A stretch of DNA of 64,000 nucleotides from Xanthobacter autotrophicus (GTDB lineage: Bacteria > Pseudomonadota > Alphaproteobacteria > Rhizobiales > Xanthobacteraceae). Shown piece after piece: positions 1-64,000 of the stretch. The position numbers and the translations under genes are program-made. Location of the stretch: the NCBI RefSeq assembly GCF_005871085.1, contig NZ_VAUP01000037.1, forward strand, positions 186,001-250,000, in the 5' to 3' direction. How positions within the stretch are numbered: position 1 is the stretch's first letter; each line of letters opens with the position of its first letter. The notes below the pieces were generated by a model that was given only the letters and a program-made list of their open reading frames with translations, did no database searches and was not told the origin of the DNA.

Positions 1-474
1 GATGCGCTGGCCACCTCGCTGGAGCGGCACCTGGCAGCCCTCGATTTCGAGCCGGAGGTAATCCTCGCCTCCTTCCACGGGGTGCCGAAATCCTATTTGC
101 TGAAGGGCGATCCCTATCACTGCCAGTGCGCCAAGACCGCCCGCCTGCTGCGCGCGCGCCTCGGCTTCGACGACAAGCGCTTCCGCCTCACCTTCCAGTC
201 CCGTTTCGGCCGCGAGGAATGGCTGCGCCCCTACACCGACGAGACGGTGAAGGCGCTGGCGGAAAGCGGGGTGAAGCGGCTCGCCGTGGTCAATCCCGGC
301 TTCGTCGCCGACTGCCTGGAGACGCTGGAGGAGATCGGCGTGGAGAACCGCGAGATCTTCGAGCACCACGGCGGCAAGAAATTCGCCGCCATCCCCTGCC
401 TCAATGCCGACGCCGAGGGCATAGGTGTACTCGCACACGTGGTGGAGCGGGAGTTGAAGGGCTGGGTGGGGTAG
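1..474 (+). CDS. hemH: Ferrochelatase, C-terminal part (5' end outside window)
   Basis: Ferrochelatase inserts Fe2+ into protoporphyrin IX, the last step of protoheme synthesis. The frame is open from base 1 with no start inside the window, so only the C-terminal ~157 residues are seen. The family's SFHGVP motif with the catalytic His is present (about bases 70-87). FGREEWLRPYTDET and the PGFVADCLETLEEIG block that closes the active-site cleft follow. The stop is TAG at 472-474. The upstream half of the gene lies outside the window. Confidence 0.95.
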   Translation, partial: DALATSLERHLAALDFEPEVILASFHGVPKSYLLKGDPYHCQCAKTARLLRARLGFDDKRFRLTFQSRFGREEWLRPYTDETVKALAESGVKRLAVVNPGFVADCLETLEEIGVENREIFEHHGGKKFAAIPCLNADAEGIGVLAHVVERELKGWVG

Positions 475-586
475 GCACCCACCACACGAAGAAAAACCTC
501 CACGGGACCGCGTCTTTTATCAATAAAGCAGGAGCCAAACGGCTTCCACTCCGCTAAAAAGCGCGCTCCCCCATGGAAGGACTGAA

Positions 587-763
587 ATGAGCGAGATCAC
601 CCTGCGGCGCGCCTGCCTGGCGCAGGTCCGCGAAATGGCGCAGCGCAGCGAAATCGTCTACGTCCCCGCAGGCTCGCGCTGCATCAGCGCACGGCGCACC
701 GGCCCCATGCAGAAGATCGACCCGCGCGCGCTGATTTCCCGCAAGAGCAGCCGCAAGGGCTGA
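587..763 (+). CDS. Small basic hypothetical protein, 58 aa
   Basis: An ATG at 587 is preceded by a good ribosome binding site (GGAAGG, about 6 nt upstream). The 58-codon frame ends at TGA 761-763. The product is basic: it starts MSEITLRRACLAQ and ends SRKSSRKG, with no membrane segment and two Cys. I do not recognise the family. It lies between hemH and the convergent methyltransferase gene, only 5 nt from the end of the latter. Support is the ribosome binding site and GC-rich third positions, so it could still be a chance frame. Confidence 0.45.
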   Translation: MSEITLRRACLAQVREMAQRSEIVYVPAGSRCISARRTGPMQKIDPRALISRKSSRKG

Positions 764-768
764 GGGCG

Positions 769-1647
769 CTACTCCCCCGCCGGCTCCACCTTGCCGGCTT
801 CCCAGCCGAGTATGGCGCGCTTGCGGGTCAAGCCCCAGTGGTAGCCGGTGAGGTCGCCGCTCTTGCCGATGACGCGGTGGCACGGCACCACGAAGGAAAT
901 GGGGTTCTTGCCCACCGCCGCGCCCACCGCCCGCGCCGCCTTCGGCCGGCCCACGTGCTCGGCGATGGTGGAATAGGTGGTGGCAAGGCCCATGGGGATG
1001 CGCAGCAGCGTCTCCCACACCTTGATCTCGAAATCCGTGCCGATGAAGACGATCCGCAGCGGCTGGTCACCCTGCCATGAGGTGGGATCGAATATGCGCG
1101 CCACCAGAGGCGCGGTGGCGGTGGGGTCTTCCACATAGGTGGCGTTGGGCCAGCGGGCGCGCATGTCGGCAAGCGCCGCGGCCTCCTCCCCCACGTCGGC
1201 GAAGGCGAGGCCGCACAGGCCGCGCGGCGTGGACATGGCCAGCGCCAGCCCGAACGGCGAGGGATGGAAGCCGAAGCGCACCACCAGCCCCGCCCCGCCA
1301 GTCTTCCATTCGCCCGGCGACATGGCCTCGTGCACCACGAACAGGTCGTGCAGCCGGCCGGGGCCGGACAGGCCCAGCTCGAAGGCCGCATCCAGCACGT
1401 TCGGGCATTCGGAGACGATGCGGCGGGCCCGGTCGAGGGTCACCGCCTGCAGGAAGGCCTTGGGGGTCAGCCCGCACCAGCGGCGGAAGAGATCCGTGAG
1501 CGCGCGGGCGGAGACGCCGGCGGCGGCGGCGATCTCCTCCACCTCCGGCTGCTGGCGCACATGGCGGGAAATATACTCCACCGCCCGGCGCACCACGTCA
1601 TAGTCGCGGGCGGCGATGGCGAGCGGGGTGGCCGGCGTCGCGGTCAT
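769..1647 (-). CDS. AraC-type HTH / methylated-DNA-protein-cysteine methyltransferase fusion (Ada-like)
   Basis: Predicted DNA-alkylation repair protein and regulator of 292 aa. It resembles E. coli Ada without the N-terminal zinc/phosphotriester domain. Residues about 10-95 form an AraC-type DNA-binding domain (EEIAAAAGVSARALTDLFRRW). The C-terminal half is an O6-alkylguanine-DNA alkyltransferase with the suicide Cys at about residue 256 in VVPCHRVIG. The start at 1647 is chosen because GGAGG lies 4 nt upstream. A GTG at 1698 would add 17 residues without a clear binding site. Whether it still senses methylation without the Ada Zn domain cannot be told from sequence. Confidence 0.9.
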   Translation of the reverse strand: MTATPATPLAIAARDYDVVRRAVEYISRHVRQQPEVEEIAAAAGVSARALTDLFRRWCGLTPKAFLQAVTLDRARRIVSECPNVLDAAFELGLSGPGRLHDLFVVHEAMSPGEWKTGGAGLVVRFGFHPSPFGLALAMSTPRGLCGLAFADVGEEAAALADMRARWPNATYVEDPTATAPLVARIFDPTSWQGDQPLRIVFIGTDFEIKVWETLLRIPMGLATTYSTIAEHVGRPKAARAVGAAVGKNPISFVVPCHRVIGKSGDLTGYHWGLTRKRAILGWEAGKVEPAGE

Positions 1648-1792
1648 CCGGCCTCCGGAAGCGGACAAATCGAGGGCGGGGCAATCGAGCGCCAGCACGG
1701 GGCATCTCCTTCAGGTCGAGCGTGGCCCATCTGACCAGAGCCGACAAGCCGCGCCCACCCGATTTCACCGCCCTGCCGGCGCGGCCCGCCTA

Positions 1793-2566
1793 TCACACCG
1801 GGTCGCGCTTGATCGCCAGCGGGCCGAAGGACTGCTGCGACGACATGGACTGGATGCGGTTGATGTTCACATGCCGCGGCAGGGTGCAGGCGAAGAACAC
1901 CTGCTCGGCGATGTCCTCGCCGGTCATGGGGGTGGCGCCGGCATAGACCTTGTCGGCCCGCTCCTTGTCGCCGCCGAAGCGGACCACGGAGAATTCGGTC
2001 TCGGTGAGGCCCGGCTCGATGTTGGTGACGCGCACGCCGGTGCCGGCCACATCCGCCCACACGTTCAGCGAGAACTGCTTCACGAAGGCCTTGGTGGCGC
2101 CGTAGACGTTGGCGCCGGGATAGGAATAGTCGCCGGCGATGGAGCCGGTGAACACCAGGTGCCCCTCTTTGCGCTCGATCATGGCCGGCAGGCTCGCCCG
2201 CACGGTCACCAGAAGGCCGGTGATGTTGGTATCCACCATGGTCTTCCACTCCTCCAGATCCGCCGCATAGGCGGGTTCGAGGCCGAGGGCGAGGCCAGCA
2301 TTGGCGAACACCACGTTATAGGCGTTGAACGGCGCCGGCAGGCTGGAAAAGGCCTCGAAGGTGGCCTTCTCGTCGCGCACGTCCAGCACCAGGGGATGGA
2401 TGAGGTCGCCGAACTCCGCCTTCAGCGCCTCGAGCCGCTCGGCCCGGCGCCCCACCGCCACCACCCGCGCGCCGACGCTGGCGAAGCGGCGCACCGTCGC
2501 CGCGCCGATGCCGGAGGTGGCGCCGGTGACAAGAAGGGTCAGGGTGCTGGGATCGAGCATGGACAT
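1793..2566 (-). CDS. SDR-family NADP-dependent dehydrogenase (YdfG-like)
   Basis: Classical short-chain dehydrogenase of 257 aa, closest in feel to YdfG/3-hydroxy acid (allo-threonine) dehydrogenases. The nucleotide-binding motif TGATSGIG sits at about residues 14-21. An Arg pair after the second strand (VAVGRRAERL) suggests NADP preference. FANAG follows near 90, and the catalytic Ser and YGATK (Tyr/Lys) lie near 140-160. GGAG lies about 7 nt before the ATG at 2566; a second ATG two codons in is possible. It is a single gene with no obvious operon partner. Substrate is inferred from similarity only. Confidence 0.85.
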   Translation of the reverse strand: MSMLDPSTLTLLVTGATSGIGAATVRRFASVGARVVAVGRRAERLEALKAEFGDLIHPLVLDVRDEKATFEAFSSLPAPFNAYNVVFANAGLALGLEPAYAADLEEWKTMVDTNITGLLVTVRASLPAMIERKEGHLVFTGSIAGDYSYPGANVYGATKAFVKQFSLNVWADVAGTGVRVTNIEPGLTETEFSVVRFGGDKERADKVYAGATPMTGEDIAEQVFFACTLPRHVNINRIQSMSSQQSFGPLAIKRDPV

Positions 2567-2860
2567 GGGCAGGCTCCGGCAAGCGAAGGGGTGAAGAATC
2601 TGGCGAGAAGCTAGGGGACTGCTGATTAACCCGCCTTAACCATCGCGTCCATCAACCACCCTGGGACGGTATTAAGGTGAGGCCTTGGCCTTGGTGCTGC
2701 CATGTTCTGCCGAAAGGGTGCCCGCTGTCACAGCCGGCAACGGAGTTCCCTCCGAACCGGCTGCGGCCCGAACGTTGATGGCGCTCATCCGGGCTTTTCC
2801 GCAGGTGGCGGAGGCTTGGGAGACGCGCTAGGGTTTGCGGGCACGTCCGGAGTGCGTTGA
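2567..2860. other. Intergenic region between divergent genes
   Basis: About 290 bases between the leftward dehydrogenase and the rightward Inh-type lipoprotein gene. It must hold both promoters. No convincing open frame, strong hairpin or recognisable sigma-70 hexamer pair was found by eye. Confidence 0.4.
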
Positions 2861-3436
2861 ATGAAGGTGGTTCAGGTATCGGCGGCCCTGTCGCTGACCC
2901 TTGGTGCATTGGCACTCGGCGGTTGCAGCACAGAGCTCGACGGCTTCGGGGCGAAGCCGTCCGCCGTGGCGAGCAATCGGGTTCTGACGGCGCCCACCGG
3001 ATCGGTGGAGAGCGCGCCGGCGCCCGCGAACGTCTCGGCCTCCACGGCGGAGACCGCTACCGGCGCGATCACGCCGCGCTCCACCGCCTCCAACGTGCCC
3101 CTCACCCCGCCCGCGGCCAACCCCGGCGGCACCGCCTATGCGGCGAGCCCGGCGCAGGGCCAGCTGTCCGGTGCCTGGACCTTCACCTGGGACGACGGGC
3201 GCAATTCCTGCCCGCTCAAGCTCAGCACCGATCGCGGCCTTTCCGGCCTCTCGGCCCAGGCCGACGTGTCCTGCCCCAGCGAGATCTTCATGACCAAGGG
3301 CTGGGACATGATGGGCTCGGACATCGTGCTGCAGAACCATCAGGGCAAGGTCACCGCCCGGCTCCAGCCGTCCGGCCCCAACCGCTATGTGGGCCTCATC
3401 TCCGAGAGCAACCAGCAGGTCTCTCTCAGCCGCTGA
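2861..3436 (+). CDS. AprI/Inh (Omp19-type) protease-inhibitor lipoprotein
   Basis: Predicted outer-membrane-anchored lipoprotein of 191 aa. The N-terminus is a lipoprotein signal with lipobox LGGC (Cys at about residue 22). A long low-complexity Ala/Ser/Thr/Pro linker runs to about residue 90. A C-terminal beta-barrel domain follows with the family features SGAWTFTWDDGRNSCPLKL and VSCPSEIF, whose two Cys probably form the family disulfide. Relatives include Brucella Omp19, which inhibits serine and cysteine proteases, and AprI/Inh, which inhibits secreted metalloproteases. The gene overlaps convergent bluB by 11 bases at their 3' ends. No serralysin-type protease gene is nearby, so its target is unknown. 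Confidence 0.88.
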   Translation: MKVVQVSAALSLTLGALALGGCSTELDGFGAKPSAVASNRVLTAPTGSVESAPAPANVSASTAETATGAITPRSTASNVPLTPPAANPGGTAYAASPAQGQLSGAWTFTWDDGRNSCPLKLSTDRGLSGLSAQADVSCPSEIFMTKGWDMMGSDIVLQNHQGKVTARLQPSGPNRYVGLISESNQQVSLSR

Positions 3437-4106
3437 CGGGGATCTTCTCCCGTTCGCCGAAGCGCTCCTCGAACACCAGGTCCTCCAGCGTCAGCCTTTT
3501 GCGCCAGCCCGCCCGCTCAAGGTCCGGTGTGTGGGCGAATCCCTCCACATAGCCCACGCACAGCAGTGCGATGGGCACGATGTGGTCGGGAATGGCGAGG
3601 ATGCGGTGCAGGTCCGCAAGGGCGAGGATCGAGACCCAGCCCACGCCCAGATTCTCCACCCGCGCCGCCAGCCAGATATTCTGCACCGCGCAGACGGTGG
3701 AATAGATGTCCATCTCGCTCTGGTGGGTGCGACCCAGCACCACCGGTCCGGCGCGCTCGCGCTCGCAGGTGACGCACAGCAGAAGCGGCGCCTCGCGCAG
3801 CCCTTCGAGCTTGAGCGAACGGTAGAGATCGGCCCGCTCGCCCTCGAACATGGCGGCGGCCTCCGCATTGGCGCGGGTGAAGGCGGCGTGCAGCGCCTCC
3901 TTGGTGGCGCTCTCGCGGATGACGATGAAATTCCACGGCTGCAGGAACCCCACCGAGGGCGCCGCATGGCCCGCCGCCAGCACGCGGGCGAGCACATCGG
4001 GCGGCACCGGATCGGGCCGGAAATTGCGCCGCACGTCCCGCCGCTCGCGGATGCAGCGGTAGATGGCGGCGCGCTCTTCCGGCGAGAAGCTGTCGTCCTC
4101 TCTCAT
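3426..4106 (-). CDS. bluB: 5,6-dimethylbenzimidazole synthase BluB
   Basis: BluB is a flavin-destroying nitroreductase-fold enzyme. It cleaves reduced FMN with O2 to give 5,6-dimethylbenzimidazole, the lower ligand of cobalamin. The 226-aa product shows the expected RRDVRRNFRPDPVP phosphate/FMN-binding start, HAAPSVGFLQPWNF and VGWVSIL near the C-terminal half. The start at 4106 is chosen to give the usual BluB length. The frame is open well upstream, but that part has no BluB similarity. No other cobalamin gene is in the window. The 3' end overlaps the Inh-type gene by 11 bases. Confidence 0.92.
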   Translation of the reverse strand: MREDDSFSPEERAAIYRCIRERRDVRRNFRPDPVPPDVLARVLAAGHAAPSVGFLQPWNFIVIRESATKEALHAAFTRANAEAAAMFEGERADLYRSLKLEGLREAPLLLCVTCERERAGPVVLGRTHQSEMDIYSTVCAVQNIWLAARVENLGVGWVSILALADLHRILAIPDHIVPIALLCVGYVEGFAHTPDLERAGWRKRLTLEDLVFEERFGEREKIPVSG

Positions 4107-4194
4107 CCGGGCGCCCTCCCCTTCTTGGCTTCGCGGCATTCGAAGGCGCGCGTTCGCCATTGATAGCCAGTGGGCGCCCAAGCAGGCTCCAAGG

Positions 4195-5688
<1,494 letters not shown>

Positions 5689-5711
5689 AGGTTCCTCCCG
5701 GATTTTTGCTT

Positions 5712-7217
5712 TTACAGGCCACCGCGCCGAGCGGCCATGTAGGCGTCGAGAGCCCGTGCTTCCTCATGGCAGGTCCGCAGGCCGAGCTTGGAGCGGCGCC
5801 ACAGCACGTCCTCGGCGGTGACTGCCCATTCCTGGTCCATCAGCCAGTCCACCTCGCGGCGGCACAGATGGGCGCCGAACCAGTCGCCAAGGTCGTCCTC
5901 ATGCATCACGCCCTCCAGCAGGCGGAAGCTGGACGTTCCATAAGCGCGCGCGAGGCGCTTGAGCAGGGCCGGATCGAGGGAGGGGAAGGTGCGGCGCAGG
6001 CTTTTCAGCAGATGCTCGAACCCCTCCCGCGGGAAATCCCCGCCCGGCAGCGGCACCTTGCCCGTAAAGGCCGGACCCAGCGTAGGCAAATGCGGCGCAA
6101 GCCGCGTCAGCGCGGCATCTGCGAGGCGTCGATAAGTGGTGATCTTGCCGCCGAACACGGACAGAAGCGGCGCCTCGCCCTCCGGCGCGTCGAGGGCCAG
6201 CACATAGTCGCGGGTGGCCTCCTGGGCCTTGCCCGCACCGTCGTCATAGAGCGCGCGCACGCCGCTATAGGCCCACACCACCTGCTCCGGCGCCACGGAG
6301 GCCGCGAAATACTCGCTCGCCGCCGCGCACAGATAGACCACCTCCTCGGGGCTCGCCGCCACGTCCTCCGGCCGACCGGAATAGTCGAGGTCGGTGGTGC
6401 CGATGAGGGTGAAATCGCCCTCGTAGGGGATGGCGAACACGATGCGCCCGTCCGCATTCTGGAACAGGTAGCAGCGATCGTGCGCGAACAGGCGGTGCAC
6501 CACGATGTGGCTGCCCTTGACGAGGCGCAGGCGGGCGCGGGCATTCACCTTCAGCACGTCCAGCATCTGCCCGGCCCAGGGGCCGGCGGCATCCACCAGC
6601 GCATGGGCGCGCACTCTCTGCCGCCCAGCCGCCCCTTCCGCTTCGATCTCCCACAGGCCATCGACGCGATGCGCGCTTACCACCCTGGTGCGTGGGCGGA
6701 TGGAGGCGCCCCGGTCCGCCGCATCGCGGGCGTTGAGCACCACGAGGCGGGCATCGTCCACCCAGCAGTCGGAATATTCGAATGCGGTGCGAAGGCCGGG
6801 GCACAGCGGCAAACCGGCGGCATCGTGTCGGAGGTCCAGCGTTCGGGTGGGCGACAGCAGGCGGCGGCCGCCCATATGGTCATAGAGAAACAGGCCCAGC
6901 CGCAGCATCCACACCGGGCGCAGGCCGGCATGATGCGGCAGCACGAAGCGCAGCGGCCAGATGATGTGCGGGGCGATGCCCCACAGCACCTCGCGCTCGG
7001 CCAGCGCCTCCCGCACCAGGCGGAACGCATAATGTTCCAGGTAGCGCAGCCCGCCATGGATGAGCTTGGTGGAGGCCGACGAGGTGCCGGAAGCGAGGTC
7101 CGCCTGCTCGAACAGCACCACCGACAGGCCGCGCCCCGCCGCATCGCGGGCAATGCCGGCGCCATTGATGCCGCCGCCGATGATGGCGAGGTCGAAGACG
7201 CGCGTGGTTTCCTCCAT
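5712..7217 (-). CDS. glpD: Aerobic glycerol-3-phosphate dehydrogenase
   Basis: Membrane-associated FAD enzyme of 501 aa that oxidises sn-glycerol 3-phosphate to dihydroxyacetone phosphate and passes electrons to quinone. The N-terminus has the FAD Rossmann motif [19 protein letters not shown]. The GlpD signatures [20 protein letters not shown] and, near 350, [14 protein letters not shown] follow. The ATG at 7217 is chosen for GGAGG 5 nt upstream; a GTG at 7229 is in frame. With glpK downstream it forms a glycerol-utilisation operon. Confidence 0.95.
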
Positions 7218-7365
7218 CCCCGCCTCCACCCCCGGTCTCCCGGCTGCACATCACGACGCCAGACTCACCGCCCCATCCCGCCAGACGATGCCGCGCCGGG
7301 CGGCGGCGTCAACTGGGGCATGACGCGTATCCCGGCCCAGCGACGGCGCAGCCGGAGCGCCGGAC

Positions 7366-8130
7366 CTAAAGCCCGATCAACCCGCCGGCGGTGAAGCCGC
7401 CGTCCACATTCAGGGTCTGCCCGGTGATGAAGGAGGACTTGGTCTCGTCCAGCAGGAAGGCGATGCCGCCGGAGACCTCGGAGGGCACCGCATAGCGGCG
7501 CATGGGCACGGTCTTCATCCAGCCGGCACGGGCTTCCGCCGTGTGCATCGCCTTCACCATGGGCGTCTCGATGGGGCCGGGGGCGATGCCGTTCACGCGG
7601 ATGTTGAAGGGCGCGAACTCCACCGCGAGGATCTGCGTCAGCACCAGTACGCCGCCCTTGGAGGCGCCATAGGCCGAGCGTCCGAGATTGCCCCTGATGC
7701 CCGAGACCGAGGCGATGTTGACGATGGCGCCGCCGCCATTCTCCTTCATCACCCGCGCCGCCTCCCGCGCCACTAGGAAGGTGCCGACGAGGTTCACGTC
7801 GAGGATCTCGCGGAACAGCGCCACCGAGGTGTCCAGCGCCGGCACGTCGCGGGCGATGCCGGCGGAATTCACCACGCCCCACAGCGGGCCGAACTCCCCT
7901 TGGGTGCGGGTGACGAGGTCTACCACCTGCGCCTCATCGGAAATGTCGGCCAGTTCGACGCGCACGCGGTCGCCGTGCCCGGCAAGCTGTGCCCGCGCCT
8001 GCTCCACCGCCACTGCATCGACATCGGCCGCGACCACGCGCCAGCCTTCTGTCAGAAGCGCCTCCACCGCGGCGAGGCCGATGCCCGAGGCGCCTCCCGT
8101 CACGATCACGCTTCGCGTCCTGCTCATCAT
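7366..8130 (-). CDS. SDR-family oxidoreductase (FabG-like)
   Basis: Classical short-chain dehydrogenase of 254 aa. Visible are TGGASGIG at about residues 11-18, an acidic Asp after strand 2 (VVAADVD) that favours NAD, NSAG near 88, and SAYGASKGG with the catalytic Tyr and Lys near 150. PGPIETPM and the closing TGQTLNVDGG are also present. Its binding site AGGGAGA sits just before tandem ATGs at 8130 and 8127. It is 41 nt downstream of the acyl-CoA ligase on the same strand, so it probably oxidises a hydroxyacyl-CoA or related intermediate of that ligase's pathway. That role is inference. Confidence 0.87.
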   Translation of the reverse strand: MMSRTRSVIVTGGASGIGLAAVEALLTEGWRVVAADVDAVAVEQARAQLAGHGDRVRVELADISDEAQVVDLVTRTQGEFGPLWGVVNSAGIARDVPALDTSVALFREILDVNLVGTFLVAREAARVMKENGGGAIVNIASVSGIRGNLGRSAYGASKGGVLVLTQILAVEFAPFNIRVNGIAPGPIETPMVKAMHTAEARAGWMKTVPMRRYAVPSEVSGGIAFLLDETKSSFITGQTLNVDGGFTAGGLIGL

Positions 8131-8171
8131 GTCTCTCCCTTGGGGCTTTGTTTCCGGTGCCGCGGCGCGCT

Positions 8172-9827
8172 TCAGGCGGAGCGGGTGGCGGGCGGCGGCT
8201 CCAGCAGGCCGCGTTCGGCCAAGGCCTCACGCACCATCTTCTTGGTGATCTTGCCGTAGGCGGATTTCGGCAGCGCGTCCCAGAAATGGACGCGGCGGGG
8301 CATCTTGTAGCGGGCGACCTTGCCGTCGAGGAACGCGATCAGCTCGTCCTCGGCGAGGCTCGCGCCCTCGCGCAGCACGCACACCGCCACCCCCACCTCG
8401 CCCCACATGGGATCGGGCACGCCGAGGATGGCCACCTCCGCCACCGCCGGATGGGTGAGCACCTTTTCCTCCACCTCACGCGGATAGACGTTGGAGCCGC
8501 CAGAAATGTACATGTCGGAGGCGCGGCCGGTGATGTAGACGAAGCCCTCGTTATCCATGTGGCCGAGGTCGCCGGTGCGGAACCAGCCGTCGCGGAACGC
8601 CTTCGCGTTGGCTTCCGCGTTGTCGAAATAGCCGGCGAACACGGCAGGGCCGCAGACGCAGATTTCCCCGGTCTCGAAGGGCTGTACCTCCTCGCCCGCG
8701 TCATTCTGGATCTGGACCTGGATTCCCGTGCGCTCGAAGCCGCAGGTGCCGAGCTTCACGTTGGGACCATCCTCGGGATCATGCAGGGCCGGCGGCAGCA
8801 CGGTGATGTTGCCCGTGACCTCGCCCAGTCCGAAATACTGCACCAGCACCTTGCCCAGCGCCTTCAGCGCCCGCTTCTGGTCCTCCCGATACATGGGCGC
8901 GCCAGCATAAATGACATAGCGCAGGGAGGAATGGTCGTAAGTGTTCACCGAGGGGTGCTCGGCCAGAAGCTTGGTGATGGTGGGCACGGTGAACATGTTG
9001 GTGACGCGCCACTCTTCCACCAGCCGCCACGCATCGGCGGCGTCGAACTTCTCGGACGGCAAAAGGATGGTCTTCACCGCCCGCGCCACCTGCACCAGTT
9101 GGTGCACCCCCGCCCCGTGGGACAGCGGAGCCACCACCAGCGAGGCGTCGGCCTGGGTGGTGCCGGGCATCAGGTCGCACAAATGGTTGGTGATGACGAA
9201 GGCCATCTGGCCGTGGGTAAGCACGGCCGCCTTGGGCCGCCCGGTGGTGCCGGAGGTGAAGAAGAACCAGCACGGGTCGTCGTGCTCCACGTCCGCCACC
9301 TTGGCCTTTTCCCCGAGGCGGGCGGCCACGAGGTCGGCATAGTCCGGCCCGAAATCGGCGGCGCCGATGGCGATCACCGCCGCGACGGACGGCGCCTCGG
9401 CCAGTACCGCAGGCACGTGCTCGGGGAAATCGGCATGGCAGATCATCAACCGCGCCCCCGAGGCGGAGGCGAGATAGGCCACCTCCCCCGGCGTCTGGCG
9501 GAAATTGGTGGGTACCCAAACCGCGCCGATGCGGAAGGCGGCGAACATGCTCTCGAACATTTCAAGGCAGTTCTTGGACTGCACCAGGATGCGATCACCC
9601 TTGCCCACCCCGCGATGGGAAAGCTCCGCCGCCATGGCATCCACCCGCGCTTCCATCTCGCCCCAGGTGACGGTGCGGGCGCCGTCCACGAAGCCGATCT
9701 CGCCGGGGAAGCGTCGCGCCGCCTGGCGCAGCACATGGGACAGGTTCATCACCCGCCGGCTGGAGCGGGCGACGCCGCCCTTGGGGGCGATGGCGGCGGA
9801 TGGCGTTTCGACAGGCTCAGGGGACAT
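8172..9827 (-). CDS. Acyl-CoA synthetase, AMP-binding family
   Basis: Adenylate-forming ligase of 551 aa, predicted to activate a carboxylic acid to its CoA thioester through an acyl-AMP. Core motifs are FFTSGTTGRPKAA (P-loop, about 190-200), YFGLGEVTG, TGDLGHMDNEGFVYITGR with the adenylate-binding Asp, and the C-terminal catalytic Lys in KSAYGKITKK. It lies between an IclR regulator (68 nt upstream) and an SDR gene, all leftward, opposite a TRAP transporter. The group looks like uptake plus CoA activation of an organic acid. The acid (aromatic, cyclic or medium-chain) cannot be told from sequence. Confidence 0.9.
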   Translation of the reverse strand: MSPEPVETPSAAIAPKGGVARSSRRVMNLSHVLRQAARRFPGEIGFVDGARTVTWGEMEARVDAMAAELSHRGVGKGDRILVQSKNCLEMFESMFAAFRIGAVWVPTNFRQTPGEVAYLASASGARLMICHADFPEHVPAVLAEAPSVAAVIAIGAADFGPDYADLVAARLGEKAKVADVEHDDPCWFFFTSGTTGRPKAAVLTHGQMAFVITNHLCDLMPGTTQADASLVVAPLSHGAGVHQLVQVARAVKTILLPSEKFDAADAWRLVEEWRVTNMFTVPTITKLLAEHPSVNTYDHSSLRYVIYAGAPMYREDQKRALKALGKVLVQYFGLGEVTGNITVLPPALHDPEDGPNVKLGTCGFERTGIQVQIQNDAGEEVQPFETGEICVCGPAVFAGYFDNAEANAKAFRDGWFRTGDLGHMDNEGFVYITGRASDMYISGGSNVYPREVEEKVLTHPAVAEVAILGVPDPMWGEVGVAVCVLREGASLAEDELIAFLDGKVARYKMPRRVHFWDALPKSAYGKITKKMVREALAERGLLEPPPATRSA

Positions 9828-9895
9828 GGATCACTCCGGGCGGGAGGCGCGCGCAGGGCGCGCATGGAAAGACAAGGACCTGGGGGCGGGCGCCA

Positions 9896-10816
9896 TCACG
9901 GCCCGGCGTTGGCGATGGTGCGCCCATGGGGATGCGCGGCGGCGGATGGCTCGGCGGCCGGGCGATGGCCGAGGGCGGCTTCCAGCGCCTGCGCCTCGCG
10001 CTTCAGCAGGGGCACCAGCTCCGCCTGCCGCTCGGGCGAAAGCCGGCTTTCGATGGCGGCGAGCGACAGCGCGCCCAAGGGGCGCCCATCCGGCCCCAGC
10101 ACCGGCACGGCGATGCCCCAGGAGCCGGCGACATAGAGGCCGGGATTGAGCGCGTAGCCTCGGCCCCGGGCGTCGGCCACCTGGGCGCGCAGCACCTCGA
10201 CCCCATAGCCGGGATAATGGCTTTCCAGCGCCTGCGCATTGGCGGCGAGCATGCGCTCCACCTCGGCGTCGGGAAAAGCGGCGAGCAGGGCGAGGCCGCC
10301 GGCGCCGATGCCCAGCGGATGCCGGTCGCCGGCCTGGAGCACGTGGGTGCGGATGGGCCAGGTGCCCTCCTCCCGGTGCAGGCACACGCTGAAGGCGCCG
10401 CGCGGTACGGAGAGGAAGGCGCAGTCGCCGCTGGTGCGGGCGATGCGGGCGAGGCCGTCGAGGGCGAGCGCGTGGATGCCGAAGCGGGTGCCGGCGAGGG
10501 TACCGAGCACATAGGCTTCCGGCCCCACATGATAGCGCCGCGTCACCTCGTCCTGGTCGAGCAGGCCGGTGCGCACCAGCGCCAGCAGCACCCGCCGCAC
10601 GGTGGGCTTGGGCAGGCCGCTCACCCGCACCAGATCGGACAGCCGCGCGCCTTCGGGAGCCGAACGGCCCACCGTCAGAAGCAGCGCCACCGCGCGCTCG
10701 ATGCTCTGTGTTCCCCCACCCGCGGCTTCGCCGGCGGATAAGCCGCCGACGCCGTCCGGCTCAGGGCCGGGCCGGACGGCGGAGGGCTTGTGTGCCCGTC
10801 CCACGCGCTCTCCCAT
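9896..10816 (-). CDS. IclR-family transcriptional regulator
   Basis: Predicted ligand-responsive regulator of up to 306 aa. The N-terminal ~40 residues are unusual and poorly ordered. The family pattern begins at TQSIERAVALLLTV, then the winged HTH LSDLVRVSGLPKPTVRRVLLAL, and a C-terminal GAF-like effector domain (GDRHPLGIGAGGLALLAAFPD). The ATG at 10816 lies directly against a GGTCCAT-type palindrome, which suggests autoregulation. True translation may begin further in. It is divergent from dctP and cotranscribed with the acyl-CoA ligase and SDR, so it probably controls both sides. Confidence 0.88.
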   Translation of the reverse strand: MGERVGRAHKPSAVRPGPEPDGVGGLSAGEAAGGGTQSIERAVALLLTVGRSAPEGARLSDLVRVSGLPKPTVRRVLLALVRTGLLDQDEVTRRYHVGPEAYVLGTLAGTRFGIHALALDGLARIARTSGDCAFLSVPRGAFSVCLHREEGTWPIRTHVLQAGDRHPLGIGAGGLALLAAFPDAEVERMLAANAQALESHYPGYGVEVLRAQVADARGRGYALNPGLYVAGSWGIAVPVLGPDGRPLGALSLAAIESRLSPERQAELVPLLKREAQALEAALGHRPAAEPSAAAHPHGRTIANAGP

Positions 10817-10833
10817 GATCCAACATATGGACC
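10817..10833. promoter_or_regulatory. Candidate IclR operator, iclR-proximal
   Basis: Imperfect inverted repeat. Read on the minus strand it is GGTCCAT-ATG-TTGGATC, matching the perfect site at 10938-10954 in one arm and differing at two positions in the other. It abuts the iclR start codon. IclR proteins typically bind short palindromes of this size near their own promoters. Confidence 0.5.
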
Positions 10834-10937
10834 TAGTTCTTGATATGATTGAGATCGCCGCAGCGCAGCGTCTTCAGGAACCATAATGGGCTTGCGAAAA
10901 TCCCACAAGCGGGCCAGCATGGGCCGCAGGGATTTGA

Positions 10938-10954
10938 GGTCCATATAATGGACC
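10938..10954. promoter_or_regulatory. Candidate IclR operator, perfect palindrome
   Basis: GGTCCAT-ATA-ATGGACC is a perfect 7+7 inverted repeat with a 3-nt spacer, 45 nt before the dctP start codon. Its arm recurs at 10817-10833 and, shortened, at 10967-10980. Recurrence in one divergent intergenic region supports a regulator-binding function. Assignment to the adjacent IclR protein is inference. Confidence 0.6.
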
Positions 10955-10966
10955 CATCAGGAAACC

Positions 10967-10980
10967 GGTCCGAATGGACC
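10967..10980. promoter_or_regulatory. Third GGTCC-type palindrome, overlapping the dctP leader
   Basis: GGTCC-GAAT-GGACC, a 5+5 inverted repeat that ends just before the dctP ribosome binding site (AGGAGG at 10983-10988). It could be a weaker operator half-set or a blocking site. Confidence 0.4.
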
Positions 10981-10998
10981 GCAGGAGGAGCAGCCAGC

Positions 10999-12018
10999 AT
11001 GATGTTGACCCGTCGCACCCTTTTCAAGGCCGGCGCGGCCGGAGCCCTTGCGGGCGGCGTGTTCGCCCCCTTCGTCGCGCGGGCGCAGAGCGCGGAATTC
11101 TCCTACAAGTACGCCAACAACCTGCCGGTCACGCACCCCATGAACGTGCGCGCGGGCGAGATGGCGGACAAGATCAAGGCCGAAACCCAGGGCCGCGTCG
11201 AGATCAAGGTGTTTCCCTCCAGCCAGCTCGGTGGCGACACCGACATGCTGAGCCAGCTGCGCTCGGGCGGCATCGAGTTCTTCACCCTCTCCCCGCTCAT
11301 CCTCTCCACCCTGATCCCGAACGCCTCGGTGAGCGGCATCGGCTTCGCCTTCCCGGACTACGCCACCGTGTGGAAGGCCATGGACGGCGATCTCGGCGCC
11401 TATGTGCGCGGCCAGATCTCCAAGGCCGGCATCATCGCCATGGACAAGATCTGGGACAACGGCTTCCGCCAGATCACCACCTCCACAAAGCCCATCGAGA
11501 CCGCCGCAGACCTCAAGGGCCTGAAGATCCGCGTGCCGGTGTCGCCGCTGTGGACCTCCATGTTCCGGGCCTTCGACAGCGCCCCCGCGAGCCTCAACTT
11601 CGCCGAGGTCTACACCGCGCTCCAGACCCGCACCGTGGACGCGCAGGAAAACCCGCTCGCCATCATCGCCACGGCGAAGCTCTACGAGGTGCAGAAATAC
11701 TGCTCCATCACCAACCACATGTGGGACGGCTTCTGGTTCCTGGCCAACCGCCGCGCCTTCGAGCGCCTGCCGGACGATTTGCGCGCCATCGTGGCGAAGA
11801 ACATCAACGCCGCCGGCCTCATGGAGCGCGAGGACGTGCTGGTGCTCAACGGCAACCTGCGCAAGGAGCTGAGCGAAAAGGGCCTCGCCTTCAACGAGCC
11901 CAAGGTGGACAGTTTCCGCGACCAGCTGCGCAAGGCCGGCTTCTATGCCGAGTGGAAGGGCAAGTTCGGCGACGAGGCGTGGACCATCCTCGAGAGTTAC
12001 ACCGGCAAGCTGTCCTGA
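10999..12018 (+). CDS. TRAP transporter substrate-binding protein DctP
   Basis: Periplasmic solute receptor of 339 aa for a TRAP carboxylate transporter. The start at 10999 is set by AGGAGG about 10 nt upstream. The N-terminus is a twin-arginine-like signal (TRRTLFKAGAAG, cleavage after FVARA at about residue 27). The DctP family pattern follows: SSQLGGDTDMLSQLRSGGIEF near 75-95 and LKGLKIRVP with the ligand-carboxylate Arg near 165-170. Genes for the membrane parts follow in the same direction. The dicarboxylate-versus-aromatic ligand choice cannot be read here. Confidence 0.93.
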   Translation: MMLTRRTLFKAGAAGALAGGVFAPFVARAQSAEFSYKYANNLPVTHPMNVRAGEMADKIKAETQGRVEIKVFPSSQLGGDTDMLSQLRSGGIEFFTLSPLILSTLIPNASVSGIGFAFPDYATVWKAMDGDLGAYVRGQISKAGIIAMDKIWDNGFRQITTSTKPIETAADLKGLKIRVPVSPLWTSMFRAFDSAPASLNFAEVYTALQTRTVDAQENPLAIIATAKLYEVQKYCSITNHMWDGFWFLANRRAFERLPDDLRAIVAKNINAAGLMEREDVLVLNGNLRKELSEKGLAFNEPKVDSFRDQLRKAGFYAEWKGKFGDEAWTILESYTGKLS

Positions 12019-12022
12019 AGGC

Positions 12023-12048
12023 GGCGGCCCTTCTCCCCAAGGGCCGCC
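12023..12048 (+). other. Hairpin between dctP and dctQM
   Basis: GGCGGCCC and GGGCCGCC form an 8-bp GC stem around a 10-nt loop, 5 nt after the dctP stop. There is no T-run. It may stabilise the dctP transcript or partly attenuate the downstream permease gene, a common way to make more binding protein than permease. Confidence 0.4.
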
Positions 12049-12220
12049 CGACCCCGTCCAAGGCCTCCCCCGGACCCTGGATCCCCCAAACCGCGGCGGC
12101 TGAGTGGACGCCCGGGGCCAATCGGGGCAAGACATCCCAGCATCACGCGCAGAAACGCACGCCGCCGGGGCGATCCAGGGCGGACGCGCGCCCTTTGAAT
12201 ACCGTAACGGAACCCGCGCC

Positions 12221-14080
12221 ATGGCCTCCGCCGACGACCTCCTGCCCCTCGCTGCCGGGACCGACGCGCGTCGCGTCGGCTCGCGCTTCATGCGTCCGGT
12301 GGAGGCCCTCGCCGCGGTGCTGCTCGTGGTGGTGGTCGGCCTGCTGCTGGCCGGCGCGCTCTCGCGCTATCTGCTGGCGCTGCCCATCATCTGGGGCGAC
12401 GAGGTCGCCTCCATCTGCTTCATCTGGCTCGCCATGCTGGGCTCGGTCATCGCCATCGACCGCAACGAGCACCTGCGCCTGACCCTGTTTCTCGGCCTGC
12501 TGCCGCGCGATGCGCGGCGCTTCGTGGATACGCTGGCGCTGCTGCTGGTCGCGGCCCTGCTGCTGGCGCTGGCCTATCCCGCCTACGACTATGCGTCAGA
12601 GGAGAGCTTCATCACCCTGCCCGCTCTCGGCATTCCCGGCAGCGTGCGTGCCGCCGCCCTGCCGGTGGGCATCTGCGCCATGGCGGCGCTGGCCGTGGCC
12701 TCGGCGGTCAGACGCTCCACGGTGCGCGACCTTGCCGTCGCGCTCGGCGTCATCGCCCTGGTGGTGGCGGCGCTGTGGATCGCAAGCCCGGCCCTGATGA
12801 AGGCCGGCAACGCGGCCATCGTCATCTGCCTCGTGGGCTTCGTGGTGGTGGCGCTGGCCGCCGGCGTGCCCATCGCCTTCTGCTTCGGCATCGGCACCGC
12901 CTCCTATCTCGCCTTCGCCACCCGCGTGCCGCTCATCGTGATGATCGGGCGCATGGACGAGGGCATGTCCAGCCTCATCCTCCTGTCGGTTCCGGTGTTC
13001 GTGCTGCTCGGCTGCATCCTCGATCACACCGGCATGGGCAAGGCGATCGTGGATTTCCTCGCCTCCCTGCTTGGCCATGTGAAGGCCGGCATGTCCTATG
13101 TGCTGCTCGGCTCGCTGTTCGTGGTTTCTGGCATTTCCGGCTCCAAAGTCTCCGACATGGCAACCGTGGCCCCGGCCCTGTTCCCGGAGATGAAGCGGCG
13201 CGGCCATAAGCCGAGGGAGATGATCGCTCTGCTCGCCACCGGCGCCGCCATGGCCGATACGGTGCCCCCCTCCATCGTGCTGATCGTGCTGGGCTCGGTG
13301 GCGGGCGTGTCCATCGCGGCCCTGTTCACCTCGGGCTTCGTGGTGGCCATGGTGCTGCTGGCGGTGCTCGCCGCCCTGGCGCGCCTGAAGGCGCGGGACG
13401 AGGACATGACCGGCGTCACCCGCCCCACCGCCGGCGTGATCTGGCGCACCCTTCTGGTGGCCGCGCCGGCGCTGGTGCTGCCTTTCCTCATCCGCAGTGC
13501 GGTGTCGGGAGGCGTCGCCACCGCCACCGAGGTATCCACCATCGCCGTGGTCTATGCGCTGTTCGTGGGCATGGTGCTTTATGGCGGCATCTCGGCGCGC
13601 ACCTTCTACCGCATGCTGGTGGAGACGGCGGCCCTCACCGGGGCCATCCTCGTCATCCTCGCCTGCGCGGTGGCCATGGCCTGGGCCATCACCCAGGCGG
13701 GCATCGCCAACGAGCTCGCCAGCCTGATGGCCGCCTTGCCCGGCGGCTGGATCGGCTTCATGGCGGTGAGCATCGTGGTGTTCCTGGTGCTGGGCTGCAT
13801 CCTGGAGGGCCTGCCGGCCATCGTGCTCATGGCGCCGCTGATGTACCCCATCGCCCGCAAGCTCGGGATCAACGACGTGCACTATTCCATGGTCATCGTC
13901 ACGGCCATGAACATCGGGCTGATGACACCGCCCATCGGCATCGGCTTCTTCCTCGCCTGCAAGATCGGCAATGTCTCGCCCGACGAGGCCATCGGCGCCA
14001 TCTGGCCCTATCTGGTCGCGCTGTTCGCCGGGCTGGTGCTGGTGGCGGCGGTGCCGTGGATCTCCATCGGCATGCTGTGA
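12221..14080 (+). CDS. TRAP transporter fused permease (DctQ-DctM)
   Basis: Inner-membrane permease of 619 aa with the small (DctQ) and large (DctM) TRAP subunits on one chain. Residues about 20-185 hold the four-helix DctQ domain (ALSRYLLALPIIWGDEVASICFIW). From about 190 a many-helix DctM domain begins, with PVFVLLGCILDHTGMGKA, the GISGSKVSDMA loop and a mirrored second half (LGCILEGLPAIVLMAPLMYP). The ATG at 12221 fits the start of homologous DctQ domains; the frame is open further upstream but without similarity. Transport is Na+/ion-coupled in this family. It follows dctP by about 200 nt. Confidence 0.93.
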   Translation: MASADDLLPLAAGTDARRVGSRFMRPVEALAAVLLVVVVGLLLAGALSRYLLALPIIWGDEVASICFIWLAMLGSVIAIDRNEHLRLTLFLGLLPRDARRFVDTLALLLVAALLLALAYPAYDYASEESFITLPALGIPGSVRAAALPVGICAMAALAVASAVRRSTVRDLAVALGVIALVVAALWIASPALMKAGNAAIVICLVGFVVVALAAGVPIAFCFGIGTASYLAFATRVPLIVMIGRMDEGMSSLILLSVPVFVLLGCILDHTGMGKAIVDFLASLLGHVKAGMSYVLLGSLFVVSGISGSKVSDMATVAPALFPEMKRRGHKPREMIALLATGAAMADTVPPSIVLIVLGSVAGVSIAALFTSGFVVAMVLLAVLAALARLKARDEDMTGVTRPTAGVIWRTLLVAAPALVLPFLIRSAVSGGVATATEVSTIAVVYALFVGMVLYGGISARTFYRMLVETAALTGAILVILACAVAMAWAITQAGIANELASLMAALPGGWIGFMAVSIVVFLVLGCILEGLPAIVLMAPLMYPIARKLGINDVHYSMVIVTAMNIGLMTPPIGIGFFLACKIGNVSPDEAIGAIWPYLVALFAGLVLVAAVPWISIGML

Positions 14081-14085
14081 GGGAT

Positions 14086-14124
14086 GGATCGCCGGGCGCG
14101 GGTTTCAGCCGCGCCCGGCGATCC
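14086..14124. terminator. Strong hairpin between convergent dctQM and HEAT-protein genes
   Basis: A perfect 16-bp stem (14086-14101 with 14109-14124) around a 7-nt loop lies 6 nt past the dctQM stop. It has no T-tract on either side. Position and strength suggest a two-way transcription end or an RNA-stabilising element. Confidence 0.6.
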
Positions 14125-14126
14125 TG

Positions 14127-15101
14127 TCAGGCCGCGGCCTGACAGCGCTCCAGCGCCCAGCGCACCAGCTTGCGCACGTCCGGGTCCGGATCGTCGAAGG
14201 CGGCTTCCAGCGCGGCCACGGCGGCTGGATCGGCGATCTCGCCCAGGGCGGCGGCGGCTTCCTTGCGCACGTTGCTCGAGCCGTGAGCCAGCGCCTCCGC
14301 CACCACCGGAACAGCGGTGCGGGCCTTGAGCTTGCCCAGCGCATTCACCGCCTTGGCCTGCACCTGCCAGCTGTCGTCATTGGCCGCCGCCATCAGCGGA
14401 TCCACCGCCTCCGGCAGCCTGGCCTTGCCGATGGAAAAGGCGGCTTCCTCGCGCACCTGCCAATGGGCATCCTTCAGCCCGGCGACGAGGGCGGGCACGC
14501 CCGGCGTGCCACTGCGCACGAACACCAGGGCCGCCATCACCGCCCGGCGCACCGCCGGCTCGGGATCGGTGGCCGCCAGCAGCAGCGCGGGCAACGCCGC
14601 ATCGGCCTTCAGATAGCCGAGCACGCCCAGCGCCTCGCGCCGCACGGCCATGTCGGAATCGGAAAGCGCCGAAAGCGCCACCGGCATCGCGGCGGGATCC
14701 TGCATGTCGCGCAGGGCCCGGAGCGCTGCGGCACGCACGAAGGCGGCCTGCGGCCCGGCATGCTCCTGCGCCCGCTCGATGAGGCGCGGCGCGGAGCCGG
14801 GCTCCTTCTTGTCGGCGAGGCTCTCGATGGCGGCGAGGCGCACCGCCTCCACCGCATCATCCAGCGCCGCAATCAGGCCGAGGGCGGCGGGAAGGCCGGA
14901 ATGCTCGTCGAGGGCCTTGGCGGCAGCCTCTCGCACGCCGGCGTCCTCGTCCTTCAGGCCGGCGAGCAGCAGCTCCACCGCCTGCGGATCCACGCTCTCG
15001 GCGAGGTTGAGCATGGCGACGCGGCGGATGCCGGGATCGGCGTCGCGGGCGCGCTCCGCCACGGCGTCCATGTCGTCGTCGAAATCATCGAACAGGGCCA
15101 T
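14127..15101 (-). CDS. HEAT-repeat protein (last gene of flavoprotein/ferredoxin operon)
   Basis: Soluble 324-aa protein made almost wholly of about ten HEAT/PBS-lyase-type helical repeats of roughly 30 residues. Examples are DPGIRRVAMLNLAE, DAGVREAAAKAL, DPEPAVRRAVMAAL, DSWQVQAKAVNALGKLK and SSNVRKEAAAALGEIAD. No signal peptide. A good binding site (AGGTGAG) precedes the ATG. It is 8 nt after the ferredoxin gene, so they are cotranscribed. Such repeats usually bind proteins; here it may scaffold or assemble the flavoprotein/ferredoxin pair, which is inference. The last codons form a perfect 22-nt palindrome (14124-14145). Confidence 0.88.
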   Translation of the reverse strand: MALFDDFDDDMDAVAERARDADPGIRRVAMLNLAESVDPQAVELLLAGLKDEDAGVREAAAKALDEHSGLPAALGLIAALDDAVEAVRLAAIESLADKKEPGSAPRLIERAQEHAGPQAAFVRAAALRALRDMQDPAAMPVALSALSDSDMAVRREALGVLGYLKADAALPALLLAATDPEPAVRRAVMAALVFVRSGTPGVPALVAGLKDAHWQVREEAAFSIGKARLPEAVDPLMAAANDDSWQVQAKAVNALGKLKARTAVPVVAEALAHGSSNVRKEAAAALGEIADPAAVAALEAAFDDPDPDVRKLVRWALERCQAAA

Positions 15102-15109
15102 GGCTCACC

Positions 15110-15343
15110 TCAGCGCAGGAGATAGGGGATTTCGACCTTCACCGCCCCGGTGGGGCAGTCCACCTCGCACGGCATGCAATACCAGCACTCGTCATACTTC
15201 ATGTGCGCCTTGCCGGAGGCCGGGTTGATGGCGAGCACGTCGAGGGGGCACACGTCGATGCAGACGCGGCAGCCCTTCTCGGCGATGCATTTCTCGTCGT
15301 CGACCGTGACCGGCACGGAGGTGGGGTGGTTGGCGAATGGCAT
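15110..15343 (-). CDS. Two-cluster [4Fe-4S] ferredoxin, AprB-like
   Basis: Ferredoxin of 77 aa with eight Cys in two sets: C19-x5-C25-x2-C28-x3-C32 and C53-x2-C56-x2-C59-x3-C63. This fits two [4Fe-4S] clusters. The extended first spacing and the ECWYCMPC second motif resemble the beta subunit of adenylylsulfate (APS) reductase, but the AprB C-terminal tail is missing. It lies 34 nt after the flavoprotein gene and 8 nt before the HEAT gene. Likely the electron partner of the flavoprotein. Confidence 0.9.
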   Translation of the reverse strand: MPFANHPTSVPVTVDDEKCIAEKGCRVCIDVCPLDVLAINPASGKAHMKYDECWYCMPCEVDCPTGAVKVEIPYLLR

Positions 15344-15377
15344 GGGGGCAGGCTCCGAATTCTTGAATTCTGTGAGG

Positions 15378-17114
15378 TCACTCGGCGGCCAGCGCCGGGG
15401 TGCGCAGCTGGTGGTAGGCGCCCATCTCCTCCTCGGGGATGTCGACCACGTAAGGGTCCACGGCGCGCTTCTTATGGGCCATGCGACCCATCTCGTCCTT
15501 GTAGAGCAGCGTGTGGCAGAACCAGTTTTCGTTGTCGGTGGCCGGGTGATCCACCCGCCAGTGGTAAAGGCCCCAGCGGCTTTCGGTGCGGTAGAGCGAG
15601 GCGGCGGCGGCCATGTCGGCGCAATCGAGGATGGATTGCAGCTCCAGCGCCCGCATCAATTCATGGGGATCCTTCACGCATAGCGCGTTGAGGTCCTCGC
15701 GGATCTCGGCGAAGCGCGCCTGGGCGATCTTGTACTTGGCCGTAACCTTCGGCGGCTGGAGATAATCATTCACCAGGCGGCGGGTCTTGAACTCCATCTC
15801 GTGGGGGGTCAGGCCATCGTCGCGGCGGGTGGGGGCGAGCACGCGCTCCTGCTCGCGGGCCACATCGGCTTCGTCATAGGCCGGCAGGTCGGTGGAGGCG
15901 CAGTAATCGGCGGCGTCCTGACCGGCGATGCTGCCATTCACGAAGGCGCCGAGCATGTAATTGTGCGGCACGCTTGCCATGTCGCCGGCGGCGTAAAGAC
16001 CATCCACGGTGGTGCGGGCATTCTCGTCCACCCACACGCCCGAGGCCGAATGGCCGGAGCAGAAGCCGATCTCGGAGATGTGCATCTCCACCATCTTCTC
16101 GCGGTAGTTGGTGCCGCGATTTTCGTGGAAGCGCCCGCGCGAGGGCCGCTCGTTGGAGTGCAGGATGGTCTCGATCTCGGAGATGGTCTCCTCGGCGAGA
16201 TGCGTCATGTTGAGGAAGACCGGGCCGTTGCCACTCTGGAGCTCGGAATAGAATTCCTTCATCATCTGGCCGGACCAGTAATCGCACTCGATGAAGCGCT
16301 CACCCTTGTTGTTGGCGGTGTATCCGCCGAACGGACCGGTGACATAGGCGCAGGCCGGGCCGTTGTAATCCTTGATCAAAGGGTTGATCTGGTAGCACTC
16401 GAGGTTCGCGAGGCCCGCGCCCGCATGATAGGCCATGGCATAGCCATCGCCGCAATTGGCCGGGTTCTCATAGGTGCCGAACAGATAGCCGGAGGACGGA
16501 AGGCCGAGCCGCCCGGCGGCGCCGCAGGCGAGGATGACCGACTTGGCGCGCACCACCAGGAATTCCCCGGTGCGGGTGTTCACCCCCATGGCGCCGGCGA
16601 TGCGGCCGTCCGGGGCGTTCAGCAGGCGGGTGGCCATGTAGCGGTTGGTCACCAGCACCTGGTGCTTGCGCAGCTGGCGATAGAGCGCCTTCTTGACGTG
16701 GTGGCCCTCCGGCATGGGCAGCACATAGGTGCCCATGTGATGGACCTTGCGGACATTGTATTCGCCGGAGCCATCCTTCTCGAACTTCACGCCGATGGAA
16801 TCCAGATACTGGATCATCGGGTAGGAGCCGGTGGCATAGGCCATCACCGCCTTCTGGTGGACGATGCCGTCATTGGCGACGGTGATCTCCTTCACATATT
16901 GCTCGGGGGTGGCGTAGCCGGGGATGACGGCGTTGTTCAGCCCGTCCATGCCCATGGAGACCGCGCCGGAGCGCTTCACATTGGCCTTCTCCATCAGCAC
17001 GACCTTGAGGCCGGGATTCTTCTCCTTGGCCTTGATGGCGGCCATGGGGCCACCAGTGCCGCCGCCGATGACGAGGATGTCGGTTTCGACGATCTCGGTC
17101 TTGATCTCGCTCAT
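15378..17114 (-). CDS. AprA/fumarate-reductase-like flavoprotein
   Basis: FAD-dependent oxidoreductase of 578 aa in the fumarate reductase/succinate dehydrogenase/APS-reductase alpha superfamily. The FAD dinucleotide motif is ILVIGGGTGGPMAA (about 13-26). The RSGAVSMGMDGLN segment (48-60) is closer to AprA than to SdhA/FrdA. AAGDMASVPHN near 415 and a Glu/Arg-rich C-terminal helical domain follow. The start at 17114 gives an ATGA overlap with the upstream DUF971 gene. The frame stays open upstream without family similarity. Substrate unknown; no sulfate-reduction or sulfur-oxidation genes are nearby. The operon is DUF971, this gene, ferredoxin, HEAT. Confidence 0.9.
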   Translation of the reverse strand: MSEIKTEIVETDILVIGGGTGGPMAAIKAKEKNPGLKVVLMEKANVKRSGAVSMGMDGLNNAVIPGYATPEQYVKEITVANDGIVHQKAVMAYATGSYPMIQYLDSIGVKFEKDGSGEYNVRKVHHMGTYVLPMPEGHHVKKALYRQLRKHQVLVTNRYMATRLLNAPDGRIAGAMGVNTRTGEFLVVRAKSVILACGAAGRLGLPSSGYLFGTYENPANCGDGYAMAYHAGAGLANLECYQINPLIKDYNGPACAYVTGPFGGYTANNKGERFIECDYWSGQMMKEFYSELQSGNGPVFLNMTHLAEETISEIETILHSNERPSRGRFHENRGTNYREKMVEMHISEIGFCSGHSASGVWVDENARTTVDGLYAAGDMASVPHNYMLGAFVNGSIAGQDAADYCASTDLPAYDEADVAREQERVLAPTRRDDGLTPHEMEFKTRRLVNDYLQPPKVTAKYKIAQARFAEIREDLNALCVKDPHELMRALELQSILDCADMAAAASLYRTESRWGLYHWRVDHPATDNENWFCHTLLYKDEMGRMAHKKRAVDPYVVDIPEEEMGAYHQLRTPALAAE

Positions 17115-17548
17115 GGTTTTACCTCTGGAAGGTCGGGGCCGGCCGCTTCCGCCGCGAGGGCGGCGAGATAGGCGAAGGGATAGACCCCGCGCGCATGGCC
17201 GTCGGAGAAGGATAAATTGAGCCCGTGCGCCCCGAACGGGGCCACATGGGTGAGGGTGACGCCGGCAAAGTCGGCGGAAAACGTTCCCCGCGCCCGATCG
17301 GCGACGCAGGCCGCGCAGCGGCAAGCGGCGCGGAGGGTGGGGGCGCTGAGGGCGGTGCGGACAGCCGGAGTGCTGAGAGCGGCGCGCAGCGCTGGAACGC
17401 CGAGACTGGGGTGCTGCGCCGGGTCCACCTCCGGCCCGCCGGCAAAGGCGAGGTGGAGGTGACGCCGATCGCGATCGAGGCGGATTTCCTCGATATCGGG
17501 AAAAGGCTCCGACGGCGCCGGAAGGGGCTTGGGGGCAGACGTCATCAT
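17111..17548 (-). CDS. DUF971 (GBBH-like N-terminal domain) protein
   Basis: Small protein of 145 aa with the DUF971 pattern: strand IEEIRLDRDRRHLHLAF, then LRAACRCAACV with Cys76, Cys78 and Cys81, and a final FSDGHARGVYPFAYL. The same domain is found at the start of gamma-butyrobetaine hydroxylases and, in plants, at the end of the Fe-S carrier HCF101, so an Fe-S/metal role is plausible. An Ala/Leu-rich insert just before the Cys motif looks like three short tandem units (ALRAALSTP, AVRTALSAP, TLRAACR). Two adjacent ATGs (17548, 17545) are possible. The stop overlaps the flavoprotein start. Confidence 0.82.
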   Translation of the reverse strand: MMTSAPKPLPAPSEPFPDIEEIRLDRDRRHLHLAFAGGPEVDPAQHPSLGVPALRAALSTPAVRTALSAPTLRAACRCAACVADRARGTFSADFAGVTLTHVAPFGAHGLNLSFSDGHARGVYPFAYLAALAAEAAGPDLPEVKP

Positions 17549-17756
17549 GGGAGCGATTGGACATCGCGGCCGCCCCAGCCGATAGCAACTAGTTGCTGGC
17601 TGGAGCACTTCCAGGGAGGCCCGGCAGGCCCTCCGATGATGCCCCGCCTCGGACATTCAGGCCCCACACGGCGGTGCCGGCAGGCCGAGCCCCGGGGTAC
17701 TCCCCACCGCCTGCGCCTGCGCTATGGTGGCCGCCGCAGCAACGGGCGAATCCCTC

Positions 17757-18860
17757 ATGGATCAGGTGGAAGCCATCGTCATCGGCGCCGGCGTGGTCGG
17801 CCTCGCCATCGCCCGCGCGCTGGCTCTTGCCGGTCGCGAGGTAGTTCTGGTCGAGGCGGCCGGGGCCATCGGCACCGGCATTTCCGCGCGCAATTCCGAG
17901 GTCATCCATGCCGGCATCTATTACGAGCCGGGAAGCCTGAAGGCCGAACTGTGCGTGAAGGGGCGCGCCGCCCTCTATGCCTTCTGCAAAAGCCATGGGG
18001 TCGGCCATTCCCGCATCGGCAAGCTCATCGTCGCCGCCAGCGCGGACGAGAGGGCCTATCTGGAAAAGCTCGCCGCCCATGGCGCAGCCAACGGGGTGGA
18101 CGACCTTGAGATGCTGGACGGCGCCGCCGCGCGGGCGCTGGAGCCAATGCTGGATGTGCATGCCGCCTTGTACTCGCCCTCCACCGGTATCGTGGATTCC
18201 CACGGCCTGATGCTGGCCCTGCAAGGCGACATGGAGGCCGCCGGCGGCGTGCTTGCCCTCGGCGCGCCCTTCGCCGGGGCGAAGCCGGGGCCAGAGGGGC
18301 TGACGGTGCGCACGGGCGGTGACGCGCCCTTGGTGCTGGGCTGCCGCCTGCTGGTGAATGCCGCCGGCCTCGATGCGCCGGACCTCGCCCGCCGGATCGA
18401 CGGCATGCCGGCCCACCTCGTGCCCGAGCAGACGCTGGCCAAGGGCAATTATTTCACCTGCGGGCGCAAGGTGCCGTTCAGCCGCCTCATCTATCCGGTA
18501 CCGGAGCCGGGCGGGCTCGGCACCCACCTCACCCTCGATCTCGGCGGACAGGGACGGTTCGGGCCGGACGTGGAGTGGGTGACGCAGCGGGACTATCAGG
18601 TCGACCCGGCCCGCAAGGCCGCCATGATGGCCTCCATCCGCCGCTACTGGCCGGATGTGCGGGAGGAAGACCTCGCCCCCGGCTATGCCGGCATCCGCCC
18701 CAAGATCCCCGGGCCAGACGGCGGGCCGCAGGATTTCGTCATCCAGGGGCCGGCGGTGCACGGCATCGCCGGGCTGGTGAACCTGTTCGGCATCGAATCG
18801 CCCGGCCTCACCAGCTGCCTCGCCATCGCCGACACGGTGCTCGCGATAGCCAAAAAATAA
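17757..18860 (+). CDS. lhgO: L-2-hydroxyglutarate oxidase/dehydrogenase-like FAD enzyme
   Basis: FAD oxidoreductase of 367 aa in the LhgO/L2HGDH branch of the DAO superfamily. It is predicted to oxidise L-2-hydroxyglutarate to 2-oxoglutarate. The N-terminus has [20 protein letters not shown]. The family-typical [21 protein letters not shown] follows at about 47-67, then GIVDSHGLM near 155, and the C-terminus has GIRPKIPGP and [13 protein letters not shown]. The ATG at 17757 begins directly with the FAD domain. Single gene, transcribed opposite typA with a shared terminator. Confidence 0.88.
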
Positions 18861-18883
18861 GGGCCGCCCCGAAGGACGGCCCT
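18860..18883 (-). terminator. Intrinsic terminator of typA
   Basis: AGGGCCG (18860-18866) pairs with CGGCCCT (18877-18883) across a 10-nt loop. Read on the minus strand the hairpin is followed by TTATTTTTTG, a proper T-tract. It therefore ends typA transcription and overlaps the last base of the lhgO stop. Confidence 0.8.
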
Positions 18884-18913
18884 CAAAATCAGCAGCGCTG
18901 GATCGATCCGGCC

Positions 18914-20743
<1,830 letters not shown>

Positions 20744-20952
20744 GGTCGTCCAGCACGAAAACGCGGGTCCGAATAACTCGGGCCCGCCGGGAAAGGGATT
20801 ATTGCGGCGCAAAATACACACAAACCGATCAAGATCAATGCGCGCTGCCGAAACCGGCCGGAATTGGCGCGCGTCTCTTGCCCGCACGCCGGCTCTGGGC
20901 TTGAGAAAAAGCGGTGCGATGGACAAGCGAGCCTGAGCGGGAGAATGGCGCC

Positions 20953-21390
20953 GTGTATTGGTTCCTGGACGGAGAGTTCCTGGTCGGTGGGCTGGTCAGC
21001 GTCGCTACCATCACCATCCAGGCGCTGGTGACCGTGCTCGTCATCAAGATCGGGCGCATCTCCGCACGCCATTTGTCCCCCCGCCGAAGGATCGTGACCC
21101 TGATCATCATCATGGGTGCGTCGGGGACGCTGCTCATGCTCGCGCATTTCATGGAAGTGGCGGTCTGGGCCGCCTTGTATGAGCTGGTGGGCGTGAGCCA
21201 GGACAAGGATGCCTATTATTTCGCCTTCGTGAATTTCACCACCCTGGGCTACGGCGACATCCTGCCCGAGCACCGGTGGCGGGTGCTCGCGCCCATCACG
21301 GCGGCGAACGGCATGCTGCTGTTCGGCTGGTCCACGGCGGTGCTGTTCGCGGTGCTGTCGCGGGCGCTGCGCATCCTGCGTTTGGGCTAA
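20953..21390 (+). CDS. Small pore-loop (K+ channel-type) membrane protein
   Basis: Integral membrane protein of 145 aa with a pore-loop ion-channel module. Three hydrophobic helices lie at about residues 10-33, 48-75 and 107-135. A re-entrant loop carries FVNFTTLGYGD, the K+ selectivity-filter pattern. The GTG at 20953 is favoured by GGGAG about 9 nt upstream; an earlier GTG at 20914 is possible. It has no cytoplasmic gating domain. It lies 48 nt before a gene encoding a cyclic-nucleotide-binding domain joined to a phosphatase, probably in one transcript. Confidence 0.85.
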   Translation: MYWFLDGEFLVGGLVSVATITIQALVTVLVIKIGRISARHLSPRRRIVTLIIIMGASGTLLMLAHFMEVAVWAALYELVGVSQDKDAYYFAFVNFTTLGYGDILPEHRWRVLAPITAANGMLLFGWSTAVLFAVLSRALRILRLG

Positions 21391-21438
21391 GGCCGCCGGC
21401 CGGACCTGGGCTATAGTGGTCGCGCCCAAGGAAAACCC

Positions 21439-22800
21439 ATGCCACCACTGACGTTACGACAGGATGAGGTGCTCCGCCTCGATCCGGACGAGGTTAAAGC
21501 CGCGACAGCCGTGATGGCGCGGCATCCCTATTTTGCCGACTTCCCGCTCTCCGTGCTGGCCGCCCTCATCGCCGGCGGCGAGAAGATGATGGTGCCGCCG
21601 GGCACCCGCCTCATCCAGCGGGGTGACACCGATACCTTCGCGCTCCTGGTGGTGGAGGGCACGGCGATGGTCACCATCGATACCCCCTATGCCCATGTGG
21701 AGCTGGCCCATCTGTCGGCACCAGCGGTGATCGGCGAGATCGCGGCCTTCACCGGCGTCGCCCGCACCGCCCATGTGGATGCCGCCACCGAACTCACCGC
21801 CGTCCGGCTCTCGGCCGAGGCGCTGGAGGCGGCGGGCCGCGCCCATCCCGCCCTGCTCTCGGCGGTGATGCGCCAGTTCGGCAGCCGGTTCGAGACCTTC
21901 AACCGCGTCTTCGGCTTCTACGCCAATGCGCTCAATGCGCTGGAACGCCGCGAGTTCGACCTGAAGCTGCTGGACGACCTGCGCAATCCCTTGCCCGAGC
22001 TGGTGGATTTCTCCCACTCCTTCCGCCGCCTGGCCGAGGCCATCATGACGCGGGTGGCGGAGCGCCGCGAGATGGCCAATGCCGTGGCGATCCAGCGTTC
22101 CATGCTGCCGGCTCCCCTCGCCCCGGATCTGCTCGGCGGGCGCGCCGACATCGCCGCCGCCATGCGCCCCGCCAAGGATGTGGGCGGCGATTTCTACGAT
22201 TATTTTCTCATCGATGCCCGCCATCTGGTGGTCAGCCTCGGCGACGTGGCCGGCAAGGGCACCCCCGCTGCCTTGTTCATGAGCGCCACCCAGACCGCCC
22301 TGCGCATGGTGCTGCGGCGGGAGGCGGACCTCTCCGCCGCGGTGGCCACCGTGAACGACCTTCTGTGCGCCACCAACGGGGAGGACATGTTCGTCACCCT
22401 GTTCTGCGCCGTGATCGACCTTGAGAGCGGCGATCTCACCTACTGCAATTGCGGCCACACCGACGCGATGATCCTGCGCGCGGACGGCGCCATCGAGCGG
22501 CCGGCCGCCACCGGCATGGCCCTCGCCATTCTGGAGGGAACGAAGCCGCGCGCCGTCACCGACCGCCTTGCCCCGGGCGACCGGCTGTTCCTGTTCTCCG
22601 ACGGGCTGACGGATGCCATCAACCCGGACGAAATCTCCTTCGGCGACGCGCGGCTGGAAGCGGCGGCGCTGCGCGCTTTGCCCCTGCCGGCCGACGCTTT
22701 TCTCGCCACATTGCTGGACGCCGCCGCCGCGCATTCAGGCACGGCGCCGCAATTCGACGACATGACCGCGCTGTCCGTCACGTTCACGCCCGTGGCGTGA
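21439..22800 (+). CDS. Cyclic-nucleotide-binding domain / SpoIIE-type PP2C phosphatase
   Basis: Predicted signalling phosphatase of 453 aa. Residues about 28-145 are a cNMP-binding/CRP-like beta-roll (PPGTRLIQRGDTDTFALLVVEGTA, VIGEIAAFTGVARTA). A helical linker spans about 150-215. Residues about 220-450 are an RsbU/SpoIIE Ser/Thr phosphatase with metal-site patterns AKDVGGDFYDYF, GDVAGKGTPAALFM, NCGHTDA, LFSDGLTDA and DDMTALSV. AAGGA precedes the ATG. Such enzymes usually act on anti-anti-sigma proteins, but none is encoded here. It follows the ion-channel gene by 48 nt. Confidence 0.92.
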   Translation: MPPLTLRQDEVLRLDPDEVKAATAVMARHPYFADFPLSVLAALIAGGEKMMVPPGTRLIQRGDTDTFALLVVEGTAMVTIDTPYAHVELAHLSAPAVIGEIAAFTGVARTAHVDAATELTAVRLSAEALEAAGRAHPALLSAVMRQFGSRFETFNRVFGFYANALNALERREFDLKLLDDLRNPLPELVDFSHSFRRLAEAIMTRVAERREMANAVAIQRSMLPAPLAPDLLGGRADIAAAMRPAKDVGGDFYDYFLIDARHLVVSLGDVAGKGTPAALFMSATQTALRMVLRREADLSAAVATVNDLLCATNGEDMFVTLFCAVIDLESGDLTYCNCGHTDAMILRADGAIERPAATGMALAILEGTKPRAVTDRLAPGDRLFLFSDGLTDAINPDEISFGDARLEAAALRALPLPADAFLATLLDAAAAHSGTAPQFDDMTALSVTFTPVA

Positions 22801-22817
22801 AGGGCGGCTTACGGCGG

Positions 22818-24629
22818 TCAAGCCGTCGCGTAGAGGCTTTCGATCTCCGCCGCATACTTCTTCTGGATGTTGGAGCGCCGCACCTTCATCGTCGCGGTCA
22901 CCTCGTCATCATCATGATCCAGCTCCTTGGTGAGGAGGTGGAAGCGCCGGATGTGGGACACCTGCGCCAGCTGCGCGTTGGCCTTCGCCACCTCGCCCTC
23001 GATGAGGGCCCGCACCCTGGGGTTTTCCGCGAGATTGCGGAAATTGGTGTAGGAAACCGCATTCTCCTCGGCCCATTTGCCCACCGTCTCGAAATCGATC
23101 TGGATGAGCGCCGAGACATATTTGCGCGCCTCGCCGATGACGATGCATTCCTTGATGAAGGCGCTGCCCTTGGCCACGTTCTCGATCTCGGACGGGCTCA
23201 AATTCTTGCCCCCGGCGGTGATCATGATGTCCTTCAGGCGATCGACGATCTTCACCTGACCATCCACGAACTCCACCACGTCGCCGGTGTGGAGCCAGCC
23301 GTCGCGCAGGGCGCTCGCGGTGGCGTCTTCGCTCTTGTAATAGCCGGCGAACACGATGCCGCCCTTCACCAGCAACTCGCCGTGATCGCCGCGGGCAAGG
23401 CTCACCCCCTCCGCCGCCGGTCCCACGCAGCCGGGCACGAGGTCGGACAGGCGCTGCCCGGTAACCATGCCGCTGGTCTCGGTGGCGCCATAGACCTCGA
23501 TGAGCGGCACGCCGATGGTGCGAAAGAAGCGCACGATGTGGGGCGAGATGGGCGCCGCCCCCGTCATGGCCACCTTCACCTTGCCGAGGCCGATGAAATT
23601 CTGCAGCGCCCGGAAGAACAGCAGCCAGCCGAGGAAGAACACCGCCCGCTGATACAGCGTCCTTTTCTCCGGGGCGGTCTCGGCGAAGGGCTGGCACGCC
23701 GCCATCAGGCGCTCGAACAGGGCGCGGCGCACCCCGCCCGCCTCCAGCATCTTGATGTAGATGGAGGCGTGCAGCTTCTCCCAGATGCGCGGCACGCCGA
23801 GGAACATGCTCGGCGCCACCTCGCGCAGGTCCTCCTGGATGGTGCGGATGGACTCGCCGAAATTCACCTGCGAGCCGAGATAGAGCGGCGTCATGGTGGT
23901 GAGCATCTGCTCGGCCACATGGCACAGGGGCAGGTAGGAGACGTGGGTGGTATCGGCATCGAGCCCCAGCCGCTCGGCGATGCCGATGGCCTGGGCCCGC
24001 AGGTTCGCGTAGGTGAGCATGGCCCCCTTCGGCTTGCCGGTGGAACCGGAGGTGTAGATCATCAGCGCGATGTCGGTGAGGGACTGGCGCGCCAGCACCT
24101 CCTCGACGAGGCCGGGATGGGCTTGGCCGTGCCGCTCGCCTTCCGCCACGAGGTCGTCGAACGACAGCACGGTGCCGGGCGCATAGGCCCGCAGGCCCTT
24201 CCGCTCCATCACCACGATGGACTTGAGCAGCGGCAATTCGGTCCGCCGCTCCAGCACCTTGTCCACCTGCTCCTGGTCCTCGCACACCACGATCTGGGTA
24301 TCCGAATGGCCGAGCACATAGGCCACCTCATTGGCCGGGCTGGTGGGATAGACTCCCACCGTCACCGCCCCCACGAGGCCGGCACCGAGCTGGGCCAGCA
24401 CCCATTCGATGCGGTTTTCCGAGAGCACCGCCACATGCCCGCCCTCGCCGAGCCCGAGGGCGCGCAGGCCGTGGCCGACAGCGGCGGCGCGCGCGAAATA
24501 GTCCTGGAACGAGACCGGGTTCCAGATGCCGAAATCCTTCTGGCGGATCGCGGTACGCTCGCCCTGCTGCCGGGCGTGGAGGCGCAGCATCTGCGGCAGG
24601 GTCAGGTCGGGGAAATGGGGTGCGGTCAT
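22818..24629 (-). CDS. Long-chain acyl-CoA synthetase (FadD15-like)
   Basis: AMP-forming ligase of 603 aa of the long-chain type. The motifs are MIYTSGSTGKPKGAM (P-loop near 185), VYGATETSG, HTGDVVEFVDGQVKIVDRLKD and the lid segment GGKNLSPSEIEN. The ATG at 24629 is chosen; a GTG at 24641 would overlap livF as GTGA. It is the last gene of a liv-type ABC transporter operon, 8 nt after livF. This arrangement suggests that the imported acid is activated to its CoA ester on entry. The C-terminus converges on the phosphatase gene 17 nt away. Confidence 0.92.
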   Translation of the reverse strand: MTAPHFPDLTLPQMLRLHARQQGERTAIRQKDFGIWNPVSFQDYFARAAAVGHGLRALGLGEGGHVAVLSENRIEWVLAQLGAGLVGAVTVGVYPTSPANEVAYVLGHSDTQIVVCEDQEQVDKVLERRTELPLLKSIVVMERKGLRAYAPGTVLSFDDLVAEGERHGQAHPGLVEEVLARQSLTDIALMIYTSGSTGKPKGAMLTYANLRAQAIGIAERLGLDADTTHVSYLPLCHVAEQMLTTMTPLYLGSQVNFGESIRTIQEDLREVAPSMFLGVPRIWEKLHASIYIKMLEAGGVRRALFERLMAACQPFAETAPEKRTLYQRAVFFLGWLLFFRALQNFIGLGKVKVAMTGAAPISPHIVRFFRTIGVPLIEVYGATETSGMVTGQRLSDLVPGCVGPAAEGVSLARGDHGELLVKGGIVFAGYYKSEDATASALRDGWLHTGDVVEFVDGQVKIVDRLKDIMITAGGKNLSPSEIENVAKGSAFIKECIVIGEARKYVSALIQIDFETVGKWAEENAVSYTNFRNLAENPRVRALIEGEVAKANAQLAQVSHIRRFHLLTKELDHDDDEVTATMKVRRSNIQKKYAAEIESLYATA

Positions 24630-24637
24630 CTGGGCTC

Positions 24638-25452
<815 letters not shown>

Positions 25453-25453
<1 letters not shown>

Positions 25454-26634
25454 CACTTCTTCAGGCTGATCCAGTCGGAGGCCGGCTTCATCTGCTTGTC
25501 GGCGGCGCTATAGGAATAGATGCGGCCCACCGGCACCGAATTGCCGGGAATCGAGATAGGCACGCCGATGATGCCGCCAGTGTCGAAATCCTTGATGGTG
25601 TTGAGCGCGGCCTTGAGGTTCTTGGCGGTCAGGTCCTTGCCCGCGTCCAGCGTGCGCTTCGCCGCCTCGGTCATCAGCATGGCGGTGAGGAAGCCCTGCA
25701 TGTAGCCCGTGGCCTGATAGGTGGGCCGCAGCTTGCGGATCTTCTCCAGAATGGGCGCGTCGGGGGCGGTGTCGTAATAATAGCGATACGGCATCACCCC
25801 CATGTAGCCGTCGGCCGGGGCGCCCACATTGGCCCAGAGCGAATTGTCCATGGACCAGAAGGTGCCCATGAACCGGCTCTTCAGCCCCAGCTGCTTGGCC
25901 TGGGAGAGGAATTCCGGCAGCGGCGCCAACACGTAGCCGTGGAAGATGGTGAAGTCCGGATTGGCGCGGCGCAGCTTCAGGATCTCGGTGGACACGTCCA
26001 CCGCCGTAGGTGGGGTGACGATCTGGCCGACCACCTCCAGCCCCATCTCCTTGGCGCGCTTCACGCTGGCCTCGATGGGGTCGCGGCCGAACTCGGTGTC
26101 GGAATTCACGAAGACGATCTTGGCGCCCTTCTGCTGCTTCGCGATGTATTCGAGCAGGATGGCGATCATCTCCACATAGTCCGGGCCGGCCATGAACTGG
26201 AACGGATACTTTTCCGGATTGTTCAGCTCGCTGCCGAAGGAGGCGCCCGCCATGAGGATGGAGCCGCGCCGGTTCAGCTCCTCGTTGATGGTCTTCGCAA
26301 AGCCCGTCGAGTCCCCGTAATAGAGGTGAATGTCGTTCTGGGTGGTCAGCTTGTTGAAGACCGCCACCGACTGGTCCACCTTGTAGGCGGTGTCCTCATA
26401 GGCAAGGCGCAGCTTGCGCCCGGCCACGCCTCCCGCCTCGTTGGTGATCTTCACGAAATCCGAGATGCCCGCCTCGATGGCGACGCCGGCGAAAGCGAAT
26501 ACGCCGGTGAGCGGGATGGAGCCGCCGATCACCAGTTCCTTCTCGTCTGCGAAGGCGGAAAGCGGCGAAAAGACCGTGGATGCAAGGCCCGCCGCGGCAA
26601 GTCCCAGCACATGGCGTCGGTTCAGATCCGTCAT
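25453..26634 (-). CDS. livK: ABC transporter substrate-binding protein (LivK-like)
   Basis: Periplasmic type-I solute receptor of 393 aa. It begins MTDLNRRHVLGLAAAGLAS, a twin-arginine-like signal cleaved near SAFADEK. LVIGGSIPLTGVFAF and the leucine-binding-protein fold follow, with SDTEFGRDPIEA and YSYSAADKQM at the end. The ATG at 26634 is chosen because GGAGG is 8 nt upstream; the one at 26640 is too close. It lies between the permease and ATPase genes of the same operon. Ligand unknown; the ligase at the operon end argues for an organic acid rather than an amino acid. Confidence 0.9.
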
Positions 26635-26679
26635 TGGCATGTCCTCCGTACTCTTGTTCGTTCTTGTGTTTTGCTTTCG

Positions 26680-27723
26680 TCAGGTCTTGAACGGCCACAA
26701 ATGGAAGAAGCGGCGGATGCGGCGCACGATCTCCGCCAGCCCCTGGGGCTCGAACACCAGGAAGAAGATGATGAGCGCGCCGAACACGATGGTGCGCACC
26801 GGCGAGAGCGCCGCCCCTGCATTGGGGAAGACGGGACCGAGCCACTCCACCACATATTTCAGCAGTTCCGGCACCAGCGTCATGAAGGCGGCGCCGAGAA
26901 TGGGTCCAAGGATGGTGCCGAGCCCGCCCACGATCACCGCTGCGAGGAAGAAGATGGAGGTGGCGAAGGGAAAGCTTTCCGGCGTCACCACACGGAAGAA
27001 ATAGGCCCACATGCCCCCCGCCACCCCGGCGTAGAAAGACGACAGGGCAAAGCTCATGAGCTTGTATTGCAACAGCGGAATGCCCAGCACCTCGGCGGAG
27101 ATGTCGCGATCGCGGATGGCGATGAAGGCGCGGCCGATACGGGTGCGGAACAGGTTCGCCGCGGCGAGCACCATCAGCGCCGTAATGGGCACGATGACGA
27201 AGTAGAGCGCGAACGGCGAGGCCAGCTCGATGCCGAAGAGGCGCGCCGGCGCCACGTTCACCCCGCTCATGCCGCCCGTCACCGACACCCAGTTGGTGAA
27301 GACGAAATGCAGGATGAAGGAAGCGGCGATGGTGGCGATGGCAAGATAAAGCCCCTTCACCCGCAGGCTCGGCACCCCCACCAGCACGCCCACCGCCGCC
27401 GCGACGAGGCCAGCAGCGAAAATGTTGAGAAGGAAGGGCGTGCCCAGATGCCCGTCGAGGAACGCCACCGCATAGGCCCCCACCGCCATGAAGGCGGCCT
27501 GCCCCAGGCTCACGAGGCCCGTATAGCCGGTGAGGATGTTGAGCCCGGTGGCGCTCGCCACGTTGATGGCGACGAGGCAGGCCAGATACAGCCAGTAGGC
27601 GTTGAGCACGAACGGCGCCAGCACCAGAACGAGGGCGAGCACGATCATCCAGGCCCGCTGCGTCCGCGTGGTCAGCAGGCCCTCGTCGGCGATGTAGGTT
27701 TCCTTGGCGGTGGCGATGCGCAT
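26680..27723 (-). CDS. livM: ABC transporter permease LivM
   Basis: Inner-membrane permease of 347 aa with eight to ten hydrophobic helices. The HAAT permease signature is GYTGLVSLGQAAFMAVGAY at about 65-85, with FIAIRDRDISAEVLGI near 210 and GGLGTILGPILGAA near 285. The ATG at 27723 shares its first base with the livH stop (TGATG), so translation is coupled. The long cytoplasmic N-terminus (RIATAKETYIADEGLL) is unusual but fits this subgroup. Confidence 0.93.
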   Translation of the reverse strand: MRIATAKETYIADEGLLTTRTQRAWMIVLALVLVLAPFVLNAYWLYLACLVAINVASATGLNILTGYTGLVSLGQAAFMAVGAYAVAFLDGHLGTPFLLNIFAAGLVAAAVGVLVGVPSLRVKGLYLAIATIAASFILHFVFTNWVSVTGGMSGVNVAPARLFGIELASPFALYFVIVPITALMVLAAANLFRTRIGRAFIAIRDRDISAEVLGIPLLQYKLMSFALSSFYAGVAGGMWAYFFRVVTPESFPFATSIFFLAAVIVGGLGTILGPILGAAFMTLVPELLKYVVEWLGPVFPNAGAALSPVRTIVFGALIIFFLVFEPQGLAEIVRRIRRFFHLWPFKT

Positions 27724-28601
27724 CAGAGCCGCTCGATTTCAACGGTGCCGAACAGGCCGTAGGGCCGGATCATCAGCGCCGCGATGAGGAGGGAGAAGGT
27801 GGTGACGAGCTTGAACTCGCCGCCAAGGAAGGTGCCCGCCCACGCCTCCACGAGGCCGATGAGCAGGCCGCCCACCAGCGCCCCGAGCACGGAATCCAGC
27901 CCGCCGATGATCACCACCACCAGCGCCGAGAGGCCGAACACCCCCATGGTGGGCGAGATGCCGCCGATGGCGCCCACCAGGATGCCCGCCCCTGCCGCGG
28001 TGGCACAGGCAACGATCCAGGCCAGCGAGAACACGCCGGGCACGTTGATGCCGCAGGAATAGGCCGCCGCCTGGTCGCTGGCGGTGGCCCGCAGCGCCAC
28101 GCCGCCGCGCCAGAAGCGGAACAGCAGCAGGAACAGGGCGATGACCACCCCCGCCACGGCGAAGCCGATGGCGATCTTGCGCGAGACATAGGCCTCGCCG
28201 ATGAAGACGGGCGTCGCGCCCATGAAGTCCGGCAGCGCGCGCGGGTCGGTGTTCCACACCAGTTCCACCGCGCCCATGAGCACCGAGCCGAGCCCCACCG
28301 TGACCATGAAGACGGAGATGGGGGCCTCCCCCAGCATGGGCCGGATCAGCGCCCGCTCCACCATCGCCCCCACCACGCCGCCGCCGGCGATGGCGAGCGG
28401 GATCGCCGCCCACACCGGCAGGCCGAAGCCGGCGGAAAAGGCGAAGAACAGGTAGCCGCCGAGCATGAGGATCTCGCCGACCGCCAGGTTGATGACCCGC
28501 GTCGCCTTGTAGATCAGCACGAAGGCCAGCGCGGTGAGCGCCAGCAGCGCACCGGAGCCAAGGCCCGCCAGCGTGACCTCGGCGAAGAACAGCCAGTCCA
28601 T
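27723..28601 (-). CDS. livH: ABC transporter permease LivH
   Basis: Inner-membrane permease of 292 aa, the partner of LivM. It starts MDWLFFAEVTLAGLGSGAL and has the family patterns VINLAVGEILMLGGYLFF and GGLDSVLGALVGGLLIGL. The ATG at 28601 shares a base with the livG stop. The frame is open further upstream but only through livG sequence in another frame. Confidence 0.93.
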   Translation of the reverse strand: MDWLFFAEVTLAGLGSGALLALTALAFVLIYKATRVINLAVGEILMLGGYLFFAFSAGFGLPVWAAIPLAIAGGGVVGAMVERALIRPMLGEAPISVFMVTVGLGSVLMGAVELVWNTDPRALPDFMGATPVFIGEAYVSRKIAIGFAVAGVVIALFLLLFRFWRGGVALRATASDQAAAYSCGINVPGVFSLAWIVACATAAGAGILVGAIGGISPTMGVFGLSALVVVIIGGLDSVLGALVGGLLIGLVEAWAGTFLGGEFKLVTTFSLLIAALMIRPYGLFGTVEIERL

Positions 28602-29443
28602 CAGGCGGCCTCCCCGACGGCGGACAGGCGACGCATCAGTTCGGCCGGGTTGCCGCTGCCGAGATAGGCGGCGGCCACCTGCGGATCGCCCTGCACCTGG
28701 GCCGGCGGCCCCTGCGCGATCACCTTGCCGAAATTGAGCACCACCACATGGTCGGAAATGTCCATCACCATGCCCATGTCGTGCTCCACCATGAGGATGG
28801 AGATGCCCCACTCCTCCTTCACGTCGAGGATGAAGCGGGCCATGTCCTCGGTCTCCTCCCGGTTCATGCCCGCCACCGGCTCGTCGAGCATGAGCAGGCG
28901 CGGCCGCATGGCCAGCGCTCGCGCCAGCTCCACCCGCTTCTGCAGGCCGTAGGAGAGCGAGGCCACGGGCTTGTTGCGGATGTGGTCGATCTCGAGGAAA
29001 TCGATGATCTGCCGCTCCACCTCGGCCCGCAGTTCCATCTCCTCGCGCCGGGCAACGCCCCAATAGGCGAGCGCCTGAAGCAGGTTGGTCTTCATGTGGG
29101 CGTGGCGGCCGAGCTTGATGTTGTCGAGCACCGTCATGCCCTTGAACAGGGCGATGTTCTGGAAGGTGCGCGCCAGCCCAGCTTTGGCCCGCGCCGGCGG
29201 ATGGGTGTGGGTGATGTCCTGCCCGTCGAGGCGGATATGCCCCTCGCGCGGCCGGTAGAAGCCGGAGATGCAGTTGAACAACGAGGTCTTGCCGGCGCCG
29301 TTCGGCCCGATGAGGGCGGTGATGGTGCCGGGCCGCACCTCGAACGACACGTCGGTGAGCGCCTTGAGCCCGCCGAACGACAGGCTGAGGCCGGAAACGG
29401 CCAGATGGGCGGGCGCGAGGAGGCCGGGCGCGGGGCGCGTCAT
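28601..29443 (-). CDS. livG: Branched-chain-type ABC transporter ATP-binding protein LivG
   Basis: ATPase of 280 aa and first gene of the liv-type operon. Walker A is LIGPNGAGKTSLFN. The LivG-type RTFQNIALFKGMTVLDNI follows. The signature is the divergent LSYGLQKRVELARAL in place of LSGGQ, Walker B is LLMLDEPVAGMN, and the switch is MVEHDMGMV. The ATG at 29443 is preceded by GGAGGGG. It starts 163 nt downstream of the GntR regulator on the same strand, so it may share or border that regulator's transcript. Confidence 0.93.
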   Translation of the reverse strand: MTRPAPGLLAPAHLAVSGLSLSFGGLKALTDVSFEVRPGTITALIGPNGAGKTSLFNCISGFYRPREGHIRLDGQDITHTHPPARAKAGLARTFQNIALFKGMTVLDNIKLGRHAHMKTNLLQALAYWGVARREEMELRAEVERQIIDFLEIDHIRNKPVASLSYGLQKRVELARALAMRPRLLMLDEPVAGMNREETEDMARFILDVKEEWGISILMVEHDMGMVMDISDHVVVLNFGKVIAQGPPAQVQGDPQVAAAYLGSGNPAELMRRLSAVGEAA

Positions 29444-29606
29444 CGCCCCTCCCGAGATGGCATGCCGGCGCAAGCGCGCGGCCCGGCGCGAACGGCCGAG
29501 TTCAGCGTGGTCAAGGCGTTTCCCCTCCCAAGGGTACCCAACACGGTCTGTTGCGACCCGTCCCCGGTTCTTGTCCGGGGATCTTTGACAAACGTTCGCC
29601 GTCGCC

Positions 29607-30383
29607 TCAGAGGGCGGAGCGGCTCAAGGCGTAACGCGCGAAGATGCGCTCGACCGGCGCGTCGATCTCACGGCCGGCACGCACGAAGCCCTTGCGCCAG
29701 TCCACCAGATGCCGGCGCATCCAGAGCCGCGCGAGTTCGAGGTCGCGCGCCTTTATGGCGTCGATGATCCTGCGGTGCGCCTCCACCATGCGCGGACCGC
29801 CCTCCGGCACCCGCCGGCAGATCATTTCGGATGAGGGAAAGAACAGCAGCGCCGCCGGCTCGCGCGCCAGCTCCAGCACCCGGTTCCGGGAGGCGTGTGC
29901 CACGAGAGCGTGGAATTCGGTGTCGATCTCCGACAGCAGCACCGGATTGCCGATGGCCTGCTCGATGCGGGACTGGTTGGCCTCAAGCGCCGCGATGACC
30001 TCCGCGTCCGCATGGGCCACCGCCCCTTCCACCGCCCCCACCTCCAGGATCAGCGCGGCGTCGAACAATTCGCGGAAGGTCACGTCCTGCAGCACCAGCG
30101 CGCGGCTGATGCGGCTCGACAGGGCATCGTAGCGCGGCTCGCAGACATAGAGCTTGCGCCCCGCCTCCCGCCGCACGAGGCCGCCCTGCTCCAGCACGCG
30201 AATGCCCTCGCGCACGGTGGAGCGATTGACCCCGAACTGCCGTACCAACGCCGCCTCGGTGCCGATCTCGTCCCCCGGGCGCAGGCGGCCGGACACGATC
30301 TCGGCCTCGATGGCCTCGGCCACCATCTCGTAGGCCGAAGGCACCCGGATGCGATCGAAACGGTCGGCAATCGTGTCGGACAT
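29607..30383 (-). CDS. GntR-family regulator, FadR/FCD subfamily
   Basis: Transcription factor of 258 aa. Residues about 15-80 form the GntR winged helix (EAEIVSGRLRPGDEIGTEAALVRQFGVNRSTVREGIRVLEQGGLV). Residues about 90-230 form the all-helical FCD effector domain (LFDAALILEVGAVEGAVAHAD, EIDTEFHALVAHAS, HRRIIDAIKARDLELARLWMRRHL), with the usual His/Asp metal ligands. The start at 30383 places a TTTGTCCGACAAA palindrome 17 nt upstream. Divergent from the ThDP enzyme gene and upstream of livG, it is well placed to control either. Confidence 0.9.
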   Translation of the reverse strand: MSDTIADRFDRIRVPSAYEMVAEAIEAEIVSGRLRPGDEIGTEAALVRQFGVNRSTVREGIRVLEQGGLVRREAGRKLYVCEPRYDALSSRISRALVLQDVTFRELFDAALILEVGAVEGAVAHADAEVIAALEANQSRIEQAIGNPVLLSEIDTEFHALVAHASRNRVLELAREPAALLFFPSSEMICRRVPEGGPRMVEAHRRIIDAIKARDLELARLWMRRHLVDWRKGFVRAGREIDAPVERIFARYALSRSAL

Positions 30384-30399
30384 GACAGCGTTTTTCCGC

Positions 30400-30412
30400 T
30401 TTGTCCGACAAA
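30400..30412. promoter_or_regulatory. Candidate FadR-type operator (TTTGTC-C-GACAAA)
   Basis: A perfect 13-nt palindrome 17 nt upstream of the gntR start codon and about 215 nt upstream of the ThDP enzyme start. Its core TTGTCCGACAA fits the TNGTNNNACNA consensus of FadR-subfamily GntR regulators. Autoregulation by the adjacent protein is therefore likely, though inferred. Confidence 0.6.
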
Positions 30413-30628
30413 CGGTCTCACCGCCATCGCGGCTTGTCAAGGGCACGCCTGCCGGCCACGTCCGGGCCTGAAACGACCCTCTCGCGCCACTGCGGAAGCG
30501 CGGACCACATTCCCCGCCCCGAGAGGCACATGGCGCCTGAGACCCAGGGACAATTTCAGCTAAAGAAGAAGCCTGCGCCGCATGCCCCCATCCGGCGCGG
30601 GCCACATTTTTCCGTCACGGGCCAGACC

Positions 30629-32389
30629 ATGCAGCATTCCGCTTTCATCCGCTCCGGCGGCGAGATCCTGGTGGACGCGCTGAAGATCCACGGCGTCGAC
30701 ACCGTCTATTGCCTGCCGGGCGAGAGCTTCCTGCCCGTCATCGACGCCCTCGCCGGTGCCACCGACGCCATCCGCACCATCGTCACCCGCCACGAGGCGG
30801 CGGCGGCCAACATGGCGGAGGCCCACGGCAAGCTCACCGGGCGGCCCGGCATCTGCTTCGTCACCCGCGGGCCGGGCGCGAGCCATGCGGCCATCGGCAT
30901 CCACACCGCATCGCAGGATTCCACCCCGCTCATCCTCTTCATCGGCCAGGTGGGCACGTCCATGCGCGGCCGCGAGGCGTGGCAGGAGGTGGATTATCCC
31001 GCCATGTTCGGCGGCATGGCCAAGTGGGTGGTGGAGGTGGACCGGCCGGAGCGGCTTCCCGAGCTTATTTCCCGCGCCTTCCATGTGGCGGTCTCCGGCC
31101 GGCCCGGCCCGGTGGTGGTGGCCCTGCCCGAGGACGTGCTGGGCGCCTCGGCCGAAGTCGCGGATGCCCAGCCCTACAAACGCGTCGCCGCCCATCCCGG
31201 CGCGGACGACCTTGCCCGCCTCACGGCCATGCTGGAGGCGAGCGAGCGCCCCTTCATTATCGTCGGTGGCGGCGGCTGGGACGCCAAGGCCTGCCGCGAT
31301 TTCCAGCGCTTCGTGGAGGCCTTCGACCTGCCGGTGGCGGCGGCCTTCCGCCGGCAGGACATCCTCGACAACCACCATCCCAATTATGTGGGCCACGCCG
31401 GGCTGGGGCCGAACCCCAAGCTGGTGGCGCGCATCCGCGCCGCCGACCTGATCCTCGCCATCGGCCCCCGCCTCGGCGAGACCACCACGGCCGGCTACAC
31501 CCTGTTCGAGCTGCCGCGCCCGGCGCAGCGCTTCATCCATGTCCATGCCGATCCGCTGGAGCTGGGCCGGGTCTATCAGGCCGACCTGCCCATCAACGCC
31601 GGCGTGCGCGAGTTCGCCGCCGCTGCCGCTGTGCTGAAGCCCCAGACCTCTACCGGTGGGCCGGCGCCATGGAGCGCCGGGGTGAAGGCCGCCCGCGCCG
31701 ACTATCTCGCCGACCAGATCCCCGGCTCCATCCCCGGCTCCTTGCCCGGCCGGCTCGATCTCGGCGCGGTGATGGTGCATCTGCGCGAGACCCTGCCCAA
31801 GGATGCCATCTTCACCAACGGTGCCGGCAATTACGCCATCTGGGTGCACAAGTTCCACCGCTACGGCGGCTTCCGCACCCAGCTTGCCCCCACTTCCGGC
31901 GCCATGGGCTACGGCCTGCCCGCCGCCATCGCCGCCAAGCTCCTGGAGCCGGCCCGCGACGTGATCTGCTTTGCCGGCGACGGCTGCTTCCAGATGAGCG
32001 GGCAGGAGTTGGCTACCGGCTGCCAATATGGTGCTGGCGTGGTGGTGATCCTGGTCAACAACGGCATCTACGGCTCCATCCGCATGCACCAGGAGCGGGA
32101 ATATCCCGGCCGGGTGTTCGCCACCACGCTGGAGAACCCCGACTTTCCAGCCCTGGCGCGGGCCTATGGCGCGTTCGGCGAGCGGGTGGAGGAAACGGAC
32201 GCCTTCGCCGACGCCCTCAATCGCGCCCGCGCCTTTGCGGCGCAGACCAACAAGCCGGCCCTGCTGGAACTGGTGATCGATCCCGAGGCCATCACGCCGT
32301 CGGCCACCCTCACCGGCCTGCGCGCGGCGGCGTTGAAGGCCGGTGCTGGCGGAAAATCTCCGCCCGACGGCGGCAAAGATCACCGGTGA
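30629..32389 (+). CDS. Thiamine-diphosphate-dependent enzyme, acetolactate-synthase-like
   Basis: ThDP enzyme of 586 aa in the acetohydroxyacid synthase/benzoylformate decarboxylase superfamily. The N-terminal domain has GVDTVYCLPGESFLP and the catalytic Glu in VTRHEAAAANMAEA (about 57). The central domain is PFIIVGGGGWDAKACRDF. The C-terminal ThDP motif is FAGDGCFQMSGQELATG ending in NNGIYGSIR, matching GDG...NN. The ATG at 30629 gives the usual start. No small regulatory subunit follows, so it is probably not the biosynthetic IlvB. It may be a decarboxylase or a 2-hydroxyacyl-CoA-lyase relative. Divergent from the GntR gene. Confidence 0.85.
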   Translation: MQHSAFIRSGGEILVDALKIHGVDTVYCLPGESFLPVIDALAGATDAIRTIVTRHEAAAANMAEAHGKLTGRPGICFVTRGPGASHAAIGIHTASQDSTPLILFIGQVGTSMRGREAWQEVDYPAMFGGMAKWVVEVDRPERLPELISRAFHVAVSGRPGPVVVALPEDVLGASAEVADAQPYKRVAAHPGADDLARLTAMLEASERPFIIVGGGGWDAKACRDFQRFVEAFDLPVAAAFRRQDILDNHHPNYVGHAGLGPNPKLVARIRAADLILAIGPRLGETTTAGYTLFELPRPAQRFIHVHADPLELGRVYQADLPINAGVREFAAAAAVLKPQTSTGGPAPWSAGVKAARADYLADQIPGSIPGSLPGRLDLGAVMVHLRETLPKDAIFTNGAGNYAIWVHKFHRYGGFRTQLAPTSGAMGYGLPAAIAAKLLEPARDVICFAGDGCFQMSGQELATGCQYGAGVVVILVNNGIYGSIRMHQEREYPGRVFATTLENPDFPALARAYGAFGERVEETDAFADALNRARAFAAQTNKPALLELVIDPEAITPSATLTGLRAAALKAGAGGKSPPDGGKDHR

Positions 32390-32458
32390 GCCCCTCCAAA
32401 GGGCGCATCACCGGCACCATCAGATGCGACGGACGCGGGGAGGCCGCAGGCAGCGGCG

Positions 32459-33412
32459 TCAGTCCGGGCCGGAGCCCTGGCGCAAGGACGAGGGCGTCCG
32501 CCCGAAGCTCTTGCGAAACAGGCGGTTGAAGGTGGCGATGTCGTTGAAGCCGGCTTCGAAGGCGATGTCCGACACCTTCTTGGCCGCATTGGCTGGATCG
32601 GCCAGGGCGCTGTGGGCGAGCTGGAGGCGCGACCAGGTGAGGTGCTCCTTCAGCGTAACGCCATGCTGCTGGAACATCTTCTGAAGGGTGCGCACATTGA
32701 TCTTGTGGCGCTGCGCCACCTGCGACACGCCGAAATCATGACGGCTGCAATTGGCGGCGATGTCGAGCAGGATCTGCTGGTAGAGCGTATCCCGGCCATC
32801 CCGACTGCGGGCGTCCAGGCTTCCGCCAGGACCCGCCGCGAAGGCCAGGAGGCCGAGCAAGCCGCTTTGACAGAACAGGGCCAAAGCGGGCGGAAGGGTT
32901 CGACCGGGAAGGCCCGCGGCGTGCGAGACCAGGATGTCCAGCGCCGGGTCCGGCCCCGCGGAAAGCCCGAACGGCATGGCCTTGAGCGCGTCGACGTGCT
33001 TTAGCGCCGACCGGGGAAGAAGCACGAGGGTCACCTCGCCGGCCGCATAGTCCAATTCGGCGGCCCGCGCCACCACCCCAAGGAAGGCTCGCCCCGCCTC
33101 CACGACGACTGGTTGCAAGTCATCGATCTGCACCGTGGCAGATTCGGAACACCGGCCTATGAAAATGCCCGGCTCGGGCGACGAGCTGACGTGAAAACTG
33201 CCGGGCTCGAAGGCGTTTCCACCAATAATCGTAACCGAATGCAAAACCGTAACGTGGAAGGGTGAAGCGTTTCCCCCCTCGGAATGCTCGCCCCCCGTGT
33301 GTCGGCGATCCCCAATCGATCCAAATGATGAAATGGCAGTCGATGCCGTCTGCACCGCATTGGCACCAATACTTAACCTGTAGGGCTTTGGCGTTTTGGT
33401 TGCGTCACTTAT
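32459..33412 (-). CDS. AraC-family transcriptional regulator
   Basis: Regulator of about 317 aa. The N-terminal ~200 residues resemble the AraC-binding-like (OruR/FeaR type) effector domain. Residues about 215-315 are the double-HTH domain (FGVSQVAQRHKINVRTLQKMFQQHG; VSDIAFEAGFNDIATFNRLFRKSFGRTPSSLRQ). There is no ATG near the start. A GTG at 33412 with GGGGGAG about 10 nt upstream is chosen; a TTG at 33472 is also in frame but lacks a binding site. The gene is divergent from the autotransporter across an AT-rich region and may regulate it. Confidence 0.82.
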   Translation of the reverse strand: MSDATKTPKPYRLSIGANAVQTASTAISSFGSIGDRRHTGGEHSEGGNASPFHVTVLHSVTIIGGNAFEPGSFHVSSSPEPGIFIGRCSESATVQIDDLQPVVVEAGRAFLGVVARAAELDYAAGEVTLVLLPRSALKHVDALKAMPFGLSAGPDPALDILVSHAAGLPGRTLPPALALFCQSGLLGLLAFAAGPGGSLDARSRDGRDTLYQQILLDIAANCSRHDFGVSQVAQRHKINVRTLQKMFQQHGVTLKEHLTWSRLQLAHSALADPANAAKKVSDIAFEAGFNDIATFNRLFRKSFGRTPSSLRQGSGPD

Positions 33413-33821
33413 CACTGGACGGTCACTCCCCCTAACGGAGGGGAGAACAATCCAAACAGAGTCTAAATGCAAACTATCGTACTATTGTACCTCCAATAAA
33501 CTTGCGTCAGCGATCCTGTCGCAAGGTATCATTCACCCGAATTGACCGTCACAATCCATCGTAACATATTATATTATATTGCTTATTTAGCGTTTCATGC
33601 AAAACTGCAACACCCACGGCGAATATGTATAAGTTCGTATTTTGAGTAGCAAAGATTCGTTACATGCGGAGCGCTGATTGCGCCAGCTGGATAAGTTCGC
33701 TGGAGTTGCATGGTGCCCTAAGCGCATCTGCATCCAAGGGTCGCAACGCGGACAAAGCGCCGCGACCGAAGCAATGTTTTTCCGGCTGGTTCAGGGCACC
33801 GGCCGATTACTGGGGGTTCAG
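33413..33821. other. AT-rich intergenic region upstream of the autotransporter
   Basis: About 400 bases, much poorer in GC than anything else in the window, especially 33440-33660 with TAACATATTATATTATATTGC around 33562-33582. No credible gene. It must contain the promoters of the AraC gene and the autotransporter. A loose sigma-70-like pair can be drawn (TTGACC at 33542 with an AT-rich -10 near 33566-33571), with weak spacing. The base composition suggests a silencer-bound or acquired regulatory region. Confidence 0.55.
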
Positions 33822-36800
33822 ATGGCCAATACGGGCGGCACCATCCTTTCGGGCGCTTCTGGGGAAATCTCCCTGCGCCACCGGCGCACCCGCGCCCTCC
33901 TCCTTAGCTCGGCGCTGGTTCCGGCCCTCGCCGTGGGCGCACTCCTGGTGCCGACCGCGGCCGAAGCGGCCTGCAACAATGCGATCAACCCGTTTGGCAA
34001 CGCCACGCTGAACTGCAACTCGGGCGCCGCCTTGGGTGTGATCGGCACTGCCGGCAACAACCTCACGGTTAATCTTACCAACGGTGCGAACGTTGGCGGC
34101 GCTGGCATTGTCGGTTCGGCCGGCAACAACATCATCGTCAATACGTCGGGGACGACCACCTCCGCCGGATTGCTGAACGGCATGTCGTACGACGCCGATG
34201 GCGACATCACGATCACGAACTTCTCGAGCACCACCTCGGGCGGCGTGAACGGTCTCGTCCTCACCGCCGACGGCGACATCAATCTCAACGGCTTCAAGGG
34301 CCAGGCCACCGGCGTGCTGGGCGATGGCATCAGCGCCACGGCCGGCGGCAACATCACCGCAAACAACTTCACCACGCCCGCATCGGGCTCCGCCCCCCAT
34401 ATTTCCGGCCTGATCAACGGCCTGAGGCTCGAAACCGACGTCGGCAACATCAGCGTCCAGAATTTCGCCACCTCGGCGCAGGGCGGCGTAACTGGTATCA
34501 ATGCCTCCACCTCGGTCGGCAACATCAACCTTTCCGGCTTCTCCGGCTCGTCGAATGGTGTGCTGTTCGACGGCATCCAGGCCCAGACGGCGGCCGGCAA
34601 CATCGACGCCAACAACTTCGCCAGCACCGCACTGGTGACCGGTGGCGTGAATGGCCTCGACCTCTCGGCCAGCGTCGTCGGCAACATCAACGTCAACAAC
34701 TTCGCCGGCACCGCTCAGGGCACGCTGGGCGCTGGCATCCTGGCCCAGACCGCCCAGGGCGACATCAACGTCAACAGTTTCTCCGGCACCGCCCAGGGCG
34801 GCCTCGCCGGCCTCGCCCTCACCACCGACAACGGCGACATCAACGTCATCGGCTTCTCCGGCACCGCTCAGGGCACGCTGCCGCTGGTGAGTTCCGGCAT
34901 CTTCGGCTCCGCCGACGAGGTCATCACCGTTGCCACCACCGGCAACGCCAACATTTCCGGCGGCCTTGCCGGCATCAACCTGGTCCAGCGCGGCGATGAC
35001 GTGAACGTCACGCTGGGCGGCGCGACGCAGGTGAGCGCTGGCCCCCTCGGCTTCGGCGTCCTCGTCAACAGCCAGTATCAGGCCAACGGCAACGTGGACG
35101 TGAACACGGCTGGCGGCACCACCGTCTCCGGCGGTCTGGCGGGTATCGCGATCAACAAGACCAGCATCGGCGGCGATGTGACGGTCAACACCAACGGTAT
35201 CGTCACCGGCACTTCCGGCGTGGGTATCGGCGTCAACGCCGTGATCGACCAGTCGACCACCACCAACATCACCTCTTCCGGCACCACGAGTGGCGGCCTG
35301 GGTGGTATCGCGGCCTCGACCACCAGCGTCTTCGGCAACGCCACCAGCACCATCGACACCTATGGTCCGGTCAGCGGCGGCGCGGGCGTCGCCATCACCG
35401 GCCTCGCGACGGCGCAGAGCGGCGGCAAGAATGCCACCAGCACGGTCGAGCAGCACGGCATCATCAACAACTCGGCCGCCGGCATCCTGGCCAGCGCCAC
35501 CGCCGGCAACATCGCCACGACCAACGTGCTGGTGGACAACACCATCGACGTCACCGGCTTCGGCGTCACCGCACTCGCGTCCGGCAAGTCCGGCTCGGTG
35601 ACGGTGGAAACCACCACTGCTGGCATCATCACCTCGGGCGGTTTCGGCATCCTGGCCGGTGCGACCGGCAATGACTTCACCGTCGACGTGACCACCAACG
35701 CCGCCATCACCGCCGGCTCCCAGGGCATCATTGCCGGCCTCAGCGGCAACGACGGCAAGGTCACCGTCATCACCAACGACACGATCGGTGCCGGCAGCCA
35801 GGGCATCGCAGCGGGCATCATCGGCAACAATGGCACGCTCGACGTGACCACCAACGCCGCCATCACCGCCGGCTCCCAGGGCATCGTCGCAGGTATCCTC
35901 GGCAACGACGGCACCGTGACGGTGACCAACAAAGCCACCATCAATTCGGTGGGTTCGGGCATCATCGCCTTCAACTCGGGCGGCGACACCACGGTGAACG
36001 TCCAGGAGAAGATCTCGTCGCAGGGCCTGTTCGGTGCGGCGGCCTTCGCCGGCGGCACCGGTGACGCCATCCTGAACGTCAACGCCGTCATCGACCCGCC
36101 GGTCATCGGCGGCGCCGCGGTCACCTTCGGCTCAGGTCTCGCCCAGGCCAATGTGAACGCCAATGTCCAGGCCACCGGCATCGGCATCCTGGCCGGCAAC
36201 GTGGGCACCGGCGACATCGACGTGAATATCTTTGCCGGCGCGCCGATCCAGTCCGACGGCATCGGCATCTCCACCTTCAAGGTCGGCGACTCCGGCGCGA
36301 CCACCATCGATGTGGACTCGGCGATCGGCGGCCTCAGCCAGGCCGCGACCGGCGGCGACGGCATCACGGCGGTGGCCATCAGCCTCTCGCCCACGGCCAA
36401 CACGCCCATCACCATCAACACCACCGCCAACGGCACCATCAATGCCGGCGATGACGGCATCTCGGTGAACCTGCTGGGTGGCGGCGACGTCAACGTCACC
36501 ACCAACGCCCTCGTCACCGCGGGCGACGATGGCATCCAGGTGCGCAGCATCGCCCTGTCCACCGGCAACGTGACGGTGACCAACGAAGCCGCCGTGAACG
36601 CCGGCGACAACGGCATCTTCATCCTGAAGGGTGGCGATGGCGACGTGACGGTGAACGCCAACGCCAACATCTCCGCCGCCACCGGCAACGGCATCGAGGC
36701 CAACGCCCTTGGCGGCACCGGCAACGTGACCGTGGCCCTGAAGGATGCCACCACCATCACCGCCGATGACATCGGCATCATCGCCTCCAAGTCCTTCGGG

Positions 36801-39740
36801 ACCGGCGACGTGAAGGTGACCATCGGCGAAGGCAGCACCATCGATGCCAACCTCGGCGGCATCGTGGCCCTCAAGGCCTTCGGTGACAGTGCCAGCGGCA
36901 CCGCCGTCCTGGTGGAGACCGGCAAGAACAGCTCGATCACCGCGACCAACGGCATCGGCATCACCGCCGGCCAGGGCTTCGGCGACGGCAACCTGGTCGT
37001 CACCACCGGCGAAGGCAGCACCATCAATGCCGGCCTCGGCGGCATCGTGGCCCTGAAGCTCTTCGGCGACAGCGCCACCGTGGGCGGCGACGCCGTCACG
37101 GTGACGACCGGCAAGAACAGCGCCATCAACACCGCGGGTGTCGGCATCACCGCCGGCCAGTCCTTCGGCGACGGCAACGTGGTCGTCACCACCGGCGAAG
37201 GCTCCACCATCGGTAGCCTTGCCACCCCGACCTTCGCTGGCATCATCGCCGGCAAGGCCTTCGGCGACGGTAACCTCACCACCACCACCGGCCTCAACAG
37301 CATCATCTTTGCCGGTACCAACGGCATCACCTCGGCGCATCTCTTCGGAACCGGCGACAACACCGTCACCACCGGAGAGAACTCCGCGATCCTCGCCGGC
37401 AACGACGGCATCTACGCGACCTCCCTGTTCACCACGGGTGCGACCAACGTCACCACCGGCACCAACAGCCTGGTTTCCGCGCTCGACGACGGCATCGTCG
37501 CGAACAAGTTCGGTGGCTCAGGCGATGTGTCCGTCACGGTCGGCTCCACCGGCTCCGTGGAAGCCGGCGACGACGGCATCCGGGTGTCCAACCGCTCCTT
37601 CGGGGCCGGCGACATCTACGTGAACGTGCTCGGCGGAACCTCCGTGAAGGCGACGCAGGTTATCGCTGGCGACGACGCGATCCACGCCCACGGCTGGGAC
37701 AACGTCAACGTCACCACCGGCTCCTATGCCCTGATCATCGGCGACGCCGACGAAAACGGTGTCGGCAACGCGATCCGCATCTCGGACGCCGATATCGCCA
37801 CTGTGAGCATCGGCGCCAACAACGTCGTGTCCGGCTCGGGCCAGACCTGGTCCAACGCCGTGATCTCGGTGCGCAGCGATGACGCCACCAACATCACGGT
37901 GGGCGCGGACTCGCTGGTGAGCTCCTGGGCCTACGCCTTCCATGGGGATGTCGTGACGGCGGCGAGCCAGATCGTCATCGACACCGACGGCGGCGCCACC
38001 ACCATCGACAACTTCGGCACCATCGTCGGTCGCGTCGGCCTCACCGGCAACGACGACGTCTTTAACAACTACAGCTCGAACACCTGGGTCACGGTCGGCA
38101 ACAACTACTTCGGTGGTGGTACCGACGCGATCAACAACCCCGGCCGGATCGTCACTGCGCTTCAGGGGGCCGTGGCTGAAACCACCTCCTTCTATAGCCT
38201 CGAGACCTTCAACAACGGCGATGGCGCCTATGTGGGCGCGGGCCTGCTCGACCTTCGGGACGAAGCCCCCGGCCAGATCGCCTGGAACGGCGCCCGCGAC
38301 GTGACCTACGTGAGCGGCGTCTTCCACGGCGTCGGCAACAGCACCGTCGGCCTCGACAGCTTCCTGGGCGCGGCCGGCTCCACCTCGGACATCCTGCAGG
38401 TGGGCGGACGTGACGTGAACGGGGACGCCATCGCCGGCCTCGTCACTCCCGGCCAGACCGCGCTGCTGATCCACGACGTCAACACTGGTGCCGGCGCGTG
38501 GAACCTCGCGGGCATTAAGGTGGTGGACGTGGTCGACCCGGCCGGCGTCACCTACGGCAAGAACACCTTCGGCGAGACCCCGAGCTTCGTGATCTCTTCG
38601 GCCTCGGCGAACTACAGCGCCAAGTTCGGCGGCGTGATCGACAAGGGTCTGTTCTTCTACGACCTCGTGGCCATCGGCAACGACCAGTACCTGATCGGCC
38701 TGCCCGACCAGGAAGTGTTCGAACTGCCGAAGCTGGTCACCGGCGCCCAGTCCGTCTGGCACGAGACCACCGGCGTGTGGCTCGACCGTCAGGCTGACCT
38801 GCGCACCTACCTGCAGGGCACCACCACGACCCTCGTCACCAAGGAAGGCGTGAAGACCGTCAACGGCGCGCCCGCCTCCGTCACCCCCGGTGTCTGGGGC
38901 AAGGTGGTCGGCAGCTGGGGTTCGCGGGACGCTTCCGACAGCTACAGCGCCTACGGCCGCAACTACAGCTTCGACACCGGCTACGACCAGAACACCTACG
39001 GGTTCATGGCCGGCGCCGACTTCGGCAAGGAAGGTGTCTTCGGTCCCAACGACGCGGTGGTGTTCGGTGTCCTCGGTGGCTATCTGACCTCTGACCTGTC
39101 CTTCTCGGGCTCGCCCAGCACGGCGGACTACTCGGGTGGCACGGTTGGCGTCTACGCCACCTACATCAACAACAACTGGTACCTCGACGCCCTGTTCAAG
39201 GCCGACTTCCTCTCCATGGACTATCAGGCGCCTACCCTGGTCGGGGCGGGCTACTTCGGACAGTCTCCGGATGCCAAGAACTACGGCTTCGTGATCGATA
39301 CCGGTTACCGCTTCTACAAGTGGGGCGCGACCGGCTTCGTGGATGGCCTTGCCACCCTCAGCTACGTGAACACCAACATTTCCGACCTCACCATCGCGTC
39401 CGGCACGCTGGTGGACTTCGGAAACAACGACAGCCTGCGGGGCAGCGTCGGCCTCCGGGTCGGTGCCAACGCCTACGACGCGGCCACCTACCGGGTCGAG
39501 GCCAGCCTCACCGGCCGCCTGTGGTACGAGTTCCTCGGCGACAATGCGGTCACGATCTACAACCCCGGCCTGCCCTTCACCACCGTCGACACCTTCGACG
39601 GTCTGTTCGGCGAAGTCGGCGTGGGTCTGAACTTCTTCGCCAAGGACAGCGGCTGGAACGGCTTCACCAATGCCGACATCAAGTTCGGAGACAGCTATGT
39701 CGCCGGCAGCGCGAAGGGTGGCGTTCGCTACCAGTGGTGA
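33822..39740 (+). CDS. Giant autotransporter (type Va) with repeat-rich passenger
   Basis: Secreted/outer-membrane protein of about 1972 aa. An extended signal peptide (RRTRALLLSSALVPALAVGALL..AEAA, ending near residue 50) precedes the passenger. At about residues 130-370 the passenger has eight G-[DN]-I-x-x-x-x-F units of 24-32 aa. At 620-780 it has ~26-aa units (ITAGSQGIxAGxxGNDG), and at 990-1170 ~61-aa units around TGEGSTI..GGIVALK. All are rich in Gly, Thr, Asn and Asp, as in beta-helix solenoids. Residues about 1690-1972 are the autotransporter beta-barrel, ending YQW. The ATG at 33822 has GGGGG 5 nt upstream; earlier starts (33774 ATG, 33678 TTG) are possible. No enzymatic motif seen; adhesin is the likeliest role. 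Confidence 0.93.
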   Translation: MANTGGTILSGASGEISLRHRRTRALLLSSALVPALAVGALLVPTAAEAACNNAINPFGNATLNCNSGAALGVIGTAGNNLTVNLTNGANVGGAGIVGSAGNNIIVNTSGTTTSAGLLNGMSYDADGDITITNFSSTTSGGVNGLVLTADGDINLNGFKGQATGVLGDGISATAGGNITANNFTTPASGSAPHISGLINGLRLETDVGNISVQNFATSAQGGVTGINASTSVGNINLSGFSGSSNGVLFDGIQAQTAAGNIDANNFASTALVTGGVNGLDLSASVVGNINVNNFAGTAQGTLGAGILAQTAQGDINVNSFSGTAQGGLAGLALTTDNGDINVIGFSGTAQGTLPLVSSGIFGSADEVITVATTGNANISGGLAGINLVQRGDDVNVTLGGATQVSAGPLGFGVLVNSQYQANGNVDVNTAGGTTVSGGLAGIAINKTSIGGDVTVNTNGIVTGTSGVGIGVNAVIDQSTTTNITSSGTTSGGLGGIAASTTSVFGNATSTIDTYGPVSGGAGVAITGLATAQSGGKNATSTVEQHGIINNSAAGILASATAGNIATTNVLVDNTIDVTGFGVTALASGKSGSVTVETTTAGIITSGGFGILAGATGNDFTVDVTTNAAITAGSQGIIAGLSGNDGKVTVITNDTIGAGSQGIAAGIIGNNGTLDVTTNAAITAGSQGIVAGILGNDGTVTVTNKATINSVGSGIIAFNSGGDTTVNVQEKISSQGLFGAAAFAGGTGDAILNVNAVIDPPVIGGAAVTFGSGLAQANVNANVQATGIGILAGNVGTGDIDVNIFAGAPIQSDGIGISTFKVGDSGATTIDVDSAIGGLSQAATGGDGITAVAISLSPTANTPITINTTANGTINAGDDGISVNLLGGGDVNVTTNALVTAGDDGIQVRSIALSTGNVTVTNEAAVNAGDNGIFILKGGDGDVTVNANANISAATGNGIEANALGGTGNVTVALKDATTITADDIGIIASKSFGTGDVKVTIGEGSTIDANLGGIVALKAFGDSASGTAVLVETGKNSSITATNGIGITAGQGFGDGNLVVTTGEGSTINAGLGGIVALKLFGDSATVGGDAVTVTTGKNSAINTAGVGITAGQSFGDGNVVVTTGEGSTIGSLATPTFAGIIAGKAFGDGNLTTTTGLNSIIFAGTNGITSAHLFGTGDNTVTTGENSAILAGNDGIYATSLFTTGATNVTTGTNSLVSALDDGIVANKFGGSGDVSVTVGSTGSVEAGDDGIRVSNRSFGAGDIYVNVLGGTSVKATQVIAGDDAIHAHGWDNVNVTTGSYALIIGDADENGVGNAIRISDADIATVSIGANNVVSGSGQTWSNAVISVRSDDATNITVGADSLVSSWAYAFHGDVVTAASQIVIDTDGGATTIDNFGTIVGRVGLTGNDDVFNNYSSNTWVTVGNNYFGGGTDAINNPGRIVTALQGAVAETTSFYSLETFNNGDGAYVGAGLLDLRDEAPGQIAWNGARDVTYVSGVFHGVGNSTVGLDSFLGAAGSTSDILQVGGRDVNGDAIAGLVTPGQTALLIHDVNTGAGAWNLAGIKVVDVVDPAGVTYGKNTFGETPSFVISSASANYSAKFGGVIDKGLFFYDLVAIGNDQYLIGLPDQEVFELPKLVTGAQSVWHETTGVWLDRQADLRTYLQGTTTTLVTKEGVKTVNGAPASVTPGVWGKVVGSWGSRDASDSYSAYGRNYSFDTGYDQNTYGFMAGADFGKEGVFGPNDAVVFGVLGGYLTSDLSFSGSPSTADYSGGTVGVYATYINNNWYLDALFKADFLSMDYQAPTLVGAGYFGQSPDAKNYGFVIDTGYRFYKWGATGFVDGLATLSYVNTNISDLTIASGTLVDFGNNDSLRGSVGLRVGANAYDAATYRVEASLTGRLWYEFLGDNAVTIYNPGLPFTTVDTFDGLFGEVGVGLNFFAKDSGWNGFTNADIKFGDSYVAGSAKGGVRYQW
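35685..35729 (+). repeat. Direct repeat copy 1 inside the autotransporter passenger
   Basis: This 45-base stretch is identical to 35841-35885 (period 156 bases, 52 codons, i.e. two 26-aa rungs). It shows recent duplication or conversion within the passenger. Confidence 0.85.
35841..35885 (+). repeat. Direct repeat copy 2 inside the autotransporter passenger
   Basis: Identical to 35685-35729. Both encode DVTTNAAITAGSQGI. A diverged intermediate unit lies half a period between them. Confidence 0.85.
36825..37270 (+). repeat. ~61-codon tandem repeat array in the passenger
   Basis: The motif GGCGAAGGC(A/T)(G/C)CACCATC starts at 36825, 37008 and 37194 (periods 183 and 186 bases). In between lie near-identical blocks for GLGGIVALK and FGDG(N)..VTTG. 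Copies one and two are close at DNA level. Confidence 0.75.
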
Positions 39741-39763
39741 GATCGCCCGATCGGGTTGAAATG

Positions 39764-39793
39764 AGGCGGCGTGCTTCGGCACGCCGCCTTTCC
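39764..39793 (+). terminator. Terminator after the autotransporter
   Basis: An 11-bp perfect stem (39764-39774 with 39779-39789) around a TTCG tetraloop is followed by TTTCC. It lies 24 nt past the stop codon. A short T-tract makes it a moderate intrinsic terminator. Confidence 0.75.
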
Positions 39794-39859
39794 TAACTCC
39801 GCAGCAGGCAGATCGGCTGGGACCACCAGGCTGCCATGCTCCCACGGCGCAAGTGCGAG

Positions 39860-40480
39860 ATGTCGGAGACGTCCGTGACCCCTTCCAAGTCCTTTTCCCT
39901 TCGCATCGGCGCGGTGCTCGGCGCCGGTGCTGCCGTGATCCTGGCCTCGACATGGTTGGTGGCCATGTCGGCGGCCGAAGCTCAGCAGCAACAGCAGCGC
40001 CCGGCCCAGCCTGCCGCTGCGGCCCCGACGGGCCCCGTCAAGACCGAGACCCAGCGTTTCGACAGCTGGATCCTGACCTGCCAGGAGCTCCCCCCAGCGG
40101 CTGGCGCCAAGAGCTCCAAGAAGACCTGCTGGGCCACCATGCGGGTCACCGACGCCAAGTCGAACCGCGTGGTGCTGGTGCTTAAGGTCGGCCGCGACGG
40201 CAAGGATGTGCCGACCCTCGCCGTCACCACGCCAACCGGCGTGATCGTACGCGAAGGCGTCGACTTCACGCTGGGCCAGAATGTGCGGCGCCTCGCGTTC
40301 CAGACCTGCGGCCAGGCCGAGTGCGAGGCCTCCATCGCCTACGACCAGGCCTTCGCCAATGACCTCGCCGCCGCCAAGGAGGCCACCGTCGGCTTCTATC
40401 TGGCGGACGGCCGGCAGGTGAACGTCAAGGTGGCCATCAGCGGCATCGACAAGGTTCTCGCCAATCTGAAGAAAGCCTGA
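39860..40480 (+). CDS. Invasion-associated locus B (IalB) family protein
   Basis: Exported protein of 206 aa. An N-terminal signal/anchor (LRIGAVLGAGAAVILASTWLVAM, cleavage near AEAQ) is followed by a Gln run and an Ala/Pro linker. The IalB domain begins at TQRFDSWILTCQE and includes KTCWATMRVTD and RLAFQTCGQAECEASIAYD, with four to five Cys for periplasmic disulfides. In Bartonella IalB aids erythrocyte invasion. In free-living alphaproteobacteria the family is common and its role unclear. An ATG at 39836 would add 8 residues. It follows the autotransporter and ends at its own terminator. Confidence 0.88.
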   Translation: MSETSVTPSKSFSLRIGAVLGAGAAVILASTWLVAMSAAEAQQQQQRPAQPAAAAPTGPVKTETQRFDSWILTCQELPPAAGAKSSKKTCWATMRVTDAKSNRVVLVLKVGRDGKDVPTLAVTTPTGVIVREGVDFTLGQNVRRLAFQTCGQAECEASIAYDQAFANDLAAAKEATVGFYLADGRQVNVKVAISGIDKVLANLKKA

Positions 40481-40522
40481 GCCAACCGCCGCAGTTCGGC
40501 TAGGAAGACCCTGGGATCGATG

Positions 40523-40556
40523 AAGCCGAACGCGCTCCCGCGTTCGGCTTTTTTTC
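40523..40556 (+). terminator. Intrinsic terminator of the ialB-family gene
   Basis: A 12-bp stem (40523-40534 with 40539-40550) around CTCC is followed by TTTTTTTC. It is a textbook rho-independent terminator 42 nt past the stop. Confidence 0.9.
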
Positions 40557-40997
40557 TTTGGTCACCCGCCTGATCCTTCAGTGGCACATCCAATCCCGAA
40601 CCGATCGTCACTGACCCAATGGGTCGGCCAGGCCGGGAGGGACGGGCCCGGGAACGGCGAAGAAGGGGCACCCGGCACGCCCTCCGGTGCCTCTCGGGGT
40701 GCCCCTCGGCGCGTAGACGTCACACCGGATCCCTACGTCCTGGTGAGCTCGCGTAGCGAACCACGTTGTCCGCCAGGCCATCGCTTCCTCACACGTCTGC
40801 CTTCGGAAGGGAGACGGGCTGGTCCTTCAGCAACGCTTCTGCTGTGGTCGAGCGATATGGAGACCACCTCTCGGGGAGGATATTGACAAAGCGATCGCTC
40901 GGAGCAGCTTCCGTATGGCGGCGAGGAAAATGCTGCGTCCCGGGGAATCCGGAACGCGGCCCCAAAAGCCGCCCACAACGAGGAGCGTCACGCGCCC
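40557..40997. other. Gene-poor remnant left of the integrase fragment
   Basis: About 440 bases with no supported gene. Short open frames have no family features or binding sites. It contains a nested hairpin at 40664-40706 and lies between the ialB terminator and the truncated integrase. It is probably a decayed part of the integrated element. Confidence 0.5.
40664..40706. other. Nested hairpin, unassigned
   Basis: AGGGGCACCC (40664-40673) pairs with GGGTGCCCCT (40697-40706). Inside it GGCAC (40674-40678) pairs with GTGCC (40687-40691). There is no T-tract on either strand. It could be a structured RNA element or a mobile-element end; no family recognised. Confidence 0.4.
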
Positions 40998-41417
40998 TTA
41001 ATGATGCATTTCAGACATCTTGGCCGCTGACTGCGGCATTGCCACAGGTACTGACCAGCCCCGCTCGGCAAGCCCCTCGCGGGTCAGCTTGGCGAGGTGC
41101 TCCTCAGCCACCGCGCGGAAGGTGTTGACTGGCGCTGCCTTCGCCTCCTCGCGTGCCCGCTTCTTGAGGGCCGAGGGGTCGACACCATCGACGATCGCCT
41201 TCTTGGCGTCATCGCGCCGGTCCCGCGCCTTCGCGAGCGACACCTCGGGATCTGGCCCAATGGCGAGAAGCTTCTCCTTGCCCTCAATCCGGTACTTCAG
41301 TCGCCAGAGACGCGAGCCGGTGGGATTCGCCAGGAGATAGAGACCACCGCCGTCCGCCAGCTTATAAGGCTTGTCCCCGGCCTTCGCCGCGCGGATGGCC
41401 GTGTCGGTCAGGGGCAT
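40998..41417 (-). pseudogene. Truncated tyrosine integrase (N-terminal DUF4102 domain only)
   Basis: 139 aa remain of what is normally a ~400-aa P4-type integrase. The N-terminal arm-binding domain is clear: LTDTAIRAAKAGDKPYKLADGGGLYL, SRLWRLKYRIEGKEKLLAIGPDPEVSLAKARDRRDDAKK, then the start of the core-binding domain (FRAVAEEHLAKL). Similarity stops after REGLAERGW, followed by an unrelated tail. The whole catalytic domain (R-H-R-Y) is missing, so it cannot recombine. It starts 163 nt from the 3' end of a tRNA-Leu gene, the usual site for such elements. Confidence 0.85.
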
Positions 41418-41450
41418 TGGGGGGCGCCCTCAGTGGGGGGACGTTTCCGA

Positions 41451-41496
41451 TACCCCCAAAAGTACCCCAGATTTGCCGGCTGCCAACGGATACCCC
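41451..41496. repeat. TACCCC direct repeats, possible integrase arm sites
   Basis: TACCCC occurs at 41451, 41463 and 41491, twice as TACCCCAGA, between the integrase start and the tRNA 3' end. P4-type integrases bind short direct repeats in this position of their attachment region. Function is inferred from place and repetition. Confidence 0.4.
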
Positions 41497-41580
41497 AGAC
41501 ACTCCCGGAGCCTCTCGGACCGGAGAATTGAGCATCTGTAAGGGCTTTTGGAGCTTTTTGCACCGACCCGGAAGGGTGAA

Positions 41581-41667
41581 TGGTGCCCAGGAGAGGACTC
41601 GAACCTCCACGCCCTTGCGAGCGCCAGCACCTGAAGCTGGTGCGTCTACCAATTCCGCCACCTGGGC
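41581..41667 (-). tRNA. tRNA-Leu (anticodon CAG)
   Basis: The minus strand folds as an 87-nt leucine tRNA with encoded CCA. The acceptor GCCCAGG pairs with CCTGGGC. The D-arm region has GGTAGACGC, and the anticodon stem CCAGC/GCTGG holds loop TTCAGGT (anticodon CAG). A class-II variable arm and the T-loop GGTTCGAGTCC follow. It decodes CUG, the main Leu codon of this GC-rich genome. Its 3' end faces the truncated integrase. Confidence 0.95.
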
Positions 41668-42029
41668 CCCGGACGGCGCGTTGCCGTCAGGCAGGGCCTT
41701 CACATAAGGGGGGGCGCGGGACCTGTCAATAACACCTACACCCCGTGCGACCGAAAGATGTGAACAAACCCGCCCCCATGCCCCCACCCGGCCGCAGTCG
41801 CGACGCTCATCCGCACCTATACCTTTGAACGAAAGACACAATTGCCGGACGCACAGGCTGAACGCTGCGCCCGCGATGGCGAAGCTCTCAACCATCGACC
41901 GACCTCCAGGCATGCCTGGCCCGACCACAAGGTCGGACCAAGAGTTGCGACCACAAGGCCCCGTTTACGCGGTGGGCGTGCCGCAGCAGAATCACTGCAG
42001 CATCAACTGCCGTGGCGTGGACCAGTCCT
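41668..42029. other. Intergenic region between tRNA-Leu and enoyl-CoA hydratase
   Basis: About 360 bases with the tRNA promoter at its left end and no supported gene. Short frames present have no family features. Confidence 0.5.
41702..41729 (-). promoter_or_regulatory. Promoter of the tRNA-Leu gene
   Basis: On the minus strand, TTGACA (41724-41729) and TTATGT (41702-41707) are separated by 16 nt. Transcription would begin about 25 nt before the tRNA. The -35 box is a perfect sigma-70 hexamer. Confidence 0.65.
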
Positions 42030-42800
42030 TCAGTGATCGAACTTCGCCGGGCGCTTCTCGATGAAGGCGGCCATGCCTTCCTTCTGGTCGGCGACGCCGA
42101 ACTGGGACTGGAACACCCGCCGCTCGAAGCGGATGCCCTCGGCAAGGGTGGTCTCGTAGGAGCGATTGACGCTTTCCTTGGTCTGCATGGCCACGTGCGT
42201 GGACATGCCGGCGATGACCTTCGCCACCTTCAACGCCTCGTCCAGCAGCTCGGCAGCCGGCACCACGCGGGAAACGAGGCCGGCGCGCTCGGCTTCGGCG
42301 GCGTCCATCAGACGGCCGGTGAGGCACATTTCCATGGCCTTGGACTTGCCGACAAATCGCGTCAGGCGCTGGGTGCCGCCGGCACCGGGCATCACCCCCA
42401 GCTTGATCTCGGGCTGGCCGAACTTCGCCGTATCGGCGGCGAGGATGAAGTCGCACATCATGGCCAGCTCGCAGCCGCCGCCCAGCGCGAAGCCGGCCAC
42501 CGCCGCGACCACCGGCTTGCGGGTGCGGGACAGGCGCTCCCAGGAGGTGATGAAATCGTCGAGATAGGTCGCCGGATAGGAGAAGACCTGCATCTCCTTG
42601 ATGTCGGCCCCGGCGGCGAACGCCTTTTCCGAGCCGGTGAGAACCACGCAGCCGATGCCCCGATCCTGTTCGAACGTATCCAGCGCCGCGTTCAGCTCAC
42701 CGATCAGCTGGCCGTTGAGCGCATTGAGCGCCTGGGGGCGGTTCAGGCGGATGAGCCCCACGCGGTCGTGCTGCTCCACCAGGATCGTCTCGTATGCCAT
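42030..42800 (-). CDS. Enoyl-CoA hydratase
   Basis: Crotonase-family enzyme of 256 aa that hydrates short-chain trans-2-enoyl-CoA in fatty-acid or amino-acid breakdown. The oxyanion-hole segment [11 protein letters not shown] lies near 60. The two catalytic Glu are both present, in [13 protein letters not shown] and [19 protein letters not shown], so it is a hydratase rather than an isomerase. The start at 42800 follows GGAGG by about 7 nt. Single gene, no acyl-CoA dehydrogenase next to it. Confidence 0.93.
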
Positions 42801-42811
42801 CCCATTCCTCC

Positions 42812-42868
42812 TCGTCGCCCGGCGTGACGCCGGTTCAAGCTCGTCGCCCGGCATGACGCCGGTTCAAG
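42812..42868. repeat. Tandem 29-bp repeat, two copies
   Basis: The 28-base unit at 42812-42839 recurs at 42841-42868 with one mismatch. Each unit carries a CCGGC(G/A)TGACGCCGG near-palindrome. It sits just upstream of the enoyl-CoA hydratase gene and could be an intergenic REP-like unit or a tandem operator. Confidence 0.6.
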
Positions 42869-43005
42869 GCTCCGCGCGGCGCCAGCACGCGCGGTCACCG
42901 TGCTGTATCGCGTCATGGGGGCGAGGCGAAGAGGCAATGCCGCACAGTCGCCGTGCAGGCCTGCCCGACCTTTGTCGAACGACCCGGGGGACCACCTCCG
43001 GCAAG

Positions 43006-43887
43006 CTACCTCTGACAGGTGGGGCAATAGAAGGTGGAGCGCCCGTTCTGCACGATGCGCTTGATGGTGTCCTTGCAGTGCAGGGTCTGGCAGGGCTTCC
43101 CCTCGCGGTCATAGACCTTGAAGGTGTGCTGGAAATAGCCCAGCTCGCCGTTCACCTGCCGGTGGTCACGCAGGGAGGAGCCGCCGGCGTGAATCGCCTC
43201 GCGCAGCACGTCGCGGATGGCGACCACCAACCGCTCGGCACGCTGGGTGGGCGCACCCTCGGCGGTCGCGATGGTGTGGGCGAGGCGGCGCGGCGACAGG
43301 CCGGCGCGGAACAGCGCTTCGCACACATAGATGTTGCCGAGCCCAGCCACCAGCTTCTGGTCCAGCAGCGCCGCCTTCAGCGAGATCTGGCGGCGGGCGC
43401 AGGCGCGGGCGAGATATTCGGCATTAAAGCCGTTGCCCAGGGGCTCCGGCCCGAGGCCCGCCAGCAGCGGGTGGGACATGATCTGGTCGTAGGGCACGAT
43501 CAGGATCGCGCCGAAGCGCCTGGGATCGTTGAAGGTCACCGTGGCGCCGCCAGCGAGATGCAGCACCACGTGGTCGTGCGGCCCGCCCACCCCGCGCGGA
43601 AGGTGGAAGCGGCCGGGACGGCCCTTCACGGCCCCACCCTCGATGCGGATGGAGCCGGACATGCCGAGGTGAAGAATCATCACCTCGCCCCCGTCCAGAT
43701 CGGCGAGGAGATATTTGGCGCGACGGCCGATGGCCTCGACCCGGCGGCCGGCGAGGCGCTCGGCGAAATTCTCGGGCAAGGGCCAGCGCAGGTCGGGACG
43801 GCGGGCCTCCGCGCTTTCAATCACGGCACCTTGCAGGACAGGAATGAGACCGCGGCGGACGGTCTCCACCTCGGGCAATTCGGGCAT
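43006..43887 (-). CDS. mutM: Formamidopyrimidine-DNA glycosylase
   Basis: Base-excision repair glycosylase/AP lyase of 293 aa that removes 8-oxoguanine and formamidopyrimidines. After Met removal it begins [13 protein letters not shown], giving the catalytic N-terminal Pro and Glu. It has [16 protein letters not shown] and the helix-two-turn-helix [19 protein letters not shown]. The zinc finger at the C-terminus is C-x4-[11 protein letters not shown]. The start at 43887 is fixed by the need for the N-terminal Pro. Confidence 0.96.
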
Positions 43888-44011
43888 GTTGTTCTTAAAC
43901 TCAGTGGGACGCGCCGCAACCGGCACGCGAATCTTCACGGCCTCATAGGATCGGGCCGACAGGCCCCCTGCGCAAGAGAGCGTGTTGATCTTGTCCCCTC
44001 ATACCATCGGC

Positions 44012-44034
44012 CTCGGTCTTCAACCGAGACCGAG
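44012..44034. other. Hairpin downstream of rmuC
   Basis: CTCGGTCT (44012-44019) pairs with AGACCGAG (44027-44034) over a 7-nt loop, 27 nt past the rmuC stop. There is no T-tract, so it may be a weak transcription end or a barrier to exonucleases. Confidence 0.4.
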
Positions 44035-44060
44035 TGGGTACGCTCAAGCGCCCATCGGTC

Positions 44061-45227
44061 TCAATCGAGGGGAGTGACCTTTGCCCCCTCCGGCGGGCCG
44101 GGCGGCGTCTCGAAATCAAGCTGCTCCAGCCTGAGGCCGCGACGGGCGATCTTGTCGGCGGAGACGATGACGCGGCCCACGTCGTCGCCCACCTGCGCGA
44201 AATGCTTGGCAAGGTCCCCTACCCGCTCGCGCAGGCGCGTGACATCGACCACCAATGCCGCCACCTCGGCGCGCACCCGGTCCGCCGCCTCGCGCATGCG
44301 GGCATCCTTGGCGATGGCCTGCACCACCTGGATCGCCAGCATCAGCAAGGACGGGGAGACCAGCACCACCCGCAGGCGGTAGGCTTCCTGCACCACGCCG
44401 TCGAAATGCTCGGAAATCTCCGCATAGACCGATTCGGAGGGCACGAAGATGAGGGCCACGTCCTGGGTCTCGCCCGGCACGAAATAGCGCTCGGCCACAT
44501 CGTAGACGTGCTTCAGCAGGTCGTTGCGCAGCCTCTGCCCCGCCGCCTTGCGAATGTCGGCGGAGGGCGCCTCACGGAAGGCGGTGACCGATTCGAGGGG
44601 GAATTTCGAATCCACCAGCAGCGGGCGCGGGTCACCGGGCAGGAAGATGGCGCAGTCCGGCCGCTTGCCGTTGGAGAGGGTGTGCTGGAAGGCGAAGCTG
44701 CCGCACGGCAGGCCGTCGGCGACGATGGCCTCCATGCGGGCCTGCCCGAAGGCGCCACGGGCCTGCTTGTTGGCCAGCGTGTCCTTGAGCGCCACCACCT
44801 GGGCGGAAAGGTCGGTGAGGCTGCGCTCCGCCTTTTCCACCATCACGAGGCGTTCGGCGATCCGGGTCAGGCTCTCGTGAGTGGCGCGGGCGCTGGTGGA
44901 CAGCGTCTCGCCGATGCGATGGGAGGTGGCGTCGAGACGCTCCGCAACCGCGCGGGCCAGCTCGCTCTGGCGGTGGGCAAGCACCTCCGTCATGCTCTGC
45001 ACCCGGCCGGCGGTCTCCGACTGGACGCGGACAAGCTCGCGCAGGCGGCGGTCCATTTCGTCGCGCCGCAGCGCCTCATCGGCTACCGCGGCAGCTCGCG
45101 CCCGCGACTGCCGCACGAGGGACACGCCGACCATGAACACAAGCAACGCAAGCAGTCCCGCGCCCAAGGCTGCCGCCTCGGCCAGGGTGACGGCGTGACC
45201 CGCCAGACTGAAGAGCGCCTCCCGCAT
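44061..45227 (-). CDS. rmuC: DNA recombination protein RmuC
   Basis: RmuC-family protein of 388 aa, thought to limit inversions at short inverted repeats. One N-terminal membrane helix (about 12-38) precedes a coiled-coil region (about 45-150). The nuclease-like RmuC domain follows: PDCAIFLPGDPRPLLVDSKFPLESV, YFVPGETQDVALIFVPSESVYAEI and VLVSPSLLMLAIQVVQAI. The ATG at 45227 with AAAGGG upstream is preferred; a TTG at 45260 is in frame. It is divergent from def. Confidence 0.93.
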   Translation of the reverse strand: MREALFSLAGHAVTLAEAAALGAGLLALLVFMVGVSLVRQSRARAAAVADEALRRDEMDRRLRELVRVQSETAGRVQSMTEVLAHRQSELARAVAERLDATSHRIGETLSTSARATHESLTRIAERLVMVEKAERSLTDLSAQVVALKDTLANKQARGAFGQARMEAIVADGLPCGSFAFQHTLSNGKRPDCAIFLPGDPRPLLVDSKFPLESVTAFREAPSADIRKAAGQRLRNDLLKHVYDVAERYFVPGETQDVALIFVPSESVYAEISEHFDGVVQEAYRLRVVLVSPSLLMLAIQVVQAIAKDARMREAADRVRAEVAALVVDVTRLRERVGDLAKHFAQVGDDVGRVIVSADKIARRGLRLEQLDFETPPGPPEGAKVTPLD

Positions 45228-45307
45228 GACCCTTTCTATCGCGATTCGTAATCCGAACAAACAGCGAACATGTTGACCGGAGCCGCAGCTTGCCTTATTT
45301 CGCTCGA

Positions 45308-45826
45308 ATGGCGACGCGACCCATCCTCATCATCCCCGAGCCCAAGCTGCGCACCCTCTCGGCATCGGTCGAGAAAATCGACAGCGAGGTGCGAAAGCTC
45401 GTGGAAGACATGTTCGACACCATGTACGACGCGCCGGGCATTGGCCTCGCGGCGATCCAGGTGGGCGTGCAGCGGCGCGTGGTCACCATCGATGTTGCGC
45501 GCGAGGGCGAGGCGAAGAAGCCCATCGCCCTCATCAATCCCGAGATCATCGCTGCGTCCGACGAGACCTCGGTCTATGCCGAGGGCTGCCTCTCCATCCC
45601 CGAATATTACGAGGAGGTGGAACGGCCGGCGCGGGTCACCGTGCGCTTCCAGGACATCGAGGGGCAGGTGCGCGAGGTGGCGGCGGATGGGCTGTTCGCT
45701 ACCTGCGTGCAGCACGAGATCGATCACCTGAACGGCGTGCTCTTCATCGACCACATCTCGAAGCTGAAGCGCGACCGGGTGATCAAGAAGTTCACCAAGC
45801 AGGCACGGCACAAGGACGAGGTCTGA
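45308..45826 (+). CDS. def: Peptide deformylase
   Basis: Fe2+-dependent enzyme of 172 aa that removes the formyl group from nascent N-terminal Met. All three family motifs are present: [10 protein letters not shown] (44-53), EGCLSIP with metal ligand Cys94 (92-98), and QHEIDHLNG with His136/Glu137/His140. The ATG at 45308 is used; an in-frame TTG lies 18 nt upstream. It is followed by fmt, the enzyme that adds the formyl group, a widely conserved pairing. Confidence 0.97.
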
Positions 45827-45946
45827 CGCCCCGGACGCCGGCGCCGCCTTTCCCGCTTTCCCGCTGATGCGGTCGCATCCGGGTCCTTTCGCTCAAGCGC
45901 CGCGCGAGCCCGACCGGGCCGGACGCGCCGGCCCGGATCAGGCAGC

Positions 45947-46870
45947 ATGCGCATCGTCTTCATGGGAACGCCGGATTTCGCCGTGCCAACCCTTTCCGAG
46001 ATCGTCGGACGCGGGCACGAGGTGGTGGCGGTCTATACCCGCGCGCCCGCCCCCGCCGGCCGGCGGGGGCTCGACCTCACCCCCTCCCCGGTCCACCAGG
46101 TGGCCGAGCGCTTCGGCCTGAAGGTGCTCACCCCGAAAAGCCTGCGCAGCCCGGAGGCGGCGGCCGAGTTCGCCGCCCATGACGCCGATGTGGCGGTGGT
46201 GGTGGCCTATGGCCTCATCCTGCCACCTGCGATCCTTGAGGCGCCGCGCCTCGGCTGCCTCAACCTGCACGGCTCGCTTCTGCCCCGCTGGCGCGGCGCC
46301 GCGCCCATTCAGCGCGCCATCATGGCGGGGGATGAGGCGACCGGCGTCTGCGTGATGCAGATGGAACAGGGCCTTGATACCGGCCCCGTGGGCCTCGTGG
46401 AGCGCATCCCCATCGGCCCTGACATGACGGCCGGTGACCTGCACGACCGCATGATGGTGCTGGGCGCCGACCTCATGGCCCGCGCGCTGGCGGCGCTGGA
46501 GCGCGGCGGCCTCGCCTTCACGCCCCAGCCGGAGGCAGGCGTCGCCTATGCGGCCAAGATCGAGAAGGCGGAGACCCGCATCGACTGGTCGCAACCGGCG
46601 CAGGTGGTGCACGATCGCATCCGCGGGCTCTCCCCCTTCCCCGGCGCCTGGTTCCCGCTGGGGCCGGAAGCGACCCGGGTGAAGGTGCTGCGCTCGACCC
46701 TCGCGGAGGGTGCCGGCGCCCCCGGAGAAGTGCTGGATGACCGCCTCACCATCGCCTGCGGCTCCGGCGCGGTGCGGCTGGTGGAATTGCAGAAGGCCGG
46801 CAAGCAGCCCGCCGGGGCATCTAGCTTTCTCAACGGGAATGCCGTGCCGCCCGGCACGCGTCTCGCCTGA
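45947..46870 (+). CDS. fmt: Methionyl-tRNA formyltransferase
   Basis: Formylates Met-tRNAfMet with 10-formyl-THF for translation initiation. The 307-aa product starts [16 protein letters not shown]. The catalytic core [21 protein letters not shown] holds Asn, His and the SLLP loop, and [10 protein letters not shown] has the Asp. A C-terminal OB-type tRNA-binding domain (INWS-like [24 protein letters not shown]) follows. It is 120 nt after def and 15 nt before truA, in one transcript. Confidence 0.97.
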
Positions 46871-46885
46871 CGGCGCGCCGCGCCC

Positions 46886-47623
46886 ATGCCCCGCTACAAG
46901 CTCACCATCGAATATGATGGCACCCCCTATGCCGGCTGGCAGATCCAGGCCGACCGGGAGACGGTGCAGGGCGCGCTGGCGCAGGCGTTTCGCCGATTCT
47001 GCGGCGAGGATGTGCATGTGGCCGGCGCCGGGCGCACCGACGCGGGCGTGCATGCCACCGGGCAGGTGGCCCATGTGGACCTCTCGCGACACTGGCGCAG
47101 CGACACGGTGCGCGACGCCATGACGGCGCAATTGCGCCCCCACCCCATCGCGGTTCTGAGCGCCGAGGAGGTGCCGGACAGCTTCGACGCCCGCTTCTCC
47201 GCCACCAAGCGGCACTATCTCTATCGCATCGTCAACCGCCGGCCGGACCTTGCCCTCGACCGGGACCGGGCCTGGCGCATCCCGCAGAAGCTGGATGCGC
47301 ACGCTATGCACGAGGCGGCCCAGCGGCTTTTGGGCAAGCACGATTTCTCCACCTTCCGCGCCGCCGAGTGCCAGGCCGCCTCGCCGCTCAAGACCCTGGA
47401 CCAGCTGGACGTTTCCCGCTCCGGCAACGAGATCCGCGTCGTCACCTCGGCGCGGTCCTTCCTGCACCATCAGGTGCGCTCCATGGTGGGTTCGCTGATG
47501 CGGGTAGGCGAAGGGCGCTGGAGCGCCGACGACCTGGAAGCCGCACTGAAGGCCGCCGACCGCACCCGCTGCGGCCCCATGGCGCCGGCCGCCGGGCTCT
47601 ATCTGGCGGCGGTGAGCTATTGA
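46886..47623 (+). CDS. truA: tRNA pseudouridine synthase A
   Basis: Makes pseudouridine at positions 38-40 of tRNA anticodon arms. The 245-aa product starts [19 protein letters not shown]. It has the catalytic Asp in [17 protein letters not shown] (about 50), KRHYLYRI, and the C-terminal [19 protein letters not shown]. It sits 15 nt after fmt, completing the def-fmt-truA group. Confidence 0.97.
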
Positions 47624-47774
47624 GCACGCGCGCGCCTTCGGGTCGCGTCATCAACCCTTTGTAAGCCCTACCTGCCGCCAAGCAGGGAACGTCTGCCCCT
47701 GCGCGGGCATTCCCTCTTCAAAGCCCCCATGGACACGCCCGGCGCGTCCCAACGGCAGAAGAGGACTTAAGGTG

Positions 47775-48119
47775 ATGTTCGGTTTTCGCTTCCACGCCCT
47801 GCGCGCTCCCCCGCAGGCCCGCGCCCTCCCCACGACCCACCTGGTGGCGCGACTCGTGCCCGCCGCGCCCTGCGGCTGGGTGTTCTTCGACGGCAGCGAA
47901 ACCCGCATGGCGACCAAAGATGGCGCCGACCTCATCATTCCCGGCGGCGCCTTCTTTCCCAAGGAAGCGCGACGCTATGCCTGTGAAAGCGATGCAGGCG
48001 CCGAGGCGGCCCGCCTCAACGACGCGAGCCTGTGCCTCGACCGGCCCTGGCGGGTGAAGCCGGTGGCCGCCTTCGAGGTGAAGCGGTCGACCTTCGCCCA
48101 TGCAGCGGCGCATTTCTGA
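47775..48119 (+). CDS. Hypothetical protein, 114 aa
   Basis: An ATG at 47775, with AAGG a few bases upstream, opens a 114-codon frame ending at TGA 48117-48119. The sequence (MFGFRFHALRAPPQARALP; CGWVFFDGSETRMATKDGADLIIPGGAF) shows no known domain, signal or membrane helix. It is followed by a two-way hairpin with a T-tract on its side, which supports a real transcript. I do not recognise the family. A similarly long antisense frame exists, so the call is cautious. Confidence 0.5.
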   Translation: MFGFRFHALRAPPQARALPTTHLVARLVPAAPCGWVFFDGSETRMATKDGADLIIPGGAFFPKEARRYACESDAGAEAARLNDASLCLDRPWRVKPVAAFEVKRSTFAHAAAHF

Positions 48120-48154
48120 GGACGACGGGGCTTGCCGAACAGCCCGACACGACA

Positions 48155-48193
48155 AAGCCGCCGCTGCCCATCTGGACAGCGGCGGCTTGCTTT
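48155..48193. terminator. Bidirectional terminator between the hypothetical gene and trxA
   Basis: A 12-bp stem (48155-48166 with 48177-48188) with a 10-nt loop. On the plus strand GCTTTTT follows shortly after. On the minus strand TTTGTCG follows. It probably ends both the hypothetical gene and trxA. Confidence 0.75.
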
Positions 48194-48213
48194 TTCAGAG
48201 GGACCGAACGAAC

Positions 48214-48534
48214 TCAGATGGCGCCGTTGATCCACTGCACCAGCTTCGCCTTGGGGGCGGCGCCCACCTGGCGGGAGGCGATCTTGCCGTCCTTGAACAG
48301 CAGGAGGGTGGGAATGGACATGATGCCGTACTTGGAAGCGGTGGCGGGATTCTCATCCACGTTCAGCTTCACGATGCGGATCTTCTCGCCCATCTCGCCG
48401 GACACTTCCTCAAGGATGGGGGCCACCATGCGGCAGGGGCCGCACCACTCGGCCCAGAAGTCCACGATGACCGGCGCGCTGGACTGGAGCACGTCCTGTT
48501 CAAAATTCTGATCCGAAACCTTCTCGACCGACAT
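48214..48534 (-). CDS. trxA: Thioredoxin
   Basis: Cytoplasmic disulfide reductase of 106 aa with the active site WCGPC (Cys31, Cys34) and the conserved cis-Pro in MSIPTLLLFKDG. GAGG precedes the ATG. It is the last gene of the divL-tsaE-murU-addB-addA run, 86 nt after addA, a conserved alphaproteobacterial order. Confidence 0.97.
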   Translation of the reverse strand: MSVEKVSDQNFEQDVLQSSAPVIVDFWAEWCGPCRMVAPILEEVSGEMGEKIRIVKLNVDENPATASKYGIMSIPTLLLFKDGKIASRQVGAAPKAKLVQWINGAI

Positions 48535-48620
48535 GGCAGACCTCGTAGGGGGAAACCGGGGGAACCACTGAATGTTGGGACCGAACGTAGGGAGCCCCTC
48601 CCCTCCTCGTCAAGGCGCCG

Positions 48621-51600
48621 TCACGCCGAGGTGAGACCGAGCCGCGCCAGAGCCGCCTCCAAACGGGCGGATTCGAGCCGGAAAACGCGAGGACCCGACG
48701 TATAGACCAGCCGCGCCTCGAACATGCGCCCGGCGAACACCTGCGACAGAAGAGCGCCATAGACGGCAAGCTGCGCCACATAAGCCTCGGCCACGTCTTC
48801 CGGCCGCCCGGGCGGGGCACGGTCAGTCTTGAAGTCGACGACGATCAGGCGGTCGGGCGTCAACACCAGCCGGTCGATGCGGCCCGACACGTGGAAATCC
48901 GCACCCTCCCGCGCCTTCAGACGGCCGATGACCGGCACCTCCGCCCGGCTTCCGGCGCCGAACAGATCCGCGAGCGGCGCATGGCCGAGGACGCCGAGGG
49001 CTTCCTCCAGCACCTCCTGATGGATCTCGTCCGCCACCTTGTCCGCCGCGTGCCGCAGCAGGCGCAGGCCGGCCGCCGCGTGCTCGGGCGACGGCAAGTC
49101 GGGAAGGCCGGCGAGGAGGCGATGGACCAGATCGCCCCGCACCAGGGGCGAGAGCGCCGTCTCGGGCGCCGGCGTGCGCAAAGGCGAGGGGCCGGCGGCT
49201 TCGGTCTTCGAGGGCCGCAGCAGGCGCGGCGCGGCTTCCGGGGGCGGCGGATTGGGGAAGGTGGGAAGAGCTGTCTCTTCCCCAGCCACACAAGAGGCCG
49301 CCGCCGGCCCCGCCACCGCAAGGCCCGGTCCCCTGTTCCAACGCAGTACCTTGCCCGCGAAGCCGAGGGCGTCCTGCTCGTCCGCTTCCGGCGCGAGGGC
49401 GGCGCGCACCAGCTCGTACCAGCAGCCCTCCGGACGGGCATGGGCCTTGTCCTTGGCCGGTGCGCGGGTCTCCGCGCCGCAGACGATCACAGCATCCTCG
49501 GCGCGGGTGAGGGCCACATAGAGCAGGCGCCGGTGCTCCTCCAGTTCGCGGGCGGCGGCGGCGGCGCGGGCGGTGGCGAGGCGTTCGGGATCCTCCGCCT
49601 TGCGCGGGGCCAGCACCGGCACCTCGCCCTCCGCCCCCGGCACGCAGATGAGGCCACCGGCGGAGCGGGCCTTCGGCATGTCCACCGTGTCGGCGAGGAT
49701 GACGATGGGCGCCTCAAGGCCCTTGGCGCCATGCACGGTCATCACCCGCACCTCGTTGCGGCCGCTCTCCATGTCGCGCTTGGTCTCGGCACCGCCCCGG
49801 CGCAGATAGGCGAGGAAGCCGGCAAGGCTGGCCGGTTCGTTGGATTCATAGGCGCGGGCCAGCACCATGAATTCGTCCAGCACGTCGGCCGCCTCGGGGC
49901 CGAGCCGGGCCAGCATGGCGCGCCGACCGCCGTCGCGGCCCAGCACGCGGGCGTAGAAATCGAACGGCCGCAGCAAAGTCGCCTCCCCGCGCCATGCAGC
50001 GAGCCGCGCCCACGCGGCGGCGTGGCGGGGATCGGCCGCCGCCTTGAGCGCGTCCACCAGCCGTCCGCCCCGGCCGGGACACAGGGCGAGGAGATCCTCG
50101 TCGGTGAGGCCGAACAGCGGGCTCTTGAGCAAAGCCGCCAGCGCCAGATCGTCGTCGGGGGAAACCAGCGCGTCGCCCAGCGCCATCAGGTCGAGGGCGG
50201 CGATGTGCTCGGCCACCACCAGGCGGTCGGCGCCCGCCACCTCCACCTGGGCGTCCTTCAGCTCCTTGAGCGCGCGGATGACCGCCTCAAACACCCGCCC
50301 GCGCCGGCGCACCAGCACCAGCACGTCACCCGCCCGCATGGCCCTTCCATTGCGGGAGGGAATGGCAAGGCCGGTGGCGATGCCCGCCTGGATGAAGCCG
50401 GCGATGCGCTGGGCGAGCCGGCTCACCGGGTCATCCACCGGCGCCTCGTCCAGCGGGCGGCGCCAATTGTCCGGCTGGGTCGCGGGCTCCGGCGTGGTGG
50501 TGGGCCAGATCTCCACCAGCGCCGGGGCATCGGCGCGGATGGCGGCATGCACGGGGGCCACCGCGTCCAGCGTGAGGCCATCATGGGCCTCGGGGCGGGA
50601 GAAGATCTGGTCCACCGCCTCCAGCACGCCGGGCGCGGAGCGGAAGGAATGGGGCAGTTCCACCCGGCGCAGGGCCTGTGGCCCCGCCTTGCGCGCAAAG
50701 GTTGAGCGCATCTCGCCGAAAGCGCGCGGATCGGCGCCCTGGAAGGAGAAGATGGACTGCTTCTCGTCCCCCACCACGAACAGGGTGCGCGTCACGTCCT
50801 CCCGCGCACCGGCGCCGGAGAAGAAATCGTCGGCGAGGCCCTGCACCACCCGCCACTGCTGCGGGCTGGTATCCTGCGCCTCGTCCACGAGAATGTGGTC
50901 GATGCCCTGGTCCAGCTTGTACTGCACGAAGGTGGGCTGGTCGGAGAGCAGCTGGGCGGCCTTGACGATGAGGTCGTCGAAATCCAAAAGCCCGCGCGCC
51001 GCCTTCTCGGCCTCGTAACGGCGGACGGCCTCGGCCGCGAGGGTCAGCGCGGCCTCGGTGCGCTCCAGGGTGCGGGCGCCGAGCAGTTGGTCTGCGAGCA
51101 CCGCAAGGCGGTCGCGCTCATCCCGCAGCCGCGCGGCAAGGCCGGGGGCGCGGTCGGCGAAGCCCTTGGTGAAGAGGTTGCGGTCCGAGCGCGGCCCCTC
51201 CGAGCCGAAGAACACCCGCCGCCAGGCGGCAAGGCCGGACGCCATGTCTCCCGCCTCGGCGGCGGCCAGAAGATCATCGCCCCGTGTGCGGTCGGTGGCC
51301 TTGTCGGAGGCGGCCAGCTCCGCCGCCGCGCTCGCCCATTCGGAATGGGGCAGATGGGGGCTCGCCAGCATCTGCACTTCCAGATCCGCCACATTGGCAT
51401 CCGCCGGCAGATCGAGCGCCCGCGCCACCGCCGCCTTCCGCGCGCTCGGCGTGTCGCCCAGCGGCAGGATGCGGGCGCGCAAGGCGATGGCGGCCTCGAG
51501 CAGGCCGGACAGGCCGCTGTCGGACATATCTTCGGTCAACCGCGCCAGCGCCTCGCCCAGGGGCGCGTTCGGCACGCGGGTGGCCGCTACCACGAGGTCG

Positions 51601-52121
51601 GCGCGGATGCGGGCCATCAGTTCCTGCCGGCCCACCTCATCCAGTTCGCCGAAGCCGGCGGCCACGTCGGCCTCGAACGGGAAGCGGTGGAGCAGCGCGC
51701 CGCAGAAGGCGTGGATGGTCTGGATCTTCAGCCCGCCCGGCGTTTCCAGCGCGGCGGCGAACAGCCGGCGGGCGCGGGCGCGCAAAGCGGCATCGGGGGC
51801 CGAGCCCACCGTGTCGCGGATGGCGGCGTCCAACTCCCCATCGGGCAGGCGCACCCAGCGGCCGAGGATGGCCAGCACCCGGTTGGCCATGTTGGCCGCC
51901 GCCGCCTTGGTATAGGTGAGGCACAGGATGCGCCCCGGCGGCGTGCCGGCCAGCAGCAGGCGGATGACGCGGCGCGCCAGCACATGGGTCTTGCCCGAGC
52001 CGGCATTGGCCGACACCCAGGCCGAGAAGGCGGGATGGGAGGCCTCCGACTGGCGACGTGTCGCCTCGGACTTGGGCGTCGCCTCGGGGTCGCGGGCATC
52101 CAGCACGAGATCGGCGCTCAT
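48621..52121 (-). CDS. addA: Double-strand-break repair helicase/nuclease AddA
   Basis: UvrD-type helicase plus RecB-like nuclease of 1166 aa that processes DNA ends for RecA loading with AddB. Motif I is SANAGSGKTHVLARR near the N-terminus. Motif II is ILVDEAQDTSPQQW, and VMTVHGAKGLEAPIV and LLYVALTRAEDAV are helicase motifs V-VI. The C-terminal nuclease has GRIDRLVLTPDRLIVVDFKTDR. The ATG at 52121 overlaps the addB stop as ATGA, so translation is coupled. Confidence 0.96.
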   Translation of the reverse strand: MSADLVLDARDPEATPKSEATRRQSEASHPAFSAWVSANAGSGKTHVLARRVIRLLLAGTPPGRILCLTYTKAAAANMANRVLAILGRWVRLPDGELDAAIRDTVGSAPDAALRARARRLFAAALETPGGLKIQTIHAFCGALLHRFPFEADVAAGFGELDEVGRQELMARIRADLVVAATRVPNAPLGEALARLTEDMSDSGLSGLLEAAIALRARILPLGDTPSARKAAVARALDLPADANVADLEVQMLASPHLPHSEWASAAAELAASDKATDRTRGDDLLAAAEAGDMASGLAAWRRVFFGSEGPRSDRNLFTKGFADRAPGLAARLRDERDRLAVLADQLLGARTLERTEAALTLAAEAVRRYEAEKAARGLLDFDDLIVKAAQLLSDQPTFVQYKLDQGIDHILVDEAQDTSPQQWRVVQGLADDFFSGAGAREDVTRTLFVVGDEKQSIFSFQGADPRAFGEMRSTFARKAGPQALRRVELPHSFRSAPGVLEAVDQIFSRPEAHDGLTLDAVAPVHAAIRADAPALVEIWPTTTPEPATQPDNWRRPLDEAPVDDPVSRLAQRIAGFIQAGIATGLAIPSRNGRAMRAGDVLVLVRRRGRVFEAVIRALKELKDAQVEVAGADRLVVAEHIAALDLMALGDALVSPDDDLALAALLKSPLFGLTDEDLLALCPGRGGRLVDALKAAADPRHAAAWARLAAWRGEATLLRPFDFYARVLGRDGGRRAMLARLGPEAADVLDEFMVLARAYESNEPASLAGFLAYLRRGGAETKRDMESGRNEVRVMTVHGAKGLEAPIVILADTVDMPKARSAGGLICVPGAEGEVPVLAPRKAEDPERLATARAAAAARELEEHRRLLYVALTRAEDAVIVCGAETRAPAKDKAHARPEGCWYELVRAALAPEADEQDALGFAGKVLRWNRGPGLAVAGPAAASCVAGEETALPTFPNPPPPEAAPRLLRPSKTEAAGPSPLRTPAPETALSPLVRGDLVHRLLAGLPDLPSPEHAAAGLRLLRHAADKVADEIHQEVLEEALGVLGHAPLADLFGAGSRAEVPVIGRLKAREGADFHVSGRIDRLVLTPDRLIVVDFKTDRAPPGRPEDVAEAYVAQLAVYGALLSQVFAGRMFEARLVYTSGPRVFRLESARLEAALARLGLTSA

Positions 52122-55100
52122 TCGCCCTCCTCCCCGGAGAGCGCCCATTCGCGCACGCGGGCGAGATGATCATAGGTGCCGAAGGTGCCGGACCATTGCG
52201 GCGCCGCCAACGAGCGATAGCCCTGCGCCTCGTTCTCGAACGCCATGAGCAGGCTTTCGAGGCCCGCGAGCGCGGTCTCGGCAAGGTCCATGGTGTCGCG
52301 ATCCTTGACGCGGATGGGCTTTTCCTCGCCCCCCGCCGCGCCGCCCTTCAGCTCCACATAGAGCAGGTCCGCCACATCCACCGCCGGCACGTCGGGGAAG
52401 GCGCCGCGCCTGGCCATGGCCGCCTCCAGCGGCAGCTGGGGCGAGAGGGAGGCGACCTGCCGGGCGCTCGGCGCCGTGCCGGTCTTGTAGTCGAGGATAT
52501 TGAGCAGGCCGTCGCTTCGTACCTCGATGCGGTCGGCCCGCCCGGTGAGGCGGAAGGCAGCATTGCCCAGCGGGATTTCAAGGCTGCCGGAGGCTTCCGC
52601 CACCACATGGTCGAGGTGCACCCGCCGCTCCCGCTCGAAGGCGACAAGGAAGCCCGCCGCCCGCTCGAACCGCGCCCACCACAACGCATGCTCGGCGGGG
52701 AAGGCCTTCAGCGGGGCGAAGGCCCGCCGGCCTTCCTCCAGCAGCTGTTCCAGCGCATCGGGCGGCAGCTTGCGGGGATGCGCCTGGGTGAAGCGGCCGA
52801 CGGCCTCGTGCAGGGCCGATCCGCGCTCCGCCCCGCCGGGGGCGGCGTCCAGCGGATCGAGCGGGATGAGGCCCAGCACGTGGCGGGCATAGATGGAATA
52901 GGGATCGCGCAGGAAGGTCTCCACCTCCGTCACTGACAGCCGACGGGGGCGCAGCGCCAGGGGCGGGGCCGGGGCCGGGCGGATGGCCCGGGGCAAGGCG
53001 GGGGCATCGTCCAGCCGGCGCGCGGCTTGGACCCAGCGGGCGCCGCGGGCGCGGGCGGCAATCCACTCCGCCTCGCCCGCCACCGTCTTCAGTCGCTGCA
53101 CGAAGCGCGAGGGCACGCTCTGGGTGCCGCCCACCTTGGCGGCGAAGGTCAGCACTACCTCGGCGGCGCCGAAGCCCTGGGCGAAATCGTGGGCGGACAG
53201 GCCGATCCGCCGCTCCGGCAAATCCAAGCCCAGATCGCCGCGCATAGGCCGGCTGAGCCATGGGTCGGTCTCGGCGATGCGCGGCCAGCTACCCTCGATG
53301 AGCGCGCCCAGCACCATGCGATCCACATGGATGAGGCGGGCCTCCAGCGGGCCGAGGATGCGGATGCGCGCATGGGGCTCGGCGCGCGGGCGCACCATGG
53401 CATCGGCGAACAGGGCGCCGGCCGCATCCGCATAGGCGGAGAGGTCGAGGGCGGGGCCATCGCCCGCCGCCCCGTCCAGCGTCTCGAAGGTGCGGGCAAG
53501 CGCTGCTTCCGCCGCATCCTCCGCGTCGAGATCGAGGGGGCCGGCGGTCTCCACCCACGCGGCGCGGTGGGCGGCGACGAGCGCCGAGAGCGGCGCTGCA
53601 CCCCGTTGCGCGCCGAGGGTGAGCAGCGGGCCGAGCGCCCGGTCCAGCCGGTCCACCAGATCGCGGGCGTGGTTGAGCGCCCCCTCCCCCATGCGCCGGC
53701 GGGGATCGGCGCCGCGATAATCCTCCCGGTCGAAGGCGGCGATGGCATCCCTCAAGCCGTCGATGCCGGCGCGCGGGCGCGGTCCGCGTAAGGCCACCAG
53801 CTCCAGCGCCGCCACCGCATCCGCCTTCGCCTCGGGTGTCAGCCCGAATTGCGCCAGAGGATGGGTGAGCAGCGCGAACAGCGGCACCGGTGCCAGGTCC
53901 TCCGCCGCCGCCACCACCAGCAGGCCGGCGAGCCGTCCGGCGGGACTGTCGGCCAGCGGCGTGCCGGCGGAATCGTCCAGCGCCACGCCGAAGCGCGCCA
54001 TCTCCGCCGCCACCCGGCGCGCGAGATCGCGATCGGGGGTGACGAGAGCGGCGGTCTCGCCCTCCCGCTCCAGGCTGTCGCGCAACAGCAAAGCGATGGC
54101 GAGGGCTTCCGCGCGCGGGTCGTCCGCCTCCACCACGCTGATGCCGGCCATAGCGGTGCCCAGCGCCGCCGGCGGCAGGCGATCGGAAAGGCTGGCCCAC
54201 AGGTCGGAGGTCTCGGCCTGCCGCATGGTCTCGCTCATCAGCCGCTCGCGGCCGAACGGGGCGGGCGCGGCCAGCGGCAGCACGTCGCCGCGCGCCACGC
54301 CGAGGCGCGGCAGCAGCCGGGCAAGGCCATATTGGGGATGGTCCGGCGCCGCGTCCCGCCCGTCGGTGATGCGGGCGAAGGAGGCGGCGTCGAGATCCTG
54401 GTCGAGGCCCGGCAGCACCACGGCGCCCTTGGGCAGGCCGGCGATGGCGGCCAGAAGCCGGGCGGTGGCCGGCATGGAGCCGGTGGAGCCCGCCGCGATT
54501 ACCGGGCCGGCATCGCGCCCCAGGGCGGCGAGGCGGCGGGCTTCCGCATCCATCAGCGCGTCGCGGCGGGCGGCCGGCTCCACCAGTCCGGCGATGTCCA
54601 GATAGTCGGTGAAGGCGCGCCGGGCGATGCGCACGAAATCCAGCCCCACGCGGAAATAGCGGTCCAGTTCCTCCGGCACGAGGCCGTCGAGGCCGTCCAC
54701 GGTCAGCCCCGCCGTGGTGAGGTCGTCGAACAGGGCGCCGAGGGCATCGGCGAGGGCGAAGGTTGCGGCGGTACCCGCGGCCACCGCCTCCCGTCCGGCT
54801 GCTTTCGCGAGGGTATCACGCCAGTGGGCGACCAGCCGGGCCAGCACGAGGCGCCGGTGCACCGGCGCGATGGCATGGGGCGCGGCCAGCACCGGGGCAT
54901 CCTCGGAGAAGGCGAGCGCGTCCTCGTCCACATCGCCCAAAGGCACGATCTTCGGCAGCAGCAGCACCGCGTTGCGGGACGCTTCCAGCAGCGCCTCGGC
55001 GAACAGGCGGCCGGCGCGGCGGGTCGGCAGGAAGACGGTGGCGCCGGCCAGCGCGAGAGGGTCCGCGCGCGGGGCGAAGCCCTCCACCAGCGTACCGTCG

Positions 55101-55165
55101 AGCAGCGCCGTCGCCAATGTCGGCAGGAACGGCGCCGAGGACGGGATGGTGAGCACGCGCGGCAC
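52118..55165 (-). CDS. addB: Double-strand-break repair protein AddB
   Basis: Partner of AddA, 1015 aa. The N-terminal half is a helicase-like fold without a visible Walker A motif. The C-terminal RecB-type nuclease has FRLTGRADRIEV and LNILDYKTGTAPS. The protein contains no Cys at all, so it cannot hold the [4Fe-4S] staple seen in Bacillus AddB. The start is GTG at 55165 with AAGGGA upstream. It follows the nucleotidyltransferase gene by 23 nt and overlaps addA by 4. Confidence 0.95.
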   Translation of the reverse strand: MPRVLTIPSSAPFLPTLATALLDGTLVEGFAPRADPLALAGATVFLPTRRAGRLFAEALLEASRNAVLLLPKIVPLGDVDEDALAFSEDAPVLAAPHAIAPVHRRLVLARLVAHWRDTLAKAAGREAVAAGTAATFALADALGALFDDLTTAGLTVDGLDGLVPEELDRYFRVGLDFVRIARRAFTDYLDIAGLVEPAARRDALMDAEARRLAALGRDAGPVIAAGSTGSMPATARLLAAIAGLPKGAVVLPGLDQDLDAASFARITDGRDAAPDHPQYGLARLLPRLGVARGDVLPLAAPAPFGRERLMSETMRQAETSDLWASLSDRLPPAALGTAMAGISVVEADDPRAEALAIALLLRDSLEREGETAALVTPDRDLARRVAAEMARFGVALDDSAGTPLADSPAGRLAGLLVVAAAEDLAPVPLFALLTHPLAQFGLTPEAKADAVAALELVALRGPRPRAGIDGLRDAIAAFDREDYRGADPRRRMGEGALNHARDLVDRLDRALGPLLTLGAQRGAAPLSALVAAHRAAWVETAGPLDLDAEDAAEAALARTFETLDGAAGDGPALDLSAYADAAGALFADAMVRPRAEPHARIRILGPLEARLIHVDRMVLGALIEGSWPRIAETDPWLSRPMRGDLGLDLPERRIGLSAHDFAQGFGAAEVVLTFAAKVGGTQSVPSRFVQRLKTVAGEAEWIAARARGARWVQAARRLDDAPALPRAIRPAPAPPLALRPRRLSVTEVETFLRDPYSIYARHVLGLIPLDPLDAAPGGAERGSALHEAVGRFTQAHPRKLPPDALEQLLEEGRRAFAPLKAFPAEHALWWARFERAAGFLVAFERERRVHLDHVVAEASGSLEIPLGNAAFRLTGRADRIEVRSDGLLNILDYKTGTAPSARQVASLSPQLPLEAAMARRGAFPDVPAVDVADLLYVELKGGAAGGEEKPIRVKDRDTMDLAETALAGLESLLMAFENEAQGYRSLAAPQWSGTFGTYDHLARVREWALSGEEGE

Positions 55166-55188
55166 GGCCGTCCCTTTCTTTCCGGACC

Positions 55189-55956
55189 TTAGTCGCTGGA
55201 CCTCTGGATCGCTTCCTCGGCGAGGGCGATGGCATCGGGCGTGCCCACATGCATCCAGATGCCGTCGAGGCGCAGGCCGAACAGGCGCTCGGCCTCGGCG
55301 GCCTTGTCGAAGATGCGGTTGAGGGAGAAGGCACCGTCCGGCGTGCCCTCGAACAGCTCCGGCTTCAGGATGGCGGCGCCGGCATAGACGAACGGCACCA
55401 CCGTGCGCTCGGCCCGGCGCGACAGCCGGCCGAGCTTGTCCATCTGGAAATCGCCCATGCCGTCATAGCCGATGGAATGGGCGGCCGAGGCGAGGAGCAG
55501 CAGCGCATCCATCCGCTCCGGATCGAAATGCTCCATCAGCCGCACCAAGTTCGGCCGCATGCCCTCGATCCAGATGGTGTCCGAATTGATGGCGAGAAAC
55601 GGATCCGGGCCCAGCAGCGGCAACGCCTTGCGCACGCCGCCGCCGGTCTCCAGCAACTGGCCGCGCTCGTCGGACAGGACGATCTGCGGCGGCCCGCCCC
55701 GGGCCGTGAGATGCGCCTCCAGCATGTCGGTGTGGTGGTGCAGGTTGACCACCGCGCGGGGGATGCCGGCATCGGCCACACGGCCGAGCACATGATCGAT
55801 GAGAGGGCGGCCGTAGACCTCCACCAGCGGCTTCGGCCGTGTGTCGGTGAGCGGACGCATGCGCGTGCCCATCCCGGCGGCGAGCACCATGGCGGTGGAA
55901 ATCCGGTTGTCGGAAATCTGGGCCGTCGAATGCCCGGCCTGTCCCTTGTCCGTCAC
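55189..55956 (-). CDS. Nucleotidyltransferase, MurU-like
   Basis: Sugar-phosphate nucleotidyltransferase of 255 aa. The motif AMVLAAGMGTRMRPLTDTRPKPLVEV (Mg/NTP binding) lies near the N-terminus, with LINSDTIW-type AINSDTIWIEG and GIWMHVGTPDAI later. MurU makes UDP-MurNAc from MurNAc-1-phosphate in peptidoglycan recycling. The fused kinase encoded just upstream would supply the phosphate sugar. The start is taken as GTG at 55956, giving a GTGA overlap with the upstream stop; a later start is possible. The MurU role rests mainly on context. Confidence 0.85.
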   Translation of the reverse strand: MTDKGQAGHSTAQISDNRISTAMVLAAGMGTRMRPLTDTRPKPLVEVYGRPLIDHVLGRVADAGIPRAVVNLHHHTDMLEAHLTARGGPPQIVLSDERGQLLETGGGVRKALPLLGPDPFLAINSDTIWIEGMRPNLVRLMEHFDPERMDALLLLASAAHSIGYDGMGDFQMDKLGRLSRRAERTVVPFVYAGAAILKPELFEGTPDGAFSLNRIFDKAAEAERLFGLRLDGIWMHVGTPDAIALAEEAIQRSSD

Positions 55957-57524
55957 GCGGCGAAATCCTTGGATGGCAGCACCGCCTCGTACCACGACCG
56001 GAGCGAGCCGAGATCCTGGTGGCTGAGGCAGCGGGCAAGATGGCGGCGGATGCGCGACAGGTGGCGCAGGTAATGCGGCTTGCCGTCGCGATCATTCAGC
56101 CGGGTGAAGATGCCGAGGATCTTGGAGGCCCGCTGCGCGCCCATGAGCGCATAGGATCGCGCGAAGCCGCGCACGTCGAAGGTGGGGTCGGCCTCGCGCC
56201 GCAGCTTCACGTAGTGGCTCACCAGTTGCAGTTCCAGCCCTTCCGGCACGTCCACCCGCGCGTCCTGCGCCAGCGAGACCACGTCATAGGCGGCCGGGCC
56301 CATCACCGCATCCTGAAAATCGATCAGGCCCACCTTGCGCAGCCCCTCCCGCTCCGGCAGCCAGATGAGGTTGGGGGAATGATAGTCGCGCAGCACCCAG
56401 GTGGGCGGCTCGGCCAGCACGGGGTTGAGCGCGCTGCGCCAGAGCAGGTGGAATTCCTCGCGCACCACCCCGTCCAGCCGGATGCCGCGGGCCGGCAGGT
56501 ACCAGTCCAGCATCAGGTCGATCTCGGTGAGCATGGCCGCCACGTCATAGGCGGGCAGCGCCCGTTCCACCCGTGGCGCCACATTCAGCGTGCGCGGCAG
56601 GTTGCGGGTGTGGAGGGCGGCCAGCACCTCCATGGCCGCATGGTAGCGCTCGGGAACCGGCGCGGCCGGCGAACCGGCGACGACGCCCTCGCGCCCCAGG
56701 TCCTCCAGCACGAGGAGGCCCGCATCGAGGTCGGCGGAATACAGCAGCGGCGCCGACAGGCCCTGCGCCAGCAAGGCCCTGTCCATGGCGACGAAGGGCT
56801 TCACATCCTCCGCCAGATGCACCAGCTGGCTATAGGGCAGGCCCCGGCGCAGGGGCGGCCCGTCCGGCTGGCGCGGCGCATTCATCAGGATCGCCGAGCG
56901 GCCCGGCGCCACGAGGCGGGTATAGGAGCGGCTGGAGGCATCGCCCTGCAGGAACACCCGCTCGGCGGCGGCGAACCCGCTCTGCTCGATCAAGCCGTCG
57001 GCGATCTGGAAGCGGTCGAGCCGGGCGCCGACGCTGCCATGTCCGGTGAGGATCGCCACCCGCGCCTCCGGCCCCAGCCCGGCGCCGAAATCGGTGCCGG
57101 CGGCATGGAACAGCTCCACGTCGAGGCGGTCGGTCGGCAGGCGATCGTCGGCCCGGTCCGGCCATTCCACCAGCAAAAGCGCGTTCTCGCGCAGCTCGTC
57201 CCAGCCCAACTCGTCCAGCTCGTCGGTCTCGATGATGCGGTAGAGGTCGGCGTGCACCACCCGGCCACGCGGGAAATCATAGGAGATCAGGATCGGGAAG
57301 GTGGGGCTGGGCACGTCCACGCCGGCATCTTCCGCGAAGGCGCGGATGAGGGCGCGGGCGAACTCGGTCTTGCCCGCACCGAGGTCGCCGGTGAGGGTTA
57401 TGGTGTCCTTCGGCCCGAACCAGGTGGAGAGCCAGCCGGCGAGGCGGGCTGTCGCCGCGAGATCCTGGAGCACGACGCGGCAGGCGACGGGCTGGCCGGC
57501 AAGGCGTTCGATGACGAGGCTCAT
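55953..57524 (-). CDS. tsaE: TsaE / aminoglycoside-phosphotransferase-type sugar kinase fusion (AmgK-like)
   Basis: Two-domain protein of 523 aa. Residues 1-150 are TsaE, the ATPase of the t6A37 tRNA-modification complex. Walker A is GDLGAGKTEF (46-55), followed by VPSPTFPI and HADLYRI. Residues about 180-520 are an APH-fold kinase with LRDYHSPN (378-385) and IDFQD (401-405). Its tail resembles AmgK, the MurNAc/GlcNAc anomeric kinase. The next gene is MurU-like, so the C-terminal half likely feeds UDP-MurNAc recycling. The ATG overlaps the divL stop (ATGA). The TsaE call is firm; the sugar substrate is inferred. Confidence 0.92.
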   Translation of the reverse strand: MSLVIERLAGQPVACRVVLQDLAATARLAGWLSTWFGPKDTITLTGDLGAGKTEFARALIRAFAEDAGVDVPSPTFPILISYDFPRGRVVHADLYRIIETDELDELGWDELRENALLLVEWPDRADDRLPTDRLDVELFHAAGTDFGAGLGPEARVAILTGHGSVGARLDRFQIADGLIEQSGFAAAERVFLQGDASSRSYTRLVAPGRSAILMNAPRQPDGPPLRRGLPYSQLVHLAEDVKPFVAMDRALLAQGLSAPLLYSADLDAGLLVLEDLGREGVVAGSPAAPVPERYHAAMEVLAALHTRNLPRTLNVAPRVERALPAYDVAAMLTEIDLMLDWYLPARGIRLDGVVREEFHLLWRSALNPVLAEPPTWVLRDYHSPNLIWLPEREGLRKVGLIDFQDAVMGPAAYDVVSLAQDARVDVPEGLELQLVSHYVKLRREADPTFDVRGFARSYALMGAQRASKILGIFTRLNDRDGKPHYLRHLSRIRRHLARCLSHQDLGSLRSWYEAVLPSKDFAA

Positions 57525-60052
57525 TCGGCGGCCTCTCTCCGGCCTTCGCCGGACAAGGGAAAGATGCAGGTGGCGATGGTGCCCTGGGCGTCGCTGCCGC
57601 CGCCATCCGGCCCACGCCCGGCCGGCGCAACGGTGACCGAGCCGCCGTGAAGAGTCATGAACGAGCGCACGATGGCAAGGCCCAGCCCGACACCCCGGTG
57701 GCGCGGGCCGGCATTGCGGCTCTCGAAGCGCTCGAACAGGGTGTCGGCCACTTCGGTGGGCACGCCCGGCCCCTCGTCGCGCACGGTGAAGACCAGCGCC
57801 CCGTCGCGCCGCACCGCGCCGAGGCTGACCGTGCCGCCGGCGGGCGAGACGGCGATGGCATTGGACAACAGGTTGAACAGGATCTGCCGCACCCGCCGCC
57901 CGTCAGCGACGAAGTGGCCGGCATCCGGCCCCACGCTGACGGCGAGGTTCAGCCCCGCCTCCGCCACCGGATCGCGCACCGCCTCGGCCACGCCGAGCAC
58001 GGTCTCGCCCACGTCCACGTCGGAGAGGTCCAGCTCCATGGCGCCGGCATCGATGGAGGCGAGGTCGAGAATGTCGTCGATCAGCGCGCGCAGCTGGTCG
58101 GAGGACTGGCGCATGTGTTCCAGATAGTCCTGCTGGCGGGTATTGAGCGGGCCGGCGAAGCCCTCGCGCAGCATGTCCGCATAGCCCATCAGGGTATTGA
58201 GGGGCGTGCGCAGGTGGTAGGACACGTGTCCGACGAAGGCGTTCTTCAGCTTGTCCGCCGCCTCCAGCGCCTCGGCGCGCTCGATCAGCGCCCGCTCCAC
58301 CTTCACGCTGTCGGTCACGTCGCGGAAGGTGACCATGGTGCCACCGTCCGGCAACGGCTGGGTGGCGCCGTCAAGCACACGGCCGTCCGGGCGCTCCAGG
58401 CGCAAGGTCACCGCCTCGCGCGGGCCGATGGTGGTCACGGCGTGGCGGATGCGGGCGAAGACCGAAGTTTCGCCATGGAGCGGCCGGCACAGGGCCGCCA
58501 CCGCGTCCACGTGCGGCCGCTCGCCCAAGGCGCGGGCCTCCAGCGACCACAGGCTGAGGAAGGCGTGGTTGTAGAGGTTGAGCCGCCCATCCGAGCCGAA
58601 CACGGCTACCGCTTCCGCCAGCCCGTCCAGCGTTTCGCCCTGGATGCGGATGAGAGTGTTGTAGCGGCTCTCCAGGGCGACGTGCTCTGAGAGGTCGTCG
58701 AACAGATAGGTGACGCCGCCTTCCGCATTGGGGGTGACCACCACCCGCAGCATCTGCCCGCCGGGCAAATGCCACCAGTCATTCACCGGCTCGATGGCGC
58801 GGTAGGCTTCGCGCAACTGGGCGCGCCACCCGCGGAAATCTGCCTGCTCGGGCACCTTGCGGCGAGTGCGCAGGTCTTCCAGGATCTCGCCTTCCGGCGG
58901 GTGCTGATCGAGGAAAGCGGGGGAGAGGTCGAACAGGCGTTCATAGGCGGCATTGTGGAATACGAGGCGTTCGTCGGCCCCGAAGATGGCCACCGCCGTG
59001 GTCAGCTGGTCCAAAGTGCGGCGATGGGCGGTGACCGCCTGCTTCATCTCCGCCCGGGCGTCCTCCTCGGAGGTAACATCGATGGCGATACCGGCGGTGC
59101 CGAAGGCGCCGGCCACCTCCACCACTTCCATCTGCCGCCGCTGACCCTTGGTGACGGCCTTCACCCGCTGGCGGAAATGCCCGTCCGTGCCTTCAGCGCT
59201 GGCGGCGGCTGCGCGGGTCTTGCCGTCGAGGAGGTCGAGGCCCTGCGCGCGCGCCTCCTCCGCCGAGGCGGCGCCCACCGCCGCCACGAAGGCGGGGTTC
59301 ACATAAGACAGCGCGCCATCCGCCCCGCGCAGCCAGGCGGGGGCAGGCGCGGCATCGAGCAAGGCCGCAAGGCCGGACACCACCGGCCCGACCTCATGCC
59401 CGACCGCGTCGCCGGTCGCCGGCGCCAGCAGCAGGATGCCGGCGCCGGCCCGGCTCCTGCCGTCGAGGCGCAGCGGCCCTGTCGGCGTATCCAGCGTCTG
59501 GGAGAAGCTGCCGTCTTCCGCCCGCAGGCGGGCGAGCGCGGTTTCGAAAGCGGACGTGGCGGATCCGAGTTCCGCGCGGAGCGTCTCGGGGGTGCGGCCG
59601 AACAGGTCGGCCGGCGCCTCCCGTCCCGTCCACAGCAGGAAGGCCGGAGCGCCCTCACAGAGGAGGACGCGACAGGCCTGGGCTTCGGCGCGGGCACGGG
59701 CGGCGGAGGCCGCGGCATCGGCGGCGGCACGCTCGGCGGCTTCAATGCGGCCGCGCAGGTCCTTCGCCACGCGATGGCTGCGCAGGGCGGCAAGGCCGGC
59801 GATGGCGGCGACCGCCAGCCCCGCCACCGGCCACAGGGCGCCGGCCGCGGTCGCGGCAGCATCCCAGCCGGCGGCAGCCGGGCTCACGAACAGGGTCGAA
59901 GAGAGGAAGACCGCAGCGAGGCCGGCGCAGGCGGGACGGCCCGAGCGGGACGGCGAGGAGAACCGGCGCAGCCCCGCCGTCAGGCGAGCGCCGCCTTGCT
60001 CACGCCCGCGCCTTTGGCGCGGAACGCCGCTGGTCCGGATGCGGTCCGCCAT
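57521..60052 (-). CDS. divL: DivL-like PAS sensor pseudo-histidine kinase
   Basis: Membrane-bound sensor-kinase-like protein of 843 aa. Two hydrophobic segments lie at about 41-60 and 71-90. A coiled coil (95-125) and three PAS-type domains (about 225-325, 345-455, 470-580) follow. The DHp helix reads HVSYHLRTPLNTLMGY (609-624): the usual phospho-acceptor His is Tyr612, and His613 takes the place of the next Glu. The ATPase domain has NLLSNAI, DEGPGVP and GVGLGLAIV. Tyr at this site is the hallmark of Caulobacter DivL, which controls CckA/CtrA. The operon order divL-tsaE fits known alphaproteobacterial loci. Confidence 0.88.
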   Translation of the reverse strand: MADRIRTSGVPRQRRGREQGGARLTAGLRRFSSPSRSGRPACAGLAAVFLSSTLFVSPAAAGWDAAATAAGALWPVAGLAVAAIAGLAALRSHRVAKDLRGRIEAAERAAADAAASAARARAEAQACRVLLCEGAPAFLLWTGREAPADLFGRTPETLRAELGSATSAFETALARLRAEDGSFSQTLDTPTGPLRLDGRSRAGAGILLLAPATGDAVGHEVGPVVSGLAALLDAAPAPAWLRGADGALSYVNPAFVAAVGAASAEEARAQGLDLLDGKTRAAAASAEGTDGHFRQRVKAVTKGQRRQMEVVEVAGAFGTAGIAIDVTSEEDARAEMKQAVTAHRRTLDQLTTAVAIFGADERLVFHNAAYERLFDLSPAFLDQHPPEGEILEDLRTRRKVPEQADFRGWRAQLREAYRAIEPVNDWWHLPGGQMLRVVVTPNAEGGVTYLFDDLSEHVALESRYNTLIRIQGETLDGLAEAVAVFGSDGRLNLYNHAFLSLWSLEARALGERPHVDAVAALCRPLHGETSVFARIRHAVTTIGPREAVTLRLERPDGRVLDGATQPLPDGGTMVTFRDVTDSVKVERALIERAEALEAADKLKNAFVGHVSYHLRTPLNTLMGYADMLREGFAGPLNTRQQDYLEHMRQSSDQLRALIDDILDLASIDAGAMELDLSDVDVGETVLGVAEAVRDPVAEAGLNLAVSVGPDAGHFVADGRRVRQILFNLLSNAIAVSPAGGTVSLGAVRRDGALVFTVRDEGPGVPTEVADTLFERFESRNAGPRHRGVGLGLAIVRSFMTLHGGSVTVAPAGRGPDGGGSDAQGTIATCIFPLSGEGRREAAE

Positions 60053-60272
60053 TCGCCCCGGTGTCCTTCCCCTGCCCGACAGGCGCCGCAGCTTCCTCCG
60101 GCGCCCCGCGAATCACTTGCGCCAGTCTACCGAAGGGGCAGCGGCCATTGAAGGGCGAGCCGGCCACAGCACACAGGCGCATCGTCCCTTCGGTAGGGAA
60201 GGCACATCTTCCACAAGCCGGACAAGGAAAGGCCGGGCGGGTTCGCCCTGCCCTCCCTCTTCCGGCTTACCC

Positions 60273-61502
60273 CTACGCCAGCAGGTCGCGCAGGGTGAGG
60301 GCGATGACCAGTGTCGCCTTGTCCAGATCAGACAGGAGCAGGTTCTCGTCCGCCCGGTGGCCGTTGGCCTCCTCGATGGTGTGGGGGCCGGCGCCGTAGA
60401 GCACCACCGGCACGCCCGCCTCGGCATAGAGCCGCGCATCCGTATAGATCGGAACGCCGGTCTCCTTCACCGTCTCGCCGGTCACGGCGGAGGCGTTGCG
60501 GCACAGCACCGACGACAGCACCTTCGTCCCCTCGCTGGGCACCAGCGGCCGCGCCAGCAGGATGCGCCGCACCTCCACCCGCGCCTTGGGGAAGGCCGAG
60601 GCGGCATCGGCGATCACCTTGCGCACTTCGGCTTCCACCGCTTCCGGGCTCTCGTCGGGCACGATGCGCCGGTCGAGGCGGAAGGTGACGCGGTCCGGCA
60701 CCACATTGGTGTTGATGCCGCCGGAGATGAGGCCCACCGTCAGCTGGGGCGAGCCGATGCCCGCCACCTCGGACACCTTGTCCTTCAAGGTGCCGCGATA
60801 GGCATAGAGCGCGGTTAGGATATGGTTGGCCGCCTCCAGCGCGTCGATGCCGGTGAAGGGCAGCGCGGCATGGGCCGACCTGCCGTTCACCTCCACCTCC
60901 AGGTGGAGACAGCCGTTGTGGCCCACCACCACGCCATAGGTGAAGCCGGCGGAGACGGCATAATCCGGCTTAGTGATGCCCTGTTCGAGAATCCAGCCCG
61001 GCCCGACCTCGCCGCCGATCTCCTCGTCATAGGTGAAGTGCAGTTCCACCGTGCCCTTGAGCGGCAGGCCCGAGCGCTTCAGCGCATCGAGGGCGAAGGC
61101 GTAGGTGGCGAAGTCCGACTTGGAGACGGCGACGCCGCGGCCATACATGCGCCCGTCCACCACCTCGGCGCCGAAGGGATCCTTGGTCCAGCCCTCGCCG
61201 GGGGGCACCACGTCGCCATGGGCGTTGAGGGCGATCACCGGCCCGTCTCCGAAGCGATGGCGCACGATGAGGTTGGTCACCGAGATCATGCCCGCTGCCT
61301 TCACCCGGTCGGCTGGAACCACATGGCGCTCCACCACATGGCCGAGCCCTTCCAGCAGTTCGGCAGCGCGCGCGGCATGGGGGGCGCAATCGCCGGGGGG
61401 ATTGTCGGACGGCACCTTCACCAGCTCCGCCAGAAACGCGTGCTGCGCGTCGGCGCGCTCGGCGATGAGGTGGGGCAGGGTGTCGGCGTCGGGGGTTGTC
61501 AT
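60273..61502 (-). CDS. M20-family metallohydrolase (ArgE/DapE-like) with altered metal motif
   Basis: M20 peptidase-family hydrolase of 409 aa. Conserved parts are NAHGDVVPPGEGW (His95 ligand), TYDEEIGGE (Glu160/Glu161), the dimerisation segment VNGRSAHAALPFTG, and a final GAGPHTIEEANGHRADENL. However, the GRGxxDxKG motif reads GRGVAVSKSD (121-130), with Val126 where the bridging-metal Asp should be. It lies 112 nt after puuD on the same strand, suggesting a role in purine or ureide breakdown, but the substrate is unknown. AAGGA precedes the ATG. Confidence 0.88.
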   Translation of the reverse strand: MTTPDADTLPHLIAERADAQHAFLAELVKVPSDNPPGDCAPHAARAAELLEGLGHVVERHVVPADRVKAAGMISVTNLIVRHRFGDGPVIALNAHGDVVPPGEGWTKDPFGAEVVDGRMYGRGVAVSKSDFATYAFALDALKRSGLPLKGTVELHFTYDEEIGGEVGPGWILEQGITKPDYAVSAGFTYGVVVGHNGCLHLEVEVNGRSAHAALPFTGIDALEAANHILTALYAYRGTLKDKVSEVAGIGSPQLTVGLISGGINTNVVPDRVTFRLDRRIVPDESPEAVEAEVRKVIADAASAFPKARVEVRRILLARPLVPSEGTKVLSSVLCRNASAVTGETVKETGVPIYTDARLYAEAGVPVVLYGAGPHTIEEANGHRADENLLLSDLDKATLVIALTLRDLLA

Positions 61503-61614
61503 GGGGCTTTCCTTCGATTTTACAGACGGTTTTATTGCGCTTTCGACGCAAACGACAAGGCGCGGCGGCCGGAACCCGCATGTGCTCCGGCCACCGCGAC
61601 ACGGGGACCCAACC

Positions 61615-62838
61615 TTACTTGCCCGCCCCCCAGGCCTTCAGCACCTCCCGGTCCTCCTGCGACAGCTCGGTGATGTTATTGGGTGGCATGGCATGGGTAA
61701 GGCCGGCCTGCACGACGATGAGGTCGCGGTTGCGGGCGATGTGCTCCGGCGTGTCGAGCATCACCCCGCGCGGGGCGATGACGATGCCTTCGTAGAGCGG
61801 CTCTGAGGCATGGCACATGGAGCAGCGGCCCATGACGATGTTGGCCACGTCGTCCGGCACCTCCACCGGCGGCCCGCTCCGGGCATAGGCGACGCTCACC
61901 AGCGGCGGCAGGCCGAGGGCGGTGCGGCCCATGGGGGTCGTGGTGGCCGAGATGGCGATGGCAAGGATGATGCACACCGCCGCCACCAGCCAGCACCACG
62001 CCTTGTCGCCACGGCCCGCGTGCCGCTCATTGTAATAATAGCGGATCACCGTGCCCACCACGAGGGACAGCGCCACGATGACATAGGCATAAGGCGTGGA
62101 ATAGGTGAGCGGATAGTGGTTGGAGATCATCAGGAAGACGACGGGCAGCGTGAAATAATTGTTGTGCCCCGACCTCAGCTTCGCGGTCTTGCCGTAATAG
62201 GGGTCCGGAACCTGCCCCGCCTTCAGCGCCGCCACCACCTTGTGCTGGTTGGGGATGATCACGAAGAAGACGTTGCCGCTCATGATGGTGGCCATGAGCG
62301 CGCCGGTGTGGATGAAGGCGGCGCGGGCCGAGAACACCTGCTGGAACAGGTAGGCCGCCAGCACCACGCCGACGAACACGATGACGCCCACCGCCATGGG
62401 ATTGTTGCCGAGCCTGGAACGACACAGCTGGTCATAGGCAATCCAGCCCAAAGCCAGCCCGCCCATGCCGATGACGAAGGCGACGAACGGCTTCAGGTTC
62501 ATCACCGCCGGGTCGATGAGATAGATGGACGATTTGTAGTAATAGATCCAGATCAGCAGGAAGAAGCCGGTGAGCCAGGTGGCATAGGACTGCCACTTGT
62601 GCCAGCCTAGCTCCTCGGGCAGGAAGCTCGGCGCCACCAGATACTTCTTCACCTGGTAGAAGCCGCCGCCATGCACTTCCCAGGCTTCTCCGCCCTTGCC
62701 GGCGGGGATGTCGGGGGTCGCCTTCAGGCTGGCGTCGAGATGCATGAAATAAAAGGACGAGCCGATCCACGCCATGCCGGCGATGATGTGCGTCCAGCGC
62801 AGCAACAGGCTGCCCCACTCGTGAAGGATAGGTTCCAT
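61615..62838 (-). CDS. puuD: Urate hydroxylase PuuD (membrane urate oxidase with cytochrome c domain)
   Basis: Integral membrane protein of 407 aa that oxidises urate to 5-hydroxyisourate with a respiratory acceptor instead of O2. About eight hydrophobic helices fill residues 10-300 (LLLRWTHIIAGMAWIGSSFYF; GALMATIMSGNVFFVIIPNQ). A C-terminal cytochrome c domain has CSMCH (339-343), with a candidate distal Met384 in THAMPPNN. This layout is typical of the PuuD family in Hyphomicrobiales. Divergent from the LysR gene, with the M20 hydrolase downstream. Confidence 0.93.
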   Translation of the reverse strand: MEPILHEWGSLLLRWTHIIAGMAWIGSSFYFMHLDASLKATPDIPAGKGGEAWEVHGGGFYQVKKYLVAPSFLPEELGWHKWQSYATWLTGFFLLIWIYYYKSSIYLIDPAVMNLKPFVAFVIGMGGLALGWIAYDQLCRSRLGNNPMAVGVIVFVGVVLAAYLFQQVFSARAAFIHTGALMATIMSGNVFFVIIPNQHKVVAALKAGQVPDPYYGKTAKLRSGHNNYFTLPVVFLMISNHYPLTYSTPYAYVIVALSLVVGTVIRYYYNERHAGRGDKAWCWLVAAVCIILAIAISATTTPMGRTALGLPPLVSVAYARSGPPVEVPDDVANIVMGRCSMCHASEPLYEGIVIAPRGVMLDTPEHIARNRDLIVVQAGLTHAMPPNNITELSQEDREVLKAWGAGK

Positions 62839-63030
62839 GTCCGTTCAGGTCCCGTAGCTGGAAGGCGAAGGCGCGTTTCCTTCGGAGCCCGCGCCGATGG
62901 GCGTGCGCCGCAAGCCCATCGGATGACGCGGTCTCTCATGTGATTGTTGATCCGGGATCTTGCGGCGCCATTGGCCCCGCCGTCCCGCGTGCTTATCGTT
63001 GTGAAGGTTCAGGTCAAGGGACGTGGCATC

Positions 63031-63957
63031 GTGCTCGACAATATGAAGGCCTTCGCCATGTCGGTGGAGAGCGAGAGCTTCTCGGAAGCCGCGCGGCGGC
63101 TGCGCCTGTCCGCCAATGTGGTGAGCCACCGCATCCAGATGCTGGAGAAGCACCTGGGCTGCCGGCTGTTCAACCGCACCACCCGCCGCATGAGCCTGAC
63201 CGAGCAGGGCCGCGTCTATTACGAGGCCATCACCGACGCGCTCCGCCTCATCGATGCGGCGGAGAGCAATGTGTCGGAATTGGGCGCCCTGCCCCGCGGC
63301 GCGCTCAGGGTCACCGCCCCGCTCCATCTGGGCCGGCGCCTGGTGGCGCAGGTTTCGGCGCGTTACCAGGAGGCGCACCCGGAGATCGACGTGCGCCTGC
63401 GCCTCTCCGAACACACCCTCGACCTGATCGCCGAATCCATCGACGTGGCGCTGCGCCTCGCCACCTTCGAGGATTCCAGCATGATCATGCGCAAGGTGGC
63501 GCAGGTGGAACGCATATTGTGCGCCTCCCCGGCCTATCTGGAGCGGGCGGGAGTGCCGCTGCGCCCGCAGGACCTGTTGTCCCATCAATGCCTGCTCCTG
63601 AGATTTGCGAGCCTTCGGGAACTGCGCTGGATGCTGACCGACGAGGGCCGTGACCTCGCCGTTCCGGTCACCGGGCACCTGGAGGCCGACGACGGCGATG
63701 TGCTCACCGTCTGGGCCCTCGAGGGGCGGGGCATCGTGGTGAAGCCCCGCTTCGAGGTGGCGGATGCGCTCGCCGAGGGCCGCCTGGTGCCGGTGCTTCA
63801 GGCGCACCCGCCCAAGCCCGCGACCCTCGCCGTGCTCTACCCCGCCCGCCAGCTGGTGCCGTTGAAGGTGAAGGCCTTCGCCGACATGCTGGTGGACCAG
63901 GGCCGCCGCTACATCGCCCAGGAGCTGGGGAAGATCGGGGAGCGGCTGTCCGCCTGA
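63031..63957 (+). CDS. LysR-family transcriptional regulator
   Basis: Regulator of 308 aa. Residues about 4-63 form the LysR winged helix (AFAMSVESESFSEAARRLRLSANVVSHRIQMLEKHLGCRLFNRTTRRM). The rest is a periplasmic-binding-type effector domain. The GTG at 63031 (AAGGGA about 10 nt upstream) gives the usual start; a GTG at 63001 and an ATG at 63043 are alternatives. It is divergent from puuD with about 190 nt between, so control of the urate genes is likely but not shown. Confidence 0.9.
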   Translation: MLDNMKAFAMSVESESFSEAARRLRLSANVVSHRIQMLEKHLGCRLFNRTTRRMSLTEQGRVYYEAITDALRLIDAAESNVSELGALPRGALRVTAPLHLGRRLVAQVSARYQEAHPEIDVRLRLSEHTLDLIAESIDVALRLATFEDSSMIMRKVAQVERILCASPAYLERAGVPLRPQDLLSHQCLLLRFASLRELRWMLTDEGRDLAVPVTGHLEADDGDVLTVWALEGRGIVVKPRFEVADALAEGRLVPVLQAHPPKPATLAVLYPARQLVPLKVKAFADMLVDQGRRYIAQELGKIGERLSA

Positions 63958-64000
63958 GCGCGTGCCAGTCTGATTGGCCGCGTTCACCCTTGCGCCGCCC

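Follow-up and report, generated by a model that had tools for sequence, protein, structure and literature searches.

We asked what reaction is served by four leftward genes of Xanthobacter autotrophicus, whose flavoprotein carries the database name "fumarate reductase/succinate dehydrogenase flavoprotein subunit". The window, i.e. the whole stretch of DNA analysed, comprises 64,000 nucleotides, and all four genes lie on its minus strand. The first gene (17111..17548) encodes a DUF971/GBBH-like_N protein of 145 residues, with 53.7 bits against the PF06155 cut-off of 22.8. It is followed by a 578-residue FAD flavoprotein (15378..17114; FAD_binding_2 and Succ_DH_flav_C), the putative sulfite-releasing catalytic subunit, by a 77-residue ferredoxin subunit (15110..15343; Fer4_7) with eight cysteines for two [4Fe-4S] clusters, and by a 324-residue HEAT-repeat protein (14127..15101; HEAT_2). 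The ORF coordinates bear out the layout given in the original prediction, an ATGA overlap joining the DUF971 and flavoprotein genes and gaps of 34 and then 8 nt downstream of the latter. The translations and domain matches likewise contain the motifs that it had described, namely GGGTGG and RSGAVSMGMDGLN at the flavoprotein N-terminus, the cluster cysteines of the ferredoxin (19, 25, 28, 32 and 53, 56, 59, 63) and the CxCxxC of the DUF971 protein, here CRCAAC. A search for promoters and terminators gave no informative site.

The flavoprotein is a full member of the family NF006131 (PRK08275), scoring 1075.8 bits against a cut-off of 587 over residues 3-574 of the 577-position model. It remains under the cut-offs of the AprA model TIGR02061 (156.3 bits; 641.75), the flavin PAPS reductase model NF005331 (296.1; 557) and the SdhA/FrdA model TIGR01812 (162.2; 567.3). 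Among the open-licence papers listed in searches on the family, its reaction, Asf, PAPS/APS reductase and YeiH, we found no study of NF006131/PRK08275. Sequence, profile and fold comparisons all place the PAPS reductase alpha subunit 8a8o first among PDB matches to the flavoprotein. In a phylogenetic tree, from which rows L132, L127, L128, L157, L083 and L131 were dropped and in which only residues 1-570 of the Tsukamurella fusion were used, the four AprA rows form one clade (support 100/99-100/100) that is joined by the PAPS reductase-like row (100/100), with the 17 family rows outside. The NF006131 family forms a single clade (79/89) positioned beside AprA and PAPS reductase.

Fourteen AprA positions of our own choosing (A. 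fulgidus numbering) were compared, a fifteenth (48) having no alignment; apart from Gln145, these positions, together with His398, are ones that we take to be catalytic or APS-binding. Twelve of the 14 aligned positions near the APS site differ in the family rows. In all 17 rows Arg265 is Leu, Trp234 is Tyr, Tyr235 and Tyr95 are Glu and Gly274 is Cys, and Asn74 and Asp268 are retained. Glu141 is replaced by Lys (10 rows) or Arg (7), and Gln145, whose role is taken from PMC10322725, by His (13) or Arg (4). As Arg265 is Leu throughout the family, the chemistry need not match that of AprA. The catalytic E. coli SdhA residues Arg286 and His242 align with Gly282 and Asn244 of the flavoprotein. By alignment, the invariant residues on its substrate side are N60, H125, Y215-E216-N217 and H355. 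The structure model matches the fold of the superfamily, with pLDDT below 50 at residues 199-220 and over most of 242-347, the active-site region; confidence in the modelled active-site cap is low.

Judged from its sequence, the flavoprotein is thus not AprA, SdhA, FrdA or NadB. The prediction of a redox enzyme distinct from AprA holds on model scores, tree and residues: the protein does not nest inside AprA, and the APS-binding residues are not all kept. The kinship to AprA and PAPS reductase and the loss of both APS and dicarboxylate residues are shown by the sequences. The database name, against which the residues speak, looks like a superfamily guess and probably mislabels the gene set.

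The ferredoxin scores 27.8 bits against the AprB model TIGR02060 (cut-off 135.65) and, as foreseen, its 77 residues do not include the AprB tail; the eight-cysteine pattern is present in 61 of 64 clustered relatives. The HEAT protein matches positions 656-896 of the flavoprotein-HEAT fusion model NF010374 (PRK13800) and, in the Tsukamurella fusion (L088), the C-terminal part. It had been called an assembly scaffold, but because Actinobacteria fuse flavoprotein and HEAT repeats in one protein it is better read as a third subunit. Sequences and gene neighbourhoods show the subunit make-up of the complex. The CxCxxC motif occurs in 58 of 71 clustered DUF971 neighbours. The three cyanobacterial loci examined, out of four, carry an Mrp/NBP35 Fe-S carrier in place of DUF971; this Mrp is not an HCF101-like DUF971 fusion, PF06155 being absent from both Mrp proteins scanned. 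The DUF971 and Mrp proteins are putative loaders of Fe-S clusters, a role that the original prediction had given to DUF971.

The four genes travel together, as the original prediction had proposed. Among 95 flavoprotein loci, the ferredoxin and HEAT genes were found in all 95 and DUF971 in 77, and the other partners were the binding protein (85), FNR (48), YeiH (31), FdxA (30) and TauE (7), by tblastn at 1e-6 with paralogues possible. Eighty of the loci are the best 80 of at least 598 candidates, with at least 69% identity, so that this set leans to close kin; 16 of 55 plasmid records were examined, and the PAPS reductase-like Ilyobacter locus (H52) was excluded from the 95. The four-gene set is non-random, being retained, with variable gene order, across other orders and phyla, and family members also occur in Cyanobacteria, Actinobacteria, Thiobacillus and Acidithiobacillus.

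The system extends beyond the four window genes and has a second half that is unlinked in the same genome. There, one cluster on contig C39 holds Crp, an ABC importer (binding protein, permease, ATPase), FdxA, FNR, the only YeiH of the genome and a YeiE-like LysR regulator; in Aquabacter (L002) the two halves lie side by side. FdxA is the sole one of five to exceed its NCBIfam cut-off, the others being the binding protein (TIGR01728, 121.9 bits; cut-off 163.5), YeiH (199.2; 232.6, passing the Pfam cut-off), FNR (160; 390) and the YeiE-like regulator (201.4; 480), which ranks second to a selenium-linked LysR model. The binding protein, falling below its cut-off, therefore represents a separate subgroup and not SsuA itself. 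In its structure model (mean pLDDT 89.2) Foldseek ranks 1-8 are all TauA or SsuA chains, and the TauA profile match has an E of 3.9e-26; modelled fold and sequence thus make it kin to the sulfonate-binding TauA/SsuA. With the homologue from Cupriavidus pinatubonensis as query in place of the window protein, the flavoprotein was found in 21 of 398 Pseudomonadota genomes. A profile made from binding proteins near flavoprotein genes found the binding protein in 20, every one within those 21 (10 of 11 genera), the window's own genome being included in both samples; 18 of the pairs lie close together and 2 are unlinked. These genomes show that importer, FNR, FdxA and YeiH are linked and that importer and flavoprotein occur together.

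YeiH or TauE lies near the flavoprotein gene in only 34 of the 95 loci, which represent 15 of 51 lineages (genus or MAG labels typed from record titles), and the chance expectation for YeiH within the 1.6 Mb of the loci is 0.26, from its density in 41 window relatives. Eighteen of the 31 YeiH loci are from Bradyrhizobium, and several others are weak, near 100-130 bits. In the window's genus, YeiH occurs without the flavoprotein in 4 of 14 genomes (G697, G699, G700, G702) and the reverse in one (G698). Neighbouring regulators are mostly of GntR or Crp type, not classical sulfur regulators. In Salmonella, sulfite resistance requires YeiH, which the sulfite sensor YeiE drives (PMC12880088).

A NosL-like tail (PF05573, E<=0.01) was present in 12 of 26 binding proteins scanned, that of the own genome giving no NosL match at this threshold; against the solved NosL 7og7 the tail has a weak profile match (E 0.02). 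Together with nearby SCO1 and PCuAC genes, these tails hint at copper or thiols, and a sulfite-release model leaves them unaccounted for.

The enzyme most likely is an FAD/two-[4Fe-4S]/HEAT complex that would act on another substrate in the manner of AprAB and flavin PAPS reductase. The sulfur reading is supported by the TauA/SsuA-like fold of the importer and by the YeiH and YeiE-like genes. Our tentative proposal, to which we give somewhat less than even weight, is that the system reductively releases sulfite from an imported -SO3 compound. The ABC importer with its TauA/SsuA-like binding protein would take up a sulfonate-type compound; ferredoxin-NADP reductase would pass electrons from NADPH to FdxA, and the two clusters of the 77-residue ferredoxin would relay them to FAD. 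N5 of the reduced FAD would then attack the sulfur, forming an FAD-sulfite adduct and freeing the remainder of the molecule, whereupon sulfite would depart and YeiH or TauE would shield the cell from it. What we infer is the N5-sulfite step, the direction in which electrons flow and the -SO3 nature of the substrate; for AprA and PAPS reductase, N5 attack with sulfite release is the mechanism proposed in PMC10322725.

Alternatively, the complex may be an electron-transfer accessory that feeds an oxygenase or other desulfonating enzyme and leaves the sulfur compound untouched, as written of AsfA/AsfB, which are described as forming a reductase/ferredoxin electron chain in aromatic sulfonate use (PMC4267179, PMC2864759). 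LLM monooxygenase or SfnB-like genes do lie near some loci (Cupriavidus L085, Sinorhizobium L092, an NtaA/DmoA-type cluster of 5 loci), but no regular oxygenase appears among the annotated neighbour clusters, and the invariant substrate-side residues would be superfluous for mere electron relay. We consider this role unlikely, and it survives best among the alternatives to reductive sulfite release. Similarly unlikely is an imported compound other than -SO3, such as another small anion or an organometal/copper complex, with a secondary link to sulfite. TauA also binds 2-aminoethylphosphonate (6ssy), the class of binding proteins includes nitrate, bicarbonate and pyrimidine binders, SaoP/SaoA are further matches, under cut-off, for the L085 permease and ATPase, and besides the NosL-like tails there are genes for SCO1 (7 of the 95 loci) and PCuAC (5) nearby (tblastn 1e-6). 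However, YeiH and the YeiE-like regulator sit in the same cluster as the importer, the nearest structures are sulfonate binders, and the kin of the enzyme release sulfite.

The complex could also run in the opposite direction, oxidising sulfite or adding it to an acceptor like a reversed AprBA, with YeiH/TauE moving sulfite. Dissimilatory APS reductases are reversible (PMC10322725), the neighbours handle sulfite, and Thiobacillus and Acidithiobacillus are among the carriers. FNR and FdxA, on the NADPH side, are nevertheless better suited to reduction, a sulfonate-type importer would be left without a role, and one Thiobacillus MAG with the module also has a true AprA, so that this direction appears quite improbable beside reductive release.

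Identity with AsfAB, which offers the same general parts, was the first strong lead and is now very unlikely. C. metallidurans CH34, a published asfAB carrier (PMC2864759), has no NF006131 member, only three distant matches of 27-29% identity. An Frd-like pair (L130) and, at about 793 kb on replicon C4, a TcuAB pair were considered as its asfAB before the better candidate at 928 kb, itself a putative assignment. This other flavoprotein/8-Cys-ferredoxin pair is 64% identical to a pair elsewhere in the window's own genome, and the CH34-type candidate AsfA branches with Sdh/NadB (98/93). Least probable is a fumarate reductase/succinate dehydrogenase-like enzyme supplied by the adjoining TRAP transporter (DctP and DctQM, 10999-14080), as the database name would have it: this enzyme was rejected on the replaced SdhA Arg286 and His242 and is disfavoured by the TIGR01812 score. 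As tblastn queries (1e-4) the window TRAP genes gave DctQM in 0 and DctP in 1 (L001) of the best 80 of at least 598 candidates, which, with an importer of the linked type on C39, led us to reject the TRAP transporter as the importer; its adjacency is probably incidental. Of the substrate first suggested, perhaps sulfur-containing or an organic acid, the organic-acid half is not supported and the sulfur half gains support.

Desulfonating enzymes known to us are oxygenases, lyases or radical enzymes, and a flavin/Fe-S reductase freeing sulfite would be a different solution. That an AprA-related FAD/Fe-S/HEAT enzyme provides aerobic soil bacteria with a new, oxygen-independent reductive route, using NADPH electrons, is possible but rather doubtful. 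If true, the AprA-type fold, joined by a new HEAT subunit, would have been recruited to a third sulfur substrate, the annotation would be corrected for a family carried by 21 of the 398 Pseudomonadota genomes sampled (about 5% of species), and a desulfonation route would have been hidden under the "fumarate reductase" label, in Cyanobacteria and Actinobacteria as well. Soil sulfur occurs mainly as sulfate esters and sulfonates (PMC4267179). With enzyme, importer and electron donors all named, the hypothesis is directly testable.

Among known systems, AsfA/AsfB is likewise a flavoprotein-ferredoxin pair with a sulfonate-type ABC importer, and its candidate AsfA (own-genome copy) shares 30% identity with the window flavoprotein over residues 9-240, in a separate clade. 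AprAB (TIGR02061, TIGR02060) shares the superfamily, FAD and two [4Fe-4S] clusters, and its Asn74 and GH motif are kept in the NF006131 family, whereas AprA forms its own clade, the APS-site residues differ and the AprB tail is missing from the window ferredoxin. The Methanothermococcus thermolithotrophicus flavin PAPS reductase (8a8o; described in PMC10322725) shares the FAD alpha subunit, of similar length and 28% identical by Foldseek, and the 8-Cys two-cluster ferredoxin. Unlike the PAPS reductase-like Ilyobacter operon (L099), the window set was seen to have neither ATP sulfurylase nor APS kinase beside it; L099 and 8a8o retain AprA Arg265 and Trp234, where the NF006131 family has Leu and Tyr, and the window set carries the HEAT subunit in addition.

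The module comprises four leftward genes with the products first read from the sequence, borne out by Pfam domains: a DUF971 protein (17548-17111; PF06155), a flavoprotein (17114-15378; FAD_binding_2 and Succ_DH_flav_C), a 77-aa ferredoxin (15343-15110; Fer4_7) and a HEAT protein (15101-14127; HEAT_2). The flavoprotein qualifies as a full member of family NF006131 (PRK08275) of NCBIfam, with 1075.8 bits for a cut-off of 587, and is 99% identical to that of Xanthobacter oligotrophicus, the closest named relative among the best 80 of 598 candidates. Ten of the 14 genomes from the window's genus have the family; none of 14 well-known control genomes does. Two small plasmids carry the module as well, one of 65 kb in Acidithiobacillus caldus (L095) and one of 44 kb in Acinetobacter baumannii (L096). 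The second-best model for the flavoprotein, NF010374 (898 positions), describes proteins in which flavoprotein and HEAT are naturally fused; the window HEAT protein aligns to it at positions 656-896. A real fusion is encoded on a Tsukamurella plasmid, in which residues 1-570 share 58% identity with the flavoprotein of the window and the C-terminal part resembles HEAT, with 34% over 170 residues. Because of this fusion evidence, the HEAT protein, originally predicted to be an assembly scaffold, is best seen as a putative subunit of the flavoprotein complex.

The AprA, AprB, PAPS reductase and SdhA/FrdA models all scored under their cut-offs on the module proteins. A tree of 33 rows, including AprA, flavin PAPS reductase (PAPSR)-like, SdhA, NadB, Frd-like and AsfA-like rows, and with long branches flagged (TcuA, PAPSR-like, FrdA-like and others), presents a branch with 98/93 support that places the NF006131 family, AprA and the PAPSR-like protein on one side, and SdhA, NadB, the Frd-like row and the AsfA-like rows on the other. 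AprA forms a clade of its own, apart from the NF006131 family, whose monophyly has a support of just 79/89. The flavoprotein is thus separate from AprA, as had been proposed, lying outside its clade and under its cut-off. Likewise, the APS-site residues of AprA are not all kept: five substrate-side positions are replaced in 17/17 family rows (Arg265 to Leu, Trp234 to Tyr, Tyr235 to Glu, Gly274 to Cys and Tyr95 to Glu), while Asn74 and the GH-motif His are retained in the alignment. The role of Gln145, a further AprA position, is taken from PMC10322725. Aligned with E. coli SdhA, Arg286 corresponds to Gly282 and His242 to Asn244 of the flavoprotein. The motifs invariant in the NF006131 family are Y215-E216-N217, E239-C240-x-Q-I-N-P-L, K248-D-Y-N-G-P-x-C255 and C352-x-G-H355. 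Separately, what looks like a flavin-type PAPS reductase pathway of a bacterium is encoded by an Ilyobacter plasmid operon (L099, 6408-11739), with genes for an APS kinase, PAPSR-like alpha and beta subunits, a GTP-binding protein and CysD.

The 95 loci searched with tblastn (1e-6) were those of 80 named relatives, the best among 598 candidates, and 15 plasmid regions. The predicted co-occurrence of the four genes held, ferredoxin and HEAT accompanying the flavoprotein in 95/95 loci and DUF971 in 77/95. DUF971 is absent from the three cyanobacterial plasmid loci opened (of four), where a Mrp/NBP35 Fe-S carrier comes after HEAT. The same loci contain an ABC importer binding protein (85/95), ferredoxin-NADP reductase (FNR; 48/95), FdxA (30/95) and TauE (7/95), and a Crp (53/95) or GntR (34/95) regulator, counts that possibly include paralogues. 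In Nostoc and Methylocystis, GNAT, HAD, methyltransferase, VOC and amidase (allophanate-hydrolase-like) genes lie within or beside the module (L097, 10716-13897; L018/L091, downstream of HEAT), and in Pseudanabaena (L087, 5679-7679) a 666-aa LysR protein with an extra NMT1-like (binding-protein-like) part serves as the divergent regulator.

In the window, no TauA/SsuA-type importer adjoins the module; the only adjoining transporter is of the TRAP type (DctP and a fused DctQM, 10999-14080), and the locus of X. oligotrophicus (L001) yielded no DctQM. A profile search located the binding protein elsewhere in the own genome (G000:C39:105080-106471, 732.6 bits), in an unlinked cluster (L147; contig C39, 96000-115000) with the order Crp, binding protein, permease, ATPase, FdxA, FNR, YeiH and YeiE-type LysR. 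These names are family-level, because most score under the NCBIfam cut-offs (YeiH 199.2/232.6, FNR 160/390, LysR 201.4/480); FdxA clears its own (159.1 vs 135). In Aquabacter (L002), the same set comes directly after HEAT. Among 398 Pseudomonadota genomes, the flavoprotein was found in 21 and the binding protein in 20, all within the 21, G324 being the sole exception; by genus the overlap is 10/11 (hypergeometric p ~3e-16, kinship between genera ignored). As the pair is unlinked in two genomes (G000 and G028), this association is not mere neighbourhood.

In structure, the binding-protein model (mean pLDDT 89.2) is best matched by TauA and SsuA chains, which fill the first eight places, TauA with 2-aminoethylphosphonate and SsuA in some cases with MES or MOPS. 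In Salmonella, according to PMC12880088, YeiH is the main sulfite-resistance factor, switched on by YeiE on sulfite. From its density in 41 window relatives (30 matches, ~1 per 6 Mb), the loci, 1.6 Mb in all, should contain 0.26 YeiH, while 31 loci (best 80 of 598 plus 15 plasmid regions; paralogues possibly included) contain it, spanning 12/51 lineages, with 18 in Bradyrhizobium and several others weak matches. The own genome's only YeiH sits in the C39 cluster. For AprA and PAPSR, the closest enzymes with known chemistry, the mechanism proposed in PMC10322725 is an attack of FAD N5 on sulfur, with sulfite being freed. Since importer fold, YeiH/YeiE, YeiH enrichment and AprA/PAPSR chemistry agree, the substrate would be a -SO3 compound and the product sulfite. 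Against this link, 4/14 genomes of the window's genus present YeiH without the flavoprotein and 1/14 the flavoprotein without YeiH, and neither YeiH nor TauE was found in the stretch examined for 36/51 lineages (best 80 of 598 plus plasmid regions).

With a -SO3 substrate, electrons would pass from NADPH through FNR, FdxA, the 77-aa ferredoxin and FAD to R-SO3, the reduction of which would yield sulfite and the reduced remainder. A carbon leaving group would be hard chemistry, S-SO3, N-SO3 and O-SO3 compounds being presumably easier. The bold reading, a reductive desulfonase, is less likely than not. A NosL match is present at the C-terminus of 12/26 binding proteins (E<=0.01), not in that of the own genome at this threshold, and the profile weakly matches the solved NosL 7og7 at the same place (E 0.02). 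TauA/SsuA-like proteins with this tail include those of L003, L009 and L087. SCO1 occurs in 7/95 and PCuAC in 5/95 loci (best 80 of 598 candidates plus 15 plasmid regions). The tail and these neighbours, seen in some lineages, are perhaps a sign that the substrate is bound to a thiol or to copper.

AsfA/AsfB, our first identification, is probably not what the module encodes: C. metallidurans CH34, the asfAB of which is cited in PMC2864759, is without any NF006131 member. CH34 holds a flavoprotein/8-Cys-ferredoxin pair 64% identical to a second pair of the own genome (L084/L158; about C16:368-370 kb, in a region of about 366-370 kb), a candidate asfAB that adjoins a TauD-like dioxygenase gene and a binding-protein-like gene (C16:366144-366788). 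Because of this CH34-like pair, the own genome may hold both the NF006131 system and a candidate AsfAB. A literature search among open-licence papers found no study on the NF006131 system, the likely importer, electron chain and sulfite exit of which are now named. Of the original prediction, borne out in part, the separate redox enzyme and its link to sulfur stand, through the tree, the importer fold and YeiH. We regard the module as a conserved flavoenzyme system with a link to sulfur, and as a new variant in the AprA superfamily.
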